Below, piece by piece: positions 1 through 47,208 of a stretch of DNA of 47,208 bases. The translations under genes were made by a program, and so were the position numbers. Position 1 is the stretch's first letter; each line of letters starts with the position of its first letter. The notes beneath the pieces were generated by a model that was not told the origin of the DNA, ran no database searches, and saw nothing but the letters and a program-made list of their open reading frames with translations. The stretch spans positions 1 through 47,208 of the forward strand of contig JACRLC010000079.1 in NCBI GenBank assembly GCA_016235425.1. The letters run 5' to 3'. This stretch comes from Chloroflexota bacterium (GTDB lineage: Bacteria; Chloroflexota; Anaerolineae; Anaerolineales; Villigracilaceae).

Positions 1-81
1 GAATGCCTGTTCAGAAAAGACACTCTCAAAGAAAGGCGCATAGTGTTGCACCAGTTCAGGAAATTCCACCAAAGGTAGCAT
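1..81 (-). CDS. Transposase, N-terminal fragment (cut by window edge)
   Basis: The 27 codons read MLPLVEFPELVQHYAPFFES and then run off the window. The start is ATG with a GGAGG ribosome site six bases upstream. The opening resembles DDE transposases common in Chloroflexota and Cyanobacteria, but the catalytic domain lies outside the window, so the family (IS4/IS701-like) is a guess. Together with the transposase end at the other edge it suggests that the assembly stops at repeated insertion sequences. Confidence 0.6.
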   Translation of the reverse strand, partial: MLPLVEFPELVQHYAPFFESVFSEQAF

Positions 82-193
82 GTTGCACCTCCAGAATCGG
101 GATCGTTACGAATTGTACAACTGCTCCCCCTTTTTGTCTGTTTGTTGGAGTATTTGGCTGGTAATGTGCTGCAAAAGTCGAGTAAAAAGTTTT

Positions 194-264
194 GGAGTCC
201 AAAGTCTCCAGACTTTGGACATGCTCACCAAAATCTTCTCCAACGTCAGTAGGCGTTGGGCTCC
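194..264 (-). repeat. Double-hairpin palindromic element, copy A1
   Basis: Two 8-bp hairpins (CCAAAGTC/GACTTTGG and CCAACGTC/GGCGTTGG) are enclosed by GGAGT and GCTCC ends, with a roughly 20-base spacer. Read on the minus strand it aligns well with the copy at 28810-28877, including the spacer. It lies just upstream of the methyltransferase-like gene at 283. Other copies are inside hemB and hemG. The function is unknown. Confidence 0.75.
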
Positions 265-282
265 ATCCACAGGAAAATCCCA

Positions 283-858
283 ATGGATGTATTCACCTGG
301 ATCTATTTCATCGCCATCGTGATCGAAACAGCCATCCACACACCGCTCAACAAAAAGCGCAAAGCGGAAAAGATGAGCGAGCGCCGCATCACCACGCAGG
401 AAAAGACCCTGCTTGGCCTGCTCTTTCTTGGCATGCTCGTCGTCCCCATCATTTATGCCGCATCGAACTGGCTGGACTTTGCCAATTACAGCCTGCCATC
501 ATGGGCAGGCTGGGCTGGAGTAGTCTTCATCGCGGGCGCGATCTTTGTCTTCTGGCGAGCCCACGCGGATTTGGGACTCAACTGGTCGCCCTCTCTTGAA
601 ATCCGCGAGAAGCACGAACTCATCACGCGCGGCATTTACGGCATCATTCGACATCCGATGTACGCGTCGCAGTGGCTGTGGGTCATCGCCCAGCCTCTGC
701 TCCTTCAAAACTGGATCGCGGGTTTCATCAACCTGGTCGTCTTCGTTCTATTCTATCTTTTGCGCGTCAAAGCAGAGGAGGAATTGATGCTGGAAACGTT
801 TGGAGACCAATACCGCGAATACATGCAAAAGACCGGCGGGGTGATTCCCAGGTTGTGA
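283..858 (+). CDS. Isoprenylcysteine carboxyl methyltransferase-like (ICMT/PEMT family) membrane protein
   Basis: A 191-residue protein with about four to five membrane segments. The C-terminal half holds the family signature: RHPMYAS at residues 123-129, then a long hydrophobic segment, an acidic EEE cluster near 165 and FGDQYREY at 173-180. Relatives use S-adenosylmethionine to methylate lipids or small thiol or prenyl substrates at the membrane. The substrate cannot be told here. I chose ATG 283 (AGGA eight bases upstream) over an upstream in-frame ATG at 256, which falls inside the repeat element. The gene stands alone and is followed by two hairpins. Confidence 0.8.
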   Translation: MDVFTWIYFIAIVIETAIHTPLNKKRKAEKMSERRITTQEKTLLGLLFLGMLVVPIIYAASNWLDFANYSLPSWAGWAGVVFIAGAIFVFWRAHADLGLNWSPSLEIREKHELITRGIYGIIRHPMYASQWLWVIAQPLLLQNWIAGFINLVVFVLFYLLRVKAEEELMLETFGDQYREYMQKTGGVIPRL

Positions 859-946
859 CGCCCCTAAAGCGCGATGATTTTTCCTCAACAAATTTTCGAT
901 TTCCTCCGCTGAAAGATTCAGCTCCCCTTATCAACTGATGTTACGC

Positions 947-966
947 CCCGTCCAGGCCAGGACGGG
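947..966 (+). terminator. Hairpin after the methyltransferase-like gene
   Basis: Stem CCCGTCC/GGACGGG with a six-base loop, followed by ACGTTTTG. It is 90 bases past the stop codon. It is weakly T-rich, so it is a probable but not ideal intrinsic terminator. Confidence 0.45.
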
Positions 967-998
967 ACGTTTTGCGTAATAAGGTGAGTTATCAATTA

Positions 999-1036
999 AT
1001 AGTCACAGGGACGGAATGGGCCGTCCTTGTGACTAT
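999..1036. terminator. Long hairpin between converging genes
   Basis: A 16-bp stem beginning ATAGTCACAGGGACGG, with one G-U pair, has a six-base loop and then TTTTC on the plus strand. It sits between the plus-strand gene ending at 858 and the minus-strand operon ending at 1052, so it probably acts as a two-way terminator. Confidence 0.65.
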
Positions 1037-1051
1037 TTTCGGCGGGAAATT

Positions 1052-1513
1052 TTATGGAATCCAGTTTGATAATACGTTCACAATCAAATCAGGATTTGCA
1101 GTGTCATTCGTTTTGAGATGAACCGCAAAGTTATGCGGGCCGTCCATGCCTTCGTGCATCATAAAGACACTGGATTCAACGATCGTGCTTTCGCCAGGCT
1201 TGAGTACCATCGAACCGATGGTTAATTGAGGAGGTCAGCACCCCTCCAGCACTTCGATGTATGGATCTTCTTTGAAGCGTAGTGTGCCGTTGCCTGTGTT
1301 GGTGACCTTGATGGCAAAGGTTTTGTTGACGCCGAATTTTACATCGCCGTAATCAATCTTTTCTTGATCCACCGCGATGGATGGTGTTCCGCCGCCATCG
1401 CCGCCTTGATTGGCAAAGAAAAATGCCGCAACAATCAGCAGGATTCCGCCGAGGAAAACAAGCGGCCAGGGGAAGGTTTTCCTTTGTTTTTGTCTCTTAT
1501 GTTTCTTGCTCAT
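1052..1513 (-). CDS. Predicted selenoprotein, DUF1573-like, with UGA at codon 93 (Cys-Sec motif)
   Basis: I read this as one 153-residue protein through an in-frame TGA at 1235-1237, ending at TAA 1052. Residues 1-12 are basic, about 15-36 form a membrane anchor, and then an Ig-like DUF1573-type beta domain runs past the UGA without a break in character. The junction is EGC-UGA-PPQLTIGS; relatives as I recall them have a second cysteine there (EGCCPP). Downstream lies FMMHEGMDGPH, a possible copper-binding Met/His cluster. A hairpin 12 bases after the UGA fits a bacterial SECIS. The start ATG 1513 has AGGAG and overlaps the upstream stop as ATGA. Sec reading is an inference; a plain nonsense mutation is the alternative. 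Other genes here end in TGA normally. Confidence 0.72.
1206..1222 (-). promoter_or_regulatory. Candidate SECIS element of the DUF1573-like gene
   Basis: In the mRNA, 12 bases after the UGA, a 17-base hairpin forms: ACCAUCG, loop GUU, CGAUGGU, seven perfect pairs. The UGA-to-loop distance is 19 bases and the loop starts with G, both within known rules for bacterial SECIS elements. The E. coli fdhF element is also 17 bases and starts 11 bases after its UGA. Confidence 0.68.
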
Positions 1514-2496
1514 CGAACTGCTCCTTGATAATTGAATTGAAAAGAGTATAGATACGCAACCAAGTCCCAGATTTGCTCTTCGGTAAAAATCGAGCCCCAC
1601 ATGGGCATGCCCGTGCCCATGCCGCCGCGCAGGATTTTTCCCTGCAACAATGCGGGACTCGCGCCAAGCATTCGTGCTGGGTCGGTGAAATCAACGGGAG
1701 TTTGCATCATCATATCTTCCGAGCCTGTCATCGTTTGCATGGAGGATTCACCTGACGCGGCGAGGTCATCCGCAAAGACTCCATTACCTGCGCCGTTCTC
1801 GCCGTGACAGGCCGCGCAGTTTTGGGCGTAGAGGCGCTGTCCATTTGCAAGGGATTCGGGCGTTGCATTAGATTGCCAGACGTAGGCAACTACATCCCAG
1901 CGCTGTGATTCTGTGAACGATGTGCTGGTCAGTTCATCAAATAGTTGGTAGGGCGAATGCGAGCGATAGAAATCAGGGGATTGGAGAATTGGGAGATTGG
2001 TTGAAAATTTTTGGCCGCGAATCGCCGAAGGTTTTTGAGAAGGGAGGATCGGCGCATCGTGCGGCGCGTCAATGTCGAGACCGAGGGAAACGTACAGTGG
2101 CGCGGGAACAGGCTGAGTGTCCACGTTTGAACCGCTGACTTCAATCGTGCCGCGCATCCGCCAGTGATTGAGTCCGCACCAGCGCGTGCAATAAAATGTG
2201 TAAATCCCAGGCTTGTCAAAAGTCAAAGTAATGTCAGCGACTTTGCCGGGCAGAACATCCACGCCCTGCATATCCATCTGACCCACAGCGAAACCATGTA
2301 CCACGTCGTCGGAGGTGAGATGCAAAGTTAATGGCTCGCCTGCATTTGCACGAATAACATCGGGACTCCATCCGCCATCTTCTGCGACTTTGGCATGGAT
2401 AAGCGGCGTACGCGCCCAGAGAAAGAGCGGCGTCCCGACCGCCCCCAAAACTGCCACCGTTATCAAGATGCGGGTGAGGAGTTCCGAGCGTTTCAT
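1510..2496 (-). CDS. CuA-type cupredoxin fused to cytochrome c
   Basis: A 328-residue exported or anchored protein: signal anchor at about 8-27, cupredoxin domain at about 40-122, linker, then class I cytochrome c. CuA-type ligands are visible: H67, C103, C107, H111 and M114 (CTRWCGLNHWRM). The heme site is CAACH at 227-231, with Met near 297 or 299 as likely sixth ligand. This is the layout of oxidase subunit II C-termini, but no subunit I is nearby. It probably passes electrons between the polyferredoxin or cupredoxin neighbours and an acceptor outside the membrane. Start ATG 2496 overlaps the upstream stop as ATGA. The linker (about 163-182) is coded partly by a low-complexity GGAGATTGG-type repeat. 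Confidence 0.85.
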   Translation of the reverse strand: MKRSELLTRILITVAVLGAVGTPLFLWARTPLIHAKVAEDGGWSPDVIRANAGEPLTLHLTSDDVVHGFAVGQMDMQGVDVLPGKVADITLTFDKPGIYTFYCTRWCGLNHWRMRGTIEVSGSNVDTQPVPAPLYVSLGLDIDAPHDAPILPSQKPSAIRGQKFSTNLPILQSPDFYRSHSPYQLFDELTSTSFTESQRWDVVAYVWQSNATPESLANGQRLYAQNCAACHGENGAGNGVFADDLAASGESSMQTMTGSEDMMMQTPVDFTDPARMLGASPALLQGKILRGGMGTGMPMWGSIFTEEQIWDLVAYLYSFQFNYQGAVR

Positions 2497-3947
2497 AGTA
2501 ATAACCAGAGCATGACCAGTGTGGCGGCGAAGCAAAATATAATGACAGGAATTGAAGACGTCTTTATTTCACTCGCGGCTTTTTGCGCCGTGCGTGCGGA
2601 CCAGATCAATCCGCCGACCAGCGCCAGCGTTTGTGCGGGCGCGAGAACGGATATGAGCATGGGTTGCCACGCGGCGTTCGCTGTGCCAAACAGATTCCAG
2701 CCGAGACCAAGCGGATCGGAGAGGGATGCAAAAATGTAAGTTGCGTTGGTGAGGACAAAAGATAAACTGAATGCCACCCAAAACATCAAACCGAGCGGTA
2801 TGAGTGCAGTTGCCAGAGAAGCAAATCGTTGTTTCAGTGAAAGGACGCTTTTCGTTTTTAGAATGCCGAGTGTAAAGAAGCCAGGAAGAATGACGAAGAT
2901 GATGGCAAGAAAAACAACGGCATACGTAAACCAGGCGCTTGTCCCAACGTTGTATGCCGCGTCTTTGAGCGCGCCCCAGGGGCCGAGTAACACACCTGCA
3001 TAAATCATGGCTGAACCGAGCATGATGAAGGCCTTGAAGGCTTCGTCAATTCTTGTAGATGGCTTTGCAAGGTCGGCAGAGAATGGGCGAAGATTGATGG
3101 CGATGTTATCGTGCGGGCAGGTGCGGATACATTCCATGCACAAGCCGCAATAGGTGTTTTTTGTTAATCCGCCGGGGAAGACATCCCACGGACAACCGTA
3201 GCCCGAATTCGCGCTGCGAAGTCCCAGCGTTCTTCTGGGAAGCGGAGAATCGAGTAGCCCGCGTTTCCCGAAGGGGGGCGTATCGCGAAGTCCCCGAAGG
3301 GGGAAACCCAAAGTCGAAGCGCCGTTGTAGCAGGGCTTGCCTTCGCAGGTCACACAGACCTGCTTGTTTTTGATTCGCAATTCGATTGGGGCAGTCTGGG
3401 AATACAGACCGATAAACCCACCGACGGGACAGAGGTAGCGACAAAAAGCGCGGCGCTCGAAAACCATGCTCAGTCCAATTGCGGCGAAGAGCATGGCGGC
3501 GAGCACAATGGAAGTGATATTTGGCGTGGTGAGCAGGACACTGCTAAAGAGAGCCAGCAAAAGGAAGGAAATATTTTGCATCCAAATGTTGCGGAGGGAT
3601 TTGGGCCAGCGCAAGTTAAGCCCCCTGCCCTTCGACTTCGCTCCGCTCCGCTCAGGGCGTAATATTGCGCCGCGTTGAAGCCATTCACCAGGAAGCGGAA
3701 TTGGGCAGACCGCGCACCAGCCGCGCCCGAAAAAGGGGACTGCCACAAGAATGAGGATCGCCCACCACGCGATCCACACGAAAACAATGCTGAAATTGCG
3801 GCTTCCAACAGGTGTACCAATGAGTCCTGCAAGGATGGCGAAGATATATCCAATCAGCATGACAATAAATACCGCCAATTGTGGGTAGCGGCTTTTTAGC
3901 GCGTTCTTTATGAAGGGACTACGAGTAAATTCAATGCGGTTCGACAT
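2493..3947 (-). CDS. NosR/NapH-like membrane polyferredoxin (4Fe-4S)
   Basis: 484 residues with about eight to nine membrane segments and cysteine motifs like the NosR C-terminal half: CAVCP at 78-82, CRYLCP at 169-174, then a ferredoxin region with C198, C201, C206 and C252 and a clean CGLCMECIRTCP at 267-278. The N-terminal flavin domain of true NosR is absent. The likely role is moving electrons from the quinone pool or cytoplasm to the periplasmic cupredoxins. Two segments look inserted relative to the paralog at 8849-10234: residues about 96-110 and about 210-249. Both are coded by GC-rich palindromic repeat DNA and keep the frame. It starts two bases after the upstream stop. Confidence 0.85.
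   Translation of the reverse strand: MSNRIEFTRSPFIKNALKSRYPQLAVFIVMLIGYIFAILAGLIGTPVGSRNFSIVFVWIAWWAILILVAVPFFGRGWCAVCPIPLPGEWLQRGAILRPERSGAKSKGRGLNLRWPKSLRNIWMQNISFLLLALFSSVLLTTPNITSIVLAAMLFAAIGLSMVFERRAFCRYLCPVGGFIGLYSQTAPIELRIKNKQVCVTCEGKPCYNGASTLGFPLRGLRDTPPFGKRGLLDSPLPRRTLGLRSANSGYGCPWDVFPGGLTKNTYCGLCMECIRTCPHDNIAINLRPFSADLAKPSTRIDEAFKAFIMLGSAMIYAGVLLGPWGALKDAAYNVGTSAWFTYAVVFLAIIFVILPGFFTLGILKTKSVLSLKQRFASLATALIPLGLMFWVAFSLSFVLTNATYIFASLSDPLGLGWNLFGTANAAWQPMLISVLAPAQTLALVGGLIWSARTAQKAASEIKTSSIPVIIFCFAATLVMLWLLL
3200..3320 (-). repeat. In-frame repeat insertion within the polyferredoxin gene
   Basis: About 120 bases are built from short palindromes (CCCCGAAGGGG-like and CCCAGAAGAACGCTGGG-like). 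They code for a roughly 40-residue low-conservation stretch between the CYNGA and GYGCPW parts of the ferredoxin domain. Similar CCCCGAAGGGG units occur at 46927-46990. Confidence 0.6.
3630..3659 (-). repeat. Short CTTCGACTTCGCTC repeat (family C) in coding sequence
   Basis: The unit matches those at 12582-12604 and 34646-34668, with an extra CCGCT duplication. It keeps the polyferredoxin frame and adds about ten residues (PERSGAKSKG). Confidence 0.6.
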
Positions 3948-3949
3948 AT

Positions 3950-4414
3950 TCAGCGTTTTTCAACCAGCATTCTTTCTTTGTGAAAGGAAAAAGGAAAGAA
4001 ACCGATCAAGCCCAGAACGGCAAGTCCGATGGAACGAAAGAGCCAACTGTTCGTTCCCACTGTCAATCTGCCGATCATGAACGGGTGCATGGCTCCACAG
4101 GTGACGTTGCATCGAAAGCGGAATGAGCCTGGCTTGTCTGCGATAAAGGTCAACGACGCGGTCTGGCCCGGATCGGCTTCGACAGAAATATTGTAGCCAT
4201 CCACATACAGCCCATGCACCACATCTGCGCTGACGAGTTGAATGGTCACCGTATCGCCGGGGTTGACTTTAAACTCAGAGGGAGAGTATGCAAATTGCCG
4301 CGCTTCAATCCGAAAGGTCCGCTCTTGAGGCGCAATAGACTGGACTGGGAATGGCGCAAACGCCACAACCAGTCCAGCCGCTGCCAGGAGGAGAAGAAAG
4401 AAGCGGGAGTTCAT
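3950..4414 (-). CDS. Membrane-anchored CuA-type cupredoxin
   Basis: 154 residues: signal sequence at about 4-25, a cupredoxin fold, then a C-terminal membrane helix at about 123-141. A CuA-like ligand set is present: H67, C102, C106, H110 and M113 (CNVTCGAMHPFM). The family includes oxidase subunit II and NosZ CuA domains, which accept one electron at a time from cytochromes. The second CuA-type protein two genes downstream makes a paired system likely. I prefer ATG 4414, which gives a clean signal peptide and lies five bases past the upstream stop, over ATG 4441. Neither has a strong ribosome site, so coupling to the upstream gene is probable. Confidence 0.82.
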   Translation of the reverse strand: MNSRFFLLLLAAAGLVVAFAPFPVQSIAPQERTFRIEARQFAYSPSEFKVNPGDTVTIQLVSADVVHGLYVDGYNISVEADPGQTASLTFIADKPGSFRFRCNVTCGAMHPFMIGRLTVGTNSWLFRSIGLAVLGLIGFFPFSFHKERMLVEKR

Positions 4415-4418
4415 CGGC

Positions 4419-4862
4419 TTAAGGAATGTTCGACGGCCCATATTTGGAATACGTCACATCAATGGTTGCCCTGGCTTCCTGAGGACTTTTTCCTTCCCGC
4501 AACATCCGCATGACATCCTGGGTAATGTCCACGCAGATGGAACAGCCCAGGGCGTGGTTGTCGAAGGTGATGGCACCTTTTTCATCCACACTCGAAACAT
4601 AGCAGGAGTAATTCGATGTATGGCCGATTCCTCCGCAACCGCAATAGCACGGGATGTTCTGCATGACGTCAGGATTGGCCGCGGCAAATTGATAAGCCGT
4701 CTGCACCGTCACAGGCGCGGATTGAACCTCCGCTGGCATTTGATCCATCGGCGTCATGCGCAAATCGTCTGCTTTACTTTGCGCGGAACAGGCGGATATT
4801 GCAGTGGTTAACAAAACCACTATCATGGAGAGAAATGGAAGTTTGCGTGTCTTTGAAAACAT
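4419..4862 (-). CDS. PCYCGC-motif lipoprotein
   Basis: 147 residues with a lipobox (AISAC, Cys25). The family signature PCYCGCG is at 71-77, with GHTSNYSCYV following and a further CSIC pair at 107-110, so six or more cysteines could hold metal or form disulfides. The PCYCGC family has no agreed function, and I infer metal or redox handling from its place as first gene of the cupredoxin operon. Start ATG 4862 has GGAGG seven bases upstream. An in-frame upstream extension has no signal logic and was dropped. Confidence 0.82.
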   Translation of the reverse strand: MFSKTRKLPFLSMIVVLLTTAISACSAQSKADDLRMTPMDQMPAEVQSAPVTVQTAYQFAAANPDVMQNIPCYCGCGGIGHTSNYSCYVSSVDEKGAITFDNHALGCSICVDITQDVMRMLREGKSPQEARATIDVTYSKYGPSNIP

Positions 4863-4939
4863 ATTGGGCCTCCGTGATCGGATAGCCCAATGGTAGCCCG
4901 ACAATTCAATTGTCTCCAGCGCAGGATGGCGGGAGGCAC

Positions 4940-4959
4940 AATACGCCAAATGGCTTATG
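4940..4959. promoter_or_regulatory. 20-bp partly palindromic motif, site 1
   Basis: AATACGCCAAATGGCTTATG, about 80 bases upstream of the PCYCGC gene. It matches the site at 5542-5561 at 17 of 20 positions, with a GCCA-TGGC-like core. It could be a shared operator or a decayed repeat. Confidence 0.35.
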
Positions 4960-4983
4960 ACAAATGTCCTCGCGATTTTGACG

Positions 4984-5196
4984 CTAACTTCCTCTTTCTT
5001 TATGATGTGAATTGCGGCGGATATTCCATACACCAAACACGATCACAGCCACCGCCACACCAATCAGCCCAACAAGGAAAACTGATGCCGATTCAAAATT
5101 GAGCCAATTCTTCCCAAATGACCAGAACAGAATGACGCCGATCAGAAACGCGGAAGCACAGGAAATGGCGGGCAAGTGTGCTTTACCATCTTTCAT
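4984..5196 (-). CDS. Small membrane protein
   Basis: 70 residues with two membrane segments (about 9-25 and 38-58) and a basic, histidine-containing tail (RRNSHHKERG). Start ATG 5196 has AGGAAAG upstream. No family is recognised. It lies between the copper operon and another small membrane protein on the same strand, so it may be cotranscribed with them. Confidence 0.6.
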   Translation of the reverse strand: MKDGKAHLPAISCASAFLIGVILFWSFGKNWLNFESASVFLVGLIGVAVAVIVFGVWNIRRNSHHKERGS

Positions 5197-5208
5197 TTTC
5201 TTTCCTTT

Positions 5209-5433
5209 CTAAAACACATCCCCGCGCCAGCGATACCACAGCCAGCCAATCGGGATTCCAATCAGACCACCGACCAATCCGACAAGCCTGTGTACCGGAT
5301 GCAGTCTCGATTCAAGGATGGCTTCACCGCCGATAAACCAGGTAGCGATAAATAGGCCAATTGCCCTTATATAGACGACTACCGGCCAATCTTGTTTTTG
5401 AGTTTGCTTGTGTTTCAAGTTCTTTTTGCTCAT
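5209..5433 (-). CDS. Small membrane protein
   Basis: 74 residues: a basic N-terminus (MSKKNLKHKQTQKQ), then two membrane segments, ending WYRWRGDVF. The start has GGAG eight bases upstream. It is 12 bases upstream of the next small membrane protein gene. I do not recognise the family. Confidence 0.6.
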   Translation of the reverse strand: MSKKNLKHKQTQKQDWPVVVYIRAIGLFIATWFIGGEAILESRLHPVHRLVGLVGGLIGIPIGWLWYRWRGDVF

Positions 5434-5445
5434 CGTTGCTCCATT

Positions 5446-5497
5446 TTATTCCACGATCAACCTGCCGCGTAACATGCCATTGCACACTGAAAGTTTA
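5446..5497 (-). pseudogene. Remnant of a cupredoxin C-terminus
   Basis: The minus strand reads FQCAM in one frame and GMLRGRLIVE-stop in the next. This is a one-base frameshift within what looks like the typical end of a plastocyanin-like domain. A similar, in-frame tail is at 8672-8790. It is short, so the call is tentative. Confidence 0.45.
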
Positions 5498-5541
5498 TTT
5501 TGCATTCAAACATTTTGTCAGGGTAATTTGGCTGGTTCGCG

Positions 5542-5561
5542 AATACGCCATTTGGCTTACG
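5542..5561. promoter_or_regulatory. 20-bp partly palindromic motif, site 2
   Basis: AATACGCCATTTGGCTTACG, ending nine bases before the -35 box of the arsR promoter. It is a near copy of site 1 at 4940-4959. It may be a second regulator's site shared by the copper and sulfur operons. Confidence 0.35.
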
Positions 5562-5569
5562 AAAAAAAG

Positions 5570-5601
5570 TTGACAACGGCAGATGGCAATATTACAATAT
5601 T
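5570..5601 (+). promoter_or_regulatory. arsR promoter with overlapping palindromic operator
   Basis: TTGACA at 5570-5575, a 17-base spacer, then TACAAT at 5593-5598: a near-consensus sigma70 promoter. AATATT-AC-AATATT (5588-5601) covers the -10 box and is a plausible site for the ArsR-type regulator encoded 30 bases downstream, giving autorepression. Confidence 0.7.
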
Positions 5602-5630
5602 CTAAATTTCTAATATATAGAAGATAACAA

Positions 5631-5951
5631 ATGACTGACCGTCAAATATATAAACTACATGCGAGCATCTGCCACACCTTGGCCAACCCCAAACGGCTGG
5701 AGATCATTGACCGGTTGCGCAACAGCGAATTGTCGGTGACTGAACTGGCAGGGGCTTTGGAGATCAGCCAAGCGAATCTCTCGCAACACCTAGCGCTCAT
5801 GCGGCAGAGGGGAATCGTCACGACGCGCCGCGAGGGATTGAACGTTTTCTACAAGTTGAGCAACCCCAAGATCATCCAGGCTTGCGATTTAATGCGGCAA
5901 GTGCTGCTAGAACATTTGGAGACCGCCGCCGAACTTGCCCGAGGGAAGTGA
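5631..5951 (+). CDS. ArsR/SmtB-family transcriptional regulator
   Basis: A 106-residue winged-helix repressor. The recognition helix region is LSVTELAGALEISQANLSQHLALMRQRG (about 40-66 in full), followed by the wing with TRREGLNVFYKL. Two cysteines, C14 in the first helix and C84 in the last, could form a thiol or persulfide sensor pair. There is no obvious ELCVC arsenic or metal motif. It heads an operon with DsrE-like and SQR-like genes, so I infer reactive sulfur sensing like SqrR/BigR, although the cysteine positions differ from those proteins. Confidence 0.85.
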   Translation: MTDRQIYKLHASICHTLANPKRLEIIDRLRNSELSVTELAGALEISQANLSQHLALMRQRGIVTTRREGLNVFYKLSNPKIIQACDLMRQVLLEHLETAAELARGK

Positions 5952-5970
5952 CAAAAAAGGAACCCATTTC

Positions 5971-6336
5971 ATGAGCGAAACCAAAAAGACAAACTACCTG
6001 TTCATCGTCAACGATTCGCCGTATGGCAACGAGCGACCTTACAACGCCCTGCGGCTGGCGCTGAACCTGGTCAAACGCGAGGACGCCAGCGTGCGCGTCT
6101 TCCTGCTGGGCGACGGCGTCAACTGCGCTATCGCGGGACAGAAAACCCCTGAGGAATATTACAACGTCGAACGCATGTTGAGATCGCTGGCAAAGCGCGG
6201 CGAGGTCGCAACCTGAGGGACATGCGCGGAGGCTCGCGGGCTCGAGCCTGAACGATTTGTGGAAGACGTGCGCCCCGGCAACATGGACCTGGCGGGTGAG
6301 TGGACCATTGCGGCGGACAAAGTATTGGTGTTCTAA
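5971..6336 (+). CDS. Predicted selenoprotein of the DsrE family, UGA at codon 82 (UGTC motif)
   Basis: 121 residues when read through TGA 6214-6216 to TAA 6334. The N-terminal part (NDSPYGNERPYNALRLALNL, GQKTPEEYYNVERML) and the part after the UGA (GTCAEARGLEPERF, ADKVLVF) are both standard DsrE/YchN-family sequence. The family normally has CGTC at this spot, so UGA replaces the first, reactive cysteine. A 7-bp hairpin begins 13 bases after the UGA. DsrE proteins carry persulfide sulfur and pass it on. A selenol would fit a redox or sulfur-transfer role beside the SQR-like enzyme. Start ATG 5971 has AAGGA upstream. Sec decoding is inferred; without it the protein would lose its last 40 residues. 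Confidence 0.85.
6230..6249 (+). promoter_or_regulatory. Candidate SECIS element of the DsrE-like gene
   Basis: Stem AGGCUCG/CGAGCCU of seven perfect pairs with loop CGGGCU. It begins 13 bases after the UGA, putting the loop 20 bases away, and has a G in the first two loop positions. This meets the usual criteria for bacterial SECIS elements. Confidence 0.72.
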
Positions 6337-6348
6337 CGCGAGGAAACA

Positions 6349-6579
6349 GTGGCGCGCGAGATTCGCATTCAAGTGGGAACAGAAACCTGTCAAACCTGCC
6401 GGCCCTGTCTCGCGGCTGACGTTTGCAAGGTGCGCGCCATCATGCGGATTGACGACGATGAACCGCCGTACATTGACATCGAACGCTGTTACGACTGCCG
6501 TTTGTGCGTCCCCGCCTGTCCCTTCGGCGCGTTGCAAGTGTTGAGCGATATTCGATTATCGGTAAACACGGTGAGTTGA
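6349..6579 (+). CDS. Small ferredoxin, two 4Fe-4S clusters
   Basis: 76 residues from a GTG start with GAGG upstream. One cluster motif is clear: CYDCRLCVPACP at about 47-58. The other is looser, CQTCRPCLAADVC at about 14-26, which may bind a cluster or have been modified. The last dozen residues are not conserved-looking. It probably hands electrons between the DsrE-like or SQR-like partners and the cell's ferredoxin pool. Confidence 0.8.
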   Translation: MAREIRIQVGTETCQTCRPCLAADVCKVRAIMRIDDDEPPYIDIERCYDCRLCVPACPFGALQVLSDIRLSVNTVS

Positions 6580-6595
6580 AATTGGAGATGAAATC

Positions 6596-7834
6596 ATGAC
6601 TGGTAAAACTGTTCTTATCCTGGGCGGTGGCATCGGCGGCTTGGTTGCCGCCAATGAATTGCGGCGGCTCCTGCCGAGCGAACACCGCGTCCTGTTGGTC
6701 GAGAAAAACGCTCAACATGCGTTCGCACCCTCATTCCTGTGGCTGATGACCGGCGACCGCCGCCCGGAGCAGATCACACGGGATGTGCGCCGCCTGCTCC
6801 GCCCCGGCGTGGAGTTGATCCTGGCTGAGGCGCAGGCAATTGACCTGTCCAACCGCCGCGTGCGGACCAGTGCGCAAACGCTCAACTATGATTACCTTAT
6901 CGTTGCTCTCGGCGCGGAACTCGCCCCCGGCGCGATCCCCGGTTTGGCGGAGAGCGCGCAGACTTATTACACGTTCGATGGCGCAACGAAACTGCGCGAT
7001 ACTTTGCGAAACTTCGCGGGTGGAAAGGTGGCTGTGGTTGTAAGTTCCCTGCCCTATAAATGTCCCGGCGCGCCGCATGAGGGCGCGATGCTCATCGCCA
7101 ATACTCTCCGCAAGCGCGGCTTGAAGGACAGCGAAGTGCATCTGTTCACACCCGAGCCCCAGCCCATGCCGGTGGCGGGATCAGTTTTGGGCGACGCGGT
7201 CAAGCAAATGCTGTCAGATCGAGGCGTTGCCTTTCATCCACTGCATAAATTGACTCAAGCGGATCCAACCGCACGCGAGATAGCCTTCGACGGAAAGGAA
7301 TCATTTCGCTATGATCTGCTGGTCGCCATCCCGCCTCATCGCGGACCGCGCCTCGCCCAGGAAGCCGGGCTTGCCAATGAGGCTGGCTGGGTCCCGGTGG
7401 ATCGCGCCACCCTCCAGACGAAGCACGAAAATGTGTACGCGATCGGCGACGCGACAGCCATCTCCGTCCCCGGGCGCTGGAAAGCCGATGTGCCGCTGAT
7501 GCTTCCAAAAGCCGGTGTGTTTGCCCACGCCCAAGCCGAAGTGGTCGCGCGCCGCATCGCCGCGGAAATCGCGGGGGCGGGCGAGCGGGACAGTTTTCCC
7601 GGCGTCGGCTACTGTATGCTGGAGGCGGGCGAAAGCCTGGCGGGATTCGCGTTCGGCAACTTTTTTGGCGAACCGTCGCCGCAGATCGAACTCCACAAGA
7701 TGGGCAAGTCCTGGCATCTCGGCAAGGTGTTGTTCGAGCAGTGGTGGTTGTCTCCATACGGTTTGAAACGCGAGACGTTGCGCCTGGGCATGACGCTGGG
7801 AGGCAGGATGCTCGGCATCCCAATCAAGGTTTAA
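6596..7834 (+). CDS. FAD-dependent pyridine nucleotide-disulfide oxidoreductase, sulfide:quinone reductase-like
   Basis: 412 residues. The FAD-binding GGGIGG is at 10-15 and the second flavin motif GDAT is at 284-287. Two conserved cysteines, C156 (YKCPGAPHEG) and C340 (GVGYC), match the pair that carries the sulfur bridge in sulfide:quinone oxidoreductases. The tail (about 375-412) is hydrophobic or amphipathic and could dock on the membrane. Expected reaction: sulfide or a persulfide to polysulfide, with electrons to quinone. The neighbouring DsrE-like protein could accept the sulfur. The ribosome site GGAG is well placed. The third SQR cysteine is not evident, so a related flavoprotein is possible. 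Confidence 0.85.
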   Translation: MTGKTVLILGGGIGGLVAANELRRLLPSEHRVLLVEKNAQHAFAPSFLWLMTGDRRPEQITRDVRRLLRPGVELILAEAQAIDLSNRRVRTSAQTLNYDYLIVALGAELAPGAIPGLAESAQTYYTFDGATKLRDTLRNFAGGKVAVVVSSLPYKCPGAPHEGAMLIANTLRKRGLKDSEVHLFTPEPQPMPVAGSVLGDAVKQMLSDRGVAFHPLHKLTQADPTAREIAFDGKESFRYDLLVAIPPHRGPRLAQEAGLANEAGWVPVDRATLQTKHENVYAIGDATAISVPGRWKADVPLMLPKAGVFAHAQAEVVARRIAAEIAGAGERDSFPGVGYCMLEAGESLAGFAFGNFFGEPSPQIELHKMGKSWHLGKVLFEQWWLSPYGLKRETLRLGMTLGGRMLGIPIKV

Positions 7835-7916
7835 CGGACTTTCGTGGATTCTTTATCGAATCTTTACATTCGCATGAGAAAATGTAAACAAAAGGAAATT
7901 GGAAAGGAAAAAGACT

Positions 7917-8207
7917 ATGTGTGGTTGTATGTTAATGCACGCAACGATGGATCACGAGGGACACCAGGCCTCGACCCAGCCCGCGCCCGTGTCACAGCCC
8001 AATGTCATGCCTGCCTTCAGCGGACAGAAATGCGCTCATTGCGGCTTCCCCCTGGGACAGGGTTTCGCGTTCTGCCCGAACTGCGGCATGAGTCTCAAAA
8101 CGGCGGAGTGCTCCGCCTGCGGACAAAAGGTTGACTCGAATTGGAGCACGTGCGCGTATTGCGGCTCTCCGCTCGGACAAACGAACGGACAACGAGTGCC
8201 CGCTTGA
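7917..8207 (+). CDS. Double zinc-ribbon protein
   Basis: 96 residues from ATG 7917 (AAGGA upstream; a TTG at 7899 is less likely). The N-terminus MCGCMLMHATMDHEG is rich in Cys, Met and His. Two zinc ribbons follow: CAHCGFPLGQGFAFCPNCG and CSACGQKVDSNWSTCAYCG. There are no other domains. The function is unknown; it is the fifth gene of the ArsR-headed operon and shares ribbon style with the next gene. Confidence 0.75.
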   Translation: MCGCMLMHATMDHEGHQASTQPAPVSQPNVMPAFSGQKCAHCGFPLGQGFAFCPNCGMSLKTAECSACGQKVDSNWSTCAYCGSPLGQTNGQRVPA

Positions 8208-8256
8208 TTGGGAAACGATATCTTTCCGAAAAGTCAAAGAATTGGAGGAATGAAAA

Positions 8257-8619
8257 ATGAAAAAGGTTAATTGGACTGCGGTCGTGATTGTCGCCATTGT
8301 CGCGCTACTCGTCTTGCAAGCGGCGGCAAGCCTGCTGGGCGGCTGGGGCTATGGCGGTTCGAGATACGGCGGATGGGGCATAATGGGGCCGGGCATGATG
8401 GGCGGATGGGGCTATAGTCCCTTCGGTTGGATCGGCATGGCCTTCATGTGGCTGATCCCGGTCGGCTTCCTGGCGTTGACCGTGCTGGGCATTGTCTGGG
8501 TTGTGAAGGCGATCGGCGGCGGGACGAATCCCGTTGCGTCCCCCTGCCCCTCCTGCGGGCGCGGTGTGCAATCTGACTGGAAAAATTGTCCCTACTGCGG
8601 GACGGCATTGGCGAAGTAA
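8257..8619 (+). CDS. Membrane protein with C-terminal zinc ribbon
   Basis: 120 residues: membrane helix at about 7-27, a Gly/Trp/Met-rich segment (GGWGYGG, GGWGIMGPGMMGGWG) at about 28-54, a second helix at about 60-87, then a zinc ribbon (CPSCGRGVQSDWKNCPYCG). The Met/Gly-rich stretch resembles metal-exposed loops, but no family is recognised. GGAGG lies upstream. It is the last gene before a strong hairpin. Confidence 0.7.
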   Translation: MKKVNWTAVVIVAIVALLVLQAAASLLGGWGYGGSRYGGWGIMGPGMMGGWGYSPFGWIGMAFMWLIPVGFLALTVLGIVWVVKAIGGGTNPVASPCPSCGRGVQSDWKNCPYCGTALAK

Positions 8620-8631
8620 CACATTTTGTAA

Positions 8632-8668
8632 ATGAAGCGGGCGTCGAAAAATTCAGCGCCCGCTTCAT
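8632..8668 (+). terminator. Terminator of the ArsR-headed sulfur operon
   Basis: A 12-bp perfect stem (ATGAAGCGGGCG and complement) with a 13-base loop lies 12 bases past the last stop. It is followed by a modest T-rich stretch. Confidence 0.65.
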
Positions 8669-8671
8669 TGC

Positions 8672-8790
8672 TTATTGCACGATCAATTTCCCGCGCAGCA
8701 TTCCCATCTGACATTGAAAGCCGTACTCGCCTGCTTTCTCGGGCATGAATTCCATCGTCATTCTGCCTCTTTTATAAAAATCAATCTCAT
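8672..8790 (-). pseudogene. C-terminal remnant of a plastocyanin-like cupredoxin
   Basis: The minus strand reads about 40 open codons ending MTMEFMPEKAGEYGFQC, QMGMLRGKLIVQ and stop. This is typical of the end of a cupredoxin domain with its copper-ligand Cys and Met. Nothing upstream codes for the rest of the domain, and a terminator hairpin sits at its 5' end, so it looks like a leftover fragment. Confidence 0.6.
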
Positions 8791-8793
8791 TGG

Positions 8794-8833
8794 AAAGACT
8801 GGACGCTGAACGAATCAACGTCCAGTCTTTTTT
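8794..8833. terminator. Strong hairpin, probably bidirectional
   Basis: A perfect 12-bp stem (AAAGACTGGACG and complement) with a 13-base loop and a run of six T on the plus strand. It lies 16 bases beyond the minus-strand NosR-like gene, so it likely ends that operon too. Confidence 0.75.
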
Positions 8834-8848
8834 GTGTCGTGCGCGGAC

Positions 8849-10234
8849 TCACATTCTCATTGCCATCGGAAGCATGAAAAGGTAAACATTCATCACGGTG
8901 AGAAGGACGATCAATACCGCGTAGGGCGCAAAGGTCCCCCAGACTTTGCCTTCAGCGCCAGCATGATTCGACTTTGCGATACGATAGGCGGCGTAGAGCG
9001 AGCCGATAAAGCCGAGCGCGAGCAGACCGAATTGCAGAACCCGGATGGTATCCATGCCCACCAGCGCGGGCGACGCGCCGTGAATTGCTTCGCCGAACAA
9101 TGCCATCGCAGTATAGAAAATGGATTTGCCTTCCGCCAGCAGGTGGAAAAGATTGTGGGCAATGTGACCCGCAACGTCCAACGCGATGATGGCATATCCG
9201 AAGCGGGTAAAGTTTTCCACAAAAGAGACTTTGTTGAATTTGCCCGCCACCCACGAAGCGAGGCCAAGCAAAGCTACGGGGATGATGATGGCAATGGCAA
9301 ACGTAATGCTGAACGTGACGGCGTAATTGGTGGTGCCTGTCGCCTGTTCCAGCCAGTTCAACATGGAACCCCACACTTCCAGCATGGTCACGTTTTGCAC
9401 GAAGACGATGCCCATGATGACCGCCGAGAGGAAGGCTTCCTCCATTTTGGGCTTGCGGATGAACCACAATTCTTTCGTCGGCGGACGCATAGTCAGTTGG
9501 ATCGAGTCATTCGGGCAGTTCTTGATACAGTCCGCGCAGATCACGCAGTTGGCATTGGATGTCATCGTCTTGGGGAACTCGAACAATGGACAGCCTGGCG
9601 CTTTCTCCGTCCCTTTGAAGCAGGAAGCGGCTGTGCACGCGGCGCAGATTTCCGGCGTGCCGCGCAAAGCCAGCATACCAGTGCGGGCATAGTTGCCGGA
9701 TAAACCGCCGAGAAAACAAACGTGACGGCAGAAGGTGCGGCGTTCAAAGAATGAGCCAGAGGCAATCACGCCAGTGGTGAGCGTCAGCATGAGAACGCCA
9801 GAGCCAAAGGGATTTTCAACCACACCCCAGACATGATCGCTCCACGTGATGAAGATGAACAGCGCGTCGATGATCCAGATGCCATATTTTTTCAGGAACT
9901 TGGGGACGGGACGATTATTGCCAACAAATTTTTGCACCAGGTCGTTGATCGTTGCAAACGGACAGATCGCACACCAGAATCGCCCGAGGAACAAAAAGAT
10001 GATCGGGATGAGCGGCCACCACAGCACCCAGGTGAGAGCGGTGCCAAGATTATCGTGCGCGGATTCCGGCCCAAGCAGTAATTGGAACATGATGACCATG
10101 AAGACGATCAGTGTAGGCCATTGGATAATGCCGGGGAACCATTTACTGCGCATGAGTCTGTCAATCGGTTTGATCTGCAGAAGATTGCCTCCCGCAAAGA
10201 TGCTTTTGTTTTGTGGTTTGAGTTCAACAGCCAT
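8849..10234 (-). CDS. NosR/NapH-like membrane polyferredoxin, second copy
   Basis: 461 residues with many membrane segments. It shares the layout of the protein at 2493-3947: a CAICP motif near 85-90, CRHVC near 168-172, then C-x2-C-x4-C spacing and a ferredoxin motif CVICADCIKNCP near 230-241. It lacks the low-complexity insertions of the other copy. It probably carries electrons across or along the membrane to a copper or heme protein. The ribosome site GGGGAA is two bases downstream of the FixH-like stop, so the two genes are cotranscribed. Confidence 0.85.
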   Translation of the reverse strand: MAVELKPQNKSIFAGGNLLQIKPIDRLMRSKWFPGIIQWPTLIVFMVIMFQLLLGPESAHDNLGTALTWVLWWPLIPIIFLFLGRFWCAICPFATINDLVQKFVGNNRPVPKFLKKYGIWIIDALFIFITWSDHVWGVVENPFGSGVLMLTLTTGVIASGSFFERRTFCRHVCFLGGLSGNYARTGMLALRGTPEICAACTAASCFKGTEKAPGCPLFEFPKTMTSNANCVICADCIKNCPNDSIQLTMRPPTKELWFIRKPKMEEAFLSAVIMGIVFVQNVTMLEVWGSMLNWLEQATGTTNYAVTFSITFAIAIIIPVALLGLASWVAGKFNKVSFVENFTRFGYAIIALDVAGHIAHNLFHLLAEGKSIFYTAMALFGEAIHGASPALVGMDTIRVLQFGLLALGFIGSLYAAYRIAKSNHAGAEGKVWGTFAPYAVLIVLLTVMNVYLFMLPMAMRM

Positions 10235-10235
10235 G

Positions 10236-10877
10236 TTATTCCCCGCCTTTCACGGTGATGGATTGCTTCTTGATCATGCCTGCCGATGCGACCAGCGCAA
10301 TATTGACCACGACGAAACTCCACAGCACGACTGTCTTGGAATTTGTCCCAGGAATTTCAACGATAAAATCGGCTTGAAGCATTTCGCCGTTGGCATGGAA
10401 CATGACATGCACGTCATGTTTGCCCGACGATGCGAGATGTGTTTCGACCATGTACATCCCGTGTTCATCCGACTCCGTCATTGAGATGGGATTTGCAATT
10501 TCTTCATCGTGGGTCGGCATGTCAGGGACCTCTGTCGCAGGCGCACCCATCTCCATTCCAGGCATGGAGTCATGTTGTTGTTCAGCGCCATGCGAGTCCG
10601 TTTCAGATTCAGCATGTTCATCAGATTTTGGCGCGATCAGGATTTCCACCTCAACATTTTTTACGGGCATGCCCATGCTGTCTGTGAGCGTGACGATGAT
10701 GGTATTCTCGCCTTTCGCCCATTCGTTCTGGCTGGTCAGGGTAACATGATATCCATTGATTTCCATCTCCAGTGGATGTCCGCCATCCCCTTCGTTTGCC
10801 AGCACGGTATAGGGATTTGCAAACAGGATGGTAATTATGAAAAGCAAAGCCGAACTTGTGTAGAGAAGCCGTTTCAT
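10236..10877 (-). CDS. FixH/YtkA-like exported protein
   Basis: 213 residues: signal peptide at about 4-27, a beta-rich YtkA/FixH-type domain, and a C-terminal membrane helix at about 183-203. A Met/His-rich insert (HDSMPGMEMG, DMPTHDEE) sits in mid-domain and could bind copper. Related proteins help cytochrome oxidase or copper-site assembly. GGAGG is four bases from the ATG. Its start codon overlaps the end of a tiny upstream reading frame. Confidence 0.78.
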   Translation of the reverse strand: MKRLLYTSSALLFIITILFANPYTVLANEGDGGHPLEMEINGYHVTLTSQNEWAKGENTIIVTLTDSMGMPVKNVEVEILIAPKSDEHAESETDSHGAEQQHDSMPGMEMGAPATEVPDMPTHDEEIANPISMTESDEHGMYMVETHLASSGKHDVHVMFHANGEMLQADFIVEIPGTNSKTVVLWSFVVVNIALVASAGMIKKQSITVKGGE

Positions 10878-10912
10878 TGATCCTCCCCAGCGATGAAAGA
10901 GTGATTGCGCAT
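10874..10912 (-). other. Possible 12-codon coupled leader ORF
   Basis: MRNHSFIAGEDQ-stop. GGAGG lies seven bases before its ATG, and the stop overlaps the FixH-like start as ATGA. The same frame is open further upstream (reading HLYNFHGGMT) back to a TGA near 10971, so it may instead be the tail of a decayed gene. Nothing else is seen in 10919-11021. Confidence 0.3.
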
Positions 10913-11021
10913 TGTCATGCCTCCGTGAAAGTTGTAGAGATGCGCAATCTTACCCAGCCCGATGGATATTGCTCACAGCCATATTGCGGTAAAAACCTCA
11001 GGCCATCCTGCTTATGACGAA

Positions 11022-11050
11022 CATCACCCAGTCGTTATGACTGGGTGATG
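11022..11050. terminator. Hairpin after the YHS gene
   Basis: A perfect 12-bp stem (CATCACCCAGTC and complement) with a five-base loop, 28 bases past the YHS stop. The T-rich tail is on the plus strand only, so termination of the minus-strand operon is likely but not certain. Confidence 0.55.
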
Positions 11051-11078
11051 GATTAATTTGTTTTTCTGAGATTTGCAA

Positions 11079-11255
11079 TTATTCCTGCTTTCGATCTTCC
11101 AGGGCTTGAACATATTTCTCCGGTTCCCTGTCAAACATCTGTTTGCAGAAAGTGGAACAGAAATAAAATGTCCTTCCCTTGTAAATGGATTTTGCTGACG
11201 CAGTCTCTTCGTTGACTTTCATGTCGCAGACGGGGTCTTTAACTGTTGTTGCCAT
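11079..11255 (-). CDS. YHS-domain protein
   Basis: 58 residues. It opens MATTVKDPVCDMKV, with the classic DPVC motif, and has YFCSTFCKQMF further on. This gives three to four cysteines arranged as in YHS/TRASH domains, which bind copper or other soft metals and are often fused to copper ATPases. Here it is free-standing, with GGAG upstream of its ATG. It sits between the histidine kinase gene and the FixH-like/polyferredoxin pair, fitting a copper-handling neighbourhood. Confidence 0.85.
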   Translation of the reverse strand: MATTVKDPVCDMKVNEETASAKSIYKGRTFYFCSTFCKQMFDREPEKYVQALEDRKQE

Positions 11256-11279
11256 ATGGCTCCTTTTTGTTATTGGTCT

Positions 11280-13016
11280 TCATGCTTTATCAGGCGACAA
11301 TGGCAGTCGAATGGATAGCCGCGTACCGCGGCCCGCTTCACTCTGGACCTCGAGCCTGGCTCCGATTAAATCGGCTCTTTCGCGCATCCCCAGCAGACCG
11401 AAATGCCCGTTAGGCGCAAAGTCGGTGGGACTCTTCGGCATGTCGAAACCGATGCCGTTGTCGCTCACTTCCAGTCTGGTTTCTTTCTCTCCAAACGAGA
11501 TGCACAAGTCTGCGCGTTTGGCCTGTGAATGACGCACGACATTATTCAAGGCCTCCTGCGCGATACGATATAACGCCAGTTCCACTTCACGGGAGAGGCG
11601 TTGCTCATCGCCCAATTTTTTGAATTCAATATTTATCGTGTTATTCTGACCCGTCTCTCGCACCAGCATTTCCAGTGCGGTTACCAGGCCGAGGTCCTCC
11701 AGGTAAATGGGACGCAGGGCACGCGTCATGCGGCGCAGGTTTTCGATGGTTTGCTCTGACAAAGTTTCGAGTTCGCTTAGAGTACGCCGCGAAGTTTGGT
11801 CTTTCACCGATTTCTGAGCCAGTTGCACGCGCTGTTTCAAAGCAATGACGGATTGAATCGTGTCGTCGTGCAGTTCACGCGCCAGGCGCAAACGTTCCTC
11901 TTCCTGAGCAGAGGTAATCGCGCCGATGTAGTCGCGCAATCCATCCTGCGCGGCCTGCACCTTGCGGGACATTTCCGTTAATTCCTTTTGCAAATGCTGT
12001 ACTTCGGAAATCCCGCCGACTGAATCTTTGATGGCGTCAAAATCTCCCCAGGCAAGCGCGGCGGCTTTCGTCTCCAATTTTTGCAACGGCTGGACAATGC
12101 GCGTCGCCACAAACCACAACGCGACCAGCGCAAGGATGAAGGCGGGCACGATCACAAGCGGGGCCATTTGCGTGATCTGCAGAGACGGGCTGACAACCAT
12201 TTCCCATTCCTCTTCGGTGATCAAGGCCCAGCCCGTAGTTACAATGGGACTATATGCGATGACATGTTCTACATTGTTTTGTTTTATGTACACGGTTCCG
12301 CTTTTGCCGAGCAGTGCTTCGGTCACGCCTGGATGATCGGGTGAAAGACTGCCAGCCGCGAGAGGGCCGCTGGAAAATAAGATTTGACGCGAAGAATCGA
12401 AAAGAAAAATCGTTACGTGAGTACTGTCAGGATAGGATGCTGAGAGAGTCTCGCGCGCGATAGCCTCAGGGGAAAACGCGCCCGCTGCGATGATGTTTTG
12501 AGAGGGGACAACCTGCGAGACAATGACGAAGAGTCGGTTGGAGCCGGGATCAAGAAATGGGGAGGAGAAAACAGGCTCGAAGCTTGTGCTGAGCGCAGTC
12601 GAAGCATTGGATGATGAGGCGAGGGAAATGTTATTTTGCGCGGCCCAGTCCCAAAGCCCGGAAGGAGGCGTGCTTGTAATGAGCCGCCCATCCAAATCAT
12701 GATAAGCGAGTCCGCCATCGAAGTCAGAGGCAAGATCGTCTGTTGCGGAAATGGAAGAAGTGTCGTCTGATAATTCCGCCAGCGCGGCGAGATTGGAGAT
12801 GCTCGCGGCCCGGTGGTGCAATTCAGAAGCCAGCGCGGCCGCGGCAGATTGAACGGCGCGCTCATCGCGTTCGCCGACGAGGGCGCGCATGTCCTGTTGG
12901 TGAAGCGAGACGCTTCCAAACGCGATCAACAATAAAAGTAAAGTGAGCGGCAGGACCGTGATGGCGAGGAGTTGCACGGTGAGACCGCGCAAAAAAGGCG
13001 TGCGCGGCTTTTTCAT
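11280..13016 (-). CDS. Sensor histidine kinase, NarL/DegS type (HisKA_3)
   Basis: 578 residues: membrane helix at about 12-36, a large extracellular sensor region at about 40-280 (Cache-like), a second helix at about 284-305, HAMP to about 360, then the phospho-acceptor box ARELHDDTIQS with H383 and a C-terminal ATPase domain (NNVVRHSQA, DNGIGFD, GLLGMRERA). It pairs with the response regulator immediately upstream (ATGA overlap). The ligand is unknown. A family C repeat codes for residues about 138-146 (ASTALSTSF) in the sensor. Confidence 0.9.
   Translation of the reverse strand: MKKPRTPFLRGLTVQLLAITVLPLTLLLLLIAFGSVSLHQQDMRALVGERDERAVQSAAAALASELHHRAASISNLAALAELSDDTSSISATDDLASDFDGGLAYHDLDGRLITSTPPSGLWDWAAQNNISLASSSNASTALSTSFEPVFSSPFLDPGSNRLFVIVSQVVPSQNIIAAGAFSPEAIARETLSASYPDSTHVTIFLFDSSRQILFSSGPLAAGSLSPDHPGVTEALLGKSGTVYIKQNNVEHVIAYSPIVTTGWALITEEEWEMVVSPSLQITQMAPLVIVPAFILALVALWFVATRIVQPLQKLETKAAALAWGDFDAIKDSVGGISEVQHLQKELTEMSRKVQAAQDGLRDYIGAITSAQEEERLRLARELHDDTIQSVIALKQRVQLAQKSVKDQTSRRTLSELETLSEQTIENLRRMTRALRPIYLEDLGLVTALEMLVRETGQNNTINIEFKKLGDEQRLSREVELALYRIAQEALNNVVRHSQAKRADLCISFGEKETRLEVSDNGIGFDMPKSPTDFAPNGHFGLLGMRERADLIGARLEVQSEAGRGTRLSIRLPLSPDKA
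12582..12604 (-). repeat. Short CTTCGACTGCGCTC repeat (family C) in coding sequence
   Basis: On the minus strand this unit differs at only two positions from the one at 34646-34668. It keeps the kinase frame in a poorly conserved sensor loop. Confidence 0.6.
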
Positions 13017-13690
13017 TCTTCCGCGATATTGCCTGAACTTTGTGAAATCCAGCCGAGGGAAACGCCGCGCATGACGGCTTCAGTGCGGCTCGTGGCTTGA
13101 AGTTTGGCGAAGATGTGCGCGAGATGTCCCTGCACGGTGCGGTCGCTGATGTTCAATTGCACGCCGATGGATTTGTTTGTGTAGCCTTTTGCGGCAAGAC
13201 GCAACACATCGAGTTCGCGGTCGGTGAGCGGTTCAACGGGAGTCTTCTCGGGCCGCTTGAAAAGGTTGGACATCAATTTTTGCGTCACGGCGGGATCGAG
13301 CGCGGACTTGCCCTCACACACATCATGTACAGCCTGGATCAACTCCTCGGTCTTGGCGGTCTTGAGAACGTATCCATTTGCGCCCGCCTGCAAAACGGCC
13401 ATGACATAAGGTTCGTCATCGTAGGCCGTGAGGATCAACACGCCTACTTCAGGCAAATGTGAACGTACCCAACGCGTGACTTCGATGCCGCTGGCTTTTG
13501 GCATTTGGATATCCAACACGGCAACATCGGGCTTGTGTTTCTGGATGAGGGATTGGGCTTCTTCGCCGTCTCCTGCTTCGGCGATGACCTGGATATCTTT
13601 CGCGCTTTCGAGCAGTTGTCGAATCCCTGCGCGGACGATGTGGTGGTCGTCCGCTAAAATGATCTTGATCTTCGCTTTAGCTTTTACCAA
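13013..13690 (-). CDS. NarL/FixJ-family response regulator
   Basis: 225 residues. The receiver domain has the acidic pocket ADDHH at 13-17, phospho-acceptor D60, T88 and K110. A LuxR-type helix-turn-helix follows (LTDRELDVLRLAAKGYTNKS, then SDRTVQGHLAHIF). The start is TTG 13690, supported by GGAGG six bases upstream. It is cotranscribed with the kinase. The targets are unknown, but nearby copper or electron-transport genes are candidates. Confidence 0.9.
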   Translation of the reverse strand: MVKAKAKIKIILADDHHIVRAGIRQLLESAKDIQVIAEAGDGEEAQSLIQKHKPDVAVLDIQMPKASGIEVTRWVRSHLPEVGVLILTAYDDEPYVMAVLQAGANGYVLKTAKTEELIQAVHDVCEGKSALDPAVTQKLMSNLFKRPEKTPVEPLTDRELDVLRLAAKGYTNKSIGVQLNISDRTVQGHLAHIFAKLQATSRTEAVMRGVSLGWISQSSGNIAEE

Positions 13691-13704
13691 AGGGCGCCTC
13701 CAAA

Positions 13705-13731
13705 GTAAGTCGGATTGGCAATCCGACTTAC
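13705..13731. repeat. Near-perfect palindrome at the DUF2085 stop codon
   Basis: Arms GTAAGTCGGATTG and CAATCCGACTTAC are separated by one base. The DUF2085 stop codon is within it, and the response-regulator ribosome site follows. It looks like an inserted mobile palindrome that now forms an intercistronic hairpin. Confidence 0.6.
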
Positions 13732-14429
13732 GAGAAACTTTCCTCTATATAAGGGAACGCAAACCAGACGATACCGAGACCGGCTAAAATCCCGGAAATG
13801 AAGCGCATGAGGGAATTGAATGAACCGAGCGCGTCGCCTGCGTAGAAGGCCGCGGGGAATGAGTTGTTCGTCAACATGATAAGCCATTGATTCGTATCGC
13901 GGAAGCCCTGTCCAATGCCAGCGAAGTCACTGAATGTGTGTGTGATTCCATCCAATGCGATGGGGAGAAGGAAGAGCGCAAATCCCCACCAGGGAAGCGG
14001 CTTGATCTTTCGACGAAACGGCGGCCAAATCACCGCAAACATCCAGACACTTGTGTAGAACGAGATCATTCGATCCGACCAGGCAATCTTCCAGCCCATT
14101 AATTCGTTTCCAGTGAACTTGCGAAGAATCATGGGGTTGATTGTATCCTGCCATGCGGCTTGAATTTCGGAAAGCGAGTACATGGACTTTTGGCCGAACA
14201 GGAAAAGTGAACGCTCCGGCAGTTGGTGACAGAAAAATGAATAAATGAAGTATATCGCTTTTCCTGGCCCGCCCCAGCCGATGCGCATGAAAAAAGGGGC
14301 AAGGAAGGGAGTCCACACCCAGAGGCCGTAAATGAGCAGGAACATTTCAAACCAATGACGGGACAACCATTCGCCAAGTGAACGGGCATCCGCTGTACGT
14401 GCGGCAACTGCAATATCAGGTGTATTCAT
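13728..14429 (-). CDS. DUF2085-family membrane protein
   Basis: 233 residues with about five membrane segments. The family hallmark FFCHQLPERSLFLFG is at about 65-79, and SDRMISFY follows further on. The function is not known. I use ATG 14429 (MNTPD), which lies just after the upstream gene's stop, though no strong ribosome site is visible. A longer start at 14498 would overlap that gene by over 50 bases. Confidence 0.72.
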   Translation of the reverse strand: MNTPDIAVAARTADARSLGEWLSRHWFEMFLLIYGLWVWTPFLAPFFMRIGWGGPGKAIYFIYSFFCHQLPERSLFLFGQKSMYSLSEIQAAWQDTINPMILRKFTGNELMGWKIAWSDRMISFYTSVWMFAVIWPPFRRKIKPLPWWGFALFLLPIALDGITHTFSDFAGIGQGFRDTNQWLIMLTNNSFPAAFYAGDALGSFNSLMRFISGILAGLGIVWFAFPYIEESFS

Positions 14430-14442
14430 ATGTGAGACGTTT

Positions 14443-14814
14443 CTATTCAGAAAGATTAAGTTGAAGCGCCCTCTCGATTGCGGATCGAATGGATGCATCT
14501 GCGCGCTGGAGGGAATTGTTTACAAGTGAAAGCCAGGTTTGCCCATCGTTTCCATGCAGGATCAAGGTAACCGGCCCCTCTGTCTTTCCATAAACCAGCA
14601 AAACCACCATCTGACAATCACACGCGTCCGTTCCATGATGGGGGCAGGGACAGCCTTCCAGTGAGTGACGCGCTGTATGCAGATCGAATGTCTGCATGGC
14701 GCGCAGGCTCACCTGCGATAATTGCCTCTTTGTCCATTGCAGGGCCTCATCGCAGGAACAATTGATTTTACAAAAGGGGGAGAACGTATTCACAAGCGCC
14801 TCGGATGTTCTCAT
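14443..14814 (-). CDS. Hypothetical cysteine-containing protein
   Basis: 123 residues, no signal peptide or membrane segment. Eight cysteines are visible: FCKINCSC at about 14-21 and GCPCPHH, then DACDC, at about 54-67, a possible metal site. I do not recognise the family. The ribosome site is weak. It is the first gene of a minus-strand run that includes DUF2085 and the two-component pair. Confidence 0.6.
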   Translation of the reverse strand: MRTSEALVNTFSPFCKINCSCDEALQWTKRQLSQVSLRAMQTFDLHTARHSLEGCPCPHHGTDACDCQMVVLLVYGKTEGPVTLILHGNDGQTWLSLVNNSLQRADASIRSAIERALQLNLSE

Positions 14815-14919
14815 TGTAGGGAATCTTCCGAGACGCTTGAAGAGCCGCGTGGCGTATTCGCCAATAGGCAGAATGGCCTATCAGGTTGACCCGCAATATG
14901 ACGTAATGCAATCTCATTT

Positions 14920-15031
14920 GGGTGTGTTTCAAATGAGTTGAAGGGATGAACGTCCCGAAGGTTTTCTCAAGGGATTTTAGCCGTTTTTTGAACCTTCGGG
15001 ACGGTTGTTTCAACCGAAATGAAACACACCC
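14920..15031. repeat. 112-bp nested inverted repeat in a gene-free stretch
   Basis: The outer arms share GGGTGTGTTTCA and GTTGAA (14920-14942 with 15009-15031). The inner arms CGTCCCGAAGGTT and complement are at 14951-14963 and 14991-15003. The stretch 14815-15300 otherwise holds only repeat-like GC-rich debris (CCCTCACC, GAGAGG, CTGAGGGG pieces around 15050-15120) and a possible promoter. It is perhaps a miniature transposable element. Confidence 0.6.
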
Positions 15032-15206
15032 ATCTCATTTACAGTAAGCCCTCACCTTCGGACCTCTCCCAAATTGAGAGGATGTCTTTCGAAACAGTCT
15101 CAGGCTGAGGGGCGGTAAGAACGTCTGCCATTGAAACGGGACATGTCCTCACTGAGAGGCCGTCTTTAAAGTGGGAAATGCTGAGGTGTGGAGATTTCCA
15201 CAGAGA

Positions 15207-15234
15207 TTGGCATTTGGACGATTCATAATATGCT
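15207..15234 (+). promoter_or_regulatory. Possible sigma70 promoter
   Basis: TTGGCA, a 16-base spacer and TATGCT lie 67 bases upstream of the zinc-ribbon ORF. It is a moderate match only. Confidence 0.35.
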
Positions 15235-15300
15235 AGAATAAGACAACTCTTATCGTTTTTTATTCTCCATTTGGTATTTGGCGTCCAGGTCGTAAATCGG

Positions 15301-15612
15301 ATGAGATGTCCCAACTGCACGACAACCAATCCTGACCATGCAAAGTTTTGCATGAATTGTGGGGCATCTCTTGCAATGGCTGTCCATCCAACAGGCACGG
15401 GGGAAAATGAAAGCCCGGCAAAAACCCAATCTTTGGATAAATATATTCCAAGAGAGTTGCTGACATCCGCGAGGTTTGATAAACAAAAAGAAGCCGGCGC
15501 GTACCGCGAGGAAGCGCGTCGGATCGTCGAGGAGATCGCAGCGGGACTGCGCGAGATTGGACTCCGCGAATCGTTCCTGAGCCAGCCTCAGGTCCGGGCA
15601 TTGATGCGTTGA
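15301..15612 (+). CDS. Zinc-ribbon protein, likely internally deleted remnant of a larger signalling protein
   Basis: 103 residues. The N-terminus is a zinc ribbon (CPNCTTTNPDHAKFCMNCG), followed by SLDKYIPREL, a phrase I associate with the region just before the class III adenylate cyclase domain in large Chloroflexota proteins. The C-terminus (AYREEARRIVEEIAAGL and FLSQPQVRALM) resembles the very end of those same proteins, after their TPR region. The middle, over 900 residues, would be missing. It is either a natural short protein or a deletion product. It stops 10 bases before the next gene. Confidence 0.6.
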   Translation: MRCPNCTTTNPDHAKFCMNCGASLAMAVHPTGTGENESPAKTQSLDKYIPRELLTSARFDKQKEAGAYREEARRIVEEIAAGLREIGLRESFLSQPQVRALMR

Positions 15613-15622
15613 TCGGGTCAAT

Positions 15623-18600
15623 ATGATCCAGCGATTGGCAGGTTTGTTGAAAGTCCGCACTGACGAGGGCCGCCTGGTCATCCTGGTGGCTTTTCTGTTT
15701 GCTTGCATTCAAGCCGGCCAGGGTATGGGAGATAATGCCGCCTCGGCGCTGTTCCTTTTGCGCTTTGGGGTTGATTATCTGCCAGTCATGTACATATTTC
15801 TGGGTGGGTTGACCCTCATTACGACGCTTGCCTATTCTGCAGGCCTGAGCCGCTTCGACAGAAATCGTTTCTTTCTTTCGCTGATTGCCGGCCTGATGGC
15901 TTTGCTCTTGATCGAACGTGCTGCGCTGGAGATTGCCTTCCCATTTTTATACCCGATCCTCTGGCTGACCATCAACAGCATGGGAATGATCCTGGGAACA
16001 CTCACCTGGAATGTGGCCGGTGAAGTATGCGACGCGCGTCAGGCAAAACGCTTGTTTCCGCTCTTTACCAGTGCGGGGATCTTGGGAAGCGTGCTCGGCA
16101 ACATGATCACGGGAAGCGCGGCAAGGCTTTTGGGCACTGCCAATCTATTGGTTTTGTACACTGCCCTGCTCGGGCTGGTTTTCATCCTAATGCGCACGAT
16201 CACGCAAAATTTTTTCAAGCCGGCAAAGAAATCAAGCGGACGCGCCAGCTTCCTGGACGACTTGCGAGCCGGTTTCGATTATGTGCGCGCTTCGTCTCTG
16301 ATGCAATTGATCGCCTTTGCATCGGTGTTGTTTTCAATCCTGTTCTTTGCAATTGCTTTTCCCTTCAGCAAAATCGTCACCGCCTCCTTCCCGGACGAGG
16401 AGCAGGTGGCCGGTTTCTTCGGCTTGTTCAACGGCCTGACAACTGCCGCAACATTCCTCGCCTCACTCTTTCTTGCCAATCGGGTATACGCCCGCGTGGG
16501 AATCGTCAATGGCGTTCTGCTCATGCCGCTGACCTACGTTTTCGGGTTCACGATTTTCGCGGCCCAGTATTCACTGACGGGTGCTGTCATTGCCCGTTTT
16601 TTGCAGTTGGTCGTTCTGGGCGGAATCACCGGGACGGCCTGGAACGCGCTCTTCAACGTTGTGCCATCGCAAAAACGCGGTCAAGTGCTGGCTTTCAATA
16701 ATGGTGTTCCATCTCAAATCGGGGTGGCGCTTTCGGGCATATTGCTCATTCTTGGCGAACAGGTTTTAACCGCCACTCAAATCTTTTTGATGGGGATGCT
16801 GTTTACGCTCATTTGTGGTTTCCTGGTATGGCGCATGCGCACCGCTTATGCACAGGCGTTGATCGATGCTTTACGCGCAGGCCGCCTCGAGGTATTCAGC
16901 GTAAGCGAAACCGCATTCAGCGGTCTGCAAGGCGATGCGGCCGCGTTACAGGTTGCATCACAAGCCTTGCAAGATTCAAAAGCGACCACGCGCCGCCTCG
17001 CCGCAGAAATATTGGGGAAAATGCAAGCCGCATCCACTATTCCTGCATTGATTCGCCAGCTGGCCGATCCAGACGCTGAGGTGCGCGCCTCGGTGATCGA
17101 GGCCCTGGGATCGCTTGACGCTAAATCCGCGTTGGAAGAAATCGCTGCCTGCCTGGATGATCCAGAAGAACGGGTGCGCGGGCAGGCCTTGGCTGTCATC
17201 GCACAATTAAAGCCGGAAGCAACCTCATCTCTGATCGAAAAACTGAACGGCATGTTGAGTGACGATCCATCGAATGCCGTGCAAACACAGGCGGCATTGG
17301 CGCTTGCAGAGTTTGGCTATGTCGAACGAATCATGCCGAGCCTGATGATCTGGCTTTACTCGAGTGATTTACCGGCGCGCATTGCCGCCCTGGAAACGAT
17401 TGGAGCAGTGACGCCGTTTTTGAAAGTACCCATGGAAAGCAAGCCCCTGCTGAACGCTCTTGAAGATTCATCTGCACCGGTGCGCCGCGCCGCTGTCCAC
17501 GCACTTGCCAGTGTGGAGGATGTCACCGTCAGCAAAGCGTTGGTCTCGCGCCTGAACGATCCAGATGACTCGGTCCGCAAAGCGGCAGCGGAGACTTTGC
17601 GAAAACGCGGTGATGAAAGCCGCCTGCTTGTGCTGGGAATATTGGAATCGGGTGATTCGGCTGTCGACCCCGCGCTGAATTCCCTTCTGCCGGGGAATCC
17701 CAAATCATTGGATCCCCTGCGAAAATATGCCCAACGCGAAATCAGCCGTGCGCGGCTATTGCGTAACCAGTTTGCCAGCCTCCCACCCGCCGGCCGCGCA
17801 GTGAATTTTTTACGCGAGAGATTGCGCGTTCAGGCTTCCATGTGCGAAGGACGCCTGATCAAGACGGTCGGTTTATTAGGCGACGCGCACACGATGGAAC
17901 TTGTCCGTAAGAGTATGAACGAAACAAGTATCGAAAACCGCGCGGCCGCGCTCGAGGCACTCGATACGATCGGAGATAAACAGATCGCCAAAAGCATCGT
18001 CGCCCTGCTGGAAGAGGAACCTGCGCATTCAAATCCTTCCACTGTCATTGAGTACCTTTTGAAAAGCACTGATTACTGGCTGCGGATTCTAGCCGTGCGC
18101 TCGACCCCGGAGTTCGGCCTGCGCGAATTCATCCCGGTCCTTTATCAAATGAAATCCGACCCCGATAATCTTATGCGCGAGGCCGCCATCGAGGGACTGT
18201 CTCAATTTGGTGAGGTGAAAACCATGGATACTTTGAATACTGTTTCCATCCTTGAACGTGTCCTGCTTTTGCGCGAAATCCCGATCTTTGCCGACCTCGC
18301 TCCCGAAGACTTGAAACGCGTGGCCGAGATTGCCCGCGAGGAATGGTATCCACAGAACACTGCCATCTTCCACAAAGGCGAAGAAGGGAACATGATGTTC
18401 GTGATCGTCGAGGGATATTTACAGGTTTTGAAAACAACGGACGGTAAAGATCAGGTGCTGGCGCAGCGCGGACCCGGGGATTTCGTCGGCGAGATGGCGA
18501 TCATCGATTCTGCGCCGCGTTTGGCAACGTTGATGACACAAAGCGATGTACGCGTATTGGCAATTGACGGAGAGACATTCAAAGGCATCCTGCATGAACG

Positions 18601-18664
18601 GCCGGAAGTCTCATTCGCCGTTCTTCGCAATATTTTGCGAAGATTAAGGGAAATATCAGAGTAA
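15623..18664 (+). CDS. Transporter-like membrane domain + HEAT repeats + cyclic-nucleotide-binding domain
   Basis: 1013 residues in three parts. Residues 1 to about 405 hold about 12 membrane helices resembling the MFS or ATP/ADP-translocase fold. About 430-860 is a chain of HEAT-like helical repeats (such as ADPDAEVRASVIEALG and DDSVRKAAAETLRKRG). About 880-1010 is a cyclic-nucleotide-binding domain (FHKGEEGN, GDFVGEMAIID, APRLATL). It plausibly couples transport or membrane scaffolding to a nucleotide signal; substrate and nucleotide are unknown. It overlaps the convergent gene by nine bases. Confidence 0.8.
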   Translation: MIQRLAGLLKVRTDEGRLVILVAFLFACIQAGQGMGDNAASALFLLRFGVDYLPVMYIFLGGLTLITTLAYSAGLSRFDRNRFFLSLIAGLMALLLIERAALEIAFPFLYPILWLTINSMGMILGTLTWNVAGEVCDARQAKRLFPLFTSAGILGSVLGNMITGSAARLLGTANLLVLYTALLGLVFILMRTITQNFFKPAKKSSGRASFLDDLRAGFDYVRASSLMQLIAFASVLFSILFFAIAFPFSKIVTASFPDEEQVAGFFGLFNGLTTAATFLASLFLANRVYARVGIVNGVLLMPLTYVFGFTIFAAQYSLTGAVIARFLQLVVLGGITGTAWNALFNVVPSQKRGQVLAFNNGVPSQIGVALSGILLILGEQVLTATQIFLMGMLFTLICGFLVWRMRTAYAQALIDALRAGRLEVFSVSETAFSGLQGDAAALQVASQALQDSKATTRRLAAEILGKMQAASTIPALIRQLADPDAEVRASVIEALGSLDAKSALEEIAACLDDPEERVRGQALAVIAQLKPEATSSLIEKLNGMLSDDPSNAVQTQAALALAEFGYVERIMPSLMIWLYSSDLPARIAALETIGAVTPFLKVPMESKPLLNALEDSSAPVRRAAVHALASVEDVTVSKALVSRLNDPDDSVRKAAAETLRKRGDESRLLVLGILESGDSAVDPALNSLLPGNPKSLDPLRKYAQREISRARLLRNQFASLPPAGRAVNFLRERLRVQASMCEGRLIKTVGLLGDAHTMELVRKSMNETSIENRAAALEALDTIGDKQIAKSIVALLEEEPAHSNPSTVIEYLLKSTDYWLRILAVRSTPEFGLREFIPVLYQMKSDPDNLMREAAIEGLSQFGEVKTMDTLNTVSILERVLLLREIPIFADLAPEDLKRVAEIAREEWYPQNTAIFHKGEEGNMMFVIVEGYLQVLKTTDGKDQVLAQRGPGDFVGEMAIIDSAPRLATLMTQSDVRVLAIDGETFKGILHERPEVSFAVLRNILRRLREISE

Positions 18665-20308
18665 TGTGTGGATTCCCCAAGTAATAACGCCGATCTCCTG
18701 CAAGGCGCGTACGGTAATCGCCAAACCGATCAACGCAATAAACAGTGCGCTTAGTACCGGCAAAACACGAATTATTTTTCCCTGCGCCGGGATGTGTTCG
18801 AAGACCCGCCCGGCGTAAATGAACATCAGCCCGATTGTCGTCAAGGCTCCTGCCAGGCCGAGACTGAAAGCCAGCACCAGAACCAATCCAAAACCAATTC
18901 GGTTCAAAGCGATGGCGCCGAGCAATACTACCAGCGCAGATGGACAGGGTATGATCCCGCCGGAGATGCCGAGGAGCAGCAAACTGCGCCATGTGACCGG
19001 TGAGCCATCCACACCGGGAGGCAGGTGGGAATGTCCACTATGATCGTGACCTTCGTCATGATGATGATCGTGAGGATGTGGATAATCATGGGAATGATGA
19101 TGAGCATGTGAAGGCTGGAGCAGGTATCCATGATTATGAGCACTGCCGTCAGAGTGAACATGCTCAGGGAGAGGCTGGATGGACAAGTAAATGCGCGATG
19201 ATCCTGCAAATTTTGCTTTAAGGGTTTGAAGCGGACTGCCCAAACCAGAAGACTTGAAGCGGCTGACCAGCAGATTCATGCCGATGCCAACTACAAATAA
19301 TCCAGAGAGAAAGCTCATCCAGGGATATAACTTTTCAGGGACGATGAACCGGGCGGCGAAAAGCGTGATCAGACCGAGGGTAAACACCCCCAGAGTGTGC
19401 GCGATTGTCGTGGTTAGCCCAAGATAAAGGGCATGTTTGGGAGTGCCGCGTGAACCAACCAGATACGCACCGACTATTGTCTTCCCATGGCCGGGCGTCA
19501 TGGCGTGCATGGCTCCCCATATAAAGGATATGACCAGGGCAATCAAAAGCGTGGACAAGTTGACCTCATCCAAAAGGATCAGGCTGGTAAACTGGTCATT
19601 GCGGCCTGCCAGAGGATACGGGACTGAATCACTCGTTGCTGGGGCAATCGTCTGGGCGGGCGCTCCCGCCACTGCAACGTCAAATGTAATCTCGCGCTGG
19701 TCAAGCGGACTAGCGAGCAGGTCTTGCGGGTATGCGGTCAGTCGGTTACTGAGGCTGGTGGTGGTGAAGTCCCCGCTCAGCGATATATCTTCGGCGCTCA
19801 CCACAATTTCTTTCCAGCCCAATCGTCCGGGGAAGGCATTGTTGTGAAATGTGATGCGGGCATTATCCGTAACCGAATCCAATGAGGCCTGAAACATACA
19901 GGTCAGGCGCAAGGTTGGCAGGCCGCCTGCTCCCGCGGGGAATTCAACAGCGGACGATGTCAGGACCAGGTCCACTGCCCAATCATCGAAACCAAGTTTC
20001 AGGTCCGGGCGAAGCGAGGCGCATTTGTCCGCGTGATATGCGGCAGACTCGGAAGGGTCCGGTTGGCCGTTTCCATCTGCATCGAATGCGGCGATCTCTT
20101 GAAATGCGGGAATTTCCGCCATGTCAAGAATGTATTCGATGGAGATGCCCCCGCGGCTAACGCGCAAGCCGGCATATTGGTTGATGGTGAAATTGCCGAG
20201 GGGATGCGCCCAGGCGATCGTCGGCAGGGCAAGCGCCAGAGCCAACACCGTGAATAGAACAACCAGTCTTCGGCATGTGTTAAGGTGCCGTGGATGATGG
20301 GTCATCAT
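18656..20308 (-). CDS. NicO/RcnA-type nickel-cobalt exporter with exported N-terminal domain
   Basis: 550 residues. A signal peptide (to about 34) is followed by HPLGNFTINQY, a roughly 200-residue exported domain with an EF-hand-like DADGNGQPDPSE, then a NicO permease with about six helices. HAMTPGHGKTIVGAYLVG and GGIIPCPSALVVLLG are the family motifs. A histidine-rich loop (SHAHHHSHDYPHPHDHHHDE region, about 392-430) would gather the metal. It has an AAGGAG ribosome site and overlaps the TPR gene by 29 bases. Nickel or cobalt export is inferred from the family. Confidence 0.85.
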   Translation of the reverse strand: MMTHHPRHLNTCRRLVVLFTVLALALALPTIAWAHPLGNFTINQYAGLRVSRGGISIEYILDMAEIPAFQEIAAFDADGNGQPDPSESAAYHADKCASLRPDLKLGFDDWAVDLVLTSSAVEFPAGAGGLPTLRLTCMFQASLDSVTDNARITFHNNAFPGRLGWKEIVVSAEDISLSGDFTTTSLSNRLTAYPQDLLASPLDQREITFDVAVAGAPAQTIAPATSDSVPYPLAGRNDQFTSLILLDEVNLSTLLIALVISFIWGAMHAMTPGHGKTIVGAYLVGSRGTPKHALYLGLTTTIAHTLGVFTLGLITLFAARFIVPEKLYPWMSFLSGLFVVGIGMNLLVSRFKSSGLGSPLQTLKAKFAGSSRIYLSIQPLPEHVHSDGSAHNHGYLLQPSHAHHHSHDYPHPHDHHHDEGHDHSGHSHLPPGVDGSPVTWRSLLLLGISGGIIPCPSALVVLLGAIALNRIGFGLVLVLAFSLGLAGALTTIGLMFIYAGRVFEHIPAQGKIIRVLPVLSALFIALIGLAITVRALQEIGVITWGIHTLL

Positions 20309-21641
20309 TTTCTCCTTGCGTTTGTAACACCTCTAAAATTTGGCGCGCCTCATCCGCATATAAGATCGAGAAGTGCGGATTGAAAGCCAGCGCCTGCTCA
20401 AGATATTGGCCGGCCTGATCGTTGTCTCCGAGACGATAGGATATCATCCCGGCGTGGTAATACTTCAGGGCATCTTTCGATCCCAGCTGGAGTGCCTGCG
20501 CCGAATACAACCCGGCCTCTTCATAATTACCGGTTTTATAAAGCGCCCAGGCTAGAACGTCGGCGGCATGGATGCTGGGACGGTTGGCGAAGGCCTGCCG
20601 GGCCAATGCGGCCGTTGCCTCCGGCTCCCGATCATGATCGGCATTGAACAGGGCGATTTCCATATCCAGGTCAACGCCATTGGCCCGGTAAAGCGTCTCC
20701 ATTGCGGCAATGAGTTTGTATTGCCGTTGAGCCGCATCCAATTGACCGTCTGCCTGATATAGATCACCGAGCAGGATGACAAAATCGGGCATGGGCATCA
20801 CGTTTATTGCCTGGGTTACCAAATTGATGGCCTCATCCATCTGGCCCTGAGCGGCGCGCACCCGACCCAGACCTGCCAGGGCATACACGTAGCCGGGCCA
20901 ATCGTTAAGCGTGCGCAGGTATTCAATTTCCGCATGTTCAAGATCGCCCATGTTGAAATAAAGATTGCCCAACTGAGTCCGCGTCCAGGCGGTGCTCTCG
21001 GAGTTGGGTGTGCCGGCATCCACTGCGCTTTGCATCATTTCCAACGCGCCGCTGTTATCGCCGTGCAGTTCGCGCAGGTACGAAATGCGGGCGTACGAGC
21101 TCATGTCGGGGTGTAAATTCACCATCGCCTGCAGCGTGTCCACCGCTTCCGGGTATTGGCCCAATTCGATCTGGGCATCAGCGATAATGCCATAGGCATA
21201 GGCGCGGTCGGGGTTGATCTGCCGGGCGCGCTCCCCCCACTCCAGCGCTTCGTTAAATTGATGGCGGGCCAAAGCCAGCGCCCCCATGCCGCTCACAGCA
21301 GCGTAATCATCCGGCTGGCGGCTGAGGGATTTGTTGAGAGCCTCTTCAACCTTTTGGTAATAAGACGGGTCACCCACCTCACGCGCTTTTTGCAAATAAG
21401 CCAGCCCAAGCTGGCTGTAAGACTGCCAATCTTCCGGATTGGACCGCAGGCGGTCCTGCAAGCTTTGGATTTGCGCGTCGATGGAAAGACCGAGGCGCGC
21501 TGTGTATTCCCCGCTTCTCTCCGATGGGAAAGCTGGTTCGCCGCTACGGACTATTCCCCACGAGACGCCGATCACGAGAACGGCAATAAAAGCGAGGATA
21601 ATAACGCGAATGAAGTTTCGATCCTGCGCAAGAGTTTGCAT
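20280..21641 (-). CDS. Membrane-anchored TPR protein
   Basis: 453 residues: one N-terminal membrane helix at about 11-29, then roughly ten tetratricopeptide repeats across 55-440 (for example YAYGIIADAQIELGQYPEAV and LGNLYFNMGDLEHAEIEYLR). No catalytic motif is seen; it is a protein-binding scaffold. The start has GGGAGG. It lies between the DUF4331 and NicO genes on one strand, a grouping that suggests a shared export or metal role. A hairpin precedes its ribosome site. Confidence 0.85.
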   Translation of the reverse strand: MQTLAQDRNFIRVIILAFIAVLVIGVSWGIVRSGEPAFPSERSGEYTARLGLSIDAQIQSLQDRLRSNPEDWQSYSQLGLAYLQKAREVGDPSYYQKVEEALNKSLSRQPDDYAAVSGMGALALARHQFNEALEWGERARQINPDRAYAYGIIADAQIELGQYPEAVDTLQAMVNLHPDMSSYARISYLRELHGDNSGALEMMQSAVDAGTPNSESTAWTRTQLGNLYFNMGDLEHAEIEYLRTLNDWPGYVYALAGLGRVRAAQGQMDEAINLVTQAINVMPMPDFVILLGDLYQADGQLDAAQRQYKLIAAMETLYRANGVDLDMEIALFNADHDREPEATAALARQAFANRPSIHAADVLAWALYKTGNYEEAGLYSAQALQLGSKDALKYYHAGMISYRLGDNDQAGQYLEQALAFNPHFSILYADEARQILEVLQTQGENDDPSSTAP

Positions 21642-21653
21642 GGCGGCCTCCCG

Positions 21654-21692
21654 ATTGCGAGTGGCCGTGAATCATCCCGGCCCACTCGCAAT
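21654..21692 (-). promoter_or_regulatory. Intercistronic hairpin before the TPR gene
   Basis: ATTGCGAGTGG and its complement, with a 17-base loop, lie between the DUF4331 stop and the TPR ribosome site. It could weaken read-through or protect the mRNA and so set the ratio of the two proteins. Confidence 0.5.
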
Positions 21693-21705
21693 CATTCAGG
21701 CGAAA

Positions 21706-23073
21706 TTACGGGTTGGTATGGAATCGGTTGCGGCCATCCCATGGCGCGGCCAGGAAGGGGAACGTTTCAGGCAGAGGCATATCGTTTGCGTCAACCGAGT
21801 CACTGGCCGAAAGATAATTCGTCCCGCCAATGACGCGTATGGCCACATCGGTCACATCGTCAATCGGACGGCGGCCGTTGGGCCAGCCTGCGCCGTCACC
21901 ACCCAGCACAGTGAGCGGATTCTGTGAGGCCAGAGGCGTGGGCGCCACACTGATATTCAGACGAAGCAACTCGGAAAGTTGCGAGTAGTCGCCAGCCGTG
22001 TATGTCAGGAGCACATCCCGCAGGTCCAACAGCGGGAAGGCCGGCGCACCGAACACCACCTGCAAAGCGGCATCCAAACGCGGGTTCAGATAGTAATCAA
22101 TGAACTGCTTTTCCTTTTGCGGCTCGCGTGAATTCCAGCGATCCTTGTCCGCAGTACCGATGATTGCCTCGTTGATCAAGGGATTGGCCAGACGCTGGAC
22201 TTGGACCCAGCTATTTTCATCGTTATCTCTTACACGCTCATCGCCGCCCAACACACGCACCGCGCGGCGGCTGGTGCTGGCATACGCTCCAAGGACCGGC
22301 TGGGATGTGTCGCCGGGACCCTTGCCATCCCTGGTGAGCAGGCTGGCGGGGACTTCGAGGGCAATTGTGTGGACGTTGAAACCAGACAACATATCCGTGC
22401 CGGGGCTTCGGAGGTTGAGCGTATCGAACACTGCCCCCAGGTCAATGTAGAACGGGTCGTCACGCTGGCCGGCGAATACGCGGATACCGTTATCCAATTC
22501 AAAGATGCCCTCCGCGGCCAATGCCTCGTAGTCGGGCATGGTGCGGGGGCCGACATTGGATGGGACCGCGAATAAGCCCCTGGCAAGCGTCTTGCGATTG
22601 CCATTCCTGATCATCGTCAAAGTGTAGGTCTGGCGCAGGCCGAGACCTTCAGAGCCGGGGCCGTCGAGATGTTCGATGGGCGGCAAAGCGACATAGGACA
22701 GGAACAGGCCAAGGTCATTATTGATGCCGCGGAATTCGTTCTTGAACCGGAACTCGAAGCGAACGTCATTGGCGATGCCGTCGGTATCATTGTCGATGTG
22801 GAAGGCATAGAGTACGCCGGGGTCAAAGTTCCAGTAGTTAGGACCGGAGCTTGGCTCCTCACCGGGGATGACATCCATGATCAGCACGACCTTGTCATCT
22901 TTTCCGGGTTCATAACTGCGGAACATGAAGAAGTCAGAGATATCCGCAGTGGGATCAAGCGAGATCAGCGGCGCTTCGCGATGGCTGGCGGCCATTGATG
23001 AGGTGGGCGCCAGGCCCATAACCAATGCAATGACCACCAGACCTGCGAAGGTCGAATAGAGATACTTGCGCAT
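21706..23073 (-). CDS. DUF4331 family exported protein
   Basis: 455 residues with a signal peptide (cleavage near SSMAASHREAP, about 28). The mature start SHREAPLISLDPTADISDFF is the family hallmark. The function of DUF4331 is unknown; members are secreted and often lie beside ECF sigma factors, TPR proteins and NicO permeases, as here. AAGGAG precedes the ATG. It starts the minus-strand unit that continues through the TPR and NicO genes. Confidence 0.88.
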   Translation of the reverse strand: MRKYLYSTFAGLVVIALVMGLAPTSSMAASHREAPLISLDPTADISDFFMFRSYEPGKDDKVVLIMDVIPGEEPSSGPNYWNFDPGVLYAFHIDNDTDGIANDVRFEFRFKNEFRGINNDLGLFLSYVALPPIEHLDGPGSEGLGLRQTYTLTMIRNGNRKTLARGLFAVPSNVGPRTMPDYEALAAEGIFELDNGIRVFAGQRDDPFYIDLGAVFDTLNLRSPGTDMLSGFNVHTIALEVPASLLTRDGKGPGDTSQPVLGAYASTSRRAVRVLGGDERVRDNDENSWVQVQRLANPLINEAIIGTADKDRWNSREPQKEKQFIDYYLNPRLDAALQVVFGAPAFPLLDLRDVLLTYTAGDYSQLSELLRLNISVAPTPLASQNPLTVLGGDGAGWPNGRRPIDDVTDVAIRVIGGTNYLSASDSVDANDMPLPETFPFLAAPWDGRNRFHTNP

Positions 23074-23183
23074 TTTTTTACTCCTTATCAGTAAAGTACA
23101 GAAAAAATATTTTGAACCGTTAATTCAATAAATCACAGATTACGCGGAATACAAACTTTAGTCTGCGATTTTGCCGGGCCAAA

Positions 23184-23226
23184 GCGGACTACACCTGCCC
23201 TGGCGGGCGGCGCCAGGGCAGTCCGC
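23184..23226. repeat. GC-rich hairpin upstream of DUF4331
   Basis: The inner stem CTGCCCTGGCG and complement is extended by GCGGACT/AGTCCGC ends. It is flanked by a looser inverted pair (AATAAATCAC near 23126 and GTGATTTACT near 23252). The rest of 23074-23435 holds no gene that I can see; this may be a leader structure or an inserted palindrome. Confidence 0.5.
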
Positions 23227-23435
23227 ACACCGAAGCAAATTCGTGATTTACTGAAACTTGTGAACCGAGAGGGGGAATGGAATTTTTACGGGTTTGTTCA
23301 ACCTTCATTCGCCATAATCACCTCCATATGTGAAGCAATTGCTTGTCAGCCGGCGGCATTTTTTACTTTCTACATGTTATTACGCAGGCCCGGCGCATTT
23401 GCATTTATGCAATTTAGCGGAAATCTGGGAAATGA

Positions 23436-23486
23436 GAAAAAAAACAAGCCTTCTGAAAGCATCGCATTGATGCAGTCAGAAGGCTT
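23436..23486 (-). terminator. Intrinsic terminator of the sigma/anti-sigma operon
   Basis: On the minus strand an 11-bp stem (AAGCCTTCTGA and complement) with an inner GCATC/GATGC pairing is followed by eight T. It starts about 50 bases past the anti-sigma stop. Confidence 0.9.
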
Positions 23487-23534
23487 GGGGCGAATTTCCT
23501 GCGCTAAACGAATAACAGGCTAACCCAGGTCAGG

Positions 23535-24368
23535 TCAATTGAACTCACCCAGCATCACGATGTCCCCGGTCGGTTGCAGGCTGCTCTCTTCAGGCTCGAT
23601 CGAGATTCCCAGCGCATCGAATGAACCGATCGCCGCATCAGGCATCAAAATCGACACTCCCTGCCCGAGAGCATCCACATCAAGCAGTCCGGCGCTTTCC
23701 GGTGTATTCTCCTTGAGCAGCCAGATCTGGTAGACCTTACCGGAAGGAAGAGGCGCCAATCCTGAAACAATCAGGACAGCAGAATGGTCGTTTGGATCGG
23801 CTATCAACTGTCCATGAGCATTCGACTGTACAGCCGTTCCGTTTATAGCGAAGGTGGTCAAGGTTGAGGGAGGGGCAGTCTGAGGAAGTCTGGCATTGAC
23901 CTCGCCCAATGCCCGATTGAGCTGCTCCACAGTGCCTGCCTGCGCAAGCAAGGCGCTTTGGAGAGCATCTACTTCGCCCCGCAATCGAGTGACATGCTCA
24001 TTCAAGACGAACACAAAGGCTATCGCCACCGCCGTAATAATCAGACTCAAAGCGCTAATGGAAAATTGTGGAGTTACCCTGAATTTGTTTTGCGATTTGA
24101 TCGGGCGAGGGCGGGAAACGTCAGCGGAAACGGATGATCGTGCGCGCCGGTCATTTGCGATGCGCTCCATCAGCCTCTTTTTGAGATGGTCGGAAGGCTC
24201 GACAGGAGTCGCACTATAGGGCAGGGCAGATGCCGCAAATTCCATCTCCTCGACCTGAGCGCGGATCTCGGGATGCTCCCCAAAATAAGCCTCAACCAGC
24301 CCCCGCTCGTCATCCGTCAATGCCCCCAGCGCGTAAAAGGGCAACAATTCTTCGATGAGATTATCCAT
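23535..24368 (-). CDS. Anti-sigma factor, RskA-like
   Basis: 277 residues. An N-terminal helical anti-sigma domain (LLPFYALGALTDDERGLVEAY, in two parts; about 8-75) has no HxxxCxxC zinc motif. One membrane helix is at about 106-123, a coiled coil at about 124-155, then an extracellular RskA C-terminal domain (YQIWLLKE, LLDVDALGQG). It would hold the neighbouring sigma factor until an outside signal triggers release. Start ATG 24368 has AAGGA and is one base past the sigma stop. Confidence 0.87.
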   Translation of the reverse strand: MDNLIEELLPFYALGALTDDERGLVEAYFGEHPEIRAQVEEMEFAASALPYSATPVEPSDHLKKRLMERIANDRRARSSVSADVSRPRPIKSQNKFRVTPQFSISALSLIITAVAIAFVFVLNEHVTRLRGEVDALQSALLAQAGTVEQLNRALGEVNARLPQTAPPSTLTTFAINGTAVQSNAHGQLIADPNDHSAVLIVSGLAPLPSGKVYQIWLLKENTPESAGLLDVDALGQGVSILMPDAAIGSFDALGISIEPEESSLQPTGDIVMLGEFN

Positions 24369-24369
24369 G

Positions 24370-25038
24370 TCATCCTTCAAAATCTTGTTTCTCCAGTTCC
24401 CGCCGCAATTTCTGCAACCCAAGACGGGCCCTGGTATGAATTGTGCCCAAGGCCTCACCGGTTGCTTCAGCAATTTCCTGCCGCGTCATGCCGTAAAAAT
24501 AAGCCATTTCGATCACTTGCCTTTGTTCCTCAGGGAGAGTCGCCAGAGCGGAACGAATCTGCCGATGCTTGAAAAAGGACTGAGCCTGTTCAGCAACATC
24601 CGCGTTGGGGTCAGGGGCCTGGTCAATGTCGGGAGCGTCATGGTCGTCATACCTGAGAGACTGAGGGCGAACATTATGCCTGCGATGAAAATCAACGACA
24701 AGGTTGTGCGTGATCCTGAATAACCATGAGGCAAAAGAACCAAATTCCGGCCGGTAGACCGCCGCATGACGCCACACCCGCCAGAAAGTTTCCTGCAAAA
24801 CATCCTCGGCCATTCCCTGGTCGGCATTGATCCTGAGCGAAATTCCTAAAACAGTTGGCGCGTAGCGGTCATAAAGAATTTCGAGGGCCGCGTCGTCGCC
24901 TCGCGCAACCCAAGAGACCAGAGCTTCATCGCTCAGTTCATCACGAACCAAGCCATCGCCGGAATGCGGAAAATTTCTTTTACTTTTTATACGCACCACA
25001 GCCTCAATTGCATCCCTTTTCAGGGTTTCATCTAACAA
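24370..25038 (-). CDS. ECF-type RNA polymerase sigma factor
   Basis: 222 residues. Region 2 is seen in ALEILYDRYAPTVLG and DVLQETFWRVWRHA, region 4 in LPEEQRQVIEMAYFYGMTRQ and GTIHTRARLGLQKLR. TTG 25038 gives the longest frame. A GTG about 14 codons further in, with GAGG upstream, is an alternative start. It is coupled to the anti-sigma gene. Its targets are likely itself and the DUF4331 unit, by analogy with similar clusters. Confidence 0.9.
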   Translation of the reverse strand: MLDETLKRDAIEAVVRIKSKRNFPHSGDGLVRDELSDEALVSWVARGDDAALEILYDRYAPTVLGISLRINADQGMAEDVLQETFWRVWRHAAVYRPEFGSFASWLFRITHNLVVDFHRRHNVRPQSLRYDDHDAPDIDQAPDPNADVAEQAQSFFKHRQIRSALATLPEEQRQVIEMAYFYGMTRQEIAEATGEALGTIHTRARLGLQKLRRELEKQDFEG

Positions 25039-25250
25039 TAAAGATTTTCATACCGATAGATATTCTGTCCCGCTGAACTAAGAAGCGATGCTTCTCAAAT
25101 ATGGTTCATGACATGATCACTTGTAACCAGCTATGCGATGGCCATTGCAGTGAAAATCTGAATTGGATACGTTTACTCCATTTTAATACCTGTAGGCCGC
25201 CAAGTAAATATCAAACCAGTGAAATACCCAAACCTAAAAACATGGATGAC

Positions 25251-25276
25251 GGCTGGGCAGAATATATCTGCCAGCC
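25251..25276. other. Hairpin in gene-free stretch 25039-25347
   Basis: GGCTGGGCAGA and TCTGCCAGCC pair around ATATA, with one bulged G and TTTTC following on the plus strand. No gene is visible in this 300-base stretch. Confidence 0.45.
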
Positions 25277-25347
25277 TTTTCATCTTGTGGACAGCGCATT
25301 TGACAGAGGCGTTGCAGGACAAGCCAAAGATTATGAGGGGAATTCTT

Positions 25348-26034
25348 TCAGTTATCGTCTTTTTGGAAACGATAGCCAAACCCGCGCTCGTTATGAATAT
25401 AGCGCGGGGCTTCGGGATCCACTTCCACTTTCTGGCGCAGATGCCAGACGTAACGGCGCACGAAGCCGATTTCGTTGGCGTATTGCGGCCCCCAGACTTC
25501 GCGCACCAGGTCTTCGGCAGAGATGACTTCGCCGGGATGGCGCATGAGCGCAACCAACAGCTTGAATTCTGTCGGGGTAAGCGGAACCAGCTCCCCGTCC
25601 CGCGTGACGCGGCGGGCTGCCAAATCCACTTTCAGGCCGCCCGCTTCCAGTCGCTCTGTAGGAGATGCGGATTCGCCTGAACGCGCCAGCACGGCGCGCG
25701 CACGCGCGCCCAGTTGGGCAAATGAAAAGGGTTTGTTGATGTAATCGTCTGCGCCAAGCGAGAAGCCGCGCAGGATGTCGCTTTCGTCACTGCGGGCGGT
25801 GAGCATGATGACAGGCGTCTGGCTCATTTCACGGATGCGCTTGAGCGTTTCCCAGCCGTCCTTGACCGGCATGGTCACATCGAGAATGATGAGATCGGGC
25901 TTCTGGTCGAAGAAGGCGTGCAGTCCTTTTTGACCGTCGCGGGCGGCATGCACGATATAGCCCTGTTCGCGCAGGTATTCCCCCAACAGGTCGGATAAGT
26001 TTACATCGTCGTCAATTAATAGGATGGAAGACAC
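25348..26034 (-). CDS. OmpR-family response regulator
   Basis: 228 residues. Receiver: acidic pocket D8-D10, phospho-acceptor D52, T79 and K101. The winged helix (about 130-225) contains LTPTEFKLLVALMRHPGEVI and RYVWHLRQKVE. The start is GTG 26034 with GAGGAG upstream, four bases after the kinase stop. It pairs with the kinase and lies divergent from the cytochrome/molybdoenzyme operon, which is a natural target. Confidence 0.9.
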   Translation of the reverse strand: MSSILLIDDDVNLSDLLGEYLREQGYIVHAARDGQKGLHAFFDQKPDLIILDVTMPVKDGWETLKRIREMSQTPVIMLTARSDESDILRGFSLGADDYINKPFSFAQLGARARAVLARSGESASPTERLEAGGLKVDLAARRVTRDGELVPLTPTEFKLLVALMRHPGEVISAEDLVREVWGPQYANEIGFVRRYVWHLRQKVEVDPEAPRYIHNERGFGYRFQKDDN

Positions 26035-26037
26035 GCC

Positions 26038-27105
26038 TCACTCCTCGCTGAAAGTTGCCACCGGTATAAGAAGAAAGAACTCTGCGCCGGGAGATTTTGC
26101 ATCTTCCCAGATCGGGCTGTTGACTCCGATTGAGCCGTTTTGCGCCTGAATGAGTTTGCGCGCGAAATACAGGCCTAATCCCCAGCCGGGCGGGGCGCTT
26201 TCGCCGCTGTGTACGCGGCCGAAGCGTTCAAAGATATATTGCTGTGATTCCTTGGGAATCCCCATTCCGCGATCTTTGACGGAGATGCGAACGTGATCCC
26301 CCTCCTGGCAGGCGCACAGATAAATGGTTGAAGCGGGCGGGGAATATTTCTCGGCGTTACGCATCAGGTTGCGGACGATTTCCTCGAGATGGATTTCGTC
26401 CGCCCAGACAGGCGGGAGGTCGGCTGTAAATTTCCATTCGATGGCGCGGTTCTTCGGGATCAATACCACTTCCGCGGCATGTTCCATCAGCGGGCGAAGT
26501 GCAACGGGGCCGAGATTGATATCCAGTTTGCCAGCCTCCAGGCGTGAAATATCGAGGATGGTTTGCACCAGTTGAGTGAGGCGGTTGCTTTCGCCGACCA
26601 TGGTCTCCAACGTGCGGCGGGCGAAGGCAGGAAGCGTATCGGCGTGTTGCAGGGCAAGTTCCAATCCGCCATTGAGGTTGGTGAGCGGCGCGCGCAGTTC
26701 ATGGCTGACGAGCGAAACGAATTCCGACTTCATTTCATCCAATTGCTGGAGTTCACGGTTGGCGCGATCCAATTCAATGTTGCGCTGTTCGAGCGCGGCG
26801 GTGCGTTCAGCCACCTTATTTTCCAGCTCGCGATTCAGGGCATGGACTTGCGCGGCGGTCTTTCGTTCGGCAGACATGATCTCCCGCATCCATGCGATGA
26901 TGATGGCGATGATGAGCGGCCCCATGAAACCAAAAATAATGACTTCGGCATCAAATCCAAGGTCCAGGGACTCACCTTCCTGCAGGTGCTCCGCCAATTC
27001 GAAGAGAATGGCCGTAACGGACAGAAAGAGCGGCAATGCCCATTGCAGGGCATTCAAGTCAAGGGCACGGCTTTTATTCAGCCAGGAGAACAGGTTTATT
27101 TTCAC
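26038..27105 (-). CDS. Sensor histidine kinase
   Basis: 355 residues from a GTG start. Two membrane helices at about 20-38 and 55-73 have almost no outside loop, then a coiled coil (about 80-125), the phospho-acceptor SLVSHELRAPLTNL with H135, and the ATPase domain with NLMRNAEKYS, DRGMGIP and GWGLGLYFARKL. The small sensor suggests it reads the membrane or quinone state rather than an outside ligand. About 190 bases separate it from the cytochrome operon on the other strand. Confidence 0.9.
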   Translation of the reverse strand: MKINLFSWLNKSRALDLNALQWALPLFLSVTAILFELAEHLQEGESLDLGFDAEVIIFGFMGPLIIAIIIAWMREIMSAERKTAAQVHALNRELENKVAERTAALEQRNIELDRANRELQQLDEMKSEFVSLVSHELRAPLTNLNGGLELALQHADTLPAFARRTLETMVGESNRLTQLVQTILDISRLEAGKLDINLGPVALRPLMEHAAEVVLIPKNRAIEWKFTADLPPVWADEIHLEEIVRNLMRNAEKYSPPASTIYLCACQEGDHVRISVKDRGMGIPKESQQYIFERFGRVHSGESAPPGWGLGLYFARKLIQAQNGSIGVNSPIWEDAKSPGAEFFLLIPVATFSEE

Positions 27106-27304
27106 GATGACTACTCCGCAGAGCCAAAGAGTCTTGGCTTTCCATGAAATAAATTATAGCCGTTTTGCCTGCATTTCACCCAAACGAGGACGCAAATGAG
27201 ACATTCTGTGACATCCTTTTGACCGCCTCTAATGATATTTTAAGGACGTTCAGGATGGTGAAATCCATCTCCAACAAATAACAAACATTCAAAGGAGAAT
27301 GTCA

Positions 27305-28750
27305 ATGAAGAAGATGCTTGTTCTAATCGGTGTATTGCTCGTGCTGGTTGCCGTTTTGGCGGCCTGCGGCGGGAATGCAACCGAAGCCCCAGTGGTTGAA
27401 CAACCCACTGAAGCTCCCGTTGTCGCGACGGAAGCGCCTGTTGTTGAATTGACCGGCGACCCGATCCGCGGCGGCCTGCTCTACGATGAGTGGTTCAAAG
27501 TCCTCGGCGTGGATACCCCCGAAGGCGACCAGGCTTTATGGGCCACGCAGACCACCAACACTCGTAGCGGTGGTACCACCTGGCGCTGCAAGGAATGTCA
27601 CGGTTGGGATTATCTCGGCAAGGACGGCGCATATGGCAGTGGCTCACACGCCACCGGCTTTGTGGGCGTCATGCAGGTAGCTGGAATCGACCCCAATGAA
27701 ATCCTGGCAATGCTCAAAGGCTCAACCAATCCTGACCACGATTTCTCCGCTTACATGGATGACCAGGCGCTGACCGACATCGCGCTGTTCCTGAGCGAGA
27801 ACATGCTCGACTCGGCCGCGTTCATCACGGACAAAGCGGCTGTCGGCGGCGATGCGGCCAACGGCGAAGCGATCTACGGCGAGAACTGCACCGAATGCCA
27901 TGGCCCCGAAGGACTCGTGTTTAACTTCGCGGATGAATCTGGCCCTGAATATTACGGCACGATTGCCACTGATAATCCGTGGGAATTTGTCCACAAGGCC
28001 CGCTTTGGACAGCCCGGTGTGGCAGACATGCCCGCGCTCGTGGATCTCGGTCTTGCGGACCAGGATTATATTGACCTGCTGACCTTTGCCCAAACCCTGC
28101 CCACCTCCAGCCCCGTTGCTGAGGGCGGACGCCTGTACGACAACTGGATTGCGGCCACCGGCGCGGCAGATATGATCGAGAATCAGCCTTTGTGGGCAAC
28201 GCAAACCACCAACGAACGCACCGGCAACGACACCTGGCGCTGCAAGGAATGTCACGGTTGGGATTACAAGGGCGTGGACGGACGTTATGGTTCCGGCTCG
28301 CACATGACCGGCTTCCCCGGCATCCTCGCTTCCAAAGACAAACCCGCTGAAGAGTTGCTGGCGGCACTCAAGGGCGAGAATCACGACTTCTCCTCTTATA
28401 TGAACGATGACCAGTTGAATGCGTTGGTCGCCTTCATGCAGCAGGTTGAGGACATGGCCCCCTACATCAACGACGACAAGACCGTCAATGGCGATCCTGA
28501 AAACGGCAAGACGTTGTTCGAGGGTACTTGCCAGATGTGCCATGGCGAAGATGGCAAGGCGCTGGACTTCGACGATGGCGATGGCGTTGAGTTCGTCGGC
28601 ACCGTTGCGGCTGACAACCCGTGGGAGGTTTTGAACAAACTTCAAAACGGCCAGCCCGGCGCAGTAATGGCCGCCGGACGCAACATGGACTGGACTCTCC
28701 AGGATCTGCTCGACATCCTTTCCTACATCCAGACTCTGCCCATTGAGTAA
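27305..28750 (+). CDS. Tetraheme cytochrome c lipoprotein made of two diheme modules
   Basis: 481 residues. Lipobox VLAAC gives lipid-anchored Cys21, followed by a Glu/Pro/Ala/Val linker. Two repeated halves (about 52-265 and 272-480) each carry two CXXCH sites: C95-H99, C195-H199, C313-H317 and C409-H413. WRCKECHGWDY and GSGSH-TGF recur in both. The DNA around the first heme of each half is nearly identical, so the duplication is recent or under conversion. It probably carries electrons to or from the molybdoenzyme outside the membrane. AGGAG supports ATG 27305. Confidence 0.9.
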   Translation: MKKMLVLIGVLLVLVAVLAACGGNATEAPVVEQPTEAPVVATEAPVVELTGDPIRGGLLYDEWFKVLGVDTPEGDQALWATQTTNTRSGGTTWRCKECHGWDYLGKDGAYGSGSHATGFVGVMQVAGIDPNEILAMLKGSTNPDHDFSAYMDDQALTDIALFLSENMLDSAAFITDKAAVGGDAANGEAIYGENCTECHGPEGLVFNFADESGPEYYGTIATDNPWEFVHKARFGQPGVADMPALVDLGLADQDYIDLLTFAQTLPTSSPVAEGGRLYDNWIAATGAADMIENQPLWATQTTNERTGNDTWRCKECHGWDYKGVDGRYGSGSHMTGFPGILASKDKPAEELLAALKGENHDFSSYMNDDQLNALVAFMQQVEDMAPYINDDKTVNGDPENGKTLFEGTCQMCHGEDGKALDFDDGDGVEFVGTVAADNPWEVLNKLQNGQPGAVMAAGRNMDWTLQDLLDILSYIQTLPIE

Positions 28751-28766
28751 TTTGTATTGACTTGAC

Positions 28767-28798
28767 AACTTCCAGGGGGCGTGTGCTCCCTGGAAGTT
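28767..28798 (+). terminator. Hairpin after the tetraheme gene
   Basis: A perfect 11-bp stem (AACTTCCAGGG and complement) with a ten-base loop but no T-run. It may be a partial terminator or an mRNA end protector, letting the cytochrome be made in excess over the later subunits. Confidence 0.5.
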
Positions 28799-28809
28799 CT
28801 TCGTTGCAC

Positions 28810-28877
28810 GGAGTCCAACGTCTCCTGACGTTGGAAAATGAATTTGGTAAATCCAAAGTCGGGAGACTTTGGACTCC
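28810..28877 (+). repeat. Double-hairpin palindromic element, copy A2
   Basis: GGAGT, hairpin CCAACGTC-TCCT-GACGTTGG, an 18-base spacer, hairpin CCAAAGTC-GGGA-GACTTTGG, ACTCC. It lies just upstream of the diheme cytochrome ribosome site. It matches copy A1 on the opposite strand, spacer included. Confidence 0.85.
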
Positions 28878-28897
28878 GACTGCGAAAAGGAACGCCA

Positions 28898-29482
28898 ATG
28901 AAACAAAAAAACTGGCTCATTCATTATTTGCAATTATTGGGGATCGCGGGCATCGCCCTTTTCGTTTTTCTCGCGATTTCATCTTCATCCAATTCGGTAC
29001 AGGCATTGCCGGAATACGCACATCGCACCGGCGAATCCTGCGCGGTCTGTCACGTCAACCCCGGCGGTGGCGGACCTCGTACCCTGCGCGGCGCGTTGTG
29101 GGCCGCCAAAGGCAAACCCGACGAAGTGCCGCCTCTTCCTGGGGTTTTGCTTGCTCCCGGTGTGGACGATGGCGCGGAACTCTTTGAGATTGCCTGTTCA
29201 ACCTGTCACGGGATATATGGCGAAGGTCTTTTTGGGCGCAAGATAGCCAACACTGGTGTGAAGGAAAGCAAGATCCGCACCAACATTTTGCGCGGACGCC
29301 TGCAAAGCGGCATGCCCTCTTTTGAAGGTATGTTCACTGACACGCAGTTGCAGGCTTTGATTGATTACGTCCTATCTCTTTCAACGGGCGAGGCCGAAAT
29401 TCCGCCCGCGCAATATCCGCTTGAGTCGCCTGCATTTACCTGCTCACCTCTTTCATCCTCTGAAACCTGTGGAGGCAACTGA
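28898..29482 (+). CDS. Diheme cytochrome c, membrane-anchored
   Basis: 194 residues: N-terminal helix at about 11-32, then CAVCH (48-52) in a glycine-rich VNPGGGGPRT setting, then a class I domain with CSTCH (100-104) and a likely Met ligand in SGMPSFEGMF. The C-terminus ends with two cysteines (FTCSPLSSSETCGGN). Start ATG 28898 has AAGGA. It overlaps the molybdoenzyme start by one base, so it is likely a partner subunit. Confidence 0.88.
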   Translation: MKQKNWLIHYLQLLGIAGIALFVFLAISSSSNSVQALPEYAHRTGESCAVCHVNPGGGGPRTLRGALWAAKGKPDEVPPLPGVLLAPGVDDGAELFEIACSTCHGIYGEGLFGRKIANTGVKESKIRTNILRGRLQSGMPSFEGMFTDTQLQALIDYVLSLSTGEAEIPPAQYPLESPAFTCSPLSSSETCGGN

Positions 29483-31851
29483 TGACGAAACCTCTTTCAA
29501 GACGTGATTTTCTCAAAATTGGCGGCGTTGCGGCAGGTACAGCGACGGCGTTGGGGGTATTGAAAAATGCTGTGAGCGCACAGACTGTGACGAATGTAGC
29601 GGCAAGTATACAAACTACTTCAGATGAAAAAATCGTTGCTTCGACTTGTCATTTGTGTTCAGCGGGATGCGGCGTTTTAGTCCGCGTGGCGGATGGGAAA
29701 GTGGTCAAACTCGAAGGCAACCCGATGCACCCCGTCAATCAGGGATCGCTTTGCCCAAAGGGACAAGCCGCCCCCGAACTGCTCTACAACCCCGACAGAT
29801 TAACCAGCCCGATGAAACGCGACCGCGCCAGCGGACAGTTGACTCCAATTCAATGGGATGAGGCAATTCAACTGGTGGCGCAGAAATTAAACGATTTGCG
29901 AGAAGCAGGCCACCCCGAGCAGGCCGTCCTCATGCACGGCGACACGCGCGGACAAATGCGCTCCTTCCTAACGCGCTTTATGCAGGCGGTGGGTTCGCCC
30001 AACGTTGTCTCACACGAAAGCCTGAACGTGGCCGCCGCAAAACTTGGAATGTATCTCACCCAAGGCGTGTATGCTTTGCCCGCGTACGACCTTGAGAATG
30101 CCAACTACGTGCTTTCCTTTGGCGCGAACCTGCTGGAAGCAGGTTCGAATCCGCAACGTACAATTTCTGGTTTTAGTTACCTGCGGCGCGGACGTGCGAC
30201 GCGCGGCAAAGTGGTGGTGGTTGACCCGCGCCAGGGAGTTCACGGCGCGAAAGCGGATGAGTGGATTCCCATCAAGCCTGGAACCGATGCGGCGCTGGCG
30301 CTTGGCATGGCGAACGTCATCATCAGATCGGGGTTGGTGGACGCGGACTTCGTCAAGAATTATTGTTTTGGCTTTGATAACTTTGCTTCGGGCGGGGAAC
30401 GCAAGGGCTTCCGCGATTTCGTGCTGGAAAACTACGACCCCATCCGCGTCGAGCAGATGACAGGTGTGCCGTCCACAACAATTGCGCGGCTGGCGGGTGA
30501 ATTTGCCAGCAACAAACCTGCGGTTGCAATTCTGCCTGGCAAGGGCGGACTGCTCAACGGCGGTTTCGGCGGCGTGTACGCGGCGATGGCTGTCCACGCG
30601 TTGAACGCGCTGGTCGGGAGCATTGAGTCCGAGGGCGGCGTGATGACACAACGCTACATGCCTTGTGTGGACTTCCCGAAACTACCGTCTGACTCCGTTG
30701 CCAGCAAGGGATTAAAAACAGAACGACTCGATGGGGCGGGGACAAAATTCCCACTCGGGCGCAATGCCTATCAAGCCGTCGCTGACCAGATTTTGGAAGG
30801 CGCGGCGGTCGAAGCTTTGTTCCTGTACGATGCCAATCCCGTTTTTGAAACGCCCGGTGGAAATCGGTTTGCCGAAGCATTCGCAAAAGTACCTTTCATT
30901 GTTTCGTTCTCTTCCTTCATGGATGAGAGCGCGGAACTCGCCGACTTGATTTTGCCTGAGCCGACCTTTTTCGAGCGCTGGGGTGATAACCACATCGAAG
31001 GACTCGGTTATCCTGGCATTTCCCTCTTCCAACCTGTCATCGAGCCGTTGTACGACACGATGAACACAGGCGACTTCTTCCTCAAGGTGGCTGAAACAAT
31101 GGGCGGGACAATTGCCAAAACCTTCGCGTGGAAATCCTACGAGGAAGTTTTGCAATTCCGTTTGAAAGACATCGGCGCGGACTGGGACACGCTCAAGGAG
31201 TTGGGCGTGTGGATGATCCCTGGCTATCGCTTCGCCAAACGCGGCAGTGAACGTTGGATCGGCGAAGTGGTCGGCGCTGACCGATTGAACGCGCCGCGCG
31301 ATGGTTACTTCGATCTATACAGCCGCGAACTGAACTGCTTCGTCGGCAAGATGAAAAAGGATGAACTCGCCGCGCTCGGCATTTCGATGATGGGCGATGG
31401 TGCAAACCTGCCGCACTACGAAGAGACTGCCTTCGCGGGCGACGAAGCGAAATACCCCTTCGTATTGAATGTGATCACGTTGATGAGTCTCGGCTCACGC
31501 AGTGAAGCGGCGAATATGCCGTCGTTGCAGGAGATCAGCGGCATGACCGTGCGCGAGACGTGGGACTCGTGGCTGGAGATGAATCCCGAATCCGCTCGCA
31601 GACTGGGGTTGGAGGATCAAGATCGGGTGAAAGTCGAAAGCCCGTTTGGCGGAATCAACACAAAGGTCAGGTATGTGGCGGGGCTTCGTCCAGATGTGGT
31701 GAACCTGCCGTTTAATCAGGGTCATACCGCGGTGGGTCGCTTCGCGAAAGGTCGAGGCGTCAACGGACTCGAAATTTTGAATCCCGCGTCTGAGCCTTTG
31801 ACGGGTCTCGCGGCTTTTACAAATACACGTGTGAAGGTGAGTCGAGCGTAG
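29482..31851 (+). CDS. Tat-exported molybdopterin oxidoreductase, catalytic subunit (Psr/Phs/Ttr-like)
   Basis: 789 residues. The twin-arginine signal SRRDFLKIGG (6-15) is followed by a 4Fe-4S site C56-x2-C59-x3-C63 and C91, then DMSO-reductase-family domains. The gene set (ferredoxin subunit, NrfD, TorD chaperone) marks it as a cofactor-containing respiratory enzyme of the polysulfide/thiosulfate/tetrathionate type; the substrate is unknown. Where related enzymes have a SHxSxC motif with the metal-ligand cysteine, this one reads SHESLN at 177-182, so the ligand may be missing or different. Confidence 0.85.
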   Translation: MTKPLSRRDFLKIGGVAAGTATALGVLKNAVSAQTVTNVAASIQTTSDEKIVASTCHLCSAGCGVLVRVADGKVVKLEGNPMHPVNQGSLCPKGQAAPELLYNPDRLTSPMKRDRASGQLTPIQWDEAIQLVAQKLNDLREAGHPEQAVLMHGDTRGQMRSFLTRFMQAVGSPNVVSHESLNVAAAKLGMYLTQGVYALPAYDLENANYVLSFGANLLEAGSNPQRTISGFSYLRRGRATRGKVVVVDPRQGVHGAKADEWIPIKPGTDAALALGMANVIIRSGLVDADFVKNYCFGFDNFASGGERKGFRDFVLENYDPIRVEQMTGVPSTTIARLAGEFASNKPAVAILPGKGGLLNGGFGGVYAAMAVHALNALVGSIESEGGVMTQRYMPCVDFPKLPSDSVASKGLKTERLDGAGTKFPLGRNAYQAVADQILEGAAVEALFLYDANPVFETPGGNRFAEAFAKVPFIVSFSSFMDESAELADLILPEPTFFERWGDNHIEGLGYPGISLFQPVIEPLYDTMNTGDFFLKVAETMGGTIAKTFAWKSYEEVLQFRLKDIGADWDTLKELGVWMIPGYRFAKRGSERWIGEVVGADRLNAPRDGYFDLYSRELNCFVGKMKKDELAALGISMMGDGANLPHYEETAFAGDEAKYPFVLNVITLMSLGSRSEAANMPSLQEISGMTVRETWDSWLEMNPESARRLGLEDQDRVKVESPFGGINTKVRYVAGLRPDVVNLPFNQGHTAVGRFAKGRGVNGLEILNPASEPLTGLAAFTNTRVKVSRA

Positions 31852-31857
31852 CAAATT

Positions 31858-31932
31858 CTCCCTCATCCCCGGCCCTTCCCCCAAAGGGGGAAGGGAGTCC
31901 CCTCTCCCTTCGGGAGAGGGTTAGGGTGAGGG
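31858..31932. repeat. CCCTC/GAGGG palindromic repeat (family B), copy 1
   Basis: Outer CTCCCTCATCCCC pairs with GGGTGAGGG, enclosing two inner hairpins (CCCTTCCCCC/GGGGGAAGGG and CCTCTCCC/GGGAGAGG). It fills the gap between the molybdoenzyme and the ferredoxin subunit, ending just before AAGGAG. Confidence 0.75.
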
Positions 31933-31946
31933 CAAGGAGAAACAAC

Positions 31947-32675
31947 ATGCCAAAATGGTCAATGGTCATAGATTTGGATAAATGTGTAGCGTGCCAGGGG
32001 TGCAGCATCGCCTGCCGCTTCGAGAACAATACGCCAGTGGTCGCGCCCGATCAAGCGAAACTGGGCCGCGCCATGCGCTGGAATGATGTCTTTCCTCTGC
32101 CGGTCAATCCGACAGAAGAAACCGGGGAATATCCCCATGTCAAAGCACAATACGTGCCGCGCCCGTGTATGCACTGCGAGAATCCACCTTGTATTAAGGT
32201 TTGCCCGGTAGGCGCAACCTTTATTGATGAGGAAGGCATCGTGGAACAGAATTACGCGCGTTGCATTGGCTGCCGGTTTTGCACGGTAGGCTGTCCTTAC
32301 GGCGTTCGATACTTCAACTGGTATGAGCCGCAATGGGAAACCCCGCTGGCTGAACATCTTAATCCCGACCGTGTGGAAGGTCAGGGTGTGTTGGAAGGCC
32401 CTGCGGTACGTCCGCTGGGTGTGGTGGAAAAATGCACTTTCTGTATTCACCGGCTGAAAAAAGCCCATGCCCAGGCCGAGGCTGAAGGACGAGACTTCCG
32501 CGCCGATGAATACGTTCCCGCCTGCGTGCAGACTTGTACCGGCAAGGCGCGCTTCTTTGGTGACCTGGAAGATCCGGATAGCACGGTTTCGCAACTCGCG
32601 CTAAAACCGCGTTCCTTCCGCCTTCTGGAAGACGGGGGTACGCATCCCAAGACAATCTACTTGAGGGAGGGCTAA
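31947..32675 (+). CDS. Four-cluster ferredoxin subunit (NrfC/PsrB/DmsB-like)
   Basis: 242 residues with four cysteine groups: CVACQGCSIAC, CMHCENPPCIKVCP, CIGCRFCTVGCP and CTFC paired with CVQTC downstream. This is the standard electron-wire subunit between a molybdoenzyme and an NrfD membrane protein. It has no signal peptide and would be carried out with the Tat partner. AAGGAG is nine bases before ATG 31947. Confidence 0.92.
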   Translation: MPKWSMVIDLDKCVACQGCSIACRFENNTPVVAPDQAKLGRAMRWNDVFPLPVNPTEETGEYPHVKAQYVPRPCMHCENPPCIKVCPVGATFIDEEGIVEQNYARCIGCRFCTVGCPYGVRYFNWYEPQWETPLAEHLNPDRVEGQGVLEGPAVRPLGVVEKCTFCIHRLKKAHAQAEAEGRDFRADEYVPACVQTCTGKARFFGDLEDPDSTVSQLALKPRSFRLLEDGGTHPKTIYLREG

Positions 32676-32678
32676 GCC

Positions 32679-34238
32679 ATGTTACGCATAGACCCTGAAT
32701 ACAAGAAGAAATTGATCGATCCCCTCTTCGCGCCGCTGGACCTCAATTTCAAACTCTCAGCAGGCGTACTGCTGGCGCTGATTGGCTGGGGGGCGCTCCT
32801 GTATTTCCGCCAGATATTTCTCGGTCTGGGGGTCACTGGCATGGGGCGTCCGGTATATTGGAGCATGTACATCGTCAACTTCATCTTCTTCATCGGAATC
32901 AGCCATGCCGGGACATTGATCTCCGCCATCCTGCGCGTGACCGGCGCTGAGTGGAGGCGTCCCATCACACGCGTGGCAGAGGCGATTACCGTCTTCGCAT
33001 TGATCATTGGCTCCATGCAAATCCTGATCGACATGGGACGTATTGACCGCCTGCCATTTACAGTCATCTTTGGCCGCCTGCAATCTCCGATCATGTGGGA
33101 CATCATCTCGGTGACGCTTTACCTGCTTGGTTCCGTAACTTATCTTTTCCTGCCGCTCATGCCCGACCTGGCAATCATCCGCGACAACCTGCCGCCGGGG
33201 GTACCGGAATGGCGTCGCAAGTTCTACACCATCCTCTCACTGGGCTGGCGCGGAACAAAAGCGCAGTGGGTGCGCCTTGAAAAAGCAATTGCTTTCATGG
33301 CAGTATTCATCATTCCGGTGGCTGTCTCGGTGCATAGCATCATCTCATGGATCCTGGCATCCACCCTGCAACCCGGCTGGCACTCCACTATTTTTGGACC
33401 CTACTTTGTCATTGGCGCGATCTTCTCCGGTATTGGCGCGCTCTTTATCGCCATGACGGCCGTCCGCAAAGTCTTTGGCCTGGAAAAGTATATCGCTCTA
33501 AAACAGTATCGTTATCTGGGCCTGCTTTTCATTGCCATGAATGCCATCTGGTTTTACTTCACGTTTGCTGAAAACCTAGGCATCGCCACCGGCCAGCAGA
33601 CCTACGAAATGCCCATCCTGGCCGTTAAACTGTGGGGCGAATTTGCGCCCACCTTCTGGCTGATGATTGCCTGCATGGCTGTCGCTTTCTATATTCTTGT
33701 GGTGCCGCCCATGCTTAAACAACAAACTGCACAGCGCACCTTTGTTTTTCAACCGCGTTTTGCACGCATGTCGGCAATTGTTGCTGCCGTCCTTGTCGGC
33801 TTGTTGGTTGTCCCCAACCTGGTCAATGTCCCCTTCCTGGCTGTTAGCGGCACCACCGTGGCCGCTACCGTCTTATGGATCTTGCTCATTCTAAACGTCC
33901 TCGGGTTCCTGCTTAGCGTCAGTCAATGGCTCAAGGCCAATCCTGTGACCTCCATTGTCATCGCTTCGGCGCTGGTCGTCGTTGGCATGTGGCTGGAACG
34001 CTGGAACATCGTTCTCCCAACGGTTACACATCCCATGCTGGTGTCCAGTAGCACCTACACCCCCAGCCTGACCGAGATTTCCATCATGGTCGCCTCCATC
34101 TCTGGCTTTATGCTGATGTTCATGATCTTCTTCAAACTCTTCCCACCCATCTCCATTTGGGAACTGGCTGAAGGAAATATTATCGAACAGGCACAGTCCA
34201 GAGTGGTCATCCCACAGCCGGAGATTTCCGGAGACTAA
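32679..34238 (+). CDS. NrfD/PsrC-family membrane subunit
   Basis: 519 residues with about ten membrane helices. It opens MLRIDPEYKKKLIDPLFAPL, with SMYIVNFIFFIGISHAG in an early helix and MWLERWNIVLP late, the latter resembling ActC/NrfD proteins of alternative complex III and related enzymes. It exchanges electrons with quinones and may move protons. GAGGG lies upstream, three bases after the ferredoxin subunit's stop. Confidence 0.9.
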   Translation: MLRIDPEYKKKLIDPLFAPLDLNFKLSAGVLLALIGWGALLYFRQIFLGLGVTGMGRPVYWSMYIVNFIFFIGISHAGTLISAILRVTGAEWRRPITRVAEAITVFALIIGSMQILIDMGRIDRLPFTVIFGRLQSPIMWDIISVTLYLLGSVTYLFLPLMPDLAIIRDNLPPGVPEWRRKFYTILSLGWRGTKAQWVRLEKAIAFMAVFIIPVAVSVHSIISWILASTLQPGWHSTIFGPYFVIGAIFSGIGALFIAMTAVRKVFGLEKYIALKQYRYLGLLFIAMNAIWFYFTFAENLGIATGQQTYEMPILAVKLWGEFAPTFWLMIACMAVAFYILVVPPMLKQQTAQRTFVFQPRFARMSAIVAAVLVGLLVVPNLVNVPFLAVSGTTVAATVLWILLILNVLGFLLSVSQWLKANPVTSIVIASALVVVGMWLERWNIVLPTVTHPMLVSSSTYTPSLTEISIMVASISGFMLMFMIFFKLFPPISIWELAEGNIIEQAQSRVVIPQPEISGD

Positions 34239-34239
34239 T

Positions 34240-35274
34240 GTGACCGACTCGCGCCGCGCTGAACTATATGCTTTGTTGGCTGAATTGCTGGCGGAACCGC
34301 TGGACTGGATGTCCCTGTCTGGACGGGAGTGGCCGCTATTCGACTTGCTGACCCAGTTCGCGGCGGAGTCTGATTCGGCGCGTCGTCACCTGGACCTTTT
34401 GGCTGGCATCCCCTCCGAAGGGCTGAATCAGCGCCGGAAACGTTACGACGCCCTCTTTGCTTCAGGCAGGCCGCGTTTCTGGTTGTACGAATCCGCAGCC
34501 AGAAGTGGGAAGATTCTCGGTCCACAAACTTTTGAAATGGCGCGGCTTTATCGCGCCCGAGGATTGGAACCGGCTGGTGCGGAACTTCCCGACCACATCT
34601 CGCTGGAGCTGACTTTTCTATCGTATTTGGCGGGACAAATTGCCCCTTCGACTTCGCTCAGGACAAGCAATTTGTCCCACGAGCAGCAATTTCTCGAAAA
34701 CCACGGCGCGTGGATGATTGATCTTGGCCGCGCCCTGGGGCAATCCGGCGACCCCGTCTACGCGCGCATTGGCGCTTTGCTGGCCGATTGGTTAACCGAA
34801 CAAATGCAACTCCATCCTGCCTGCACCAGTGACGCAGGCACAGGTGAGCACAGTCGAATGGACGCACCACGCAACACGCAACACACGGCACGCAACACGT
34901 TCATCCCCATCATCCCCAATCCCGACGACTGTACCCTGTGCGGCTTCTGCGCCCAGGTCTGCCCAACGCGTGCCCTGAAGGTCATGCAAAATAAGGAATA
35001 CGACTTTTTATCGCTAAATCCAATGGAGTGCATTCATTGTGGCAAATGCGAGCGTATCTGTGAATTTCACGCGATGGTGATGAGTTCTCCATCTCCCCAT
35101 GCGAGCGGCGATATGGGTGAGGGCCAAATCCTGTGTCAATCGCCGCATGCCCGCTGTCTGACTTGTGGAAAATCAATTGCCAGTCAGGCTGAAATGAAAT
35201 ATATCGTCTCTCAAATCGGTGAAGCCGCCTGGCAACATCTTTGCCTGGATTGCCGCGCCGGACTTTACGTTTGA
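34240..35274 (+). CDS. TorD-like chaperone fused to ferredoxin and zinc-ribbon-like C-terminus
   Basis: 344 residues. The N-terminal part to about 195 is an all-helical TorD/DmsD-type chaperone (RRKRYDALFASG, FLSYLAGQ), which inserts the molybdenum cofactor before Tat export. Then come two 4Fe-4S motifs, CTLCGFCAQVCP at 231-242 and CIHCGKCERIC at 264-274, and a four-cysteine tail (CLTC and CLDC). Three stretches look like in-frame repeat insertions: about 131-147, 199-220 and 282-296. The start is GTG 34240 with GGAG upstream. Confidence 0.85.
   Translation: MTDSRRAELYALLAELLAEPLDWMSLSGREWPLFDLLTQFAAESDSARRHLDLLAGIPSEGLNQRRKRYDALFASGRPRFWLYESAARSGKILGPQTFEMARLYRARGLEPAGAELPDHISLELTFLSYLAGQIAPSTSLRTSNLSHEQQFLENHGAWMIDLGRALGQSGDPVYARIGALLADWLTEQMQLHPACTSDAGTGEHSRMDAPRNTQHTARNTFIPIIPNPDDCTLCGFCAQVCPTRALKVMQNKEYDFLSLNPMECIHCGKCERICEFHAMVMSSPSPHASGDMGEGQILCQSPHARCLTCGKSIASQAEMKYIVSQIGEAAWQHLCLDCRAGLYV
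34632..34678. repeat. Inverted repeat with family C core inside the TorD-like gene
   Basis: Perfect 11-bp arms (GGGACAAATTG and complement) flank a CTTCGACTTCGCTCAGG unit (34646-34668). It is in frame and codes APSTSLRTSN, in a loop where relatives vary. Confidence 0.7.
35087..35123. repeat. Degenerate family B repeat inside the TorD-like gene
   Basis: CTCCATCTCCCCAT pairs with ATATGGGTGAGGG. It codes SPSPHASGDMGEG in the ferredoxin part of the protein, between a cluster motif and the cysteine tail. Confidence 0.5.
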
Positions 35275-35289
35275 TCTTTGGAGGCTATT

Positions 35290-35502
35290 ATGAATTTTCC
35301 AATGCAATATCCCATTTTCCAGTTTTTTCATTGGCTGGTCAACACGCCCGGCGTGGGTAGCGCCATCGTTGCTTTTGCCGGTACTGCATCACTGCTATTT
35401 TATTTCCTTACGCTGCGCAGCATCCGCGCAGGAAAGGATGAACGGGGCGTGACATATACTTATCCCACACCTGCTTTGCATGAACACAGCGAAGAGGAAT
35501 AA
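35290..35502 (+). CDS. Small single-helix membrane protein of the respiratory operon
   Basis: 70 residues: N-terminal aromatic segment (YPIFQFFHWL), a membrane helix at about 25-44, and a soluble tail ending HEHSEEE. It could be an accessory subunit of the NrfD complex. GGAGG is seven bases from ATG 35290. It is the last gene before a strong terminator. Confidence 0.7.
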   Translation: MNFPMQYPIFQFFHWLVNTPGVGSAIVAFAGTASLLFYFLTLRSIRAGKDERGVTYTYPTPALHEHSEEE

Positions 35503-35617
35503 GCTGTTGCGCTGGATCACATCCGCCAAAAACGCGGAGCAGGAATCGCTTCCGTTTCCGCCGCAACATTAATCTGGCATTCTCCTTTCGAGGCATGGGC
35601 CGCTTCGATAGGGCACC

Positions 35618-35660
35618 ATAGGACAGTCTCAACAGGCATGTTGGGGCTGTCCTATTTTTA
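35618..35660 (+). terminator. Intrinsic terminator of the respiratory operon
   Basis: ATAGGACAG pairs with CTGTCCTAT and is continued by CTCAACA/TGTTGGG with a GGCA loop, then five T. Nothing else is seen between 35503 and the hemA leader. Confidence 0.9.
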
Positions 35661-35776
35661 TCCATGATGATCATCCGGTAACTACCTGACTTTCTTCCAG
35701 ATGGCTCCAAAATTATAAGCAAACACTTACTTGATTTTATTATTTACTAACCTAAACCTAAAAAAATCTGCGTGTA

Positions 35777-35825
35777 CTGCCATGCTCATCCTTGTTATAG
35801 TACTGTAAATAAAAAAACATGGCAG
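35777..35825 (+). promoter_or_regulatory. Inverted repeat in the hemA leader
   Basis: CTGCCATG (35777-35784) pairs with CATGGCAG (35818-35825), across an AT-rich loop, and ends nine bases before the hemA start. It could be an operator or a leader hairpin controlling heme synthesis. Confidence 0.45.
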
Positions 35826-35834
35826 TCACCAACA

Positions 35835-37136
35835 ATGCACATTCTATCTCTTGGGCTTAATCACACATCCGCACCTGTTCACCTGCGTGAACGACTTATC
35901 TTTGGTGAAGAACAGATTCGCGCTTCGCTCTCCCGCCTGTCATGCGGACACATCGCCTCATCGCTCGTAGAGATGGTCATCATCTCCACCTGCAACCGAA
36001 TCGAAATTTACGCGGCCTCCAACAAATTGGCATTTGACGAGTTGGGGGCTTTTTTGTCGGATGCGCACGGTGTGCCCGTCAATGAACTTCATCCGCACTT
36101 GTATCATTTCAAAGACATGGAAGCCGTCCGTCATCTCTTTGAGGTGGCATCGGGACTGGATTCACTCGTCATCGGCGAGCCGCAAATTTTGGGGCAGGTT
36201 ACGCGCGCCCTCGAGCTGTCACGCGGGCAGAATACGACCGGCCCGGTGCTAAATCGCTTTTTTCAGGCCGCCATTCACGCGGGGAAACGCGCCCGCACCG
36301 AGACGGCCATCAGCCGCAATTCTGTCTCGGTCTCGTCGCTGGCGGCCTCGGTGGCAGAAAAGGCTGTCGGCCACATCAAAACTGCCAGTGCGATCGTGCT
36401 TGGAGCAGGCGAAATGGCGGAGTTAACCGTCGAAGCATTGCGCAAGCGCGGGGTGGAAAAGATCCGGGTGATCAACCGAACGCTGGGACGCGCTCATGAA
36501 ATGGCGCAGCGCTGGGGCGCAGAGTCCGCTACTTTCGAATTTCTCCAGGAAGCGTTGCGTGATGCCGATATTTTGATCTCGTCCACAGGCGCGCCTCATA
36601 CGGTGGTTGATGCGAAGATGGTACGTGAAATCATGGCGGCGCGGCCGGAACGCCCGTTGGTCTTGATTGATATTGCCGTGCCGCGCGATATTGATCCCGA
36701 TGCGGCCAATGTTCCCCAGGTAAAACTTTTTGATATCGATGGGTTGAACGCGCAGCTTGAGGATTCCCTGACGCGCCGCATAAAAGAAGTGCCGCACGTG
36801 AAGGCGATCCTTGAAGAGGAACTTTTTGAGTTCGAAAATTATTTGAAGTCGTTGGAGATGCTGCCGATCATCGCGGACATTCGCCAGCAGGCGGAGGCGA
36901 TCCGCGCGGCGGAGTTGGAAAAAACACTGCGCCGCATGCCTGATCTGACGGATGCCGAACGCGTCCGTATCGAAGCCCTGACTCAATCGCTGGTAAAGAA
37001 ATTGCTCGATAGCCCAACGCGCCGTTTGCGCGCAGAGGCCGCCTGTCCGCATGCGCCCGAATATGCGGCAGTTGCCCGCACGCTCTTCAACTTGTCCGAC
37101 GAACAGACACGTCCAACCTCCATCGCCGCTGACTGA
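35835..37136 (+). CDS. hemA: Glutamyl-tRNA reductase
   Basis: 433 residues. It reduces glutamyl-tRNA to glutamate-1-semialdehyde, the first step of heme synthesis. The active-site motif is STCNRIEIYA with C53. An NADPH-binding domain (ASAIVLGAGEMAELTVEAL) starts near 175, and there is a C-terminal dimer domain. Start ATG 35835 gives the canonical MHILSLGLNHTSAPV; the ribosome site is weak. It heads the heme operon. Confidence 0.95.
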   Translation: MHILSLGLNHTSAPVHLRERLIFGEEQIRASLSRLSCGHIASSLVEMVIISTCNRIEIYAASNKLAFDELGAFLSDAHGVPVNELHPHLYHFKDMEAVRHLFEVASGLDSLVIGEPQILGQVTRALELSRGQNTTGPVLNRFFQAAIHAGKRARTETAISRNSVSVSSLAASVAEKAVGHIKTASAIVLGAGEMAELTVEALRKRGVEKIRVINRTLGRAHEMAQRWGAESATFEFLQEALRDADILISSTGAPHTVVDAKMVREIMAARPERPLVLIDIAVPRDIDPDAANVPQVKLFDIDGLNAQLEDSLTRRIKEVPHVKAILEEELFEFENYLKSLEMLPIIADIRQQAEAIRAAELEKTLRRMPDLTDAERVRIEALTQSLVKKLLDSPTRRLRAEAACPHAPEYAAVARTLFNLSDEQTRPTSIAAD

Positions 37137-37169
37137 GAAGTAAATACGTACACAAGTAAACAGGTACAC

Positions 37170-38093
37170 ATGAAATTGATTTTTGCGACAAGACCTTCGG
37201 CACTTGCCCGCTGGCAAACCCGGTGGGTCACCAATGCGCTGAGAAATATTCATCGCGATCTGGAATACGAAGAAAAAGTCATTACAACGCAAGGCGACAA
37301 AATTCTCGATAAGCCTTTGCCCGAGATCGGCGGCAAGGGATTGTTCACGCAGGAACTCGAATCTGAATTATTGAGCGGAGCCGTTCATTGCGCGGTTCAT
37401 TCGCTCAAGGATCTGCCCGTTGAAAATCCTGCGGGACTCACGATTGGATGCATCCCCGCGCGCGCTGAAGTACGCGATGCTTTGATCTCTGCTCGCGGTT
37501 ACACAATTTCGACTTTACCCCACGGCGCTTCAATCGGGACCTCGAGCCTGCGCCGCGCGGCCCAAATCCTTTCCCTGCGCCCAGACATTAAAACCGAATC
37601 CTTGCGCGGCAACGTGGATACACGTTTGCGAAAAGCGCTGGATGGTCAATACGACGCGATCATCCTGGCGGGTGCGGGATTGACTCGTTTAGGTCTGGAA
37701 AAAAATGTGACAGAATGGCTCGCGTTGGATGTAATGCTCCCCGCACCTGGACAAGGCGCGCTTGCTGTCCAATGCCGCGCCGACGATCAGACTACCCTCA
37801 GCCTGCTCGCCGCGCTGGAAAATGACGCCACGCGGAAAGCTGTCACTGCCGAACGCGCCTTCCTGAGCGGACTTGGCGGAGGATGTGCGGTGCCAGTGGC
37901 GGCATATGCGCAGATGATCGGAGATCAGAGATTAGAGATTAGTCTCGCTGGTCTGGTAATTTCGGAAGATGGAAAGAGGGTTGTGAAAGTTTCAAGTCAA
38001 GGAACAGACGCGCAGCACCTCGGAAACGAACTTGCTCAACAAGCCATCGCGCAAGGTGCAGATGAAATTCTCAAGCTGGCTGCTGAACATTGA
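37170..38093 (+). CDS. hemC: Porphobilinogen deaminase (hydroxymethylbilane synthase)
   Basis: 307 residues. It joins four porphobilinogens into hydroxymethylbilane. Visible are VHSLKDLPVE near 76, GTSSLRRAAQ near 123 and the cofactor-attaching C239 in GLGGGCAVP. Residues about 251-258 (GDQRLEIS) are coded by a low-complexity AGATTAGAGATTAG stretch. The gap before it holds ACACAAGTAAACAGG-like repeats similar to 42625-42660. Confidence 0.94.
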   Translation: MKLIFATRPSALARWQTRWVTNALRNIHRDLEYEEKVITTQGDKILDKPLPEIGGKGLFTQELESELLSGAVHCAVHSLKDLPVENPAGLTIGCIPARAEVRDALISARGYTISTLPHGASIGTSSLRRAAQILSLRPDIKTESLRGNVDTRLRKALDGQYDAIILAGAGLTRLGLEKNVTEWLALDVMLPAPGQGALAVQCRADDQTTLSLLAALENDATRKAVTAERAFLSGLGGGCAVPVAAYAQMIGDQRLEISLAGLVISEDGKRVVKVSSQGTDAQHLGNELAQQAIAQGADEILKLAAEH

Positions 38094-38097
38094 TCAC

Positions 38098-38835
38098 ATG
38101 AAAGTCGTCGTCACTCGTCCCCGCGCTCAATCTACTTCATTTGCCAGTGCTTTACGCGCGGCGGGCTTCGAGCCGATCTTCTTCCCTGTCATCGAAATAC
38201 GCCCGATGGAAAATAACACTGAACTCGGTCAGGCGCTGGAAAACCTGGCAAAATACGATTGGATCGTGTTTACATCGGCCAACGCGGTGGATATTTTTTT
38301 CGAACAGTACCAAACACAAGAGACGCCTCTTCCCTATATCGCGGCAATTGGGCCTAAAACAGCCGAAGCGCTGCGCAGGTTTTATATCGAACCCTATTTC
38401 ATTCCCGCTGAATATAAAGCTGAAGATATCCTGCCTGGTCTGGGAGATGTGCGCGGTAAACGTATTTTGCTTCCACAAGCCGAGCTTGCCCGCAAAGTTT
38501 TAGAGGATGCCATCATTACGGCGGGTGGATTCGCGCGTGCCATCACGGTCTATCACACCATCCCCACTACGCCAGACGACGAAGGCTTGGCTGCTTTGAG
38601 ATCGGGCGTGGACGTTATCACTTTTACCAGCCCATCCACTGTGCAAAATTTTTTCACCATCGTCCGCCAAAACAAACTCGACCCATTGAACCTGCCGAAC
38701 AATCCATTGTTTGCTTGCATTGGCCCTATTACAGAACAAGCCGCGCGGGAAGCAGGACTTACTAATCTTGCAGCTGCGAAAGAATACACAACTGAAGGTC
38801 TGATTCAAATCCTAAATAATTTGGAGGCATTATGA
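38098..38835 (+). CDS. hemD: Uroporphyrinogen-III synthase
   Basis: 245 residues. It closes and rearranges hydroxymethylbilane to uroporphyrinogen III. It has the two-lobed family layout with VVVTRPRAQ at the start, [11 protein letters not shown] near 59 and [12 protein letters not shown] near 176. ATG 38098 lies four bases past the hemC stop. Its end overlaps hemB as ATGA. Confidence 0.9.
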
Positions 38836-39920
38836 CTCTACTTGAATTTGAAAAACAAAAACTAATTACTAATCACCAATCACTAATTACTCGTCCACGA
38901 AGACTGCGCGCCACCCCCTCCATCCGCGCCATGGTGCGCGAGACGGAACTCAACGCGCGCGACTTTATCTATCCATTGTTCGTGCGGCATGGCGAAGGTC
39001 GAAGCGAGATCCGCTCGATGCCGGGCGTGAGTCAACTGTCAGTGGCGGAAAGTGTCCGTGAAGCGGAAGCCGCCGCGAGGTCGGGTGTGAACGCTGTCAT
39101 CCTGTTTGGAATCCCCGAAGAGAAGGATCCGATCGGGCTGGAAAATTTCGCGGAAGATGGAATTGTCCAACAGGCGATTCGCGCCATAAAAAAAGAAATC
39201 CCAGAGATGGCTGTGGTGACGGACGTGTGTTTGTGTGAATACACCGACCACGGACATTGCGGGATTTTGAATACACGGAGTCCAATGTCTCCCGATATTG
39301 GAATTCCAACGTCGGGAGACGTTGGACTCCTGCACGCGCACCTGCCTGAGGGTTACGTGCTGAATGACTCGACGCTGGATGTGCTTGCGAAGGTTGCCAT
39401 CTCGCACGCCGAATGCGGAGCGGATATTGTTGCGCCGAGCGGGATGATGGATGGAATGGTGGCGGCGATCCGCGCGGGGCTGGATGAAAAGGGTTTTGAA
39501 AATATTCCGATTTTGTCTTACGCGGTGAAATACGCGTCGTCGTTTTACGGCCCGTTCCGTGACGCCGCCGAGGGCGCGCCGAAATTTGGGGATCGCAAAT
39601 CTCACCAGATGGATCCCGCTAATGTACGCGAGGCGTTGCGTGAAGCCGCGATCGATGTGGATGAAGGCGCGGACATGTTGATGGTCAAGCCCGCGCTGGC
39701 GTATCTGGATGTGATCCGCGTGGTAAAGGATGCGCACCCTGAATTGCCAATGGCGGCGTACAACGTCAGCGGCGAATATTCGATGATCAAAGCCGCCGCG
39801 GCAAACGGCTGGATTGATGAAGCCAAAACCACGCTCGAAACGTTGACTTCGATCAAGCGCGCAGGGGCAGATTTAATTATCACTTATCACGCCGTGGATG
39901 CGGCGAAGTGGTTGAAATAA
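38832..39920 (+). CDS. hemB: Delta-aminolevulinic acid dehydratase (porphobilinogen synthase), with repeat-derived insertion
   Basis: 362 residues, against roughly 325 for usual members. It is zinc-type: C133, C135 and C143 in [13 protein letters not shown]. The Schiff-base lysines are K233 (YAVKYASS) and K286 (MVKPALAY). The extra length has two parts: an N-terminal [11 protein letters not shown] stretch from low-complexity DNA, and residues about 147-166 coded by a double-hairpin element right after the zinc motif, in the lid-loop region. The frame is kept, so the enzyme may still work. GGAGG precedes the ATG. Confidence 0.93.
39277..39330 (+). repeat. Double-hairpin palindromic element, copy A3, inside hemB
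   Basis: GGAGT, CCAATGTC-TCCC-GATATTGG, AATT, CCAACGTC-GGGA-GACGTTGG, ACTCC: 54 bases, a multiple of three. The two loops are complementary. It adds about 18 residues to HemB without a stop codon. Confidence 0.88.
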
Positions 39921-39922
39921 TT

Positions 39923-39972
39923 CTCCCTCGCCCCTTGCCCCTCTCCCGCTGGGAGAGGGGTTGGGGTGAGGG
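39923..39972. repeat. CCCTC/GAGGG palindromic repeat (family B), copy 2
   Basis: CTCCCTCGCCCC with GGGGTGAGGG around an inner CCCTCTCCC/GGGAGAGGG hairpin. It fills the gap between hemB and the radical SAM gene and, like copy 1, ends just before an AGGAG ribosome site and ACAACATG. Confidence 0.78.
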
Positions 39973-39986
39973 AAATAGGAGACAAC

Positions 39987-41129
39987 ATGACCTTAGCAAA
40001 CTTAACTGAGCGCGCCGCCGCCGAGCGGCAATATCAAAACGAACGCATGGTTCACGCGGACTTTGACCAGGCTCCCTTTACCATCGCCTGGGAAGTGACG
40101 CGCGCCTGCGCGTATGCCTGTGTGCATTGCCGCGCGGATGCGCAACATCATCGCGACCCGCGTGAACTTTCGACGGATGAAGCGAAAGCATTGATCGAGC
40201 GACTCGCCGCGTTTGGAAACAATCCCATTTTGATCTTCACGGGCGGCGACCCGATGATGAGACCTGATCTCTTTGAACTGATCGCGTACGCCGCCGAGCG
40301 CGGACTGCGCTGTTCGCTCACACCCACCGCGACCGCCTTGCCAACGAAGGAACGACTCGAAAAGGCACGTGAAGCGGGCATTCGCCGCGTGGCGTTATCG
40401 CTCGACGCGCCGCGCCCCGAAATCCACGATGAGTTTCGCAAAGTCAAAGGCTCGTGGCAGCGCACAATGGACACGCTCCACCGCGCCCACGACGTTGGCC
40501 TGAGCGTGCAGGTCAATACGACGGTCGCCAAACACAACGTGGACATCCTGCACGAGATGGTTCCGTTCATTCAGGAAGTCGGTGCGGTGCAATGGTCGGT
40601 GTTTTTCCTCGTCCCGACAGGACGCGCCATGGCCGAACAGATGGTCACTGCCCAACAACATGAGAAAGTTTTCAACTGGCTGTACGATCTCGCCCAGACC
40701 GCGCCCTTCGACATCAAAGCCACAGCCGCGCCGATGTATCGCCGCGTGGCAATTGAACGCAAGCGCGCGCAGAGCGAGGGCAAGCCTGTCACTTTCCAAA
40801 GTGCAGGCTTCCAATACGCGGACGGGCTTCATCGCCCGACCAAAGGAGTCAACGACGGCAACGGCTTTTTGTTCATCTCGCACATCGGTGAGATTCAGCC
40901 CAGCGGATTTCTCCCCGTCACTGCGGGCATGGTGCGCGAGAATGATGTGGTTGATGTCTATCGCAACTCTCAAATCTTCAAAGACCTGCGCAATCCCAAT
41001 AAATACAAAGGTGTGTGCGGCACGTGCGAATACCGCGACGTGTGCGGCGGTCAGCGCGGCCGCGCGTATGGAATCACGGGCGATTATCTGGAAAGTGATC
41101 CTGCCTGTGTGTTGGTGAGTCGAGATTAG
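39987..41129 (+). CDS. Radical SAM/SPASM protein of the heme cluster (AhbD/NirJ-like)
   Basis: 380 residues. The radical SAM cluster is C41-x3-C45-x2-C48 (CAYACVHC), followed by FTGGDPMMRPD. A SPASM-type C-terminus has CGTCEYRDVCGG and a final DPAC. Its relatives include heme-pathway decarboxylases (AhbD, NirJ) and a wider family of unclear role. Its place between hemB and hemE argues for a porphyrin substrate, perhaps standing in for a missing coproporphyrinogen oxidase, but this is inference. AGGAG precedes ATG 39987. Confidence 0.85.
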   Translation: MTLANLTERAAAERQYQNERMVHADFDQAPFTIAWEVTRACAYACVHCRADAQHHRDPRELSTDEAKALIERLAAFGNNPILIFTGGDPMMRPDLFELIAYAAERGLRCSLTPTATALPTKERLEKAREAGIRRVALSLDAPRPEIHDEFRKVKGSWQRTMDTLHRAHDVGLSVQVNTTVAKHNVDILHEMVPFIQEVGAVQWSVFFLVPTGRAMAEQMVTAQQHEKVFNWLYDLAQTAPFDIKATAAPMYRRVAIERKRAQSEGKPVTFQSAGFQYADGLHRPTKGVNDGNGFLFISHIGEIQPSGFLPVTAGMVRENDVVDVYRNSQIFKDLRNPNKYKGVCGTCEYRDVCGGQRGRAYGITGDYLESDPACVLVSRD

Positions 41130-41143
41130 AGATTGGAGATTCA

Positions 41144-42220
41144 ATGACGACACCACAAACAACCAATCTCCAGTCTCCAATCTCTGATTACGCTTCTCCC
41201 TTCCTCCGCGCCTGCCGCCGTTTACCAAACGATATCACCCCTGTCTGGTTCATGCGTCAGGCGGGACGTTATATGCCAGAGTATCGCGCCATCCGCGAGA
41301 AATATTCCCTGCTCGAGATTTGTCATCATCCCGAACTCGCCGCCGAAGTGACGCTGCAACCCGTGCGCGCCCTCGGCGTGGACGCGGCGATCCTCTTCGC
41401 CGATATTCTCCTGCCCGCCATCCCGCTCGGCGTTGGTTTGGAATTTGCCAAAGGCGAAGGCCCCGTTTTGCAGAATCCCGTCCGCACAATGGAGGATGTA
41501 AAAAAACTCCACCCCGTGAATCCCGAAACAGATTTGGGCTATGTCATGGACGCAATCAGGATTTTACGCGGCGAACTCAAAGATGTCCCGCTCATCGGCT
41601 TTTGCGGCGCGCCGTTTACTGTCGCTTCATATATTATCGAAGGCGGCTCATCCCGTGAGTTTCTCAAAACAAAAACGATGATGTATTCCGACCCGCAGAC
41701 GTGGCACACACTGATGGAAAAACTCGCTGTAGTGCTAAGCGATTATCTCGTGGCACAGATCCGCGCGGGCGCGCAAGCCGTGCAGGTCTTTGACTCGTGG
41801 GTCGGCGCGCTCAACCCGCAGGATTATGAAGAATTCGTCCTGCCGTATTCGCAAAAAGTTTTGCAGGCCGCAAAAAATGAAAACGTACCTGTCATTCACT
41901 TTGGCACGAACACAACGACTCTTCTGTCTTTGATGAAGCGCGCAGGCGGCGACGTGATCGGACTCGACTGGCGCATTCCGCTTGACGATGGCTGGAAAAT
42001 TCTCGGCGATGACGTTGCCGTGCAAGGCAATCTCGATCCTGCCCTGCTCTTCGCGCCGCTTCCCGTACTCAAGCAACGCGTCCACAATATTCTGCGCCGC
42101 GCGGATGGCAAGCCCGGTCACATCTTCAATCTTGGACACGGCATCCTGCAAAATACACCTGTGGATAACGTGAAAGCGGTTGTGGATATGGTGCATGAGT
42201 TTAGTTCGATAGTTGAGTAG
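41144..42220 (+). CDS. hemE: Uroporphyrinogen decarboxylase
   Basis: 358 residues. It removes four carboxyl groups from uroporphyrinogen III. Motifs: PVWFMRQAGRYMPEYR near 33, GFCGAPFT near 153, and HFGTNTT and GLDWRIPL further on. The N-terminal TTNLQSPISD comes from low-complexity CCAATCTCC-type DNA that is the inverse of the stretch at the end of the previous gene. Start ATG 41144. Confidence 0.95.
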   Translation: MTTPQTTNLQSPISDYASPFLRACRRLPNDITPVWFMRQAGRYMPEYRAIREKYSLLEICHHPELAAEVTLQPVRALGVDAAILFADILLPAIPLGVGLEFAKGEGPVLQNPVRTMEDVKKLHPVNPETDLGYVMDAIRILRGELKDVPLIGFCGAPFTVASYIIEGGSSREFLKTKTMMYSDPQTWHTLMEKLAVVLSDYLVAQIRAGAQAVQVFDSWVGALNPQDYEEFVLPYSQKVLQAAKNENVPVIHFGTNTTTLLSLMKRAGGDVIGLDWRIPLDDGWKILGDDVAVQGNLDPALLFAPLPVLKQRVHNILRRADGKPGHIFNLGHGILQNTPVDNVKAVVDMVHEFSSIVE

Positions 42221-42243
42221 TTCGATAGTTTGGTAGTGAAAAT

Positions 42244-42642
42244 ATGGAAATCAACGCACTCGGATTAACTGCCGCACTTGCTGCCTTCCTCAGCATTTGG
42301 TTTGGACATGTCGCCGTTCGCAAGATCGAATTCGCATCGCCAACGATTTGGATACCAACAATCATCTTCGCGGCTCTGGGACTGGCTGCTGAATATTGGT
42401 CACTGATCACCGATAACTTATCACTCTCCACCGCCCTCGGCATCCTCGGCATTACCCTCCTCTTCGACGCGTTCGAATTCACCCGCCAGCAAAAGCGCAT
42501 CATCAAGGGACACGCGCCCGCGAATCCAAACAATCCGCGCCACGCGCGCATCCTTGCTGAACCCAATTCTCACGCCACCACAATTGACCTGCTCAAACGC
42601 GAACCTCGCGAAACGCAGACAGGTATACAGGCACACAAGTAG
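42244..42642 (+). CDS. Small membrane protein
   Basis: 132 residues: about three membrane helices (about 5-22, 37-51, 57-78), then a soluble basic tail (NPRHARILAEP, DLLKREPRETQ). The segment SLITDNLSLST is coded by DNA like the CACTGATAACTGATTACTG repeats found at gene junctions here. I do not recognise the family. It precedes the DUF4491 gene. Confidence 0.65.
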   Translation: MEINALGLTAALAAFLSIWFGHVAVRKIEFASPTIWIPTIIFAALGLAAEYWSLITDNLSLSTALGILGITLLFDAFEFTRQQKRIIKGHAPANPNNPRHARILAEPNSHATTIDLLKREPRETQTGIQAHK

Positions 42643-42712
42643 ACACGCAAACAGGCACACAACGGAATACGCTGCACGTACCACTGATAACTGATTACTG
42701 AACACTGATACT

Positions 42713-43045
42713 ATGAACTATTTTGGCATCCTCGTCGGCATCGCCACCCTGCTCATCATCGGACTTGGCTTTCCGCTCGTCATTCGCGGCGAAAGAACCT
42801 TCGGCTATTTATGCTGGCCCTATATGATGGGACTTGGAATTCTTATCATCCTTGCTTCGCTATTCATTCAAAACAATTGGCTGTGTGTCATTGTCGCTGT
42901 CATCGGTGCGACCTTCGTCTGGGGAAGCACAGAACTCAAAGAACAAGCCGTCCGTGCGGAATTGGGCTGGTTTCCGTTCAACGCAGATAAAGTAAAAGTT
43001 CCCTTTACCGAGATCATCAAAAAATGGAAGGCACCACATTTATGA
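42713..43045 (+). CDS. DUF4491 family membrane protein
   Basis: 110 residues with three membrane helices. It opens MNYFGILVGIATLLIIGLGF and ends with ELKEQAVRAELGWFPFNADK, typical of DUF4491. The function is unknown. Its stop overlaps the hemG start (ATGA), so the two are translationally coupled, suggesting a link to membrane-bound heme steps. Confidence 0.8.
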   Translation: MNYFGILVGIATLLIIGLGFPLVIRGERTFGYLCWPYMMGLGILIILASLFIQNNWLCVIVAVIGATFVWGSTELKEQAVRAELGWFPFNADKVKVPFTEIIKKWKAPHL

Positions 43046-44559
43046 AATTAACGATTATTGGCGGCGGCATTGCTGGATTATCGGCAGCCTATTATGCGAC
43101 AAAGAAATTATCGAATGTGCAGATCACATTGATCGAATCCGATTCCCGTTGGGGCGGAAAGATCTCAACTGGCCGAGTAACCTTTGACGATGGACAATTC
43201 ATCATCGAAGGCGGCCCCGATACTTTTCTTGCAAGCAAACCATGGGGAGTTGCGCTTTGCAAAGAGCTCGGACTCGGCGAGCGGCTGCACGGCACGAATC
43301 CGAATCAACGCAACACGTACGTTCTCAACAGAGGCCGCCTGCTTCCGCTTCCCGATGGTCTCGCCATGATGATCCCCTCCGACATTCCGTCCATTCTGCG
43401 TTCGGGTCTCATCTCGTGGTTTGGCAAAGCGCGCATGGGACTCGATTTTCTGCTCCCCGCGAAATCTCCCAATGGCGATGAGTCTCTCGGCGCGTTTGTC
43501 AGTCGTCGGCTTGGACGCGCCGCGTATGAAAATCTTATCGAGCCGCTCATGTCTGGAATTTACGCGGGCGATGGCGACCAGCTTTCGCTCGCATCCACCT
43601 TTCCATATCTGCGTGATCTCGAACTCAATCACGGCAGTCTTGCGCGCGGCGCAATTTCGATGCGTAAGAAAATGTCTGGTAACGGAGTGCGAAGTCTCCC
43701 GACTTCGCACCGACGACGGGAGTCGTCGGACTCCGTTCCTGGCTCGCGCTCGGCCTTCCTCACGCCCACCACCGGCCTCGCCGAAATCGTCGAAGCGCTG
43801 GTCAAACATCTTCAAGTCAGCAATGTTGATCTTCGCCTCAACACATCCGTCTCTCGAATATCCACATCGTACCCGAAGGGTGATATCAATTCTCGTTATC
43901 TTGTGGAATTGGAGGATGGTTCAAGCCTCGACTCTGATTCCGTTATCCTAGCCACCCCCGCACCTGTCAGCGGGACTCTGCTCGCCTCATTCGACCCGTC
44001 GCTTGCTTCCGTTTTACAGAGCATTCCCTGCGCTTCAACCGCCACCGTTTCCCTCGCCTACCGACAGAGTGACCTGCCGCGTCCACTTGACGGTTACGGT
44101 TACGTCATCCCGCGCCGCGAGGGACGCCGCGCCCTCGCCTGCACGTGGACTTCCACCAAGTTCCCGCATCGCGCGCCCGAAGGCTATGCCCTCATCCGCG
44201 TCTTCGTTGGCCGCGCGGGACAGGATATCCCGTGGAACGAAAACGACTTACTTGAACTTGCCAAGGAAGAATTGAATCTAACTTTGGGCATCACCGCCAA
44301 GCCAATCCTTTCCCGAGTCTTTATGTGGGAAAATGCCATGCCGCAATACAACCTCGGTCATCCCGAAAAACTGAAGCAGGTCGACTCCGCGCTCGAAAAA
44401 TATCCTGGGCTTGCATTGGCTGGAAACGGCTATCGCGGCATCGGCATCCCCGATTGCATTCATTCTGGCGAATTGGCGGTTGAACAAGTAATGCGAGATT
44501 TATCTCGCAGAAGCGACATGAATGTCGCACTACATGGTCTTCACCAGGAGAATTTATGA
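43042..44559 (+). CDS. hemG: Protoporphyrinogen oxidase (HemY-type flavoprotein), with repeat-derived insertion
   Basis: 505 residues. It oxidises protoporphyrinogen IX (or coproporphyrinogen III). FAD-binding [15 protein letters not shown] is at 4-18, with [13 protein letters not shown] and a C-terminal [19 protein letters not shown]. Residues 215-231 are coded by a double-hairpin element placed between SMRKKMSGN and [12 protein letters not shown]. The tail (about 483-496) is coded by two more small hairpins. ATG 43042 is coupled to the DUF4491 gene, and the stop overlaps hemL. Confidence 0.92.
43684..43734 (+). repeat. Double-hairpin palindromic element, copy A4, inside hemG
   Basis: GGAGT, GCGAAGTC-TCCC-GACTTCGC, A, CCGACGAC-GGGA-GTCGTCGG, ACTCC: 51 bases, a multiple of three. 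Both stems differ in sequence from the other copies but stay perfectly paired, and the loops TCCC and GGGA are complementary. Confidence 0.88.
44492..44528 (+). repeat. Two small hairpins in the hemG 3' end
   Basis: TGCGAGAT-TT-ATCTCGCA (44492-44509) and GCGACAT-GA-ATGTCGC (44513-44528) lie in tandem. They code the non-conserved [14 protein letters not shown] tail of HemG. Confidence 0.6.
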
Positions 44560-45839
44560 ACATCACCAAATCCATTTCCCTTTTTCAAGAAGCACAAAAA
44601 TTGATCCCCGGCGGCGTGGACTCACCCGTACGCGCCTTCTGCGCGGTAGGCGGACAACCGCTCTTCATCGAGCGCGGCGAAGGGCCGTATCTCTTCGATG
44701 TGGACGGCAATCGTTACATTGATTACGTTCTTTCATGGGGGCCGCTCATCACGGGACATGCTCACCCGAAAGTTATTGAAGCTATTCAACAAGCTGCGTG
44801 CAAAGGGACATCCTACGGTGCACCAAGTCCGCTTGAGATTGAGTTGGCGAAGAGCATCATGGATTTTATGCCAAACATCGAGATGATCCGCTTCGTCAAC
44901 TCCGGCACCGAAGCGACCATGTCCGCGTTGCGGCTGGCGCGGGCATATACCAAACGCGACAAGATCATCAAGTTCGAGGGCTGTTATCACGGTCACGCAG
45001 ATATGCTGCTCGTGCAGGCGGGGTCTGGTGTGGCAACGCTTGGCTTGCCCGATTCGCCTGGCGTTCCCGCGGACACGGTCAAGGATACACTGGTCGCAAA
45101 CTACAATGATCTTGATTCGGTCAAAGCCTTGTTCAAAAAATATCCCGATCAAATTGCGGCGGTCATCGTTGAGCCAGTGGCAGGGAACATGGGAGTCGTG
45201 CCTCCCCTGCCAGGTTTCCTCGAAGGCTTGCGCGCCGTCACCAAACGCGAAGGAACAGTTTTGATTTTCGATGAAGTGATGACAGGCTTCCGCGTCCACA
45301 AAGGCGGCGCGCAGGCGTTGTACAACATCCAGCCCGATCTGACGACGCTCGGCAAGGTCATCGGCGGAGGACTTCCCGTCGGCGCGTATGGCGGCAAGCG
45401 CGAGATCATGCAAATGGTCGCGCCCGCAGGGCCGATGTACCAGGCAGGGACTTTGGCGGGCAACCCGCTTGCCATGAGCGCGGGCATCGCCGCTTTGGAT
45501 TTGATCCGTGATGAAAAAGTTTGGGATGAGATGGAAGCGCGCGGCCGTCAACTGGACGCGGGAATCGAATCAGCGGCGAAAAAGGCCGGGGTCGCGGTCA
45601 CCCAGACGCGGGTCGGGACGATGCGGACAATCTTCTTTAGCGAGACCATGCCCAGAGATTGGAACACGGTCAAATGTGCGGATAAAGTCCGCTTCGGGAA
45701 ATTCTTCCAAAAGATGCTGGAGAATGGAGTCTATCTCGCGCCGTCACAATTCGAGGCGGGATTCATTTCGATCCTGCACGATGAGGCAGTGATTACCGCG
45801 ACTGTGGATGCGGCAGAAAGAGCAATGAAGTCGCTTTGA
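44556..45839 (+). CDS. hemL: Glutamate-1-semialdehyde 2,1-aminomutase
   Basis: 427 residues. It turns glutamate-1-semialdehyde into 5-aminolevulinate using pyridoxal phosphate. It has [10 protein letters not shown] near 19, [16 protein letters not shown] near 114, [10 protein letters not shown] near 238 and the cofactor lysine K267 in [18 protein letters not shown]. The length is standard. It ends the heme operon, seven bases from the convergent livM stop. Confidence 0.96.
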
Positions 45840-45846
45840 AGCCCCA

Positions 45847-46905
45847 TCATTTTGAAATCAATTTTGACAATCTCTCCCAACCTTGTTTGACCTGCAAAGA
45901 CTTCATCCGCCACGTGCCGACAATGCCAAATGGAACGAACAGCACGAAGGCAATGTAGATCGCGCCATTGATGAAGCTGGCGCTCTCACCGATGTAGCGG
46001 CGCAGGCCAAAGTCGAGCAGGCGATAGACGAAGGCCCCGATCAACGCGCCATTGAGCGTGCCCACACCGCCGATCAGGATCACCAGCAAGGCTGTAACGG
46101 TAAAGCCGAGGCTGGCCACGTTCGGGCTGACGATGGGTTGGTAGAGGGCATGCAAAAACCCCGCCAGCGCGGCAGTGAGGGAGGATAACATCAGCGCGGC
46201 GAGTTTGAAATAGAACGTGTTGTAACCCAACATGCGCGCGCGGCCCTCGTTCTCACGAATGGCTACACAGACGCGGCCGGTTGGTGATGTGACGAAGCGT
46301 TGATAGAGCAAATAGACCAGCGCCATGACCACCAATACAAGAAAATAGAAGCGCAGACGTTCATTGGCGGGGCTGATGAATGCGGGGACGATCATGCCCT
46401 GCAAACCCACGTCCGCGCCTGTGTAATCGCCGGCTTCGCGTGACATGACCACGATGTGGAAGACGGAACCCATGCCGAGCGTGACGAGCGCAAACGTGAT
46501 GCCTTTGACGCGCGGCAGGACGATGCCAAAAAGCAAGGCCTGAACAATGGCCGCGATAAAAACAAATCCCAACGCGGCAGGCAAAGAGAGGCTAAAACTT
46601 TTGATGGCAATACCCGTCAGGTACGCGCCAACAGCAAAGAACATGGAATGGCCGAAGGAGAGCAGGCCTGTAATCCCGAAGATCAGGTCGTAGCTCAGGG
46701 CATAGAGGGTGAGGATGAAGATTTCGATGGCGAGTCCCTGAATGAATTTGGATTGTCCGCTTCCGTTGACAAAGACTGTTGCAGGCGACGCGCCCTCGAA
46801 GAGACCGACGATAAACGGCAGCAGGATGAGAATTAACAAGGTGATGAGTGATGCGCGGTTTCTGCTGAAGAGAATTGACAAGCGGGAATTGGCTTGTGTT
46901 GTCAT
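45847..46905 (-). CDS. livM: Branched-chain amino acid-type ABC transporter permease
   Basis: 352 residues with about nine to ten membrane helices. LivM hallmarks: LSYDLIFGITGLLSFGHSMFF, GAYLTGI, RENEGRARMLGYNTFYFK and GGVGTLNGALIGAF. It forms the channel with LivH and takes up branched-chain or related amino acids or amides; its partners would lie beyond the right edge. The ribosome site AAGGAA is present. The transposase between it and the expected livH suggests that the operon has been interrupted or that the assembly joins at the insertion sequence. Confidence 0.9.
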   Translation of the reverse strand: MTTQANSRLSILFSRNRASLITLLILILLPFIVGLFEGASPATVFVNGSGQSKFIQGLAIEIFILTLYALSYDLIFGITGLLSFGHSMFFAVGAYLTGIAIKSFSLSLPAALGFVFIAAIVQALLFGIVLPRVKGITFALVTLGMGSVFHIVVMSREAGDYTGADVGLQGMIVPAFISPANERLRFYFLVLVVMALVYLLYQRFVTSPTGRVCVAIRENEGRARMLGYNTFYFKLAALMLSSLTAALAGFLHALYQPIVSPNVASLGFTVTALLVILIGGVGTLNGALIGAFVYRLLDFGLRRYIGESASFINGAIYIAFVLFVPFGIVGTWRMKSLQVKQGWERLSKLISK

Positions 46906-46926
46906 GGATTATTCCTTGGAGTACAG

Positions 46927-46990
46927 CAACCCCGAAGGGGTGAGCTGATTTTAGAATCGAACGGCAGGAATTTCCAACCCCGAAGGGGTG
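46927..46990. repeat. Two copies of a CAACCCCGAAGGGGTG palindrome
   Basis: Identical 16-base units at 46927-46942 and 46975-46990 lie in the gap upstream of livM. The same CCCCGAAGGGG core occurs in the polyferredoxin gene near 3200-3320. Just after it, a TTTCGACAGGCTCAACAC unit (about 47024) belongs loosely to family C. Confidence 0.7.
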
Positions 46991-47093
46991 TCAGGATTCT
47001 GCCGAATCATGTCATCTGTTTCGACAGGCTCAACACACCGCCTTCAGGATTTGGTTTTGGGATAAATCGGCTCTCCCGTTTTTGCTGTAAGAA

Positions 47094-47208
47094 CTAGCCA
47101 AAACTGACTAGGACATGCAAACGGAAGGAGTCGAAATTGCGATAGCCATAGCCGCGTCGGTTGAGCATCTTGATTTTCAGATTGACACCTTCGGCAAAGC
47201 CGTTGTTA
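47094..47208 (-). CDS. ISL3-like transposase, C-terminal fragment (cut by window edge)
   Basis: 37 codons ending in TAG read NNGFAEGVNLKIKMLNRRGY followed by GYRNFDSFRL. This is the typical end of ISL3-family (IS204/IS1001/IS1096) transposases. The rest is beyond the window. Confidence 0.8.
   Translation of the reverse strand, partial: NNGFAEGVNLKIKMLNRRGYGYRNFDSFRLHVLVSFG

Follow-up and report, generated by a model that had tools for sequence, protein, structure and literature searches.

A predicted selenoprotein with an adjacent Cys-Sec pair, encoded with CuA-type proteins in Chloroflexota

Results

The UGA-containing gene and its operon

The window, by which we mean the whole 47,208-nucleotide stretch of Chloroflexota DNA that was analysed, carries on its minus strand a 153-codon frame with one internal TGA, preceded on the same strand by four operon genes. 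The features discussed below are as follows.

1052..1513, minus strand: predicted selenoprotein coding sequence, 153 residues, Sec at residue 93; frame conserved on both sides of the TGA
1513-1511, 1513-1055 and 1054-1052, minus strand: start codon ATG, sense codons and stop codon TAA of this reading frame
1235..1237 (read 1237-1235), minus strand: predicted Sec codon UGA, codon 93, motif EGC-U-PP; TGA in 72 of 79 loci from named genomes, Cys in 7
1206..1222, minus strand: predicted SECIS hairpin, 7-bp stem with GUU loop; stem with compensatory changes, loop opening with GU in all 98 sequences, published bSECIS constraints satisfied
1133..1159, minus strand: Met/His cluster M119-x3-M123-x3-H127, all three residues invariant in alignments A1 and A2
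1409..1468, minus strand: predicted N-terminal helix, probably transmembrane, residues 16-35, in a lower-confidence part of the AlphaFold2 model
1510..2535, minus strand: CuA-domain and cytochrome c protein (CTRWCGLNHWRM, CAACH), by domain/family profiles and motif
2493..3947, minus strand: NapH-like membrane polyferredoxin (Fer4_5), by domain/family profiles
3950..4441, minus strand: CuA-type cupredoxin (CNVTCGAMHPFM), by domain/family profiles and motif
4419..5036, minus strand: PCYCGC/CYCXC protein, Cys form; the listed TTG probably lies upstream of the true start

The TGA is the only one in the frame and is followed by 60 sense codons and a stop, so that the 61 codons of open frame claimed in the original prediction are confirmed with the stop included; its position numbers are also correct, and the gene is placed on the minus strand. 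Residues encoded beyond the TGA are conserved, with M119, M123, H127 and W151 invariant both in alignment A1 (27 of 30 loci, excluding L016, L022 and L032) and in alignment A2 (the window protein and 55 of 72 references), as are G91, C92, position 93 and P94. In a translated alignment of 30 loci, U stands at the Sec column in 27; the remaining three (L011, L033 and L037) had been translated from the wrong strand.

All four operon genes lie upstream of the Sec gene, and the stop codon of the CuA-cytochrome c gene overlaps its start (ATGA). The arrangement recurs: at 51 of the 79 loci (45 Sec, 6 Cys) the whole set of four sits on the gene's own strand no more than 6 kb away, and a frame with CuA and CxxCH motifs stands directly upstream of the gene in 46. 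Thirteen loci have none of the four in that range and orientation, and 9 have none anywhere in the available stretch, some of these stretches being short; at two loci without the four genes nearby (L107 and L113), the gene adjoins a P-type ATPase with heavy-metal domains. The two SCO1-SenC matches of the window's own genome adjoin another COX2 gene on contig 62, so no Sco is seen in the operon itself. A search for Sec in the PCYCGC copies gave nothing credible, since 60 of 61 pattern matches lack U, these copies being Cys forms, and the single U match is spurious, on the wrong strand. Elsewhere in the window (8849-10877, minus strand), a second Fer4_5 polyferredoxin gene lies beside a YtkA-like gene, and homologues of both also neighbour the Sec gene at certain other loci.

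TGA is the usual state at the column and Cys the alternative

Among 101 related genomes the gene is patchy, with a match in 33 and none in the one genome of the same genus. Of the 38 match rows, 37 contain an in-frame TGA (one of them, G045, also a TAA); the row without one is a fragment of 57 residues. At the level of the class, 88 of 396 genomes have a match, and 82 of 91 rows at E < 1e-20 show TGA, a count made by hand in which the codon position was checked in those loci whose sequence was retrieved; of the eight long class rows without TGA, the residue was read for G225 (GCC). At phylum level, 21 of 400 genomes match at 1e-10, and 11 of 12 loci outside the class have U in the motif, the other (L180) giving no match to the search pattern.

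The 79 named-genome loci, which include the strain Thermanaerothrix daxensis GNS-1 (L100), carry TGA in 72 cases and Cys in 7, with no other state. They were found with two patterns, of which the one spanning the Sec column was written with Cys, which means that TGA forms had no advantage in the scan. The original prediction had placed the TGA where relatives have the second Cys of EGCCPP; a homologue comparison bears out Cys or TGA at this column in 79 of 79 loci, although Cys is found in only the seven and the usual state is TGA. The recurrence of the TGA in many separate genomes also bears out its reality: a sequencing error was considered and rejected on this ground. Beyond Chloroflexota, the Actinomycetota drafts L114, L115, L125 and L127 carry the TGA form, and Gemmatimonadota carry the Cys form.

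In a tree of 71 rows, Cys forms are scattered in several places among the TGA forms, with weak support; the tree requires at least five Sec/Cys changes, of which the starred branches force just one. Repeated change between Sec and Cys is therefore likely, not proven. At L116 and at G225:C380:18076-19063 (L141), adjacent paralogues with GCU-PP and GCC-PQ form a natural Sec/Cys pair. The copy at L080, labelled Pseudomonadota, groups with the Chloroflexota copy L058 and perhaps lies on a mis-binned contig. Damaged extra copies were seen at G303:C1:4125080-4125534 (a frame change) and G008:C1:3108774-3108944 (a short C-terminal piece); each of these two genomes also contains a longer copy.

A hairpin downstream of the UGA covaries and accompanies the TGA form

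Immediately downstream, the hairpin ACCATCG-GTT-CGATGGT spans 17 nt and begins 12 nt 3' of the TGA, with a 3-nt loop that starts with G and a UGA-to-loop distance of 19 nt, reproducing every hairpin figure of the original prediction. As given in a 2026 review, bacterial SECIS elements have a stem of 4-16 bp, a loop of 3-9 nt with G in the first two positions, a distance of 16-37 nt from the UGA and a minimum free energy (MFE) of at most -7.5 kcal/mol (PMC13188914); the window hairpin lies within these published limits (7 bp, 3 nt, G first, 19 nt, -8.6 kcal/mol). The MFE, computed on 35 nt, corresponds to z = -2.07, with 7 of 200 shuffles as stable or better, and by itself this folding energy is only modest evidence for a SECIS.

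Comparison among relatives takes it well past what chance would give. We selected TGA forms by protein motif, not by hairpin, and counted each distinct sequence once, since certain genes entered the set twice, through two collections. Among the 98 distinct TGA forms, none has lost any of the five inner stem pairs or the GU that opens the loop; 84 show 7 of 7 pairs and 14 show 6 of 7, whereas the eight distinct Cys forms retain from 1 to 6 of the 7 pairs and none has the full stem. The Cys form that keeps six pairs (L113) has its mismatch inside the stem; another (L111:7977-8471), with the GU loop start and 5 of 7 pairs, resembles a SECIS that decayed after a Sec-to-Cys change. Stem variants of the TGA forms include ACCATCG/CGATGGT, GTCGTCG/CGACGAC and GTCATCG/CGATGAC, and in the deeper relatives L166 and L172-L174 one more inner pair is altered on both sides. 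Codon choice beneath the stem hardly varies: Gly is GGT in 75 of 75, and Ile ATC in 72 of 72, of the distinct sequences that have those residues.

On alignment A3 (56 of 79 DNA references), the stem has a covariation score of 0.326, where shuffles average 0.171 and 0 of 500 score as high; 98.0% of cells are paired, compared with at most 69.6% in slid controls. Of the five measures in all, two fail to beat the shuffles: double changes affect 4 of 7 stem pairs versus 3.0 in shuffles (93 of 500 as high), and pair types number 6 versus 7.0 (500 of 500 as high). Single-sequence folds of a longer stretch give a different best structure in a few relatives (L022, L034 and L070). When the own genome was searched with the SECIS model R1, scoring 150 of 3471 first-look candidates, this site reached 62 bits and the next among those scored, at 21.9 bits on contig 70, has its TGA out of the gene frame; further SECIS elements may exist.

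The machinery for selenocysteine is encoded in the genome

The original prediction hinged on selA, selB, selC and selD, and all four are found in the genome above cut-off (selA 546.8 bits, selB 332.8 bits, selD 353 bits, and a tRNA-Sec with anticodon UCA at 70 bits). The SelD gene itself (G000:C20:23311-24243, L048) has an in-frame TGA in ACAG-U and is in turn a predicted selenoprotein gene. We examined selB in 40 of the 79 loci, comprising all 7 Cys and 33 TGA forms, and found it above cut-off in 26 of the 33 TGA-form genomes and 5 of the 7 Cys-form genomes. One of the seven TGA-form genomes without it has selB as two adjacent pieces, and the others may be incomplete drafts. The presence of selB in Cys-form genomes indicates that the change to Cys needs no loss of the machinery.

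A predicted Ig fold of HYDIN/PapD type

AlphaFold2 run on A2 (mean pLDDT 87.0, pTM 0.70) places a helix at residues 16-35, followed by a beta sandwich that starts near residue 45; the helix is probably transmembrane, judging from its hydrophobic composition. The model matches the structure 2qsv (Z = 13.0, rmsd 2.6, 108 aligned) as well as HYDIN, CEP192 and PapD-like domains, and a sequence search of solved structures returns weak, repeated HYDIN-type matches. Consistent with this, PF22544 (HYDIN_VesB_CFA65-like Ig) scores just above its Pfam cut-off (26.4 versus 25.5 bits, E = 8.2e-06). The label "DUF1573-like" in the original prediction holds in part: PF07610 (DUF1573) does match weakly, but at 20.0 bits it falls below the gathering cut-off of 26.1, and a HYDIN/PapD-like Ig domain fits better. 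Three relatives pass PF07610 at 26.3-27.6 bits in a search of eight genomes, and the window protein finds no family of its own in NCBIfam, where the match is generic and sub-threshold. Our prediction is therefore a single helix at the N terminus followed by an Ig domain of HYDIN/PapD type.

Is the UGA a stop, a reassigned codon or a Sec codon?

Were the UGA a true stop, the protein would be the 92-residue product and the remainder would be decayed or separately started. A few damaged copies look that way, namely the G008 fragment, the frame-shifted G303 copy and G045 with its extra TAA, but the residues past the UGA that are invariant in A1 and A2 (M119, M123, H127, W151) speak against decay, and a restart at codon 102 is not general because 9 of 81 distinct TGA forms have ACG in place of its ATG. 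Since, in addition, the seven non-TGA loci have Cys and the hairpin covaries, we regard a true stop as highly improbable. Reassignment of UGA to another amino acid would likewise explain a frame that is open across it; however, three neighbouring operon genes end in TGA, tRNA-Sec(UCA), SelA, SelB and SelD are all present, the alternative residue in relatives is Cys, and an intact hairpin accompanies the TGA, which leaves this reading scarcely credible. Pseudogene, plain stop and code reassignment were accordingly all rejected, on conservation past the UGA, the Cys alternatives, the covarying hairpin and the TGA-ending neighbours.

On these comparisons codon 93 is almost certainly a selenocysteine codon, and this small, apparently membrane-anchored protein very probably reads its internal UGA as Sec. 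SelB with Sec-tRNA(UCA) would use the hairpin just 3' of the UGA to insert Sec at codon 93, and the read-through product would be the 153-residue protein. We predict it to consist of a short tail, a single membrane helix near the N terminus and, outside the cytoplasm, a HYDIN/PapD-like Ig domain bearing an adjacent Cys92-Sec93 pair together with the conserved M119, M123 and H127.

Discussion

What the Cys-Sec pair may do

Sco-type proteins handle copper or keep thiols reduced for cytochrome oxidase. The neighbouring genes and the conserved Met/His residues suggest a comparable part here, in which the protein would serve the operon's CuA proteins by binding Cu(I), by keeping their cysteines reduced, or both; we put such a role in copper handling or thiol reduction (copper/CuA maturation) at about even. 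Direct binding of copper by selenium is a more tentative proposal. Equally speculative is the fuller picture of a selenium-based copper metallochaperone, in which an Ig-like domain would bind copper directly through Cys-Sec, two Met and one His and would load or reduce CuA, in a family so far absent from lists, common in Anaerolineae and present in other phyla.

The protein could instead be a selenoprotein whose Cys-Sec pair serves general thiol or peroxide redox chemistry, or detoxification of other soft metals, and not CuA maturation. Adjacent CU motifs are listed for the metal-related SaoL, HgcA, SaoC, MbdU and a CopZ-family protein in the tables of the 2026 review (PMC13188914), and P-type ATPase homologues flank 29 and 33 of the 79 loci in two queries, many of them of low identity and not copper-specific; yet the commonest neighbours are CuA-motif and cupredoxin genes, also at the Cys-form loci of Gemmatimonadota, and we think this alternative possible but on the unlikely side. 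Less probable still is that the protein belongs to the operon's redox complex, as a structural or electron-transfer subunit with Cys-Sec as a relay: encoding together with polyferredoxin, cytochrome c and CuA proteins, with the CuA and CxxCH frame directly upstream in 46 of 79 loci, would suit it, but L107 and L113 have none of the four genes nearby and a P-type ATPase with heavy-metal domains adjoins instead. Overall, we consider it highly probable that the gene encodes a selenoprotein, for which service to the operon's CuA proteins is the likeliest role.

Relation to known systems

A selenoprotein with a DUF1573 domain (PF07610) and the Sec motif UGC is listed in the tables of two reviews (PMC9312934 and PMC13188914). 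The listed protein shares the PF07610 assignment, which in the window protein is a weak match, and differs by the table descriptions in its motif, UGC against GCU-PP. The 2026 review counts 119 families and subfamilies in its table, and where proteins share an architecture but differ in the position of Sec it assigns them to separate subfamilies (PMC13188914). Neither the 2026 nor the 2022 table contains another DUF1573 entry or a HYDIN- or Ig-like one, and searches of open-licence PubMed Central on selenoproteins in Chloroflexota or Anaerolineae, or with DUF1573, listed no title on this protein. The original statement that no selenoprotein of this type is described thus survives for the GCU type, as far as those two tables go, and fails for the DUF1573 label, under which a UGC type is listed.

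By Pfam and structure match, the window protein is predicted to share with HYDIN/VesB/CFA65-like Ig domains (PF22544) an ASH/PapD/MSP-like fold. We know of no selenium or copper site in HYDIN- or 2qsv-type structures. SCO1/SenC would be an analogue by function, given the similar job for CuA sites hypothesised here, but it is thioredoxin-like with CxxxC, whereas the window protein is a predicted beta sandwich with adjacent Cys-Sec; its sequence has no CxxxC and PF02630 is not among its Pfam matches. CopZ-family form 2, SaoL, HgcA, SaoC and MbdU share adjacent Cys-Sec and metal-related names but, by table description, have other domain assignments (PMC13188914). The listed (seleno)protein family CYCXC/OS_HP4 (PF13798, NF041379; PMC13188914) is encoded in the same operon but is a different protein, and its window copy is a Cys form scoring 68.9 against the NF041379 cut-off of 90. 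Together, these comparisons place the protein among bacterial SECIS-dependent selenoproteins, probably as a new family or, failing that, a new subfamily.

Implications

Where the UGA is read as a stop, genes of this family are annotated too short. Sec would here sit on an Ig-like fold, whereas most characterised selenoproteins are thioredoxin-like according to the 2026 review (PMC13188914). Copper-related selenoproteins are already listed there (the CopZ family and a Cu/Zn transporter; PMC13188914), and the present protein would add a link between selenium and extracytoplasmic CuA-type proteins. To the bacterial selenoproteome it would add a well-supported family whose members mostly carry Sec and only occasionally Cys.
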